From a virus, in the IMG/VR virus record IMGVR_UViG_3300044809_000013, positions 1 to 33,854 of that record: DNA of 33,854 nucleotides; one strand, given 5' to 3'. Shown here in pieces: positions 1-33,854 of this stretch (the stretch's first letter is position 1; every line of letters begins with the position of its first letter). A program made the translations under genes and the position numbers. The notes beneath the pieces were generated by a model that saw nothing but the letters and a program-made list of their open reading frames with translations, searched no databases and was not told where the DNA came from.

Positions 1-358
1 GACCGAATGCGTCAACGTTACGAGACCTGCTGTTATCGCATCAGCATTTCAACGATCTCATCGTGACATCTACGCACCTCAGCCTCAGCTGAAAGGTTGC
101 CAGGCTCAGAGACCACGGCTGGGGTGCTCCTTCGGTCCCGGCACCCCATATGAGCCACCGCGAACGCCCGATCGAGGCGGACGCGGTGGACGCTTCCAGC
201 CGACATCGAACACGCTTGAGCGCCAGCGGTGGACCGAGCTGCTGAGCGCATCCCTCGTCCCCGGCGCGTTGCTGGCCATTGGTGGGGTGCTTGTCATTCG
301 GCTCGCCTCGGGTTCACGTTCGACGAAACCACGTCAGCGGCGTGCAGCTCGCGTGTAC
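1..358. other. Left edge, no confident gene
   Basis: No gene with a convincing start, ribosome site and protein-like composition is visible here. Two stretches look like possible remnants. On the plus strand a stop-free frame runs from base 2 to 571 and around 221-310 encodes a hydrophobic segment preceded by RQRWTELL and followed by basic residues, like the end of a one-pass membrane protein. On the minus strand the tail of a frame ending at 33 reads EVRRCHDEIVEMLMR, which is also protein-like. The two overlap, so at most one was ever real. The stretch may be host flank or decayed prophage DNA. Confidence 0.3.
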
Positions 359-850
359 TTAACCGCGGGACGGGGGGCGGTCTCCACCCTTGACGCCGAT
401 AATCTCGACGGAGCGCCAAGCGTTGGGCGAGTAGGACTTGACGGCGGTTGCGAGGTCTCCCTCCGGCCAGACTGTGAGAACCCCGCCGTCACTGACGTTG
501 TAACTGGCGGGTTCCACCCCGTCGTAAACCTGCACGGTATTATCGGGAAACGTAATACGAAAGTTGTATAGGTAGCCCATCTCGGGAAGTCTTCCATGGA
601 TGGCGAAGTCCGAGATCACCTGACTGGCCGTCACCGTGCCGCGTGACACCGGGAAGCGCAGGTCGAGTCGGTCGACCGGTCCGCAACAACAGCTTTCGGC
701 TCATTTCCGTGCCAAAACGATTGATCTCCGAAGCGAATGAGCCGGGGGCGGCGGCAACGGCAACCGGGGCGGCTGCCCCCGCCGAGGAGCAGTCGGAGTT
801 TGCATCCCGCCGCCACTGTTACTACCAGCGCCACCTCGACGACCATCATG
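359..850 (-). pseudogene. Decayed lipoprotein-like gene, frameshifted
   Basis: The longest intact piece is 359-649, a 96-residue frame opening with GTG. It has convincing protein composition (VISDFAIHGRLPEMGYLYNF, then alternating hydrophobic strands) but no ribosome site. Just upstream, in a different frame starting with ATG ATG near 849, lies a signal-peptide-like segment ending in the lipobox-like VTVAAGC. A third frame between them encodes an Ala/Pro/Ser-rich linker followed by FASEINRFGTEMSRK. Reading these pieces in order gives a plausible lipoprotein: signal, low-complexity tether, globular domain. This needs at least two frame changes, so I call a pseudogene, or a gene damaged by sequencing indels. 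Function unknown. Lipoproteins beside integrases in other temperate phages can block superinfection, but nothing in the sequence shows that here. Confidence 0.45.
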
Positions 851-1060
851 ATTTATGTTTCATGGACATTCGTATCGGAGCGCCGCCGTCCAAGGGCGGA
901 CATCAACGCGATGTCGTTCGGCAAGTCATCGTGTTCGAGACGCGCCACGCAACGGCATGACAGCGACTGAAATCAAGTCCGTGCCTGGGAGAGGCGAGTC
1001 AATGAGAACGTGTTGGATGCTCCCGGTCCTTTCCCCCTGTACGACAATGTGACGTGTTAA

Positions 1061-1829
1061 GGCCCTTTTCGTGACGCCGCTCGCGGATGGGCACCCACCA
1101 TTGAGAACGCATTCGGCGTCCTGCGCCAAGTGCTCGGCGCGGCGGTAGAGGACAGCCGCCTTGCTCGCAATCCCTGTGATGGAGTACGACTTCCGAAGCG
1201 GAAGCATTCCGACCGTGGGATGTCTAAGCCATCAGCAGGTGGTCGCTCTGGCCTCCGCAGTCGAACGGCAGGGCGAGGTGGTTCGGTTCCTCGCCTACAC
1301 GGGACTACGTTGGGGCGAGATGGCCGCGCTGCGGGTACAGGACTTCGACATGCTCCGCCGCCGCGTGAACGTGTCACGCGCGGTCACGGAATCTGGCGGT
1401 CTTGTCTGGAGCACTCCGAAAACGTGGGAACGGCGGTCGGTGCCGTTTCCAGCAGTCCTGGTCGCCGAACTGGCCGCCTTGATGGTCGGCAAGGGTCGAG
1501 ACGATCTGGTTTTCACCGACCTGCGGGGTGGCGTACTGCGGAACTCCAACTGGCGGGTGAGGATTTTCCGACCAGCAGTCCACGCCTGCCAGGCCGCAGA
1601 CGACACGTTCCCCTCCATCACTCCACACGATCTGCGCCACACAGCGGTCAGTCTCGCCGTCAGCGTCGGTGCGAACGTGAAGGCGGTGCAGCGGATGGTC
1701 GGAGACGCGAAGGCGTCCATGACTCTCGACACGTATGCCGATCTTTTTGACGAAGACCTGGACGAGGTGGCGGACCGACTGAATGCGGCGATTGAAACTA
1801 CTGCGGACGCACTGCGGACGGCTTACTGA
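1061..1829 (+). pseudogene. Tyrosine integrase, frameshifted remnant
   Basis: This is the phage-type tyrosine recombinase expected to integrate the element at the adjacent attachment core. One frame, open from 1061 after a stop at 1058, encodes the end of the core-binding domain (WAPTIENAFGVLRQVLGAAV, then EDSRLARNPCDGVRLP). The next frame, from about 1218, continues it directly (CLSHQQVVALA) into the catalytic domain. The join at about 1217-1221 looks like one extra base. The arm-binding N-terminus is absent. In the catalytic part I see Arg in TGLRWGE, Lys in TPKTWERR, HDLRH, and Tyr in LDTYADLF. The usual His of the box normally reading LGH is Asp here (MVGDAKAS). The frameshift and the missing histidine together suggest an inactive enzyme. 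Confidence 0.85.
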
Positions 1830-1866
1830 TCGTTAGGCTGACGCAACGCCCTGACCTGCTCAAATC

Positions 1867-1896
1867 TGGTGGAGCTAAGGGGAATCGAACCCCTGC
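1867..1896 (-). other. tmRNA 3'-end-like attachment core
   Basis: Read on the minus strand this is a T-arm (AGGGG, loop TTCGATT, CCCCT) followed by TAGCTCCACCA, the form of a tmRNA (ssrA) 3' end including the encoded CCA. No tmRNA body or tRNA anticodon arm lies upstream on the minus strand, so it is a 3' fragment and not a gene. Tyrosine-integrase phages of mycobacteria commonly use tRNA or tmRNA 3' ends as attachment cores, and the integrase remnant ends only 38 bases away. It is therefore most likely the att core. The exact crossover limits cannot be set without the other att copy. Confidence 0.65.
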
Positions 1897-1931
1897 GTGT
1901 CGTGCGGAAACCGTTCGCGACCTGCGCACAA

Positions 1932-1962
1932 GCCGACACACGACGGCAATGGCCGACACACG
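1932..1962. repeat. Direct repeats beside att core
   Basis: Two identical 11-mers, GCCGACACACG, begin at 1932 and 1952. Their starts are exactly 20 bases apart, about two helical turns. They lie about 35-65 bases from the tmRNA-like core, on the side away from the integrase. Short spaced direct repeats in this position are typical of integrase arm-binding sites, and that is the proposed role. Confidence 0.45.
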
Positions 1963-2034
1963 CCACCAGGGGAAATCAGTCGAGGCGATGACGCCGTCAT
2001 CAAGGTTCTGATGTGATCTTGTCCAGTTGCTGGC

Positions 2035-2040
2035 TACACT
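2035..2040 (+). promoter_or_regulatory. Possible -10 element, leaderless start
   Basis: TACACT fits the mycobacterial -10 pattern TAnnnT. Its 3' end lies nine bases before the GTG at 2050, so a transcript starting at the usual distance would begin at or next to that codon. No convincing -35 hexamer is visible. Support is weak but consistent with a short plus-strand accessory transcript. Confidence 0.3.
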
Positions 2041-2049
2041 CCCGAGCAT

Positions 2050-2403
2050 GTGCTGGGGGGCATTTTGACCGCGCCGGGGTGGTATCCGGATCCGACCACT
2101 GGGCAGCAGCGTTGGTTCGACGGGACGCACTGGGGACCGCCGGCGCCGCCGCCCGTTGCGCCTCCGCCCCCCTCGAGCGACCGTCGCTGGACCATCCACT
2201 ACGGCTTCGCGCTCATCGCCCTGATCTCTCTGATCTTCACCCTGGGGCCGGGCATCATCATGATCTCGTCGGCCGCCGGCGGCGACCCAGACGCGCGCGG
2301 TATCGGCGCCGGCATGGGGATCGGGTGGATCTTCTGGGGCGGCATCTGGACCCTCGTCTGGACGGCGTTCGCCGTCCGCCAAACGTTCCGCGGCCGCCAA
2401 TGA
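2050..2403 (+). CDS. DUF2510 membrane protein
   Basis: 117 residues. The N-terminus carries the DUF2510 signature PGWYPDPTTGQQRWFDGTHW (about residues 9-28). A proline-rich linker (PPAPPPVAPPPPSS) and two hydrophobic segments at about 50-70 and 88-108 follow. DUF2510 is a short Trp/Pro-rich domain found at the ends of many actinobacterial membrane proteins; its biochemical role is not established. Start: GTG at 2050 sits where a leaderless transcript would begin. TTG at 2065, preceded by GGGGGG, is a reasonable alternative and would give MTAPGWYPDP. It is the first of four plus-strand genes, three of which overlap or nearly abut, and probably an accessory gene carried by the prophage. Confidence 0.75.
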   Translation: MLGGILTAPGWYPDPTTGQQRWFDGTHWGPPAPPPVAPPPPSSDRRWTIHYGFALIALISLIFTLGPGIIMISSAAGGDPDARGIGAGMGIGWIFWGGIWTLVWTAFAVRQTFRGRQ

Positions 2404-2431
2404 CCGCGCCCGAGAGGTGAGGATCGATCAC

Positions 2432-2815
2432 ATGGCACAGCACTTCTGTCGGCGATGCGGCATCGAGGACACCTGCCACTACGGCAACTGGGCCGACCGG
2501 CACCCCGCCTGGACGGTTTTCGCCGGTCTGTTCACCCTCGTCTTCATGGGCATGATGTTCTCCGAGTATCCGATCGCGGCGACGTCCATGACGGTGCTGG
2601 CCGCGGTATGGCTCGGGGTCCGCGCGGTCGGCCGCGAGCAACGGCGCCGCGCCGCCCTGGCCGCGCGCGCCGACTACTCGCACGCCGCGCTGATGGCGCA
2701 GTGGGCTCCCCAGCCCATCCACCTTCCTCCACCGGCAGCCCCTTCGCCAACGCGGACGGCCGCGCCGTGGTTCGGCACGATGCAAGAGCCGACCGGCCCG
2801 ATGCGACGCCGGTGA
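2432..2815 (+). CDS. Small membrane protein, unknown function
   Basis: 127 residues from ATG 2432, preceded by GAGGTGAGG at a good distance. An in-frame GTG at 2417 falls inside that ribosome site and is less likely. The N-terminus has a CRRCG motif plus further Cys/His (MAQHFCRRCGIEDTCHYGNW), suggesting metal binding. Two transmembrane segments follow (about residues 29-45 and 50-65), then an Arg/Ala-rich stretch and a proline-rich, probably cytoplasmic tail. It overlaps the next gene by four bases (GTGA), indicating translational coupling. Family not recognised. Confidence 0.65.
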   Translation: MAQHFCRRCGIEDTCHYGNWADRHPAWTVFAGLFTLVFMGMMFSEYPIAATSMTVLAAVWLGVRAVGREQRRRAALAARADYSHAALMAQWAPQPIHLPPPAAPSPTRTAAPWFGTMQEPTGPMRRR

Positions 2816-3057
2816 AGCTCCTGCTGATCGCCGCGGTCCTGGCGGCCGCGCTCAGCGGCGCCGCGCCGGCCAATGCCGATCCCGGTCCGGGCCCCGGCAT
2901 GTGTCAGTACCCCGGCGACAACTACACCACCTGGTATCCGTGCACCGAGTACCAGCCATGGCTGCCGTACGGGACCGCGGACAACCCGCCTTACGGAAGC
3001 CCGCTACACGCCGCGGACTGCGGTTTTCCGCACCAGCACGACGTCGGCTGCTCATGA
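2812..3057 (+). CDS. Small secreted Cys-containing protein
   Basis: 81 residues from GTG 2812, which overlaps the previous stop. The first 25 or so residues form a clear Sec signal peptide ending at ANA-DP (VKLLLIAAVLAAALSG, then AAPANADP). The mature part is about 55 residues, rich in Pro, Tyr and Trp, with four cysteines that could pair (CQYPG, YPCTEY, AADCGF, VGCS). No enzyme motif is seen. Small Cys-containing exported proteins of this kind are common in mycobacteria. Function unknown. It overlaps the following tiny gene by four bases (ATGA). Confidence 0.65.
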   Translation: MKLLLIAAVLAAALSGAAPANADPGPGPGMCQYPGDNYTTWYPCTEYQPWLPYGTADNPPYGSPLHAADCGFPHQHDVGCS

Positions 3058-3167
3058 GCGATCCGACTGATCGCGGCGTCGACACCATCGACCTGGAGCT
3101 GCGCCTCCTCGCCGCCGTGCGCCACGACACGCGTGCTCGGCGGGCGGCCAACGACCGCCGCGGCTGA
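3054..3167 (+). CDS. Tiny accessory protein, possibly truncated
   Basis: 37 residues from ATG 3054, coupled to the previous gene by an ATGA overlap. It opens MSDPTDRGVDTIDLELRLLA and is charged and helical. Right after the stop, a different frame reads ADQLLDERLTTEAPE, which would continue a helix naturally. The gene may therefore originally have been longer and lost its end to an indel near 3150-3165. Function unknown. Confidence 0.5.
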   Translation: MSDPTDRGVDTIDLELRLLAAVRHDTRARRAANDRRG

Positions 3168-3250
3168 TCAGCTGCTCGACGAGCGACTCACCACGGAGGC
3201 GCCGGAGCTATCGGTAGCACCGACGTCTGTCCAACGCGGTGGGATCGCGT

Positions 3251-3721
3251 CTACGGCTTTGGGCTTGACGGCGGGTTCATGTAGATAGGCCCGTTGGAAC
3301 GCGTGATGTTCATCTGCGGAGGCGATCGTCTGACGGAAGGCGCAACGCTCGGCGGCGGAGCATCAGAAGGAGCGGTCGTGGTTGGGGCGGCGCTCACCAA
3401 TGGAGGAGCGTCCGTGCCCTCGGGAGCCGTTGTCTGAGCGGTGGTTAGATCCTCAACAACCGTGGTGGTAGAAGGCGGAGCGGGCGTCGAGACGGCAATC
3501 GACGGATCCACTAGAGGCTCTGGAGCTACTGAAGGCGCTGGAGCTACTGAAGGCTCTGATGTGGCGGCGGGTGGATACTTTTCGTCTGGTGCATCGGCGG
3601 GTCCGCCGCGCGGGTACCAGAGAACCAAGCCAACGATGACCGCCGTCACGGCGGCGAACGCCGTCATCAACAGCCCTCGAACGGATACGTACTTCCGCCA
3701 TTTGCGATATCGCCTCCCCAC
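3251..3721 (-). CDS. Membrane-anchored Pro/Thr-rich protein
   Basis: 156 residues. A basic N-terminus (MGRRYRKWRKYVSVR) precedes one transmembrane segment at about 17-37 (LLMTAFAAVTAVIVGLVLWY). The rest is a low-complexity Pro/Ser/Thr/Ala-rich extracytoplasmic region with repeated PSVAPA/PSVAPE units. The short C-terminal block NITRSNGPIYMNPPS is less repetitive. The topology suggests a protein anchored in the membrane with a stalk through the periplasm or cell wall. No catalytic motif is visible and the family is not recognised. It lies convergent to the plus-strand set that ends at 3167. Confidence 0.6.
   Translation of the reverse strand: MGRRYRKWRKYVSVRGLLMTAFAAVTAVIVGLVLWYPRGGPADAPDEKYPPAATSEPSVAPAPSVAPEPLVDPSIAVSTPAPPSTTTVVEDLTTAQTTAPEGTDAPPLVSAAPTTTAPSDAPPPSVAPSVRRSPPQMNITRSNGPIYMNPPSSPKP
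3520..3555. repeat. 18-bp tandem repeat, two copies
   Basis: CTGGAGCTACTGAAGGCG and CTGGAGCTACTGAAGGCT are directly adjacent. They encode the duplicated PSVAP(A/E) unit in the stalk of the minus-strand membrane protein. Because the unit is a multiple of three, copy number could change without breaking the frame. Confidence 0.85.
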
Positions 3722-3787
3722 GCGGCTGAAGAGTACCCGTGCGCAAGAAAACCTGACCGTCAGGTCGACGAGTTGCTCGACGAACGG

Positions 3788-4030
3788 TCAGACGTTGCGG
3801 ACGGCCGCGGCGCCGTGCAGTAGCGCGCACTCCGGGCCGAGGGCTGGCGCGTACACCGTCTCGCCGCACGGGCATGACCACGTTAGGTGGCCGTTCTTGA
3901 ACGGGCCCGCGCACGGCATGTAGCCGACGAGGACCCCGCGGCCAGGCCCAATCGGGTGACCGGCCGGGCATTCAGAGGGGGCGGTGACGACCCAGCCCCT
4001 CCGGGTGCGCTGGAGATCGCCGATGCTCAT
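3788..4030 (-). CDS. Small Cys/His-rich protein
   Basis: 80 residues from ATG 4030, whose start overlaps the previous stop as ATGA. Cysteines are spaced as in a small zinc-binding fold (CPAGHP near 21, PCAG near 40, WSCPCGE near 51-57, PECALL near 67). The middle of the protein, GVLVGYMPC and GHLTWSCPCG, looks like a two-knuckle treble-clef or ribbon. This is inference from cysteine spacing only. It forms a coupled pair with the 62-residue gene upstream. Function unknown. Confidence 0.6.
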   Translation of the reverse strand: MSIGDLQRTRRGWVVTAPSECPAGHPIGPGRGVLVGYMPCAGPFKNGHLTWSCPCGETVYAPALGPECALLHGAAAVRNV

Positions 4031-4215
4031 GGCAGCGGCAGTGTCTCGACCGTGGCGCCGGCCTGCTCGGCGTAGAGCTCGGCGTCGGCCCGCTCCGCGT
4101 CGGTGAACGCTCGGATGAGCTGTGGTCGTCCGGGTGGGCGGACGAGCAGCGTGATGCCGGCGACCGAGATGGCGTCCGAGCGTTTCGGCTTCTGTCGGCT
4201 CGCCTGTTCGTCCAT
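4027..4215 (-). CDS. Small hypothetical protein
   Basis: 62 residues from ATG 4215, overlapping the next gene by four bases. It has a charged N-terminus (MDEQASRQKPKRSD), a short hydrophobic strand (ISVAGITLLVRPPG) and an acidic helix (AFTDAERADAELYAEQAG). No motif is recognised. The coupled arrangement suggests it is made together with the Cys/His-rich protein that follows it. Confidence 0.55.
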   Translation of the reverse strand: MDEQASRQKPKRSDAISVAGITLLVRPPGRPQLIRAFTDAERADAELYAEQAGATVETLPLP

Positions 4216-4269
4216 CGAAGCAAGCTAGCACTACGACCGCCTAAGTGACGTGGTCGAGAGTGCCCCACC

Positions 4270-5232
4270 TTATAGCCCGGCTGGCGGCTGAGGCATCGGT
4301 TGAATCATCGCGGGGTTGATGACGATCTGCTGGCCGCCATGACGTATCAGGCGGCGCCCCAGCTGGTTCTCGATGATCTTCACCGCGGTGCCGCCGCCGA
4401 AGGTGTGTGTAATGGCGTGAAAGACGCTGAGGACAGCATCCTGCAACTCTTGGTCATCCTCGAGCGCCGTGACGTTCAAGCCTCGCGCCACCAGCTCGTC
4501 GCGAGTGAGAGGGCGACTATGTGACAAGTGCACAGTGTCGTCGGCGAGCCACTCCGCGACGTCCTTCGCAATCTCGTCTCGCTTCAGATTGTCCTGCAGC
4601 ATATAAGCTTTGAGCCACTGCTCAACGAGATTCTTCGCAAGCGCGGACGCTTTCTCGCACACATCGAGAACGCCCGGCGGATACTGCTGCAGGGTCGGGA
4701 GCCAGCCGGTCAGACGCGAAGGATCGGCTGCGCATTGGTCGGACGCTTCCCTGAACTGCGAGGTCAACGCACCAGCGGGGACGGTCATGCCGGAAGGCAG
4801 TGTGATTTGCGGGTCGATAGGTCCGAGCTGCGAATGTTTGCCCATGACGATCTCGTCGGCCGCCATCGCCCACATCGTGGCGGCCGACATAGCGGCCATC
4901 GGGATGAAGACCCGGACGTGCTTGAACTTGGACCGCATATACCCCACGAGACGATCGCAGGCTTCGGCCTGACCACCCGAGCTGTGCAAGATCAGATCGA
5001 GTTGGTCGCTGGTCTGCCCCTGGAACACCTCCATGAGGCCCACCATGTCGTTGAGCTCGATCATGGTTTGCGGGCCACCAGTCATCATGTCGACCGCGTA
5101 AATGATGACCGCCCGGCCCGTCAGATTGCTGAGACGCTCCACATACCGCATACGCAACGCGTCGATGTCGGCGCTCCCCGTTGCAGCGATTTCCGCGTTG
5201 ATCTCGTTGAGGATATCTCCCCAGCCAGGCAT
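4270..5232 (-). CDS. Serine dehydrogenase proteinase-like (SDH/ClpP-SppA fold)
   Basis: 320 residues. The core at about 40-145 matches the ClpP/SppA-type crotonase-like fold of the SDH_sah family (PF01972): a strand (AVIIYAVDMM), DLILHSSGGQAEA around 79-91, then PMAAMSAATMWAMAADEIVM with the likely nucleophile Ser116, and SQLGPIDPQ. Characterised relatives are cytoplasmic or membrane-associated serine peptidases. The C-terminal half (about 165-320) is helical and includes a conserved-looking segment FHAITHTFGGGTAVKIIENQ. It is coupled to the 62-residue gene upstream by an ATGA overlap. It lies outside the lysis operon, beyond a terminator and with its own candidate promoter, so it looks like lysogenically expressed cargo and not a virion or lysis enzyme. 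Substrate unknown. Confidence 0.8.
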   Translation of the reverse strand: MPGWGDILNEINAEIAATGSADIDALRMRYVERLSNLTGRAVIIYAVDMMTGGPQTMIELNDMVGLMEVFQGQTSDQLDLILHSSGGQAEACDRLVGYMRSKFKHVRVFIPMAAMSAATMWAMAADEIVMGKHSQLGPIDPQITLPSGMTVPAGALTSQFREASDQCAADPSRLTGWLPTLQQYPPGVLDVCEKASALAKNLVEQWLKAYMLQDNLKRDEIAKDVAEWLADDTVHLSHSRPLTRDELVARGLNVTALEDDQELQDAVLSVFHAITHTFGGGTAVKIIENQLGRRLIRHGGQQIVINPAMIQPMPQPPAGL

Positions 5233-5420
5233 TACGCGTTGGTGCTCGCGTCGAACCTCGTTCTGACGGTTGACACTAGTTGCGGCGGCGCGAGGATTCC
5301 CGACGCGGTGATGGCATTGAACGTGTTGATCGCCGCCGACACTGATGCGTTCGTCGTGGCTTGACTCAGCAGCCTGTTTTTCTGCTGCTCAAGTGACTCT
5401 TCCGTCATTGGTCGTCCCAT
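5232..5420 (-). CDS. Small partner of the SDH-like protease
   Basis: 62 residues from ATG 5420 (GGGGGACTAG upstream is the ribosome site); ATG 5408 is a second in-frame option. It is soluble and helical, with an acidic/Gln-rich start (MTEESLEQQKNRLLSQ) and a C-terminal part reading ITASGILAPPQLVSTVRTRF. Its stop overlaps the protease start, so the two are translated together. It could be an adaptor, inhibitor or substrate of the protease; the sequence does not decide. No known antitoxin fold is evident. Confidence 0.55.
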   Translation of the reverse strand: MGRPMTEESLEQQKNRLLSQATTNASVSAAINTFNAITASGILAPPQLVSTVRTRFDASTNA

Positions 5421-5467
5421 CTAGTCCCCCAGCAATCGTCGGCGGGTCCGGTCCCCACCTCCTATTG

Positions 5468-5473
5468 ACTATA
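5468..5473 (-). promoter_or_regulatory. Candidate -10 for protease pair
   Basis: On the minus strand TATAGT is a near-consensus -10. A weak -35-like TGTCAA lies 18 bases upstream. An AGGAGG follows at 5463-5458. The element lies between the late-operon terminator and the small gene at 5420, which is where an independent promoter for the protease pair would be expected. Confidence 0.4.
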
Positions 5474-5549
5474 GATGTCCGTTGATTCCGGTTGACATCG
5501 ATTGACTCTGTTTGCTGGTCACGGCCATGTAGCGCCTCAACGACGAAAT

Positions 5550-5577
5550 CCGCCCTCACTCCGATGAGTGAGGGCGG
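5550..5577 (-). terminator. Late-operon terminator hairpin
   Basis: CCGCCCTCACT and AGTGAGGGCGG form a perfect 11-bp stem around a six-base loop. It lies 40 bases past the last lysis-region gene on the minus strand. The downstream tract (ATTTCG on the minus strand, TTCGTTGT on the plus strand) is only modestly T-rich, as is usual in mycobacteria. It separates the late operon from the accessory genes. Confidence 0.65.
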
Positions 5578-5616
5578 TTCGTTGTGCGCCAATGCGCGGG
5601 GCGCAGGTATTCGAGC

Positions 5617-5841
5617 CTAGAGCAGCCCGCCCGTGATCCCGTGCAAGATCCGCCCGATGCCACCGAGCAGGCCACCGTTACCCCCGCCGCCGCCCACCGG
5701 CGGGAACGTCGGAAACGGCGTGTCGAAGCACAGGCCGGGATTGACCCGCGCGAAGTGCGGATCCTGACACTGAGGCGGAAAGTCCGACGGTAGAAACAGG
5801 ATGGACACCGCCACCACCAGAGCCACAGCCCTACCCTTCAT
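5617..5841 (-). CDS. Small secreted protein, end of lysis operon
   Basis: 74 residues from ATG 5841, which overlaps the previous gene. Residues 1-18 form a signal peptide or single membrane segment (MKGRAVALVVAVSILFLP). The mature part has two cysteines (PPQCQDP, GLCFDTP), a proline-rich stretch and a glycine-rich end (PPVGGGGGNGGLLGGIGR). It is the last gene before the terminator. No family recognised; an exported accessory to lysis is possible but unproven. Confidence 0.55.
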   Translation of the reverse strand: MKGRAVALVVAVSILFLPSDFPPQCQDPHFARVNPGLCFDTPFPTFPPVGGGGGNGGLLGGIGRILHGITGGLL

Positions 5842-6178
5842 CCGGGGCACCACCGTCGGCGATCCGCTTGCGCTCAATACGCGCCAGCCGCGACTCCGGT
5901 ATCGGCGGCAGGTCAACCACTTCCGTGAGAACACCGTTGGATTGCAGTTGGCGTTGCAGAATGTGCCAGCGGTGTTGAACTTCGTGCGCCCAACTTTCCA
6001 GGTCCCAGAAGTCGTGCTTCAGGGCGTTGACTAGGGCGAGGTTGTCGGCCATGTCGTCGAGGTTGGCCTGAGTCATCCGCGCCACCCGGTCGGTGCGCTT
6101 CACCCACCAGCCGAGCAGCGTGCCCAGGATGGTGAGCAGCGCCACGACTACCGAACTGACGACGGCGGCGGTGTTCAC
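5831..6178 (-). CDS. Single-pass membrane protein with coiled coil
   Basis: 115 residues from GTG 6178, chosen because it overlaps the previous stop as GTGA. An N-terminal transmembrane segment at about 5-26 (VVSSVVVALLTILGTLLGWW) is followed by KRTDR and a long charged helix (MTQANLDDMADNLALVNALK) likely to form a coiled coil. It has the size and layout of a small phage membrane protein of the lysis region, such as a holin-associated or spanin-like component. It lacks the signal and disulfide features of classical spanins, so I leave it unassigned. Confidence 0.6.
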   Translation of the reverse strand: MNTAAVVSSVVVALLTILGTLLGWWVKRTDRVARMTQANLDDMADNLALVNALKHDFWDLESWAHEVQHRWHILQRQLQSNGVLTEVVDLPPIPESRLARIERKRIADGGAPDEG

Positions 6179-6624
6179 CAGATCCTCGGCGCGAGTTGGC
6201 CTGCCCGCCACCCATTGCCGGCCAGCAGCGCGATTGCCCACGCTGCGCTAGTGGTCGAATACCAGTCGGTGATCGTGCCGACCAGCGCAAGCGAGTACAG
6301 GGCGAACACGAACGCAAATCCGATGCAGCCCGCCAGTTCAACCCCCCACGACCAATATTGGCTCTTGCAGTACGCCGCGTAGAGCACCAGCGCCGACGAG
6401 ACGATCATCAGCACGGAGAACGCCACGACGGCCGTGAACGAGAACGCCTGCCCCTGTACCGAAGACGGCGCGGGCCCGGCGATGATCTGCACGAACGACA
6501 CCCACGGCAAGGCTATGTTCGTGCACACCAGGCGAGGGTCCTTCGCGGGCCGAGGATGCGGCCAGCCCAGGGTGTCGACCTGTTCGCGGTTGTAGCGGTG
6601 GCGGCGCTTCCAGAACGGCCTCAT
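6175..6624 (-). CDS. Multi-pass membrane protein of lysis region
   Basis: 149 residues from ATG 6624, which overlaps the previous stop as ATGA. A basic N-terminus (MRPFWKRRHRYNREQ) precedes a juxtamembrane region. About three to four hydrophobic segments follow (near 37-55, 58-80, 87-110 and 118-135). It sits between another four-segment protein and a single-pass protein, all coupled by overlapping starts and stops. Holin-like or membrane-disrupting function is plausible from context only. Confidence 0.6.
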   Translation of the reverse strand: MRPFWKRRHRYNREQVDTLGWPHPRPAKDPRLVCTNIALPWVSFVQIIAGPAPSSVQGQAFSFTAVVAFSVLMIVSSALVLYAAYCKSQYWSWGVELAGCIGFAFVFALYSLALVGTITDWYSTTSAAWAIALLAGNGWRAGQLAPRIW

Positions 6625-7058
6625 CGCAACCTGACGGCTTCCCCAGGTCTGGGCGTGACCACGAGCAACCAGAACCTCAGGATGTAGACGGTCGTGGAGT
6701 GCAACGCGAACAGAGATAGGAGGTTTCCGTTGGCGCCGAAGTTGCCGACCATCAGGAACCCGCCGACCATGGCGCACCACACCATGCACATGACGGTGGA
6801 GGTGAGGCTGAACAGCCGAACATCGGACGCCAGCCCATAGAGGCCGATGAGCCCTGCGGTAAGGATGAAGAAACCCACGGCTTGGTAGGTGCCGGCGAAG
6901 GCGATGAGCTGGCTGTAGATGGGGTGGATCAGTCTCCCCGCCCCGCCGAAGAGGATGAACACCCCCACGGCGATTGCCCAGATGATGCCGACGACGCCGG
7001 ATACCCGCGAGACGGCGTAGAGCCGTGTGGCGGTGACGGCGTGCGCGCCGAGCTGCAT
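6621..7058 (-). CDS. Four-TM membrane protein of lysis region
   Basis: 145 residues from ATG 7058, sharing one base with the holin stop (TGATG). Hydrophobic segments lie at about 18-38 (VVGIIWAIAVGVFILFGGAG), 45-65, 68-85 and 90-125, and the protein ends on a basic tail. It is the first gene after the r1t-type holin and probably has a lysis-associated membrane role, perhaps a second holin or a regulator. No specific family is recognised. Confidence 0.6.
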   Translation of the reverse strand: MQLGAHAVTATRLYAVSRVSGVVGIIWAIAVGVFILFGGAGRLIHPIYSQLIAFAGTYQAVGFFILTAGLIGLYGLASDVRLFSLTSTVMCMVWCAMVGGFLMVGNFGANGNLLSLFALHSTTVYILRFWLLVVTPRPGEAVRLR

Positions 7059-7303
7059 CAGGATTGGGCGGGCTCGACCGCGCTGGTCAGCGACGCGGTG
7101 CCGGAATTGCCGAACTTGAACGACGCCAGCGATCCGAGCACGGACAGCACTGTGGCGCTGGCGGCGATCGACGCGGCGGCCAGCCATGGGACGCCGACGA
7201 CGGAAGTGGTCGCCGCGGTCGTGGGAAGGGCTCCGAGCATGGAATAGGCAAACGTCTTCACGGCTCGCTCTCCGAGGTCCTTGGCGAAAGCTGGTATCTG
7301 CAC
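7058..7303 (-). CDS. Holin, r1t-type
   Basis: 81 residues from GTG 7303, preceded by CGAAAGGAAAC. The pattern VQIPAFAKDLGERAVKTFAY, a hydrophobic segment, VPWLAAASIAASATVLSVLG and then the FGNSGTASL region matches the r1t-like holin family of actinophages (PF16945): an amphipathic start, ERAVKTF, and two transmembrane helices. Holins accumulate in the cytoplasmic membrane and open it at a set time, releasing endolysin. The gene follows lysin B by 85 bases and begins the run of membrane proteins that closes the late operon. Confidence 0.75.
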   Translation of the reverse strand: MQIPAFAKDLGERAVKTFAYSMLGALPTTAATTSVVGVPWLAAASIAASATVLSVLGSLASFKFGNSGTASLTSAVEPAQS

Positions 7304-7388
7304 TGGTGTTTCCTTTCGTAGGTGTTGCGACTGCTTCACGGCCATGGACCTCATGACCGCGGCGACGGTGCGGCGGGTGGCCACGGGA

Positions 7389-8516
7389 CTAGGGCAGCTT
7401 CCAAGCGGTCCACGCGGGGGGGCCGTCGTTCCACCAGGAGACGGTCCCGGGGATGGTGTAGACGATCGCGCCATCGGGCACGGTTTCCTGGATGATCTGA
7501 GCGGCGCAGTCGACGGCGGTCAGGCCCCGCCAGTACGGTTGCGGCTGATCGTGGTAGTGGTAGTGCGCGTTAGTGGAGATGAACTTCAGTGCAGCTGACA
7601 ATGTTTGGACGATCGCCGGGATGTTGGTGATCATCGCGAACAGGTTGATCTCGCTCGTCGACTGCGCCGGGTTCACCGCCAGGCCGCCAGGCGTGATCAT
7701 CGGCAGCAGCGCGGACAGCGACCCGAAACCGGGCATCAGCGCGTTGCCGGCCAAGCCGAGAAGGCCAGCTCCAGCGACCGAGTTGGTGAAGATGCTGAAG
7801 AGTCGCATCGCGAATGTGGTGGTCATCGCGAGGTCGGTGAGGATCGAGTAGAGCTGCGGGAGAAGGCCGGTCGCGTTGGGGTACATGTCGCCGTCGGCGT
7901 CGAACGAGTAGTACCGGTCGCGCACCCATTCGGGGGCGAACACACCCGAGATGCCCGAGCCACCGAAGTCGTTGCCCAGCAGCGTCGGCCCTGGTGGTTT
8001 GGCGGGGTCACCGAACTGGATCACGGCCTCGATCTCCCGGCGCCGGTCTGCCGGCCAGTTCAGCAGGTTCTTGTTGCACGCGTCGGCGCCCATCGAGTAG
8101 CCGATGAGTACCTTCGGCACACCGACCAACGGGTGTGCGAGCCGCGTGAATTCGGCCTGTTCCTCGGCGAGCGCCATGTTGTACGAGTGCGCCGGGTTGC
8201 CCATCAAGAACGCGTCGGTGTTGAAGCCGACGCCCTGCTGAACGAACTTCTTCGTCGGTGCCTTCGGCGGCAGGACGACGACACCGAGTTTCACCTTCGT
8301 GTCGTAAGTGAGGACGCCGTCGACGGGAAGGCCCGCGTTCTTCTGGAAGACGCGCAGCGCCTTGTCGGTCGCCAGGTCGAAGATGCCGGATTCGACGACG
8401 CCGAGGTCAGCGGCCTTCACCTTCGAGAACGCGAACAGCAGGCGGTGTTGCGCCTTCTTGATCTCATCGGTAGGACCCATGGGCGGGTCGGTGAGTTGCG
8501 GCTGCTTCCATGCCAT
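7389..8516 (-). CDS. Lysin B, mycolylarabinogalactan esterase
   Basis: 375 residues from ATG 8516, one base past the lysin A stop. An N-terminal peptidoglycan-binding helix bundle at about 42-77 (ESGIFDLATDKALRVFQKNA) precedes an alpha/beta-hydrolase. The nucleophile elbow is GYSMG (Ser141), with a likely acid in FDADGD (205-210) and the catalytic His in the HYHYHD cluster (318-322). Lysin B cuts the ester bond between mycolic acids and arabinogalactan, freeing the outer membrane of mycolata after lysin A has opened the peptidoglycan. Length fits the family. Its presence is the best evidence for a Mycobacterium-like host. Confidence 0.93.
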   Translation of the reverse strand: MAWKQPQLTDPPMGPTDEIKKAQHRLLFAFSKVKAADLGVVESGIFDLATDKALRVFQKNAGLPVDGVLTYDTKVKLGVVVLPPKAPTKKFVQQGVGFNTDAFLMGNPAHSYNMALAEEQAEFTRLAHPLVGVPKVLIGYSMGADACNKNLLNWPADRRREIEAVIQFGDPAKPPGPTLLGNDFGGSGISGVFAPEWVRDRYYSFDADGDMYPNATGLLPQLYSILTDLAMTTTFAMRLFSIFTNSVAGAGLLGLAGNALMPGFGSLSALLPMITPGGLAVNPAQSTSEINLFAMITNIPAIVQTLSAALKFISTNAHYHYHDQPQPYWRGLTAVDCAAQIIQETVPDGAIVYTIPGTVSWWNDGPPAWTAWKLP

Positions 8517-8517
8517 G

Positions 8518-10047
8518 TCAGGCTCCGGGGATCTTCGAGAGCACGAACTTGGCGCGGCTGATCGCCGACTGGTCGGGGCTTCCGTCACTGAGCTTCGATC
8601 CGGCGCTGGTGCCGGCCGCGGTGGCCTTCACCCGTGCGATGGCGTCGGGGTTGCCCAGGAGTGCGCGGTTCTCGACGGTGAGCTCGTGGACCGAGCCGTC
8701 GATGTTGAGCAGCATTCCCACGGTGTCGTCGACGCCGTTGTTGGTGTCGCGGTAGATCGATCGGGATGGCCACTTCCCGTCGATGCCGGGCACGCCCGGG
8801 TAGGCCATGATCTTGTCGTACAGTTCCTGCTGCTGCTTGTCGGACAGTGCCATGAGGAAGCCCTTCGTGGTCATTGGTTTCGAGTCGATCCGCGCCTGGA
8901 CGTCGCCGCGGAAGATGTCCATGTCGACGGCGCCGGGATCCCACTTGCCCTGGCGCCAGCCGAGCGGGCCGAGTGTGGCCCATTCCTTGTGGGAGATAGC
9001 GCGATTCGACCGCTGCGCGAGCTTCCGCAGGATCGCCGCGAACACCTTGACGGTCGCGAGGTATTGGCCGTCGGGCCATCCGCTGCGGTGCGGGGCGCCC
9101 TCGACCGGCAGGATCGCGACCTCGACGCCGATGGTTACCTCATTGGCGTTGTCGGTCTCGATGCCGTCCCACGACCCGCGGCCGGCATGGTTGGCCTTGC
9201 CGATGCCGCACACGTAGACGGTGGCGTCGGGGCGGATGAGGATGTGCGCGGCCAGGCCGAGCGTCGGGTGGAACGCGATCCCCTCGGGCGTCTCATTGAC
9301 ATTGCCGGTGTGGTGAAACACCATGCCCCACAACACGCCCTGGTCACCCTCGCCGCGGTTCTGCCAGCCGTCCATCTCGACGACGTTGCAGCCTTCAGCG
9401 CGGATGACGTCGGCGAGCCAGTACGGATCGCCAGAGAAGCCAGGGACGGGGTCGAGGGTCGAGTCGTGCACGCCGTCGGCGTCCGGCAGGATCGCGGCGC
9501 CCAGGGCCAGGGCGTGCTGCCAACGCTGCGTACGGTCAGCCAGACCGTTGGTGCCGCCGTTGACGTACTTCGTCGCGCGCACGATGTCACGTGCGTCCGC
9601 AGCGTCGTTCATGGGGCGTTGTGTGGTCCAGTACCAGGTGACGCCGACGAACCCGTATTGGTCGGATGACAGCTGGTTAGGGTTGTCGACGAAGTATGTG
9701 CTCGTCGGCACCAGTCCCTTGTCGAATGCCCACTGCGACAGCACGGTGTAGTTGTGCCGTCCGGTGACCTGAATGGGCCCGCGGCCCTTGAACCGGGGCC
9801 CGTCGCCGGACTGGGTGTTGCCGAGGTCGACGCGTCCGTTGTACTCAGCGCCGGAGGCCAGTTCTTCCATCCACTTCAGGCCGCCGGACTCTTCGCCGAC
9901 CTGACCGAACCACATCGCAGCACGTTCGACGGTGGTGCAGCCGCACTCAAGGAGGCAAGCGTTCACTGCGGGTAGCAGCTGGGCGTAGCGCGCCGCGGTG
10001 ACGCCGTGCTGCATAGCGTCAGCAAGGCTGTCGACGGTCAGCGTCAC
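8518..10047 (-). CDS. Lysin A, GH19 plus amidase endolysin
   Basis: 509 residues. Residues about 25-190 are a GH19 chitinase-like muramidase domain (GEESGGLKWMEE with candidate acid Glu, and RFKGRGPIQVTGRHNY). Residues about 235-385 are an amidase_2/PGRP domain with zinc ligands in VFHHTGN (His245/246), NHAGRGSW and KWDPGAVD. The final 120 residues start MALSDKQQQELYDKIMA and form a C-terminal region probably used for cell-wall attachment. It degrades peptidoglycan at both glycan and stem-peptide bonds. No N-terminal peptidase domain is present, but a separate cysteine peptidase gene overlaps it by four bases upstream, so the usual three-domain enzyme appears split over two genes. Confidence 0.92.
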   Translation of the reverse strand: MTLTVDSLADAMQHGVTAARYAQLLPAVNACLLECGCTTVERAAMWFGQVGEESGGLKWMEELASGAEYNGRVDLGNTQSGDGPRFKGRGPIQVTGRHNYTVLSQWAFDKGLVPTSTYFVDNPNQLSSDQYGFVGVTWYWTTQRPMNDAADARDIVRATKYVNGGTNGLADRTQRWQHALALGAAILPDADGVHDSTLDPVPGFSGDPYWLADVIRAEGCNVVEMDGWQNRGEGDQGVLWGMVFHHTGNVNETPEGIAFHPTLGLAAHILIRPDATVYVCGIGKANHAGRGSWDGIETDNANEVTIGVEVAILPVEGAPHRSGWPDGQYLATVKVFAAILRKLAQRSNRAISHKEWATLGPLGWRQGKWDPGAVDMDIFRGDVQARIDSKPMTTKGFLMALSDKQQQELYDKIMAYPGVPGIDGKWPSRSIYRDTNNGVDDTVGMLLNIDGSVHELTVENRALLGNPDAIARVKATAAGTSAGSKLSDGSPDQSAISRAKFVLSKIPGA

Positions 10048-10700
10048 TTCACACCCACCGGCGCGGTGACGTCGCCTTGGTCAGCGAGCAGCTTGGTGAA
10101 CGCGGCGAACGTCATGTGAAACCGGCCGCCCTGTCCCCAGGAGTCGCCCCAGGAGTTCAGGAAGGTGAGCAGCTGCGTCTGGTAGTTGATGCCGAGACAG
10201 AGGTACTCGTGGCCGCCCGCGATCTGACCGCTCGGTATGACGAGGCCCTGCTTGGATGGTGTGAACATGCCGTCGTACCAGGCGGTTCCGACGATCACCG
10301 GCTGCAGCTGCACAGCCGCGGCGAAGTGGGAGAACCCGAAGGCGTGCTTGTAGCCGGTGAAGTAGCCGAGCTTCACACCCGCCTTCGCCGCCCCGAGCCC
10401 GGATGATCCGCCGTCAGTCGGCGGATAGGTGTTGCCGCGGATGCCGTCGAGGCGGGTGGCGAGCTCGTAGATGCGGACCGCGTCGGATTCCCCGAGGTAC
10501 CCGCGCGTCTTCCGAACTGCGGCGAAGTAGTCGGTATTGATGAGCTGCGCGGTCGCGTTGCCCGTGCAGGACCCCAGCTCACCCTGGTCGAGGACGGGTG
10601 CGTGGTGGGCCCATAGGACGCTGCGGGGGCTGGTGGCTTTGGGTGCTTGGTAGAGGCGGGAATGCTCGTCGTGGTCGACGAGGCGGCCGAGTGCTGGCAT
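10044..10700 (-). CDS. Papain-like (C1) cysteine peptidase
   Basis: 218 residues from ATG 10700, with CAGGAG upstream. It shows the papain-type triad: Cys45 in DQGELGSCTGNA, His164 in GGHEYLCLG and Asn182 in FLNSWGDSWG. No signal peptide or propeptide is seen, so the enzyme is made active in the cytoplasm and presumably needs the holin for release, like lysin A. It overlaps the lysin A start by four bases. In many mycobacteriophages a peptidase is the first domain of lysin A; here it is free-standing. It probably cuts stem peptides or cross-bridges. A role in virion processing is less likely given the position. Confidence 0.87.
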   Translation of the reverse strand: MPALGRLVDHDEHSRLYQAPKATSPRSVLWAHHAPVLDQGELGSCTGNATAQLINTDYFAAVRKTRGYLGESDAVRIYELATRLDGIRGNTYPPTDGGSSGLGAAKAGVKLGYFTGYKHAFGFSHFAAAVQLQPVIVGTAWYDGMFTPSKQGLVIPSGQIAGGHEYLCLGINYQTQLLTFLNSWGDSWGQGGRFHMTFAAFTKLLADQGDVTAPVGVK

Positions 10701-10785
10701 GGGCTATCTCCTGGGCATGGCGAGGTCCCCGAGCGCCGGGCTTGGCGTCGGGCAGTGTGGGTGGGTGGCTAGGAGTTGGGCTGCA

Positions 10786-10917
10786 TCAGAGTCGGCCGCG
10801 GAGAACGCCGAACCCGAACACCAGGCGGTGCGTGATCCACGCGCGCAGGACGTAGCGGAGCGGCACGTGGTCGATCGCGGGCGTGCCGCAGAGACAGCGG
10901 GCCTCGGGCTGCGTCAT
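10786..10917 (-). CDS. Tiny Cys-containing protein
   Basis: 43 residues from ATG 10917, overlapping the previous stop as ATGA. It contains ARCLCGTP and a basic, hydrophobic second half (RYVLRAWITHRLVFGFGVLR). It sits with a 39-residue membrane peptide between the tail genes and the lysins. Function unknown. Support comes from gene coupling and reading-frame position, not from a family. Confidence 0.45.
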   Translation of the reverse strand: MTQPEARCLCGTPAIDHVPLRYVLRAWITHRLVFGFGVLRGRL

Positions 10918-11033
10918 CGGTGGAACTCGTTCTCGAACGCGGAGGTGAACTCGATGAGCGCCAACCCGACACACGCCGGGATCAGGACACCGAGCAAAAT
11001 CCCCGCCAGCAAAGCGGCACAGCATCTAGTCAC
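10914..11033 (-). CDS. 39-residue membrane peptide
   Basis: Starts at GTG 11033 with GACAGGAGACC in front, a strong ribosome site. The peptide is nearly all one transmembrane helix (CAALLAGILLGVLIPACVGL, then ALIEF) followed by a charged end (SAFENEFHR). It is coupled to the next gene by an ATGA overlap. Single-helix peptides next to lysis genes can act as holins, antiholins or membrane modulators; which applies here is not decided by the sequence. Confidence 0.5.
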   Translation of the reverse strand: MTRCCAALLAGILLGVLIPACVGLALIEFTSAFENEFHR

Positions 11034-11058
11034 ATCGGTCTCCTGTCGCTAACAAAGG

Positions 11059-12012
11059 TCAGAATTCAATGGTGATCAAACCGGGGGCACCGGCACCACC
11101 GTTCCCACCGCCACCGCCTGCGCAACCGCCACCTCCGCCGCCGCCGCCGCAACCAAGTTCCGTTGCCGCAGTACCATTACCACCCGATGACGTGCCCGAT
11201 CCGCCCGCGCCCGTGGTAGGCACGACCGCGTACGGGGATGTGCGCGCAGCGCCACCCAGACCGCCCTTGCTGGTGCCGCTCGCCGCCGGACCACCGGCAG
11301 CCCCGCCGACGACACCCGCGAGTGGATAAGGGGGCAGGCCAAGCGCGCTGAACGGCACCCCACCCGATCCGGGTACGCCGAACGCGCCGACGAAGGCGCT
11401 GTTCGCCCCGCCCGCGTTACCGCTCGAACCCGTGGCGGTACTGCCACCGGCGCCGCCGTTGCCGCCGTTGCCGCCGCCAGCCAAGTGGGTCACTGACCCC
11501 ACCGTGAGCGACGTGCCGCCGCCCTGGCCGCCACTGACACCGGCATTGTTGCCACCCGCTGCGCCGCCTGCGCTGCCAGTTCCCCCAGCCCCCACCGCAC
11601 AGGTGTAGCTGGTTCCCGGCGTCACGGCGATGTTGCGCACGATGTTCCGCTCGCCGCACGCACCGCCCGCACCGCCAACCTGATTGATGGCAGTCGTCGC
11701 AGCACCACCCCCAGCACCACCAGCGCCGCCGCCGAGAAGGTCCAATGCGATCAGGTTGTAGATGCCCACGGGGGCGATCCACGCCGTGGTTCCTTGTGCG
11801 ACCCGCTCTTGGTGACCACCAGGCCGGAAGGTCCACGCGGCACGCTCGGTAGCATCGAACGTCGACCCGGTGATCCGCGCCGTCGTGCAATACCCCAGCC
11901 CCCCGGTGGGCAACTGCACCAGCGAGTTGGCGGTGACGGTTGTCGCTGCCGACCATAAGGGCACTGCCGAGTCGGGAACATTGATGGCACCGTCGGGAAT
12001 CTTGTACGTCAT
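11059..12012 (-). CDS. Glycine-rich minor tail protein
   Basis: 317 residues. The first 80 residues form a compact non-repetitive domain (MTYKIPDGAINVPDSAVPLW and on). From TTAWIAPVGIYNLIALDLLG the protein becomes a long glycine/alanine-rich domain of the phage Gly-rich type (poly-glycine II-like sheets), ending GAGAPGLITIEF. The same start-of-domain pattern (aromatic strand, IP or AP, then hydrophobic strand and GGGAGG) is seen in the 745-residue tail protein. It is the last tail gene, a typical place for a fibre or tip protein contacting the cell surface. Despite the composition it is not a PE-PGRS protein, as it lacks a PE domain. Confidence 0.7.
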   Translation of the reverse strand: MTYKIPDGAINVPDSAVPLWSAATTVTANSLVQLPTGGLGYCTTARITGSTFDATERAAWTFRPGGHQERVAQGTTAWIAPVGIYNLIALDLLGGGAGGAGGGAATTAINQVGGAGGACGERNIVRNIAVTPGTSYTCAVGAGGTGSAGGAAGGNNAGVSGGQGGGTSLTVGSVTHLAGGGNGGNGGAGGSTATGSSGNAGGANSAFVGAFGVPGSGGVPFSALGLPPYPLAGVVGGAAGGPAASGTSKGGLGGAARTSPYAVVPTTGAGGSGTSSGGNGTAATELGCGGGGGGGGCAGGGGGNGGAGAPGLITIEF

Positions 12013-12026
12013 GGAGAAAACCCGTT

Positions 12027-13244
12027 TCAGCTAGTCGGAGCCGGTTGCGCGAGAACCGTTTTGATCGAATCGGAGACGTACTTGCCCGCGCAGGACACCC
12101 CGGACACAGCCGGGCCGACCGCGCCTGCACCGTTGATGTGCACGTCACCGGACTGCATGAACGCCCCACCCGCAGCCATCGGCCCGGTCGTGCCCATCAG
12201 CGTGTACAGATCCGCTCCCGCATAGCAGCGGGCACCATCGGAGGTGCCTTGCAGGTAGGTGATGGCGTTGTTCTTCGCGGTCACCATCGCAGGCCACCCA
12301 TCGCCACCTGTGGTGGGGGTTCCGGGGCTGTAGTTGGTGAATCCGATCATCACCTCGTAACCGCGCGCCAGGTAGAACGCTCCGAGGGACTGCAACGCGA
12401 GTTTGTAGTTCGCCGAGGGGAATCCGGCGTCACTCTGCCCGTTGCAGATGTAGATGATCTTGCGGTCGGCTTTGACTCGCTGCATTTCTTCGTGCAGCCG
12501 GTGCACCACGCCGAACGGGTCGAACCCGACGCCCACCTGTGCCTCGGTACAGATGCCGGTGCCGATCATCATGCCGCTGCCGTTGGCGGGGGCGTTGTTG
12601 GCGTAGCCGATGAACTTCCACACCACGCCGAGGTTCGAGTTGCTGGTCGGTACCTCGGTGAGTGTGTAGCCAAACGGCTGATTAGTGGGGAACGTCGGCT
12701 TCACCGCCGAGGTGACGTAATTCTTGAACACCGCGTCACGCCCACCAGGCATTTGCGTGATGAAATCCGAGATGCCCCAACCGTATCCGGCGCCAGCGGT
12801 CAGATCAGGCCCGGCGGACATGGCGTACATGTCGTTTCCGGCGACGCACTGCCACACGGTGCCACCTTCGGGCGACATGAAATCCCCCGCATAGCCGCGA
12901 TCCAAGTTGTTCGACGGCAAGCGGCGGCGGTAGTAGATACCACCCGCACCCCACCCCTGAATCTGGCCAGCGGCGTGCCGGATGAACGACAGACTGCCGA
13001 TAGCGCCGTTGACGATGACCGGGTCATATCCGGCGTCATACAAGTCGTCGTGGACCTTGCACCAGTAGCCACCCGACGCCGACACCGACGGGCCGATCGG
13101 CACCCTCACCGATGGGCGCCGCAGCGAGCGGAATGCCTGCGGGTACGCCGCCTTGTCCGAGAGGGCAACGGCACCCTTCTCGTTGGATTGACCCAACACG
13201 CCGACGGCGACGGAGCGGCGCGGGGGTGCGTCGAGAATTCCCAT
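12027..13244 (-). CDS. SGNH-hydrolase-like tail protein
   Basis: 405 residues. Near the N-terminus VGVLGQSNEKG contains GQSN (Ser20), the block I form seen in the sialate-O-acetylesterase branch of the SGNH superfamily. ICNGQSD may supply a later block, and SGDVHINGAG near the C-terminus (Asp367, His369) matches the block V Asp-x-x-His idea with DxH spacing. A de-esterifying activity on acylated surface glycans or lipids is the likely role, fitting a tip protein that must act on an acylated mycobacterial envelope. It lies between two tail genes with very short gaps. The fold call is good; the substrate is unknown. Confidence 0.72.
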   Translation of the reverse strand: MGILDAPPRRSVAVGVLGQSNEKGAVALSDKAAYPQAFRSLRRPSVRVPIGPSVSASGGYWCKVHDDLYDAGYDPVIVNGAIGSLSFIRHAAGQIQGWGAGGIYYRRRLPSNNLDRGYAGDFMSPEGGTVWQCVAGNDMYAMSAGPDLTAGAGYGWGISDFITQMPGGRDAVFKNYVTSAVKPTFPTNQPFGYTLTEVPTSNSNLGVVWKFIGYANNAPANGSGMMIGTGICTEAQVGVGFDPFGVVHRLHEEMQRVKADRKIIYICNGQSDAGFPSANYKLALQSLGAFYLARGYEVMIGFTNYSPGTPTTGGDGWPAMVTAKNNAITYLQGTSDGARCYAGADLYTLMGTTGPMAAGGAFMQSGDVHINGAGAVGPAVSGVSCAGKYVSDSIKTVLAQPAPTS

Positions 13245-13245
13245 G

Positions 13246-13761
13246 TCAACTCACCACGATCGCTGGCACATTGGTTGCGGCCCCGTTGGCATTGCGCGTA
13301 ATCGTCGGCTGCGTGAATGTCTTCGTCACGGGACTCCCATAGGTGATGTTGTAAGCCAGGACAGCGTTGTTGAGGTCACGGAAGGTGATCGTCAACGTGC
13401 CGGGCGTACCGTCGGGCCAGACGACCGCGGCACTGGTCAGCAGGTCGTTGCCGTCCAAGGTGATTGAGCCGGTGACGAGCAAATCGGGGTTCTTCGCGGC
13501 CTGGACGAGGCCAACCCTGGCAGCGAGCGCCGACGTCAAGGTTGCGGGCTGCACCGCACTGTCGGCCTTGCCGAGTGACGTCTGGACCGGGCTCGTCAGG
13601 TCGGTCGTAGGGATTCCGCCGCTGGGTTTGACGTAGGCGCCCGCGATTTCGTCGGCCTGGGCTGCCAGTGCGGCTGCGTTGTTGTTGACCTGGGTCGCCA
13701 GCGCGTTCGCGTCAGCTGCGGTGAATGTGTCCCCGGTTGTCCACGTGCTCTTGAGGGTCAT
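13246..13761 (-). CDS. Minor tail protein
   Basis: 171 residues from ATG 13761. It starts with the common actinophage pattern TLKSTWTTGDTFTAADANAL followed by a short coiled coil (ATQVNNNAAALAAQADEIAG). A threonine-rich beta segment and a C-terminal beta domain (TLTITFRDLNNAVLAYNITY and on) follow. Such proteins form parts of the tail tip or fibres as trimers. It begins 31 bases after the large tail protein and ends one base before the SGNH gene start. Confidence 0.7.
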   Translation of the reverse strand: MTLKSTWTTGDTFTAADANALATQVNNNAAALAAQADEIAGAYVKPSGGIPTTDLTSPVQTSLGKADSAVQPATLTSALAARVGLVQAAKNPDLLVTGSITLDGNDLLTSAAVVWPDGTPGTLTITFRDLNNAVLAYNITYGSPVTKTFTQPTITRNANGAATNVPAIVVS

Positions 13762-13792
13762 TGGGCTCCAATCATTTCCCGGCGGAAACGTT

Positions 13793-16030
13793 TCACGGGT
13801 TGGTTCCGGCCTGGTATGCCGCGATCCATACGGCGCCGTCGGCGCCGTGACCGCCGGCGCCGTAAGCGCCGCCACCTCCCCCGCCCCCGCCAGGCGCCGC
13901 GCCGGGCGCACCGGTGCCGACGTTCCCGCCGCCGGGGTAAGTGACACCGTTGAAAGTCTTGCTGCCGGGTCCTTTGCCTACGGTTTGAGGACCGCTGATG
14001 GCACCCGGGCCGCCCGGCGCGGTGATCGTGGCGACGCCCGTGCCCGTCACGGTGGAATCGCCGCCGTCGCCGCCGGGGACCGCCACGCCACTGCCGCCGG
14101 AGCCGCCGCTGCCGACGGTCACGGTCAGGGTCGTCGTACTGGTGGGGATGTCGATGCCGTAGATCAGGGTCTGTGTGACCCACTGCGCCGCGACGGCTCC
14201 TTGGCCGGTCGCGAAGAACGCCGATGACTCGCCACCGCCGGCGCCACCCAGCCCGGCGACATCGATCTTGTCGCCGTACTTCAGCCAGTTCGGGATCGTG
14301 TAGGTGTAGGTGCCATTCACCAGGAATGGGCTGGTGAGCGGTCCAGCGAAGGCGAACCCGCCCAATCCGAACCACGGAACGACACCGGAGTAGGTGGGGC
14401 TGAACGTGGCCGGCGCGGTGGGCAGCGCGGCCGTGCGGGACGAGCCGAGCTGCTGCGGGTAGACCGTGGGGTTGGCGGGCTTCCAGTCGCTAGGAATGCC
14501 CGCGATCTTGTAGGTGCCCGACCCGACGACGACGATCTCGGCGGCGTACACGTACCCCACCTGAGAGGTGATGGGGGTGACGAGGTCGTAGTAGTTCCAC
14601 GCCAAGGGGTTCGAGACGCTCGACAGGACGTTCGGTGACGCTTCGAGCAGTGTGGCCACGCCGGTGGTGACGTTCAGTTGGTACAGGTTGACGTAGAACG
14701 CCGTAAGGCCGGTCGTGTCTTGGCCGAGCCAGATGATGCAGGACTTCTTGCCGTTGTCGGGTGTGGTGATGAACCCGATCGCCGACGCCGTCGCTGTCAC
14801 GTTGATCGTCGACGACGTCGACCCGTTGAGCTGCGCGATCGGGAACACGGCGTCCGCGGTGGCGTCCATCGCATTCCAGCCCGGTTTGGCGATCGTCTGC
14901 TCTGACTGCGTGGTCGTCGCCGACTCCGCCGCGGACTGCGCCGTCGCGGCCTGGGTGTGTGTTAAACCGAGGAAGTTCGCTAGTGTCCGGATTACGTCGC
15001 CGATGATCGGAATGGGGCCGACGAAGGCGACGAGCGCGTCGACGAACTGCTGGAACGCTTGCTGGATCGCGTTGCCGATGTCGCCGAGCGTCGTCAACAA
15101 GCCTGTGGGATTCAGGATGGTGGTGATGAACGTCTGAGCGGCGTGCAGCGGATTGAAAGTTGGTGAGGCGAAGTTGATTTCGCCGAGGAACTGGAAGAGA
15201 TTGTAGAACGGGTTCGTGGTGTCACCGAGCGGGTTGTTCACCACGCCACCAGCGCCGTGCCACCCGAAGATCGCCAGGATGCTGTCGACCCAGTTGATGA
15301 TCGCTGTCAGGCCGTTGATGAACGGGTCTATCGCGTTGGTGATGAACTCGATCATGTTCCCGAAGTTGGAGATGTCCAGACCGGTGAACAGGTGAATGAT
15401 CGGTGACAGCAGCTGCCCAAGCGGGCCGAGGTTGCCGCCGTTGACACCCAGTGCACCGAACAGTTCGTTCAGCGACGGAAACAGATTCTCGACGCCCTGG
15501 AATAGATCGCCGAACGCGGTGATCAGAGCCTCGATGTCCTTGATGAACTTCTTGTCGATGCCCAGCACGCCGAGCCACGCCTCGATGATGTGGTTGATCA
15601 CGTCGACGAACTGCTGCTGCGGCACGACGTAGCCGAGGAAGAACTTCTCCGCCGCCTCGAACAGGCTGATCGGGAAGGGTCCGTCACCGAACCCGAACAG
15701 TGCCCCGATCGCGGGAAGGATGTACTGCAAGTCACCGAAATCCAATGCGCCCGAAGCTAATTCGCCGCCACCGAACAGAACGATGATGTCGGCGATGAAC
15801 GACTGGATCTGCTGGATCGGGTTCTGGGTGGCCTCGTTGACGCCCTGCTGCGCCTGTTTGACCTGCTTGGCGAGGAACCTGATCTGGGAGTCGTGGCGTT
15901 GCAGCATGTCGATCTGCTGCTGCTGCCCCTGAGACAGATCGGGTGCCGGGGACTCCGAGATCGACGACAGTGCGCGGGATTCCTGCGTGACGTACCCTTG
16001 GCCGCCGAAGCCCGGGACGCTGCCGGTCAC
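13793..16030 (-). CDS. Large minor tail protein, Gly-rich C-terminus
   Basis: 745 residues from GTG 16030, chosen because it overlaps the previous stop as GTGA. The N-terminal part has a Gln-rich coiled coil (SQGQQQQIDMLQRHDSQIRF). A long helical hydrophobic region follows (about 75-375), with repeated Asn/Pro-Ile/Phe segments. A beta-rich central domain with GWNAMDATADAVFPIAQLNG lies at about 385-540. The last 180 residues form a glycine-rich domain after TYTYTIPNWLKYGDKIDVAG. It likely forms the central fibre or baseplate hub region and contacts the cell surface. Position right after the Gp37-like protein supports this. Confidence 0.75.
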   Translation of the reverse strand: MTGSVPGFGGQGYVTQESRALSSISESPAPDLSQGQQQQIDMLQRHDSQIRFLAKQVKQAQQGVNEATQNPIQQIQSFIADIIVLFGGGELASGALDFGDLQYILPAIGALFGFGDGPFPISLFEAAEKFFLGYVVPQQQFVDVINHIIEAWLGVLGIDKKFIKDIEALITAFGDLFQGVENLFPSLNELFGALGVNGGNLGPLGQLLSPIIHLFTGLDISNFGNMIEFITNAIDPFINGLTAIINWVDSILAIFGWHGAGGVVNNPLGDTTNPFYNLFQFLGEINFASPTFNPLHAAQTFITTILNPTGLLTTLGDIGNAIQQAFQQFVDALVAFVGPIPIIGDVIRTLANFLGLTHTQAATAQSAAESATTTQSEQTIAKPGWNAMDATADAVFPIAQLNGSTSSTINVTATASAIGFITTPDNGKKSCIIWLGQDTTGLTAFYVNLYQLNVTTGVATLLEASPNVLSSVSNPLAWNYYDLVTPITSQVGYVYAAEIVVVGSGTYKIAGIPSDWKPANPTVYPQQLGSSRTAALPTAPATFSPTYSGVVPWFGLGGFAFAGPLTSPFLVNGTYTYTIPNWLKYGDKIDVAGLGGAGGGESSAFFATGQGAVAAQWVTQTLIYGIDIPTSTTTLTVTVGSGGSGGSGVAVPGGDGGDSTVTGTGVATITAPGGPGAISGPQTVGKGPGSKTFNGVTYPGGGNVGTGAPGAAPGGGGGGGGAYGAGGHGADGAVWIAAYQAGTNP

Positions 16031-18831
16031 AGGGTGACCTCCGCATCGTCGAACCACACTTGGCCGGCGGTCATCTCAGCGCCGACATGAAGGCGTAGAG
16101 CCACTTTCGTCGCGCCTACAACGGTTGGAGTCAAGACGTTTCCCTTCAGGGTCTGCCACGGCACGATCCCCTTCAGGCCGCTGACGTTGGCGATCTTCAC
16201 CGCCTGGACCGGGTTGAGGGCATCGTCGTAGAACTGGGCGATCAGCTGCACCCCGTTGTCACTGGAAGACACGGCGCCAAGACATTTCACGGATACGGCG
16301 AGCGGGAAGATCTGGAAGTGGCTGAGACCGTATGCCTGGGTCATCAGGTCGTGATCGTGTCCGTCGGCGGTGATGGTGGCCGACCCGAGGCGGGTGACGC
16401 CCTGGCTGGCATCGTGCGTCCAACCCGCCCCGCTGGGCGTCCATCCGTCGAGGTTGTAGTCGAATCCGTGGTTGGTGATCATGTTCGACGACCCGTCGGG
16501 GTAGAAGATCGGGTCATAGTTGAACTCGCCCTCGGCCTTCAGGGTGAGCTGGCAGGCATTCTTCGTGTCGTCGACGGAGATGCCGATGATCTTGTGGTCC
16601 TGGGCGATCTCCCCGATCCACGGCATCGCGCCCGACACGGTGATGGTGTCGCCGACGTCGAACGACCCGAACGGTGCGTTCGGGTGGTGCATGTCGATGG
16701 TGATGGTCTCCCAGTAGGCGGGTGTCTGCCTGCGCGCCAAGAGGCGGTGCGCCCACGCCTTGGATCGTTCGTTGGAGTCGAGGTTGGCGGCGGTCTCGTC
16801 GAGGTAGCGGCGCAACCGGTTCGGGTCGGCGTTGGCCAGCTCGAAGCTGTTGCCGGTGAAGTACACGGTGCCGTTGCGGCGCGCGCACCAGCTCCTGTTC
16901 GGAGTGGTGGGGCACCAGACGACGCCCTTGTGCCAGCGGCGGGTCATGTTGTCCAACATGGACTTCGCCTTGATCTGCGTGCGGTGCGGCGCGTAGATGC
17001 CGAGCACGTACCAGGGCTTGTCGTTCATGGAGTAGAGCCGCTTGGTGGTCTTGCGGCCGGCCAGCTGGCATGCGAACTGCAGCATGTCGATGTTGCATTC
17101 GAACTTCTGGCCAAACGTGGCGTGGTTGGCCGGGTTCCAGTCGGAGTCGCAGTCCGCCCAGACGGAGCAGTTGATGAACAGCTCGAGCTGCGCCTGGGTC
17201 AGGTTGGCAATGAAGTCGTAGCTGACGGCCTTCGTCCGGTAGTCAGTGATGTGCTCGAGCAGGGCGTCCGTGGCAGCGGTACCCAGTCGGATCACAGTGT
17301 TGGCGGAGTTCGACTTCCACACGGCGCCGTCCCAGATGCCGCCCTTGCGGCGCATGTCGGGAAGTTCGGGGCCGAACAGTCGTGTCGCGGCCGCCTTGAT
17401 GCGGGCCATGTGTGCACCCCACTGGGCGATGGTGATCTTGCCGCCGGGCTTGGTATATGTGCCCTCGGTCCAGTACCAGGCCATCAGCTCGACCAGCGCG
17501 TCGTCGTACTTCGGGATGCTCGGCAGATCGACGACCGGTACAGCACAGTCGATCCGGTCGTGGGTCTTGAGTGTGGCAGTGGTTGACCAACGGCGGCCGT
17601 GGTACCGGTCTGCCGTCCGGCCATACTGGACGGGCCAGCGGTGCTCGGCGGTCGTCGCGGAGCTGTGGCCGCGGAACTCCGTCTCGTAGATCCAACGCTC
17701 CCCGTCGAAGACGTTGACCGCTTCGACAGGCTCCCACTCGGCCAGACCCGTGTCGTTGTTCAGGGTCAGCGCCGTGGCGCCGACGTCAATCTCGTCGTAG
17801 CGTCGCCAGCCCTCGCGCGTGAGGGTCTCGGTGTCGTCGGTCACGCAGTACTGGAAGCCGGGGAAAAAGCCGGTCACGCCGACGTCGCTGATCCAGTCGA
17901 TCTGAGTTTCGGTGTGCGGCTTGGCCGACAGCACGTTCTCGTTGAGCACGAACGCCAGATAGGGCTGGATCTTCCCGAGCCGCGGATAGCCGAGTTCGAT
18001 CTTCTTGACGACGTCGGTGCGGTCGTGGTTCCACTCACTGCGTTCGGCGTAATCGAACGGGATGTCGCGGGCCATGGCGTCGATGTAGTCGCCGCAGTCC
18101 AGTTTGTCGGCCGCCCGCACGAACGTCGCGAAGAAGTTCAAGTTCATCGTCGAGCCGTCATAGGAGTAGCCGGGCAGCATCTCCACGCCGCTGGTCGTGG
18201 GGAACACTTCGACGTGGAGGTTGCCGTTCGGGAAGTCCTGCTGCAGGTGCCGCCAGATCTCGACAACCGGTTCGTAGGCATCGTTGGCGATCCAGTTCAG
18301 ATCTTCAAGCCACGGAATTCCTTTCGGATACGCGGCGAAGCCCTTGGCCTTCAGGTGCAGGATTCCGGTCTTCTCGTCGATGTCGGACGGCTGCACTATC
18401 CCCGACACCCAGATCTTGCGTTTGCCCTGCATCGTCTTCTCGATGTGGATGTAGTGCTCCCACGGTTTGAAGTAGATGCCCTGCACTGACGGCTCATTGG
18501 GGTTGACGTCGAACTGGATGTCGCAGCCGGCCGATAGGGCCCGCTGGATGACGAGGTTGGTGACCGTGAGGTCGCGGCTGACGATGGCGCCGCCCTGGGT
18601 TTCCTGCACGATGACGCGGAACCGGTCATCGGGCAGGTAGTCGCCGTTGTCGCCGACCGCGCGCACCAGCTCCCACGAGTAGATGCCGCCGGTGTTGCCA
18701 TGCCGAGGTACGTGCGCGACGGGGCTGGCCGACCAGGTAAACGCGGCGGATGCTGTGCCGCGGCGGGTGCGCTTGCCGACGGGCGTCGCGGCGAGGGTGT
18801 AGCTGCCGGACGCTGTGCCGTGGTTGGCCAT
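16027..18831 (-). CDS. Minor tail protein containing an intein
   Basis: 934 residues before splicing, 601 after. Residues 5-53 hold three repeats of about 20 residues (GTASGSYTL, GTASAAFTW, GNTGGIYSW). Residues about 70-328 and 662-770 are the two halves of a tail-tip protein resembling the Gp37-like minor tail family. Residues about 782-934 form a jelly-roll carbohydrate-binding-like domain (NHGFDYNLDGW to VWFDDAEVTL). Residues 329-661 are an intein whose removal joins GFFPGFQY to SFELANADPN. Tail-tip proteins of this type anchor the fibre to the tube, and the CBM-like end suggests glycan binding. It overlaps the next gene by four bases. A functional tail requires splicing, since the intein interrupts a conserved-looking region. 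Confidence 0.88.
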   Translation of the reverse strand: MANHGTASGSYTLAATPVGKRTRRGTASAAFTWSASPVAHVPRHGNTGGIYSWELVRAVGDNGDYLPDDRFRVIVQETQGGAIVSRDLTVTNLVIQRALSAGCDIQFDVNPNEPSVQGIYFKPWEHYIHIEKTMQGKRKIWVSGIVQPSDIDEKTGILHLKAKGFAAYPKGIPWLEDLNWIANDAYEPVVEIWRHLQQDFPNGNLHVEVFPTTSGVEMLPGYSYDGSTMNLNFFATFVRAADKLDCGDYIDAMARDIPFDYAERSEWNHDRTDVVKKIELGYPRLGKIQPYLAFVLNENVLSAKPHTETQIDWISDVGVTGFFPGFQYCVTDDTETLTREGWRRYDEIDVGATALTLNNDTGLAEWEPVEAVNVFDGERWIYETEFRGHSSATTAEHRWPVQYGRTADRYHGRRWSTTATLKTHDRIDCAVPVVDLPSIPKYDDALVELMAWYWTEGTYTKPGGKITIAQWGAHMARIKAAATRLFGPELPDMRRKGGIWDGAVWKSNSANTVIRLGTAATDALLEHITDYRTKAVSYDFIANLTQAQLELFINCSVWADCDSDWNPANHATFGQKFECNIDMLQFACQLAGRKTTKRLYSMNDKPWYVLGIYAPHRTQIKAKSMLDNMTRRWHKGVVWCPTTPNRSWCARRNGTVYFTGNSFELANADPNRLRRYLDETAANLDSNERSKAWAHRLLARRQTPAYWETITIDMHHPNAPFGSFDVGDTITVSGAMPWIGEIAQDHKIIGISVDDTKNACQLTLKAEGEFNYDPIFYPDGSSNMITNHGFDYNLDGWTPSGAGWTHDASQGVTRLGSATITADGHDHDLMTQAYGLSHFQIFPLAVSVKCLGAVSSSDNGVQLIAQFYDDALNPVQAVKIANVSGLKGIVPWQTLKGNVLTPTVVGATKVALRLHVGAEMTAGQVWFDDAEVTL
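16849..17847 (-). mobile_element. Intein with LAGLIDADG-like endonuclease
   Basis: 333 residues, residues 329-661 of the host protein. The splicing signs are Cys1 in CVTDDTETLTREGW (block A), SATTAEHRWPV (block B, TxxH), GVVWCPTTPNRSWCARRNG then TVYFTGN (blocks F and G) with terminal Asn661, and Ser as the first downstream residue. The usual penultimate histidine is Gly. The centre contains LVELMAWYWTEGTY and LFINCSVWADCDSDW, which resemble the two LAGLIDADG motifs with altered acidic positions. The endonuclease may therefore be weak or inactive. Cys1 and the Asn/Ser codons were checked at 17847 and 16849. Confidence 0.9.
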
Positions 18832-18835
18832 CGAG

Positions 18836-19192
18836 TTAAGCGGCGGATCCGTTGAGTGGGAACGTATCGAGGGTGTAGAAGCCGCTCGCGTCGGCGGTCA
18901 GGTCCCCGGTCAGCAGGAAGTTTCCGTACCAGATGCCGCTGCCGGTGGTGTTGGACCACGCGGATACCCAGGTGATGGGGCCGTTGGGGGTGCAGCCGGA
19001 GAACGCGGCGGCGGCGGCCAGGCCGAAGTCACCGTCACCGGTCACCACCGTCCACGAGGGGGCAACCATGGGTGCGCTGCTCTTGTTGGCCGCGCCGCCG
19101 TCGCCAGGGTTTCCGGTGTGCAGTTGTAAGCCGCCGAGTGCGTTTCGCAGGGCGTTGGCCGCTACGACCATCGCGGCGTTACTGAGTGGCAT
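18836..19192 (-). CDS. Small tail-tip structural protein
   Basis: 118 residues from ATG 19192. It starts MPLSNAAMVVAANALRNALG, followed by LQLHTGNPGDGGAANKSSAP and beta-rich sequence ending FYTLDTFPLNGSAA. This N-terminal pattern (small helix, then LHTGxPG) is common in small actinophage tail proteins lying between the distal tail protein and the tip protein. The exact role is unknown; it is probably a minor virion component. Confidence 0.7.
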   Translation of the reverse strand: MPLSNAAMVVAANALRNALGGLQLHTGNPGDGGAANKSSAPMVAPSWTVVTGDGDFGLAAAAAFSGCTPNGPITWVSAWSNTTGSGIWYGNFLLTGDLTADASGFYTLDTFPLNGSAA

Positions 19193-19204
19193 CGTGTGCT
19201 CCGA

Positions 19205-20140
19205 TCAGACGGTGTTGTAGGCGTCGCGCCACAGCACGAGGCATGAGCTACTGCTGTTGGTGCTTGTCGCCACCCATGACATCGGCACCGACGTGTCGGC
19301 CGGGATCGTCATACGGTCGAGGTACTTGCTGTTGCCGATCAACGTGTTTCGCCAGTTGGCGCCGTTGGTGTCGACGATGCGCCGCGACCACGGGTAGGTG
19401 TTGACCTCGAGGACGACGCCTTCGGCGATGGTGTGCTGCAGTTGGATCTGATCGTCGCCGATGATCACCAACGGGTTGGTCTGCGGCCCGGTGAGCAACG
19501 CCCGGTACCACGATGGTGCGTCGCCGCCGTCGCGGGTGTAGTTGACGGGATCCGCGCCGTTGGTGAGCACGGTGGCGAATTCGGTGTCGGTGTAGGTGAG
19601 GGTATCGATACGCGCGTACTCGGCGGTCACCTTGTGGAACTGGCTGCCGGGCCGCTTGCGGGTGTAGGTGAATTTCCTTGGGCGGCCGTAGATTCGGCGT
19701 ACACTGCCGTAACCGTCGCAGTAGATCAGTGGTTTGAGCTCACCCCACACTTGGCGGACGTCGTCGGCCTTCCATTCCTTCTGCAGCGCGGTCAGCAGCT
19801 TCGAGGACTTCAGGATCAGATCGTTCGGCAGGGTGTTGTAGCCGTGCCCCATGGGCGCGTTGTCGTAGACGCCCATGGTGAACGTCATCGGACCTGCCTG
19901 CAGGGTGTCCTGCCCCATCCGCGTCTCATTCGACAGCGGGATCTGATAGTCCTGGTTGTTCACGTTGTACGTGGCGATCTGCACGCCGACCACCGGATAC
20001 CGGGTGTGCTCACCAAACACCAGGTCCCCCAGCTGGAACTGGTACGGGCGAAGGTTCTTCGACTCGCCGCCGATCGGCAGCGGCGGCAGCACCAATGGGC
20101 TGAACGTGTACGGAAATGTCAGCGGGAAGGTGCTTGCCAT
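19205..20140 (-). CDS. Distal tail / first minor tail protein
   Basis: 311 residues from ATG 20140, sharing bases with the tape measure stop (TGATG). The opening TFPLTFPYTFSPLVLPPLP and the later region with GDLVFGEHTRYPVVGVQIA fit the first minor tail protein after tape measure in siphoviruses, the Dit-like ring that links tube and tip. The C-terminal part (about 215-311) is a beta-sandwich-like domain with ANWRNTLIGNSKYLDRM. The assignment rests mainly on gene order and size. Confidence 0.75.
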   Translation of the reverse strand: MASTFPLTFPYTFSPLVLPPLPIGGESKNLRPYQFQLGDLVFGEHTRYPVVGVQIATYNVNNQDYQIPLSNETRMGQDTLQAGPMTFTMGVYDNAPMGHGYNTLPNDLILKSSKLLTALQKEWKADDVRQVWGELKPLIYCDGYGSVRRIYGRPRKFTYTRKRPGSQFHKVTAEYARIDTLTYTDTEFATVLTNGADPVNYTRDGGDAPSWYRALLTGPQTNPLVIIGDDQIQLQHTIAEGVVLEVNTYPWSRRIVDTNGANWRNTLIGNSKYLDRMTIPADTSVPMSWVATSTNSSSSCLVLWRDAYNTV

Positions 20141-23100
20141 CAGAAGTTCCCCGGCGCCAAGGCACCGGTGGTGCCGCCCGTGTTGACCATCCACATGGTT
20201 TCATTCATCATCTGCGCCGGTGACTGACCGGGACCGGCGTAGACGTTGAGCTGTTGATTCACTTGCGGATTCGGATTGCCCTGACCGTTGTAGTCGTACC
20301 AGGAGTTCATCCACGACGGAACGTTGGCGGTGTTCTTCTGCTCCGGGTTGTCGTGGCTGTAGGAGATCAGCTGCCCGGTGTTCTTGTTCAGCAGGAATCC
20401 CACGTTGCCCATCAGGTCAGTCCCTCCCACTCCGGTGAGCATGCTCATGAACCGGCCGACGTACCCCGACGCGACCTCGTACACCTGCTGCCCGAAGTCG
20501 ATGGCGGCGTTGACGCCTTGCAGGACGCTGGAGATGAGGGACAAGGCGGATCCGGCCGCGCTGGTGCCGCCGAAGTCGGCGCCGCCGGTGAATGATCCGA
20601 CCGTGGAGACGATGCTGCCGGCGGTGCTGACGATGTCGGCGGCGTAGGTGATGTACTTCTGGACGTCGTCGATGATCTTGTTGATGTCCTCGGTGTTGCG
20701 GACGCCGTACACCAGGCGGTCGGCGATGTCCTGCGTCCCGGCCAACGCATCGAGACCACTACCGATCGACTTGAACACACCCGACACGGCGCCGGAGATT
20801 CCGCCGGCCAGTGACTGCGCTTGGGACAGTGTGCTGGGCTGCTGGGTGAAGCCCTGCTGCTGGGCGATCGAGCTTTGGGTGCTCTGCAACGCATCGATGG
20901 TGTTCTTGTTGCCGATGGCGTCCTGCGATCTGAGGGTGTCGATGGTCTTGGTGATCCCGGATAGCGTGCCCGTCACCGTCTCGTCGGATGCTCCGGGGGT
21001 TTTCGCGGCGCTGATCTGCTGCGCGAGTTCTGGGTTGCCCTGCAGGTAGGACTGCAGTAGTTGGTCGTTGGCCGAGGCAGTCTTGCCGGTGTTGTCGACG
21101 AGCTGGCCGAGGGTCTTCCCTGATGGGAGGACCATCCCCGAGTTGACGGAGGCGCCCACACCGGGCGGCGTCTGAGCGGACAGCGGCGTCGGAGCCCCGG
21201 GTAAAACGAGGGGGGCGGATTGCCGTGTGTGGACGTGGTTCTGGTGCTCGGCGTAGGAGCCTTCACCCGTGTCTGGGTAGTAGCCCGTCGTCGGGTTGCC
21301 GCGGCCACCGAGCCCGATCTTCTGCATCGTGTTGGGGTTCTGCCAGATGATCTGTTCCAGCCCTGGCATGTTGGGTGCGTTCTGGGACAGGAATTCGGCG
21401 AACCGTTGCATGTTCTCCACTGAGCCCGACCAGTCGATGCCGCGGTTCTCGTGGGTGGGGTTGGGCGCGTAGCCGGCATCGTGGCGGTCGGATTCCTGAT
21501 GTCCGGCGTAGGTGCTGGGCTTGACCCCGAACTGGGCGGCCATCGCCATTACCCACTCCGGGAAGGTCTTCGCGTTGCCAGTGCCGTATCCGCCGGTGTC
21601 GGTTCCCGTCGGCAGGCCATACGTCCCTGAAGGCGGCGCTGCAGGCGTGGGCGCGGCGGGATACCAGTTGGCGTAGTCCGCGGCCCCGCTTTTACTTCCG
21701 CCGTTGACTTGTCCCCACGTTGGGCCGGTGACGCCGGGCCCGAGCGAGCCCATGATGGAGTTCGCGAGTCCCAGCTGATTGCTGATGGCATTCCAGTAGT
21801 CCGAACCCTTTGCGCCCGAGCCGAGTTGCGGGTTCTGCGTTAGCACCGCGGCCAGCTGTGGGTCGGTCGGGTTCTTCGCCAGATTCTTCTGGAATGCGTC
21901 GTAGAACGCGTTGATCGCATGGTTGGGGTCGTTGACCTGATCCAGCGTTCCCCAGCCGGAGCTCGGCGACTGCTGGTACAACCCCGACACCAGGCCGGCC
22001 GAACCTTGCACACCACCAGAAATGGTGGGATCGAAACCACTCTCAGCGGCTGCTGTGGCGAGCGCCGTCTGGATCGCGGCGTCGTTCAAGCCCCGCGCGC
22101 GGCCGGCCGCGATGATGGCCTTCTGAATGTCGGTCTTGCTCGACGACGACGACAGGCCCAGCGGGGTCGCCGCTCCCCCACCGGTCGCCGTCCCCGGCGC
22201 GCCCGCACCGAACACATCCGTCCACGACGGCCCCTTAGCGCCCCCCTGCACCGCCTTCTTCTGCAGATCGGACTGCTGCTGCGCCGCGATCTCCTTCGGC
22301 GAAAGCTTGCGCCACGTCTGATCATTCGCACCCGGCAGCATCCCCAAACCCTGGAACAGAGGCTGCATGACCGACTGGCTGAGCAGATTGAACCCGCTCT
22401 GCGCCACATCGAGACCGGCGCGGAGACTCTTCGCCAAACCCTTCAGACCGTGAGTGTCGGAGAACTGATGACGCAGATAGGCGGTCAGGATGCTGGTGTC
22501 AGCGTTCGCGATGTTGTCCGGGAGCAACGCACCACCGACGGTGTCACTGCCTCCCGGCGACGGCGCACCACCAGTGCCGCCCGCGGCCCGGCCTGCTCCG
22601 GAGAGCGCGCCGCTAGCCGCCGCAGCCGTACCCGCTGCCGCGGCCTCGATCGCAGGCTGCGCCGACGCCATGCCCGCCGCCATGTCCGTGACCATCTTCT
22701 GACCGCGAATCAGGGTGTATCCCGAACCCGAGAACGGGCCCACCTTCGCGGGCGAGGACTGGAACCACTTCGCGATCGCCAGGACGACGTCCTTCGCCGC
22801 GCCGCCAACGGATCCGAGACCGTTCGTGATACCCCTGACCAGTCCGTCGATCAGGCTCGTACCCCAGTTCTCGGCCTTCTGCGGCAAGCCCGTGAAGAAA
22901 TTCGTGATCCCATCCATGATCTGATGAAAGAGGCCGGGAATCTTGTGGACGAGATCGTCTGCACCCCTACCGATGCCGTTCAACCAGCCCACCACGTCAC
23001 CGGCGATCCGGATGATCGTGGCCAGAATGGCCACGAAATCCCCGAACCCCTTTACGAGGGTCGGTAGATTCGGCAATAGCGAAGTGATCACCGACAGGAC

Positions 23101-25056
23101 AGCCTGGAATAGCCCTGGCAGCTGCGGGCCGACGGCCTCGACCAGCTGCACGAAGGCGTAGACGAGCGGCTGCACCTGCGGTATCAGCGCCAGGAACGCG
23201 TCGGAGAGGGCCCTGAAGATTCCTGGCAGCTCAGGACCAACCGATGCCATCAGCTGTTGGAACGCCTGACCCAACCCACTCAGAAAGCTCGACAACGATG
23301 GCCCGAGCGCCACCAGCTGCGGAGCAAGCTGAGCCATCGTCTGCGCGAACGAGTCGAAGAACACCTGCCAGCCCGGAGCAGTCCCCACACCCATCTGCAC
23401 GATCGCCGTACCGATCGACGCGAGGCCGTCGACGAGTGGCGGAAGCATCGGCATCAGTGCGTCGGTGGCCTGCCTGAGCACGGTGAAGAAGTCGGTGAGC
23501 GACTTCTGCCCGTCGGCGGACTGCGTCCACTTGTTGAACTGGTCGGTCAGCTTGTCCAACCAGCCCAGAAGCCCACCGCCGCCAAACTTGTCGGCCACAT
23601 CCATGATCTGCAGGAACGCCGAACCCACATTGCCCGCAATGTTGATCAGATGACTGAACGCGTTGATGCCGTCCTGAATCCACTGCTGCAACTGCCCCGA
23701 AGACGCCAGCCGTTGGATCATCTCGGACAGCGGGCCCAGGAACTGCGAAACCATGCCCCCGATCTGCTGGAAGAACCCCGACCCCACAACCGTCAGCTGA
23801 TCGAAGATGTTGAACAGCGGCTGGATCGTCGGTTCCAACGCCACCAGGCCCTTGACCATGTTGTCCATGAACATCGTCAGGCCCTGCTGCGCCGCAGGTG
23901 TGCTCAGCAAGCGGGCGAGCTCGTCGGCGGCCCACCCGAACGTCGCGGCGATCTTCGACATGCCCGACGTGAGGGTGGGCAGCAGCGTCTGAATCAGCGG
24001 GCCGATGTCCTTCGCCACCTGGCTGAAGAATGAATCCTGGATCGTCGCGCCGGCCATCTTGAACTGGTCGCGGAACTGCGCGACCTGCAGCATCGCCTGC
24101 GCCGCGACCGGACCCATGTTCTTGATGTCCTCGAGGAACTTCTTCGGATCATCCGCCATCATGTCCTGCAAGGCGCTGTCCACCCCGTGCAGCGCGATTT
24201 GCAGTGTTCCCATAGATAATTCGACACCGGAGATGACCGCGGGCAGCAATCCCAGCGCACCGGAAAGCTGCTTGGCCGCATCAACCATGCCGACGATGCC
24301 CTGCAGGGCCGCGCCGCCGCCCAGGCCCGCCAGACCCGCCAGTGACGGCACCGCCAAAGTCAGACCCGCGATCTTGCCGAACGCCACCTCGAAACCCGCG
24401 ACGCTCCCCGCGAAACCCGCGACCGCCGAACCTGCACTGGAGGCGGCCGAGCCGATCGCGTCGATGCCCTTGGCTGCCGCGGCGATCTCCGGCTGTCCCA
24501 AGGCCAGGGCCACCTTCGACACCAACCCCAACGCACCCGACAGCTCCTTGGCCTTCTCGGTGGTGTCCTGCTGGGCCGTGCCCAACTTGCCCAAACTGCC
24601 CGACAATCCCGGGATCAAATTGGATAGACCATCAATAGCCCGCCGGAAGCCCGACATCTCACCCGTGAGCGCCTTCTGCGCATCACGGGCCGCGGTGGCT
24701 GCTGCTGTGTGCTTCTTCCGCGATTCGGTGACACGATCCTCGGCGGCCTTGATGTCCTCGAGGGTCGACCTGGAATCCAGCAGTGCGCTGCGGTGCCCCC
24801 GCTCGGCGGCCTCGACGTCACGGCTGGCCGATTCGACCTGCCGCAACCGGGACTGATATCCGTCAGCCGAGCTGCCCGCCGATTCGAATTCCTTCTCGGT
24901 ATCTTGGAGTGTCCGTTGGGTTTTGGTCAGCGACTTGTCGGTGGCATCCGAGGACTTGGTGACCGCGTCCAGGTCCTTCGCGGCCTTGTCCGCGCCGGAG
25001 CCGTCATAATCGATCTGGATCTGGCCATGCGCCCGACCCAAGCTGTAGTCGGGCAT
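20140..25056 (-). CDS. Tape measure protein with peptidoglycan-hydrolase-like domains
   Basis: 1638 residues. Residues 1-170 form charged coiled coil (KAAEDRVTESRKKHTAAATA). Two alternating hydrophobic stretches and long amphipathic helices typical of tape measure proteins follow to about 900. Near residues 985-1090 is a lysozyme/transglycosylase-like segment (ALATAAAESGFDPTI, GLYQQSPSSGWGTLDQV). Near 1170-1285 is a second enzyme-like domain with His/Asp residues (HQESDRHDAGY, THENRGIDWSG, YAEHQNHVHTRQ) like D-Ala-D-Ala peptidase-type folds. The protein sets tail length, threads the tube and likely helps local wall penetration at DNA entry. It follows the chaperone genes as expected. Confidence 0.93.
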   Translation of the reverse strand: MPDYSLGRAHGQIQIDYDGSGADKAAKDLDAVTKSSDATDKSLTKTQRTLQDTEKEFESAGSSADGYQSRLRQVESASRDVEAAERGHRSALLDSRSTLEDIKAAEDRVTESRKKHTAAATAARDAQKALTGEMSGFRRAIDGLSNLIPGLSGSLGKLGTAQQDTTEKAKELSGALGLVSKVALALGQPEIAAAAKGIDAIGSAASSAGSAVAGFAGSVAGFEVAFGKIAGLTLAVPSLAGLAGLGGGAALQGIVGMVDAAKQLSGALGLLPAVISGVELSMGTLQIALHGVDSALQDMMADDPKKFLEDIKNMGPVAAQAMLQVAQFRDQFKMAGATIQDSFFSQVAKDIGPLIQTLLPTLTSGMSKIAATFGWAADELARLLSTPAAQQGLTMFMDNMVKGLVALEPTIQPLFNIFDQLTVVGSGFFQQIGGMVSQFLGPLSEMIQRLASSGQLQQWIQDGINAFSHLINIAGNVGSAFLQIMDVADKFGGGGLLGWLDKLTDQFNKWTQSADGQKSLTDFFTVLRQATDALMPMLPPLVDGLASIGTAIVQMGVGTAPGWQVFFDSFAQTMAQLAPQLVALGPSLSSFLSGLGQAFQQLMASVGPELPGIFRALSDAFLALIPQVQPLVYAFVQLVEAVGPQLPGLFQAVLSVITSLLPNLPTLVKGFGDFVAILATIIRIAGDVVGWLNGIGRGADDLVHKIPGLFHQIMDGITNFFTGLPQKAENWGTSLIDGLVRGITNGLGSVGGAAKDVVLAIAKWFQSSPAKVGPFSGSGYTLIRGQKMVTDMAAGMASAQPAIEAAAAGTAAAASGALSGAGRAAGGTGGAPSPGGSDTVGGALLPDNIANADTSILTAYLRHQFSDTHGLKGLAKSLRAGLDVAQSGFNLLSQSVMQPLFQGLGMLPGANDQTWRKLSPKEIAAQQQSDLQKKAVQGGAKGPSWTDVFGAGAPGTATGGGAATPLGLSSSSSKTDIQKAIIAAGRARGLNDAAIQTALATAAAESGFDPTISGGVQGSAGLVSGLYQQSPSSGWGTLDQVNDPNHAINAFYDAFQKNLAKNPTDPQLAAVLTQNPQLGSGAKGSDYWNAISNQLGLANSIMGSLGPGVTGPTWGQVNGGSKSGAADYANWYPAAPTPAAPPSGTYGLPTGTDTGGYGTGNAKTFPEWVMAMAAQFGVKPSTYAGHQESDRHDAGYAPNPTHENRGIDWSGSVENMQRFAEFLSQNAPNMPGLEQIIWQNPNTMQKIGLGGRGNPTTGYYPDTGEGSYAEHQNHVHTRQSAPLVLPGAPTPLSAQTPPGVGASVNSGMVLPSGKTLGQLVDNTGKTASANDQLLQSYLQGNPELAQQISAAKTPGASDETVTGTLSGITKTIDTLRSQDAIGNKNTIDALQSTQSSIAQQQGFTQQPSTLSQAQSLAGGISGAVSGVFKSIGSGLDALAGTQDIADRLVYGVRNTEDINKIIDDVQKYITYAADIVSTAGSIVSTVGSFTGGADFGGTSAAGSALSLISSVLQGVNAAIDFGQQVYEVASGYVGRFMSMLTGVGGTDLMGNVGFLLNKNTGQLISYSHDNPEQKNTANVPSWMNSWYDYNGQGNPNPQVNQQLNVYAGPGQSPAQMMNETMWMVNTGGTTGALAPGNF

Positions 25057-25073
25057 TTAGCGTGTGGCCGCCA

Positions 25074-25439
25074 TCAGTCCAGGACCACCAGGTCGTCGTC
25101 ATCGCCACCGGTGTCCGCGCCCAGGACGCGGCCATGTGAGGACACCGAGTCGGCGTTGACTTCACGGAAACCGGTCGCCGAGTTGGTCATGTCAGCACCC
25201 ATCAGCCTCTCCCATTCCCGTTGTCGTTGTGTCCGCGCGATGGACTCATTGCTGCTCTGCCCGGCCTCTTCCAGCCGGGAAATCACACGCTTGCCCCATG
25301 CCCAGATGCCGCGGTCGAAGTAGAATCGGCCGATATCCCCTACACACTCGTCGAGCAGCGCGAAGTCGCTGGGCTTCTGCCCGAACAGCTTCGCGCGCTC
25401 ATAAATCTCATACGCCAGAAGAGGATTCGCCGCGTACAC
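25074..25439 (-). CDS. Tail assembly chaperone, frameshift extension (gpT-like)
   Basis: 121 codons in the frame +1 to the upstream chaperone. The sequence YAANPLLAYEIYERAKLFGQ KPSDFALLDECVGD and the acidic end (GADTGGDDDDLVVLD) fit the T part of the G/GT chaperone pair that precedes tape measure in siphoviruses. The frame is closed upstream by TGA at 25445-25443, so the shift must occur after that point. A GTG at 25439 could act as an independent start but has no good ribosome site. The product is expected as a fusion with the upstream chaperone and is not a virion component. Confidence 0.8.
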   Translation of the reverse strand: MYAANPLLAYEIYERAKLFGQKPSDFALLDECVGDIGRFYFDRGIWAWGKRVISRLEEAGQSSNESIARTQRQREWERLMGADMTNSATGFREVNADSVSSHGRVLGADTGGDDDDLVVLD

Positions 25440-26073
25440 TTTTCAACGCGTCGAGCTGCTCTCCTATGGCAGCCGTGAAGATCGCAACTTTGTCTTCGAG
25501 TTCGATGTCGTCGACGTTGACCTGGTCCTCGGTCGTCGGGCCGACGAGCACCACCGCCGGAATGACCACCGAGGCCGCGATCACCCGGTCGATGGGCCCG
25601 AAGATCTTGGCATTGTTCGCCGGATCGGCCAACGCCTTCACCGCCGCCTCGTTGGCCGTGCCCTGATCGTCGCTGCGCATGTCGGCGAGCAGCTCCGGGG
25701 TGAACCCATCCAGCACCTCGAGGAGATTCAGCTTCAGCAGCATCCCCTTGTTCAGCTTGCGGTACCGCACCAAGCTGCCGGAGGGCAGCTCGAGGTCGGC
25801 TTCCTCAGACCGGGTGAACCCGTAGGAACGACGCTGAGCCGCCGCCGACACCTCGGCGGGAGGGGTCGGCGGCGGCTCAGGTACAGACTCGACTGCTGGT
25901 GCAACTACGACGGGCCCGTTGTAGTCGACTGGTTCGTCGGCGTGGGGCGCGGACGCACAACCAGGTGTGTGCGGGTCGGTGATCAGGGTGCCGCAGCACC
26001 AATCCCGCCGCGCCATGGGCGCCGCGACGGGAACTGCCTGGTACTGCTGCGGTGTGGTGATCGGTGTGGTCAT
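25408..26073 (-). CDS. Tail assembly chaperone (gpG-like)
   Basis: 221 residues from ATG 26073, with ATAGGAGG upstream. The first 90 residues are Pro/Ala-rich and include CCGTLITDPHTPGCAS. The folded part begins RRSYGFTRSEEADLELPSGS and contains KLNKGMLLKLNLLEVLDGFT and an acidic helix (TTEDQVNVDDIELEDKVAIF). This is the usual layout of mycobacteriophage tail chaperones, which coat the tape measure while the tube polymerises. Most ribosomes should stop at 25408; a minority should shift at about 25440-25446 to make the longer GT protein (25074-26073). Confidence 0.85.
   Translation of the reverse strand: MTTPITTPQQYQAVPVAAPMARRDWCCGTLITDPHTPGCASAPHADEPVDYNGPVVVAPAVESVPEPPPTPPAEVSAAAQRRSYGFTRSEEADLELPSGSLVRYRKLNKGMLLKLNLLEVLDGFTPELLADMRSDDQGTANEAAVKALADPANNAKIFGPIDRVIAASVVIPAVVLVGPTTEDQVNVDDIELEDKVAIFTAAIGEQLDALKSVRGESSSGV
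25440..25446 (-). other. Probable +1 frameshift site
   Basis: On the minus strand the chaperone reads TTG AAA AGT. Lys-tRNA on AAA (25443-25441) can re-pair perfectly with AAA one base on (25442-25440), after which GTG TAC GCG opens the downstream frame. The downstream frame has a TGA directly before, so the shift window is only 25442-25408. The frame relation is +1 (equivalently -2). A -1 shift, the commonest form at this position in phages, would not reach it. Confidence 0.6.
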
Positions 26074-26119
26074 CGTGGCCTCCTATGGGCTCTGATCGCC
26101 GCGCAACCGCGGCGGGTCG

Positions 26120-26980
26120 CTAGCTGGTCGTGAACATGACCGGCGTGCTGTACGGACCGGTGACGCCGCCGAACACGCCCGCCACCCGCGCGTGGTAGGC
26201 AGTCGCAGTCGTCAACGTCGTGATGGTGGTCGTCGGTGTGGTCGGTGCACCGCCATGCGCGGACGTGACATCGGTGTAGGAGATGCCGTCGGTGGACGTC
26301 TGCAGCTTGAAGCTGTCCGCGGTCGGGATGTCGTTCCACATCAGCTGGGCGCTGGTCGCCGCCAACGTGCCGACCGTGACGTTCGACGGGATCGGCAGCG
26401 GGTTCGCGACCGGCGTCGCTCCGAGCGTCGTCTTCTGCTCGTTGAACTCGATCTCCCACAGGTAGTCGTCGTCGTCGCCGGGCAGAGGTGTGCCCATGAA
26501 GTCGATCGACGGCACCATGAACGTGCCGTACTTCATGTCGGCCTTGATCTTCCCGTTGGCCTTGCAGCGGAAGATGCGACCCACGTTGTCGCCGCCACCG
26601 TTGGAGATGACCTGCCCCTCGACGCGGAAGTACGGCCGCTGATCGGAGCTCTTCTTGCGGACGACACGCTTGACGTTCGGCTCGATACCCGACTCGATCA
26701 GCTGACCGCCGGTGATGAGCGAGAACGTCATCAGGTCCAGGCCGCCGGCCTCCAGCGACCCGGAGACCGTGGAACCCTTGCCCTGGATCGCCACCGCGGC
26801 CTTGTCGTCGCCGTCGAGAGTATCGAACGACTCGTCCTCGGTGAACGCCAACGTCTGCGCCAGCGGCAGCCGATAGGAGGTGGTGGCCAGGATGGAGCCA
26901 TCGGTGTCGGTGTACGGCGTGATCCACACTCGGTGCAGGCCGTAGGGCTTGGTATCCGGGTTACCCAGTGATGCAACCAT
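26120..26980 (-). CDS. Major tail protein with Ig/Fn3-like C-terminus
   Basis: 286 residues from ATG 26980; GAAAGGAAG inside the previous gene end is the ribosome site. Residues 1-195 have the beta-rich tube fold typical of siphovirus major tail proteins (YRLPLAQTLAFTEDESFDTL, YGTFMVPSIDFMGTPL). From about 198 a separate fibronectin-III/Ig-like domain follows (NVTVGTLAATSAQLMWNDIP, then ATAYHARVAGVFGG). The tube is built from stacked rings of this protein, and the extra domain would decorate its outside and may aid weak surface binding. Gene order before the chaperones agrees. Confidence 0.85.
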   Translation of the reverse strand: MVASLGNPDTKPYGLHRVWITPYTDTDGSILATTSYRLPLAQTLAFTEDESFDTLDGDDKAAVAIQGKGSTVSGSLEAGGLDLMTFSLITGGQLIESGIEPNVKRVVRKKSSDQRPYFRVEGQVISNGGGDNVGRIFRCKANGKIKADMKYGTFMVPSIDFMGTPLPGDDDDYLWEIEFNEQKTTLGATPVANPLPIPSNVTVGTLAATSAQLMWNDIPTADSFKLQTSTDGISYTDVTSAHGGAPTTPTTTITTLTTATAYHARVAGVFGGVTGPYSTPVMFTTS

Positions 26981-27232
26981 TTACGGATCTTCCTTTCGAG
27001 ATGTTCTTGGGGCTCGACGGCCTCTTACAGTGGGGTCTTTGAACGTCAGGGTTTCGAGCAGTTCACCGTCGAACGAAAAGCGATGCAGGACAGCCATACC
27101 GCCCTGCGTGCACAGCCGGTGACTGCACTTGACTTCGATGCGATCGCCGTCGATGACCTTGAAGTGCAGCACGCTGGCAAGACAGCGGACCTCCGCGGCG
27201 TGCTGCACGGCGTGCTCGGCGGTCGCGGTCAC
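26981..27232 (-). CDS. Small protein, possible zinc ribbon
   Basis: 83 residues from GTG 27232. It contains VRCLASVLHFKVIDGDRIEV then KCSHRLCTQGG, with cysteines spaced as in a small metal-binding ribbon, and a charged end (RGRRAPRTSRKEDP). It lies between a connector-region gene and the major tail gene, with no gap to the latter. It resembles the small Cys-containing ORFs sometimes seen before major tail genes in actinophages. Function unknown. Confidence 0.6.
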   Translation of the reverse strand: MTATAEHAVQHAAEVRCLASVLHFKVIDGDRIEVKCSHRLCTQGGMAVLHRFSFDGELLETLTFKDPTVRGRRAPRTSRKEDP

Positions 27233-27235
27233 TAC

Positions 27236-27628
27236 CTAGCGATCGACTTTCTCGCCCTTGCCGTCGACCAGCTCGAACCGCGTGCTGTTGGTCAGCAGGT
27301 AGTCGATCTGCTCCGGCGTGAACTGCGTCGCCGGGATGAGCCAGTTGTTCGCCAGGCTCCACCGATGCGCGCGCTTGGACGCGACACCGGCCTGACCCCA
27401 CTGGGCGACGGAGATCTCGGCGACGGTGCCCTCACCGAGCCGCGGCAGCCGCCTCTTCAGATCGTCCGCGGCGGCCGCCGCGTTGCGGGGACCGGTGTAC
27501 AGGACGAACTGGTCCTTGTTCGGATGCGTCTCCACGGCCGCGGCCGCGGCAGCCTCCGCCTTGGCCTTCTCATCGTCGGGCGTGGCTGGCTGCGCCTGAG
27601 CCGGGGACTGAATCTTTGCTTCTGCCAT
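27236..27628 (-). CDS. Hypothetical protein of connector region
   Basis: 130 residues with AGAAGGG upstream of ATG 27628. The first 50 residues are Ala/Lys/Glu-rich and probably disordered. The rest is compact (KDQFVLYTGPRNAAAAADDL, VAEISVAQWGQAGVASKRAH, FTPEQIDYLLTNSTRFELVD). It is placed between the tail terminator and the major tail protein, so a role in the head-tail interface is likely, but no family is recognised. Confidence 0.6.
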   Translation of the reverse strand: MAEAKIQSPAQAQPATPDDEKAKAEAAAAAAVETHPNKDQFVLYTGPRNAAAAADDLKRRLPRLGEGTVAEISVAQWGQAGVASKRAHRWSLANNWLIPATQFTPEQIDYLLTNSTRFELVDGKGEKVDR

Positions 27629-27656
27629 GGTGATTACCCTTCTGTTGCCGCGTTGA

Positions 27657-28091
27657 TCACGCGTTCACGGTGCAGCTCAACGCCAGGTATGACGCCTGGC
27701 GGAAAATCGTTTCGTAGCCGTCGTCGGCCAAGTCCATCGAGCGGCCTTCGAACCCGATGTAGTCCAGTTGACGGCCATCACCGCCCACCACGGGATCCCC
27801 GTCCCCGACAGCGCTGAAAATCACGTCGACGCGGTCGATGATGGCGTCAATGCGACCGAAGTCGGTCGACACCAGCTTCGGGATGTGGACGTACAGGTCG
27901 AAGTGCTGTTCGGCGTTGCCCTGGATGGAGTCATCGAAATCGGTATGACGCCAGGCGATCACGATGAACGCGCCCCTATCGTTGGGCCGCTGGTCCGCGG
28001 AATACTGCGCCTCCACGACGAACCCAGCGCCGCCGAGGGTGGCGAGCGTCGCGTCACCGCGGAGCAGAGCAAGGACAGCGGCGCGCGCCAT
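27657..28091 (-). CDS. Tail terminator
   Basis: 144 residues from ATG 28091. MARAAVLALLRGDATLATLG followed by alternating strands (GAFIVIAWRHTD, HFDLYVHIPK) and GRIDAIIDRVDVIFSAVGDG is the normal pattern of siphovirus tail terminators (lambda gpU-like/HK97 gp10 neighbours), which cap the tube and bind the head connector. Position between the HK97-gp10-like gene and the major tail region supports the call. Specific homology would need a profile search. Confidence 0.7.
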   Translation of the reverse strand: MARAAVLALLRGDATLATLGGAGFVVEAQYSADQRPNDRGAFIVIAWRHTDFDDSIQGNAEQHFDLYVHIPKLVSTDFGRIDAIIDRVDVIFSAVGDGDPVVGGDGRQLDYIGFEGRSMDLADDGYETIFRQASYLALSCTVNA

Positions 28092-28102
28092 GGAGAGGTC
28101 TA

Positions 28103-28504
28103 CTACTCCCGTAACGCGTTCAGCGTGCCGCGAAGGTTCTTCATCAACGTCTTACCCATGGAGGCCACGGTCGGCATGATGATCTGATCCTTGCCGTTGT
28201 TGCTGATCTCCAGCCAGATGCCGTAGTCGACGCCGTGGCTGAACAGGATCACCTTGTGGTTTCCCTCGAGCTTGGTCGCGGTGAACAGCGCAGCGCGCGC
28301 GGCGCCCGGCTCGCGGTCGCTGCGATTACCACGGCTGTCGTGCCACGGCGCCTTTTCCTTCATCTGCGCTTCGCCCTGGACGGCCGTGAGCACCATAAAG
28401 GAGTTGATGACCTTCTCGTAGTCGGGTTTGACGTCGCGGCAGTTGTCGCGCAGCTTGACCAGCCCGGAGTTCAGCTCCGACATCCGGCCGTACCGCTTAG
28501 CCAC
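28103..28504 (-). CDS. HK97 gp10-like neck/tail completion protein
   Basis: 133 residues from GTG 28504, overlapping the previous gene by eight bases. Helical N-terminus (MSELNSGLVKLRDNCRDVKP), then KEKAPWHDSRGNRSDREPGA, then strands ending in HGVDYGIWLEISNNGKDQII and MPTVASMGKTLMKNLRGTLN. The K(A)PW(T/H)D..G NR..(R) followed by YG..LE pattern is typical of gp10-like proteins at the head-tail joint. It likely helps to finish the tail top. Confidence 0.75.
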   Translation of the reverse strand: MAKRYGRMSELNSGLVKLRDNCRDVKPDYEKVINSFMVLTAVQGEAQMKEKAPWHDSRGNRSDREPGAARAALFTATKLEGNHKVILFSHGVDYGIWLEISNNGKDQIIMPTVASMGKTLMKNLRGTLNALRE

Positions 28505-28973
28505 CGACGGGCTCCCAGGTGACCGGAAACGCGAACGGAAGCGTGTTTCCATGGCTAGGCTGCTTCAGGAATCCCGTCACCACGGCACCGACCTGGTAGG
28601 CAGCCGAGTAGTCGACGCTCTCGACCTGGTACTTGGCGAGGCCGTCTTCCCACCCGTCGCCGACCTGCACGACCGCGTCATAGGCGCCGACCATGCTGTA
28701 CTCGAATACGCGGACAATGCCGTTGTCGGACGCCGCAGACGTCGTGGCATCGAAACCCTTGCCGACCCTGCCGGTCTTGGTGCTGCTCACCTGGAACAGC
28801 GCGAAGATCTGCGGGGAGCGCGGCGCTGACGGCGTGTAATCCTTACCGCCACCCGGCTTCTCGACAACCGTGCCGCGCCCGGGGATCAAGGTGATCGATC
28901 GACCCCTCAGTTCCAGCAGCTCACTGACAGCCGCGCGGGCCTCGTCGGTCATCCCATCGACGGGAGCAGTCAT
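28497..28973 (-). CDS. Head-tail stopper/connector protein
   Basis: 158 residues from ATG 28973, overlapping the previous stop as ATGA. A helical start (TDEARAAVSELLELRGRSIT) leads into beta-rich sequence with GKDYTPSAPRSPQIFALFQV and VGDGWEDGLAKYQVESVDYS. The position between the adaptor and the gp10-like gene fits the stopper that closes the head after packaging. The call is mainly from order and size. Confidence 0.65.
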   Translation of the reverse strand: MTAPVDGMTDEARAAVSELLELRGRSITLIPGRGTVVEKPGGGKDYTPSAPRSPQIFALFQVSSTKTGRVGKGFDATTSAASDNGIVRVFEYSMVGAYDAVVQVGDGWEDGLAKYQVESVDYSAAYQVGAVVTGFLKQPSHGNTLPFAFPVTWEPVGG

Positions 28974-29437
28974 CGCCAGGACCAGTGCCGGTCGCGTGTG
29001 ACCAGGCCGGGGTCGACCTGGATGGTGCGGAACTTCTGCCGCCGGGTGTGCACCCGGACCTTGTCGAGCTCCGCGGGCGTGAACTGCACCCGTCCGCGGG
29101 TGGGGTCGCCTGCTGCCCATGCGCGGCTGATGGTGATGTCCGGGGTCGTCGTGCTGTGTTGCGTCGTTGGACCGCCCGGGTTGCGGTACAGGTCCAGAAC
29201 CTTCTCGCAGACAAGGACCTTCACGCGATTGAGCCGATCTGGATCGCCGGCCACGGTCGACTCAGCGGTGATCTCGTCGACCGTTTTGCGTAGCGACGGC
29301 ACCTGAAACATCAGTTCACTCTCGACGTCGCCGATGCGCAGGTTGACCCAGGGCAGCCGGTTCGAGGCAATGGTGCCCTCGAACCGGCCAGTCACATCCG
29401 CCTGGGATGCGAACTTGCCCTGGGTCGGCGCGGTCAT
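28970..29437 (-). CDS. Head-tail adaptor
   Basis: 155 residues from ATG 29437, overlapping the previous stop as ATGA. It contains RLPWVNLRIGDVESELMFQV, a helical core (RLNRVKVLVCEKVLDLYRNP) and a C-terminal ITISRAWAAGDPTRGRVQFT. This matches the Gp19/Gp15-like adaptor proteins of actinophages, which bind beneath the portal. Since portal is missing in this element, the adaptor would have no normal partner. Confidence 0.72.
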   Translation of the reverse strand: MTAPTQGKFASQADVTGRFEGTIASNRLPWVNLRIGDVESELMFQVPSLRKTVDEITAESTVAGDPDRLNRVKVLVCEKVLDLYRNPGGPTTQHSTTTPDITISRAWAAGDPTRGRVQFTPAELDKVRVHTRRQKFRTIQVDPGLVTRDRHWSWR

Positions 29438-29793
29438 TCGCCGACCGGAACGTCTGCTTCCTCGAGCGCGGCGATGATGCCGGCCTTGTCCAGGCCGTCG
29501 ACATCCACGCCATGCTCTTCGGCGTAGGCCACCCACTTGTCCTTGGCCGAACCGGGGCCGGCTTGCGGCGGCGGACCGTCGCTGCCCGGCGCCGTGGGTA
29601 GCACGGCGTCATGATGAATCACCGGATTCAGGACGCCGTCCTCGTTGAAGACGCGCTCACCACCCTCGAAGCAGTGCGCGCCCATCTGCTTGACCGCCCA
29701 CGCGGGCGGCTCAGAACCGGGCAGGAACGAATGCGGCGCACCGTCCTCGTCCAGAACATTGTGAACGGCGTACTCGCCAACGACCTTCGGCAC
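29434..29793 (-). CDS. Small head protein with HeH/LEM-like end
   Basis: 119 residues from GTG 29793, with GAGAGGGAGA upstream. N-terminal strands (MPKVVGEYAVHNVLDEDGAP) are followed by a Pro-rich linker and a C-terminal helix-extension-helix motif (KDKWVAYAEEHGVDVDGLDK then AGIIAALEEADVP) like the HeH/LEM motif found in small genes after phage capsid genes. It may bind DNA or another head protein. It overlaps the adaptor by four bases. Confidence 0.62.
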   Translation of the reverse strand: MPKVVGEYAVHNVLDEDGAPHSFLPGSEPPAWAVKQMGAHCFEGGERVFNEDGVLNPVIHHDAVLPTAPGSDGPPPQAGPGSAKDKWVAYAEEHGVDVDGLDKAGIIAALEEADVPVGE

Positions 29794-29808
29794 TATCGTC
29801 TCCCTCTC

Positions 29809-30852
29809 TTAGGCGACGGTCGCGACGAGGATCTTGCGGGGATCCGCAAGGACCGGCAACGCCACCGCGTCCACGAATGTCGTCTTCTGGTACGGCGGCT
29901 GGTCGGCCTTCACGATCATGCCGATCACGCCGGCGCCCGTCTCGACCTGAACACCGACGTCGATCATCTCCATCACCGTGGTGGGAGTGCCCCACGCAGT
30001 GAAACCGAGCTGACCCAGATCGGCAGGAAGGAACGCGAACTTGTTCGCCGCGATCGGACGCACCGTCGCGTTGGAGTCGTCCAGGAAGAACGAGTCGTAC
30101 ACCGAATCCATCGAAATCGGCGGCAGGTTGTAGGACTCGAACAACGCCGAGATGTCCTGCAGAGTCACGTTCGTGACGCCCGTCTGCGCGCCCTTGATCG
30201 CGTTGATCAGCTTCGTGTTGCGCTGAAGCTGCCGCGCGGTGGTCAGCGAGCACAGGAACTGGCCGGGGCCAGCGCCGTTGATCGCGCGGTACACGTCGTA
30301 CCAGGCGAGCAGGTCGAACAGCGGATCGGAGTTCGCGGTGTCCGACCACAGCGCACCCGCGGGGGTCACCTTCTGGTTGGACGGAATCCCGTAGTCGACC
30401 TGCTGCTGCACGCCGTTCTCGTTGATGGTGAGCACACCATCGCTGAGGACGTCACCCCACGCCATTTCCAGGCGGTTGTAGATGTACGCCGTCTGAGCGT
30501 CGAGATCTTCGAAGATCGCGTCGGCCAGCACAGACTGAATGGTGCCGCCGTACCGCTTGTACTCGATCTGGCGGCGCTCGTACTCATTGACTCCACGCTG
30601 AGCACCGAGCGGGATCATGTGGACCCGCTTCTCCGATCCGGTGTCGCGCGGCGACTTCCAGAAGTTGCCGTCCCAGTTGCGGAACTGCGCGAAGCGGTTG
30701 GTCTTGGTGATCGTCACGAAGTCGATCTCGTCGGTGGGGTACTCCCTCCGAGGGAAGGACTGCAGCAGCTGCGTGTTCGACGGCAGCGGCACACCTTGGG
30801 TGTAGGTGATGACGTCTTCGAGGGGCAGTGGCCCGTTCAGGACAAGAGTCAT
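29809..30852 (-). CDS. Major capsid protein, E-type (HK97 fold)
   Basis: 347 residues with GGGAGGCATAAGCA before ATG 30852. TQLLQSFPRREYPTDEIDFV, KRVHMIPLGAQRGVNEYERR, and TVMEMIDVGVQVETGAGVIG followed by KTTFVDAVALPVLADPRKIL match the phage major capsid protein E family (PF03864). The subunits form the icosahedral shell with the help of scaffold and decoration proteins encoded just upstream. No frameshift or internal stop is seen, so the gene itself looks functional. Confidence 0.92.
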   Translation of the reverse strand: MTLVLNGPLPLEDVITYTQGVPLPSNTQLLQSFPRREYPTDEIDFVTITKTNRFAQFRNWDGNFWKSPRDTGSEKRVHMIPLGAQRGVNEYERRQIEYKRYGGTIQSVLADAIFEDLDAQTAYIYNRLEMAWGDVLSDGVLTINENGVQQQVDYGIPSNQKVTPAGALWSDTANSDPLFDLLAWYDVYRAINGAGPGQFLCSLTTARQLQRNTKLINAIKGAQTGVTNVTLQDISALFESYNLPPISMDSVYDSFFLDDSNATVRPIAANKFAFLPADLGQLGFTAWGTPTTVMEMIDVGVQVETGAGVIGMIVKADQPPYQKTTFVDAVALPVLADPRKILVATVA

Positions 30853-30855
30853 TGC

Positions 30856-31275
30856 TTATGCCTCCCAGCGGATCTGAGCAAGGTTGCCCTTGCCGGCGGT
30901 GTCGATTGCGCCCGCGCCGGACTGGAACGGAAGCTTCCCGGCGGACACGATGGTGTCGTAGACCACGACGCTGATGCCCACCTTGGCTGCGGTGGATCCG
31001 TCTTGACGAACGAACGTCGCGGAACCGTAGGTCAGGCCGTCGGCGGCCAACTGCCGACCATCGGACGCGGTGGCGTCGTACGGCCCGTACAGGCCCGTCG
31101 CCGTCACCTTGGCGATGACGGTCCCCGACGGAAGATAGCCGTTGGGGTAATGCGTTCCTGCGACGAACTTCGACGGATCGAGGGTCCTGTTCAGCTTCAC
31201 GTCCGGTTCGGCCAACAGCCATCGCCGATCGTCAACCTGATACGACCTCGTCTGCAACGAAATGTCTGTCGACAT
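30856..31275 (-). CDS. Head decoration protein (gpD-like)
   Basis: 139 residues with GTAAGGAGC upstream of ATG 31275. The middle and end match lambda gpD-like decoration proteins (PF02924): PNGYLPSGTVIAKVTATGLY GPY, then VGISVVVYDTIVSAGKLPFQ, and a C-terminal GNLAQIRWEA. Trimers bind the outside of the expanded capsid and stabilise it. It lies directly before the capsid gene, as in lambda. Confidence 0.85.
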   Translation of the reverse strand: MSTDISLQTRSYQVDDRRWLLAEPDVKLNRTLDPSKFVAGTHYPNGYLPSGTVIAKVTATGLYGPYDATASDGRQLAADGLTYGSATFVRQDGSTAAKVGISVVVYDTIVSAGKLPFQSGAGAIDTAGKGNLAQIRWEA

Positions 31276-31292
31276 ACCGAGCTCCTTACTGG

Positions 31293-32036
31293 TTAAGTGG
31301 TTTTCACGCCGTGACGCTTCGCGATCGCGGCCCTACCGGCTTCGCCGGGTCGCGCCGGAGGAGTTCCTGCCCCTCCGCTGTTCTGCCCCCAGGCCGGAGG
31401 CTGTTGCCCGTTGCCGGGCTGCCCCTGGCCTTGTCCACCGGTGAAGACAGCGCTCAGCGCCGTCAGGTGGCCCATCACCTTCTCTTCGTCGACGTCGCCA
31501 TCAGCACCGAGGAACTTCGCGGGGTCCGTGATCGCCATAACGGCGTCCAGGGCGTCCCTCTCCTTCAGTACCGGGCCCGCGATCGCCCGGAACTGGGCGT
31601 CGTGAAGCTTCGGGCGCAGCGCCGACTCAGCCGCAGTCTTGGCTTCGGTGGCCGCCTTGGTAGTGGCTTCCTTGACCGCCTTCTCATCGGCGGTAAGCCG
31701 TTCAGACTCCAGTGTGTTCAGCCGCTTCCACATGCCGTCGACGTCCTCCGGAGTGAATCCGTTGAACCCCTTGAGCTTGTCGTCGGTCTGCCGGTTCTGG
31801 TGCTTGTAGTACGCAACCTTCTGCGCATCGGTCATCTGAGCCAGCGGAGTGTCCGCTGGGAACCCCGTATCGGCGCCGCCGGATGCTTGACCGCCCCCAT
31901 CGGGGGCAGCGCCGCTGCCGCCTTGACCGCCCTCGCCACCGTCTTCGGATCCGCCCATAACGGGCCAGATCGGTCCACGGCTGGTGAAACCAAGAGCTTG
32001 CAAACCTGTTGTCGGGTGAAAAGGTAACTGAGACAA
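31293..32036 (-). CDS. Capsid scaffolding protein
   Basis: 247 residues if TTG 32036 is used, which has GGGAG at the right distance; ATG 32048 gives 251 residues but has no ribosome site. The N-terminus (LPFHPTTGLQALGFTSRGPI, WPVMGGSED) is the conserved start I associate with actinophage scaffolds. A Gly/Ala-rich linker follows, then a long charged coiled coil at about 75-160 (LNTLESERLTADEKAVKEAT) and a Gly/Gln/Pro-rich, basic end. It directs capsid assembly and is then removed. The capsid and decoration genes follow. Confidence 0.78.
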   Translation of the reverse strand: MSQLPFHPTTGLQALGFTSRGPIWPVMGGSEDGGEGGQGGSGAAPDGGGQASGGADTGFPADTPLAQMTDAQKVAYYKHQNRQTDDKLKGFNGFTPEDVDGMWKRLNTLESERLTADEKAVKEATTKAATEAKTAAESALRPKLHDAQFRAIAGPVLKERDALDAVMAITDPAKFLGADGDVDEEKVMGHLTALSAVFTGGQGQGQPGNGQQPPAWGQNSGGAGTPPARPGEAGRAAIAKRHGVKTT

Positions 32037-32079
32037 AGCAACTCCCATATCGGGTGAGTGGGGCGCCCATAACGGGCCA
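31952..32079. repeat. 16-bp direct repeat at scaffold start
   Basis: CGCCCATAACGGGCCA occurs at 31952-31967 and again at 32064-32079. The first copy encodes the WPVMGG segment of the scaffold N-terminus; the second lies just upstream of the gene, where another frame would read WPVMGAP. It looks like a small duplication around the gene start. Confidence 0.7.
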
Positions 32080-32105
32080 TGCCGGCCAACGACTGGCCGG
32101 AGGAC

Positions 32106-32747
32106 TTATGCGCCGTCGTCGAGCTGCTTGCGCAGCTTCGCGATCAGCTTCAGGTGGTACGCAACCTTCGACGAGTCATCGGACACGCCTTCAGCGCGCA
32201 TCTTCGCCAGGTTCGCCTCGAGCACACCGATCTGGTGCTTGGCGACGTCGGCCCGTGCTGGCTGATCCGACAGCAACGCCGTCCCGCCCACGCGAACCTT
32301 CGACTTCTGGCTGCGCGGCTTGTACTTCGCCTTCGGCACCAGTACCGGGCCGAGCTCACCATGCTCGTCGACCTGGTAACGCGTGCGCTTGAGGTGCGCC
32401 CCCGACGTGCCACCGGAATCCTTGTACAGCTGGTTCAGGTCAATCGCATTCAGATCGTCGGCGGGGTCGTAGTCCTCGGTCACCGCGGCGATCGTGCACT
32501 TGCAGTTCCCGTGAATCGGGAGCAGTTGCCCCACGTGATAGATCCGGTCCGACGCGGCGATGTGCAGCCGGTAGTACCCGCTGGCCAGTCCGTCGGCCTT
32601 GGCCTTCGACATGTACTTCAGCAGCAGGGCGTGCAGTGTGGTCCAGGGCGTTGGGCTGTTGGCCCATTTGGCGAGTCCTTCGCCGCTGAGCCAGTAGCGG
32701 TTGATGCCTGCTGATGGTCCTACGCCTGGGCTGGTGTCGACTCCCAT
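32106..32747 (-). CDS. Truncated MuF-like head protein, chimeric
   Basis: 213 residues from ATG 32747, which has GGAGGTGA at ideal spacing; ATG 32765 lies upstream of that site and is less likely. Residues about 18-61 (RYWLSGEGLAKWANSPTPWT, then LASGYYRL) resemble a small actinophage protein usually encoded near the terminase. Residues 64-213 begin abruptly with AASDRIYHVGQLLPIHGNCKC, the last motif of the MuF (PF04233) fold, followed by a C-terminal charged extension ending KLIAKLRKQLDDGA. The larger N-terminal part of MuF is absent. The simplest reading is an in-frame deletion fusion. As it stands the protein is unlikely to do the MuF job at the portal. Confidence 0.7.
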   Translation of the reverse strand: MGVDTSPGVGPSAGINRYWLSGEGLAKWANSPTPWTTLHALLLKYMSKAKADGLASGYYRLHIAASDRIYHVGQLLPIHGNCKCTIAAVTEDYDPADDLNAIDLNQLYKDSGGTSGAHLKRTRYQVDEHGELGPVLVPKAKYKPRSQKSKVRVGGTALLSDQPARADVAKHQIGVLEANLAKMRAEGVSDDSSKVAYHLKLIAKLRKQLDDGA

Positions 32748-32772
32748 GGCGTCACCTCCGCGCATACGAGAA

Positions 32773-32804
32773 ACGGACCGTGCCCGAATATGGGCATGGT
32801 CCGT
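32773..32804. terminator. Long hairpin before late operon
   Basis: ACGGACCGTGCCC and GGGCATGGTCCGT pair over 13 bases with one mismatch (G-U possible on one strand) around the loop GAATAT. No T-tract follows on either side. It stands 26 bases upstream of the first late gene, so it may end an upstream transcript, act in an RNA leader, or be a protein-binding site. I label it terminator-like only. Confidence 0.45.
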
Positions 32805-32855
32805 CGACAGGAACCATGTTGCACGCGTTGTGACTGGTGGTCAAGCGGACGCGCT

Positions 32856-32979
32856 CTAGCTATCGCTTCGGCCATCCCCTGTGCTCCGGTCCTGCAGCCG
32901 CTCGACCGCGGCGACGAACGGCTTGAACGCCTCGGTGATTTGGTTGGCCCACGAGGCGGCGAAGCTCCGTCTGCGTCAT
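32856..32979 (-). pseudogene. Frameshifted micro-gene
   Basis: ATG 32979 opens MTQTEL, then a second frame continues FAASWANQITEAFKPFVAAV and ERLQDRSTGDGRSDS to a stop at 32858-32856. Removing a single base (C after GAG) would give one 40-residue helical protein. The second part has strong coding character, but its frame has no start of its own. It is probably a small gene from the phage left end with a 1-bp insertion. Function unknown. Confidence 0.4.
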
Positions 32980-33170
32980 GAATGTTGCATGTAGCAGAAA
33001 GCTCGTCAGGCAGGACTGGAATTCGACTCCCACCGCGTCATGAGCACGCGAATCGTGGGCCCAAAGACAAGCTCCTGCTCGCTGAACTGCCCCCATATGG
33101 GATTGGTGGGGGGAAGATGTCAAAAACAAGTCAGCGATTGATCGCCGAAGCCGAATTGGGGAGGAACGAC

Positions 33171-33854
33171 GTGCCGAATTGCTATGGATGCACGGTGGGC
33201 GTGGCCTATCACGACCCCCTGGCGATCGGGGTTTGCGTGCAGTGCAACAACTTGGCATGCGCCGGGCATGGGGGGCGGATTCTTGGCCAATCGCAATTCA
33301 AGTGCGCCAGCTGTGTGAGCGGAGCCTGCACTGTTAGCTCCGGTGGCCCCAAGCCTCCTCCCCCACCAGGTGGAGGAGGTTTGGGGCTACCTGGACCGTC
33401 CGGACCGACAGGCGGCGCCGGAGACTTTGCAGGTGTTGTCTTTCGGTCGACGTTCGAGTTCGAGATTCAAATGCCGAGGCTGGCCCGCGCATCGGAACAA
33501 CAGCGGCGTCAGATACAGCCCGGGACGATGCGCGACGCGTTAGGTCAGCTGTTTCGGCTTCTTTTGGACGAAGATGCTGCCAGAGACAACTTCCTTCAAC
33601 GAGTGAGAGCAGAACTTGCCGAGCCGGTCCTAAATCACGTAGCCCGGCAAGTCGAGTACGGTGCTGCACTCGGTCCGGTGTTCGAAGCACGCGGGGGAAT
33701 CGCCGCACTGGCAGAGGCAAGTATCTCGGGCATTATCAGCCGCGTGTCACGCTGGATCGACGACGACCTTCTGGGGTGGATGGCGCAGGTCCACACCCCC
33801 GTGGACGAAACGCTCTGGCTTGGTGAGCGTTTCACTGACGGCGGTGCAATCGAC
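33171..33854 (+). CDS. Zinc-finger-like protein, runs off the window
   Basis: 228 codons with no stop before the window ends. Start: GTG 33171 with GGGGAGGAACGAC in front; an in-frame ATG at 33117 after GGGGGGAAG would add 18 residues. The N-terminus has CxxC at 4-7, CVQCNNLACAGHGGR at 22-36 and CASC at 45-48, a spacing that suggests a two-zinc treble-clef or ribbon fold. A Pro/Gly linker follows (PKPPPPPGGGGLGLPGPSG), then a helical domain with FRSTFEFEIQMPRLARASEQ, AALGPVFEARGGIAALAEAS and SRWIDDDLLGWM. It is transcribed away from the late operon, and no phage structural family fits. It may be cargo or flanking host DNA. Family not recognised. Confidence 0.75.
   Translation, partial: MPNCYGCTVGVAYHDPLAIGVCVQCNNLACAGHGGRILGQSQFKCASCVSGACTVSSGGPKPPPPPGGGGLGLPGPSGPTGGAGDFAGVVFRSTFEFEIQMPRLARASEQQRRQIQPGTMRDALGQLFRLLLDEDAARDNFLQRVRAELAEPVLNHVARQVEYGAALGPVFEARGGIAALAEASISGIISRVSRWIDDDLLGWMAQVHTPVDETLWLGERFTDGGAID

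Follow-up and report, generated by a model that had tools for sequence, protein, structure and literature searches.

Can a protein at the tip of a phage tail host a working intein? The question is raised by a minus-strand reading frame in the IMG/VR virus record IMGVR_UViG_3300044809_000013, of which all 33,854 nucleotides were analyzed (hereafter, the window). A first-pass annotation had described an intein inside a tail-tip protein there and had proposed that its splicing acts as a conditional switch for making infectious tails. We investigated the insertion site, fold, catalytic residues, host protein, and relatives of this element (Table 1).

Table 1. Features of the precursor gene, its intein, and the neighboring tail genes, in window coordinates.
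Feature	Position	Strand	Evidence or conservation
Tape measure gene	20140-25056	(-)	Transcribed ahead of the precursor gene
Minor tail gene, distal-tail position	19205-20194		Between tape measure and precursor gene in transcription order
Precursor ORF, 934 aa	16027..18831	(-)	Minor tail protein (phrog_1885) plus intein
N-extein, residues 1-328; predicted hub fold from ~residue 67	17848..18831	(-)	phrog_1885, E 1.4e-133; hub fold in homologue L006
Intein, 333 aa, Cys1 to Asn333 (precursor residues 329-661)	16849..17847	(-)	Exact gap in intein-free homologues; HINT and LAGLIDADG model
Cys1, block A nucleophile	17845..17847	(-)	Cys in 98/98 relatives with a residue there; remaining row, L117, decayed
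Block B TAEH-R-W: Thr66 (B:7), His69 (B:10), Trp71 (B:12)	17635..17652	(-)	Thr 93/99, His 99/99, Trp 96/99
Predicted LAGLIDADG homing endonuclease domain, ~intein residues 112-291	16975..17514	(-)	I-DmoI match; omega 0.21
First LAGLIDADG motif LMAWYWTEG, catalytic acid Glu128	17461..17487	(-)	Glu 95/99, Asp 4/99
Second LAGLIDADG motif INCSVWADC, catalytic acid Asp232	17149..17175	(-)	Asp 96/99
Block F Trp311-Cys312 (F:3-F:4)	16912..16917	(-)	Trp 99/99, Cys 98/99
Block G Thr331-Gly332-Asn333, Gly for the penultimate His	16849..16857	(-)	Thr 99/99, Gly 98/99, Asn 97/99
Ser+1, first residue of the C-extein	16846..16848	(-)	Ser in all listed intein-free homologues
C-extein, 273 aa: end of predicted hub fold, then carbohydrate-binding-like domain (~16464 to 16030)	16030..16848	(-)	phrog_746 and phrog_346

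Insertion site and boundaries

The insert is a real intein. It translates as an open run of 333 residues (CVTDDT...VYFTGN), and the flanks without it join in frame (...FPGFQY/SFELANADP..., the slash marking the site) into a hub of 601 aa. Approximately 20 intein-free homologues are continuous through the site (…FPGFEY/SxELANADP…), with no scar. These include L006 (70% identical; …GFWPGFQY/SAELANADP…) and L007 (65% identical; …GFFPGFEY/SYELANADP…), both free of any gap or scar there, and the site is also empty in L131-L138, in the more distant L139-L141 and L143-L145, and in gp39 of phage Onyinye. All 20 rows of alignment A6 run on across the site, where sequence conservation is only moderate (33rd percentile). 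The clean gap falls exactly at precursor residues 329-661, so the homologue alignment that the first-pass annotation had named as a check upheld its placement of the intein.

The same site is occupied in one further IMG/VR record (L005/L002), whose intein is 71% identical to that of the window. The window extein is nearer to the intein-free L006 and L007 (69%) than to the intein-bearing L005 (61%), indicating that intein presence does not track extein kinship. Additionally, dS between the two same-site copies was higher for the intein (1.17) than for the extein (0.82), and so offers no indication that homing recently passed the intein from one to the other.

Fold and endonuclease domain

Searches of Pfam, NCBIfam, and PHROGs returned no match in the window intein itself; three of its relatives match Pfam LAGLIDADG_3. 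An AlphaFold model built with 59 family sequences (pLDDT 93, pTM 0.92) shows a LAGLIDADG endonuclease fold set into a HINT splicing domain. Intein structures match it at Z 14-25, the best matches over the whole length being the endonuclease-bearing inteins TliVMA (Z 25.3 and 25.1) and PI-PfuI (Z 22.2). I-DmoI matches model residues 117-296 (Z ~14).

The predicted enzyme has both LAGLIDADG motifs and two catalytic acids. The motifs had been described as altered, and they do look atypical, but Glu128 and Asp232 are kept and only the residue after Asp232 is peculiar: position 233 is Cys in the window intein (1/99), Gly in 80/99, and Ala in L002, so that neither same-site copy has the second-motif Gly. 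Replacement of this Gly by Cys233 could weaken the endonuclease. Both domains are nevertheless under purifying selection: between the two same-site copies, omega was 0.15 for the splicing domain and 0.21 for the endonuclease domain (95% 0.13-0.31), with overlapping bootstrap intervals.

Splicing residues and chemical class

Residue counts come from an alignment of 99 of the full-length relatives that IMG/VR, GTDB genomes, and phage records yielded. The window intein has a position 1 nucleophile (Cys1), the B:10 His (His69), a terminal Asn (Asn333), and Ser+1. The +1 residue is Ser, Thr, or Cys in 97 of the 99 relatives (53, 37, and 7, respectively). No cysteine besides Cys1 and Cys312 is conserved in the family. 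The first-pass reading of the splicing blocks (Cys1, TxxH, and VYFTGN/S, with FQY joined to SFE in frame) was thus corroborated by both the translation and the alignment. It had also pointed out Gly in place of the penultimate His; this Gly is indeed present at residue 332, but it is the family norm rather than a defect. Gly, Lys, and Ser all occur at the penultimate position of mycobacteriophage inteins; one phage intein whose native residue there is Gly spliced completely, whereas its Gly-to-His mutant needed >5 h to reach about half (PMC5050341).

Two copies, L113 (Streptomyces tateyamensis) and L117 (Streptomyces sp. TBY4), illustrate apparent decay in this family: although retained in their genomes, they have lost several catalytic residues together, namely the terminal Asn, the +1 nucleophile, and either Cys1 or the F:4 Cys.

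A feature absent from the first-pass annotation is the WCT signature of class 3 inteins, formed by Trp71 (B:12), Cys312 (F:4), and Thr331 (G:5) and conserved in 96, 98, and 99 of the 99 aligned relatives, respectively; a Trp-Cys-Thr triplet at these positions defines class 3 (PMC3196547, PMC5222942). The family also has the class 1 features Cys1 (98/98) and the TxxH Thr66 (93/99). Class 3 inteins can do without a position 1 nucleophile (PMC5222942), and they generally have no Thr at B:7, the TxxH residue that assists position 1 in class 1 inteins (PMC6195587). Cys is the second commonest F:4 residue in class 1 inteins as well (PMC4031507), so the signature alone does not settle the class, and we did not file the window intein as class 3 because Cys1 is invariant. 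Judging from the aligned sequences, the family joins the class 3 WCT to an invariant class 1 Cys1 and TxxH, and may use the chemistry of either class or a mixture. Such a combination may have been described before: Tori and Perler 2011 reportedly "expanded the definition" of class 3.

Against the PDB, a 9-row family profile gave weak matches with class 3 AceL first (E 0.002), and a 59-row profile gave weak matches with RecA inteins first (E 0.19); being weak and discordant, they indicate that sequence cannot settle the class. The splicing domain alone matched class 3 AceL NrdHF best (6zgq; Z 20.1, rmsd 1.8 Å over 149 residues), and among the splicing domains listed, class 3 Msm DnaB1 (6bs8) and Mch DnaB1 (6rix) had the highest identity (24-25%). 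The Pinkcreek terminase intein, read by eye, apparently lacks the F:4 Cys.

Asn cyclization is usually helped by the F:13 and G:6 His. Both are missing in the window intein, which has no His after residue 306. AceL NrdHF likewise lacks both (PMC7891396). Arg324 is kept in 97/99 and Trp320 in 93/99 relatives, and one might speculate that they are candidate stand-ins. A mixed route, in which both cysteines would be obligatory, the N-extein would move from Cys1 to Cys312 and then to Ser+1, and Asn cyclization would be helped by residues other than the usual His, such as Arg324 or His69, is conceivable, although we regard it as doubtful.

Host protein

The extein matches PHROG 1885, a minor tail protein. 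As a stand-in for the extein, we modeled the intein-free homologue L006, with low confidence (mean pLDDT 57, and <50 around the insertion site). In this low-confidence model, baseplate hubs from a wide range of phages and from contractile systems match residues 63-432 (Z 12-15), among them a baseplate chain of hub size from Mycobacteriophage Douge (Z 13.4), and residues 453-595 match carbohydrate-binding modules and the CBM of the Douge central fibre (Z 13.9). Gene order is also that expected of a siphophage baseplate hub gene, with the tape measure and a distal-tail gene transcribed before the precursor gene. The host protein is therefore best read, on the strength of this predicted fold and gene order, as a trimeric baseplate hub with a carbohydrate-binding-like domain, in agreement with the tail-tip location first suggested. 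We dropped an attempt to place the insertion on the extein structure, as the model was too poor near the site.

In mycobacteriophages, a trimeric hub beneath the distal tail ring shuts off the tail tube (PMC13252515, PMC13033339). An insert of 333 aa inside the hub fold should block such a tight trimer, and tail assembly probably requires splicing for that reason. Accordingly, the dependence of tail-tip maturation on splicing, as first proposed, seems probable, but the proposal of a switch lacks support.

The tape measure protein contains a lysozyme/endolysin-like stretch at about residues 972-1134 (phrog_29272 endolysin, E 1e-12).

Relatives and their host genes

In 71 family members, the N-exteins belong mainly to portal proteins (phrog_776 in 15, phrog_12 in 12) and terminase large subunits, and more rarely to methylases, exonucleases, a helicase, and a sigma factor; the C-exteins agree. 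These matches bear out that phage inteins mostly sit in portal and terminase genes; the first-pass annotation had named terminase, polymerase, or helicase genes. The host list of Kelley et al. 2016 likewise includes terminase, portal, methylase, and others, with no tail gene (PMC5050341). The statement that a tail gene is an uncommon home holds, but such a home is not unique: a relative (L065, 2501-3532) interrupts a Sipho_Gp37-like (phrog_110) minor tail protein at a different site, and others occur in a tail-tube protein (L071), a neck protein (L060), and the virion structural protein gp135 of Pinkcreek. The tape measure gene of Gordonia phage Mcklovin (L127, 2501-2872) gave a match to the N-terminal part of the intein (query 1-130). 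Searching 401 genomes from a single actinobacterial family with the precursor gave no hub-type match.

For the methylase matches, we considered a 202-aa "ShiLan domain" with an out-of-frame HNH endonuclease (PMC11855218) and rejected it: the matches span Cys1 to Asn and, as they cover the whole intein, fit an intein of the methylase's own. Relatives also occur in Streptosporangiales and Streptomycetaceae genomes (L097-L103, L105, L107-L112, L115, and L116). The flanks that were inspected among them have the form GW-x-(D/C)-(I/V)-GY/(S/T), by eye resembling a motif of the PGRP/amidase fold, and the L103 C-extein carries PG_binding_1; the intein may here interrupt the gene of a prophage endolysin or of a cell-wall amidase. 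Synechococcus phage B23 (L126, 1501-2520) has a distant full-length relative (26%) in a cyanophage gp55-like late sigma factor gene.

Interpretation

Exact boundaries, sporadic presence at the same site, intact residues in both domains, fold, and purifying selection together argue that the baseplate hub gene of a mycobacteriophage-like siphophage carries a mobile intein that is complete and probably active, a reading that we consider highly probable. The 934-aa precursor would be translated and the intein would cut itself out, the N-extein passing to Ser+1 via a thioester on Cys1, Cys312, or both, and Asn333 cyclizing without the usual helper His residues. The 601-aa hub would then fold, trimerize, and seal the tail tube. 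The endonuclease would cut intein-free hub genes of co-infecting phages, and repair would copy the intein in. There is no obvious gain to the phage; the element may persist because failed splicing would remove the hub.

A splicing-competent intein might instead have a dead endonuclease, so that it is inherited with the phage and no longer mobile. Loss of the second-motif Gly from both same-site copies and the lack of any trace of recent transfer between them point in this direction; however, both catalytic acids are kept, the omega of the endonuclease overlaps that of the splicing domain, and site occupancy is sporadic, which makes this reading rather unlikely. Complete decay, with the insert kept as a hub loop without splicing, would fit the absence of the penultimate His and of a block F helper His, yet every nucleophile is intact, the Gly is shared by the family, and the splicing domain is conserved at the omega given above; we find such decay highly improbable. 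As the window is a single IMG/VR record, one may also think of an assembly chimera or sequencing artefact, but an independent record with the same element at the same site and 29% divergence contradicts this, leaving a negligible chance.

The switch would require splicing to be held back or triggered, e.g., by oxidation that links Cys1 to Cys312, thereby gating infectious tails. Two reactive cysteines are indeed conserved, and the class 3 DnaB intein of M. smegmatis has been described as redox-controlled (PMC6195587). Conversely, no result of the present analysis supports regulation, cysteines other than 1 and 312 are unconserved, and the published phage intein with penultimate Gly splices completely (PMC5050341). 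We therefore regard the switch as very unlikely.

With an active mobile intein in this gene, the baseplate hub, which gates the tail tube, joins the proteins that an intein can occupy, and protein splicing would be needed for each virion with a hub intein. Of greatest interest is the joint occurrence of class 1 and class 3 signatures in almost all 99 copies in the absence of the usual helper His; this mixed family bears on whether an intermediate of this kind gave rise to class 3 chemistry.

Comparison with known systems

The inteins of Gordonia and Mycobacterium phages, namely those of the Woes portal (annotated "contains intein"), the Belphegor portal, the GMA3 terminase, and Pinkcreek gp135, are 35-39% identical to the window intein over all 333 residues and share its Cys1, WCT signature, TGN ending, and LAGLIDADG domain, but their host genes and insertion sites differ from those of the window. 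What the window adds is thus a new insertion site for a large, known kind of phage intein, although we do not claim priority for the site. TliVMA and PhoVMA (7qss, 7qst) likewise combine HINT with an inserted LAGLIDADG domain over the whole length (Z 23-25), whereas their identity to the window intein is ~15% and their host is an archaeal ATPase. Class 3 AceL NrdHF, Msm DnaB1, and Mch DnaB1 have the W, C, and T positions in common with the window intein; however, class 3 inteins need no position 1 nucleophile and generally lack the TxxH Thr, whereas in the window family Cys1 is constant and the Thr nearly so. The RDF intein of mycobacteriophage Bethlehem (PMC5050341), a class 1 phage intein, has a penultimate Gly like that of the window and splices completely, but it sits in a different host protein, and we liken the two by published description only. 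As for the host protein, structures from Douge (8zdo, 8zdq), namely its baseplate hub and its central fibre, resemble the low-confidence model of the extein homologue L006, whereas their sequence similarity to it is low and no intein is reported in their genes. What is unusual about the window intein is only its address, that is, its host gene, and its mixed chemistry.
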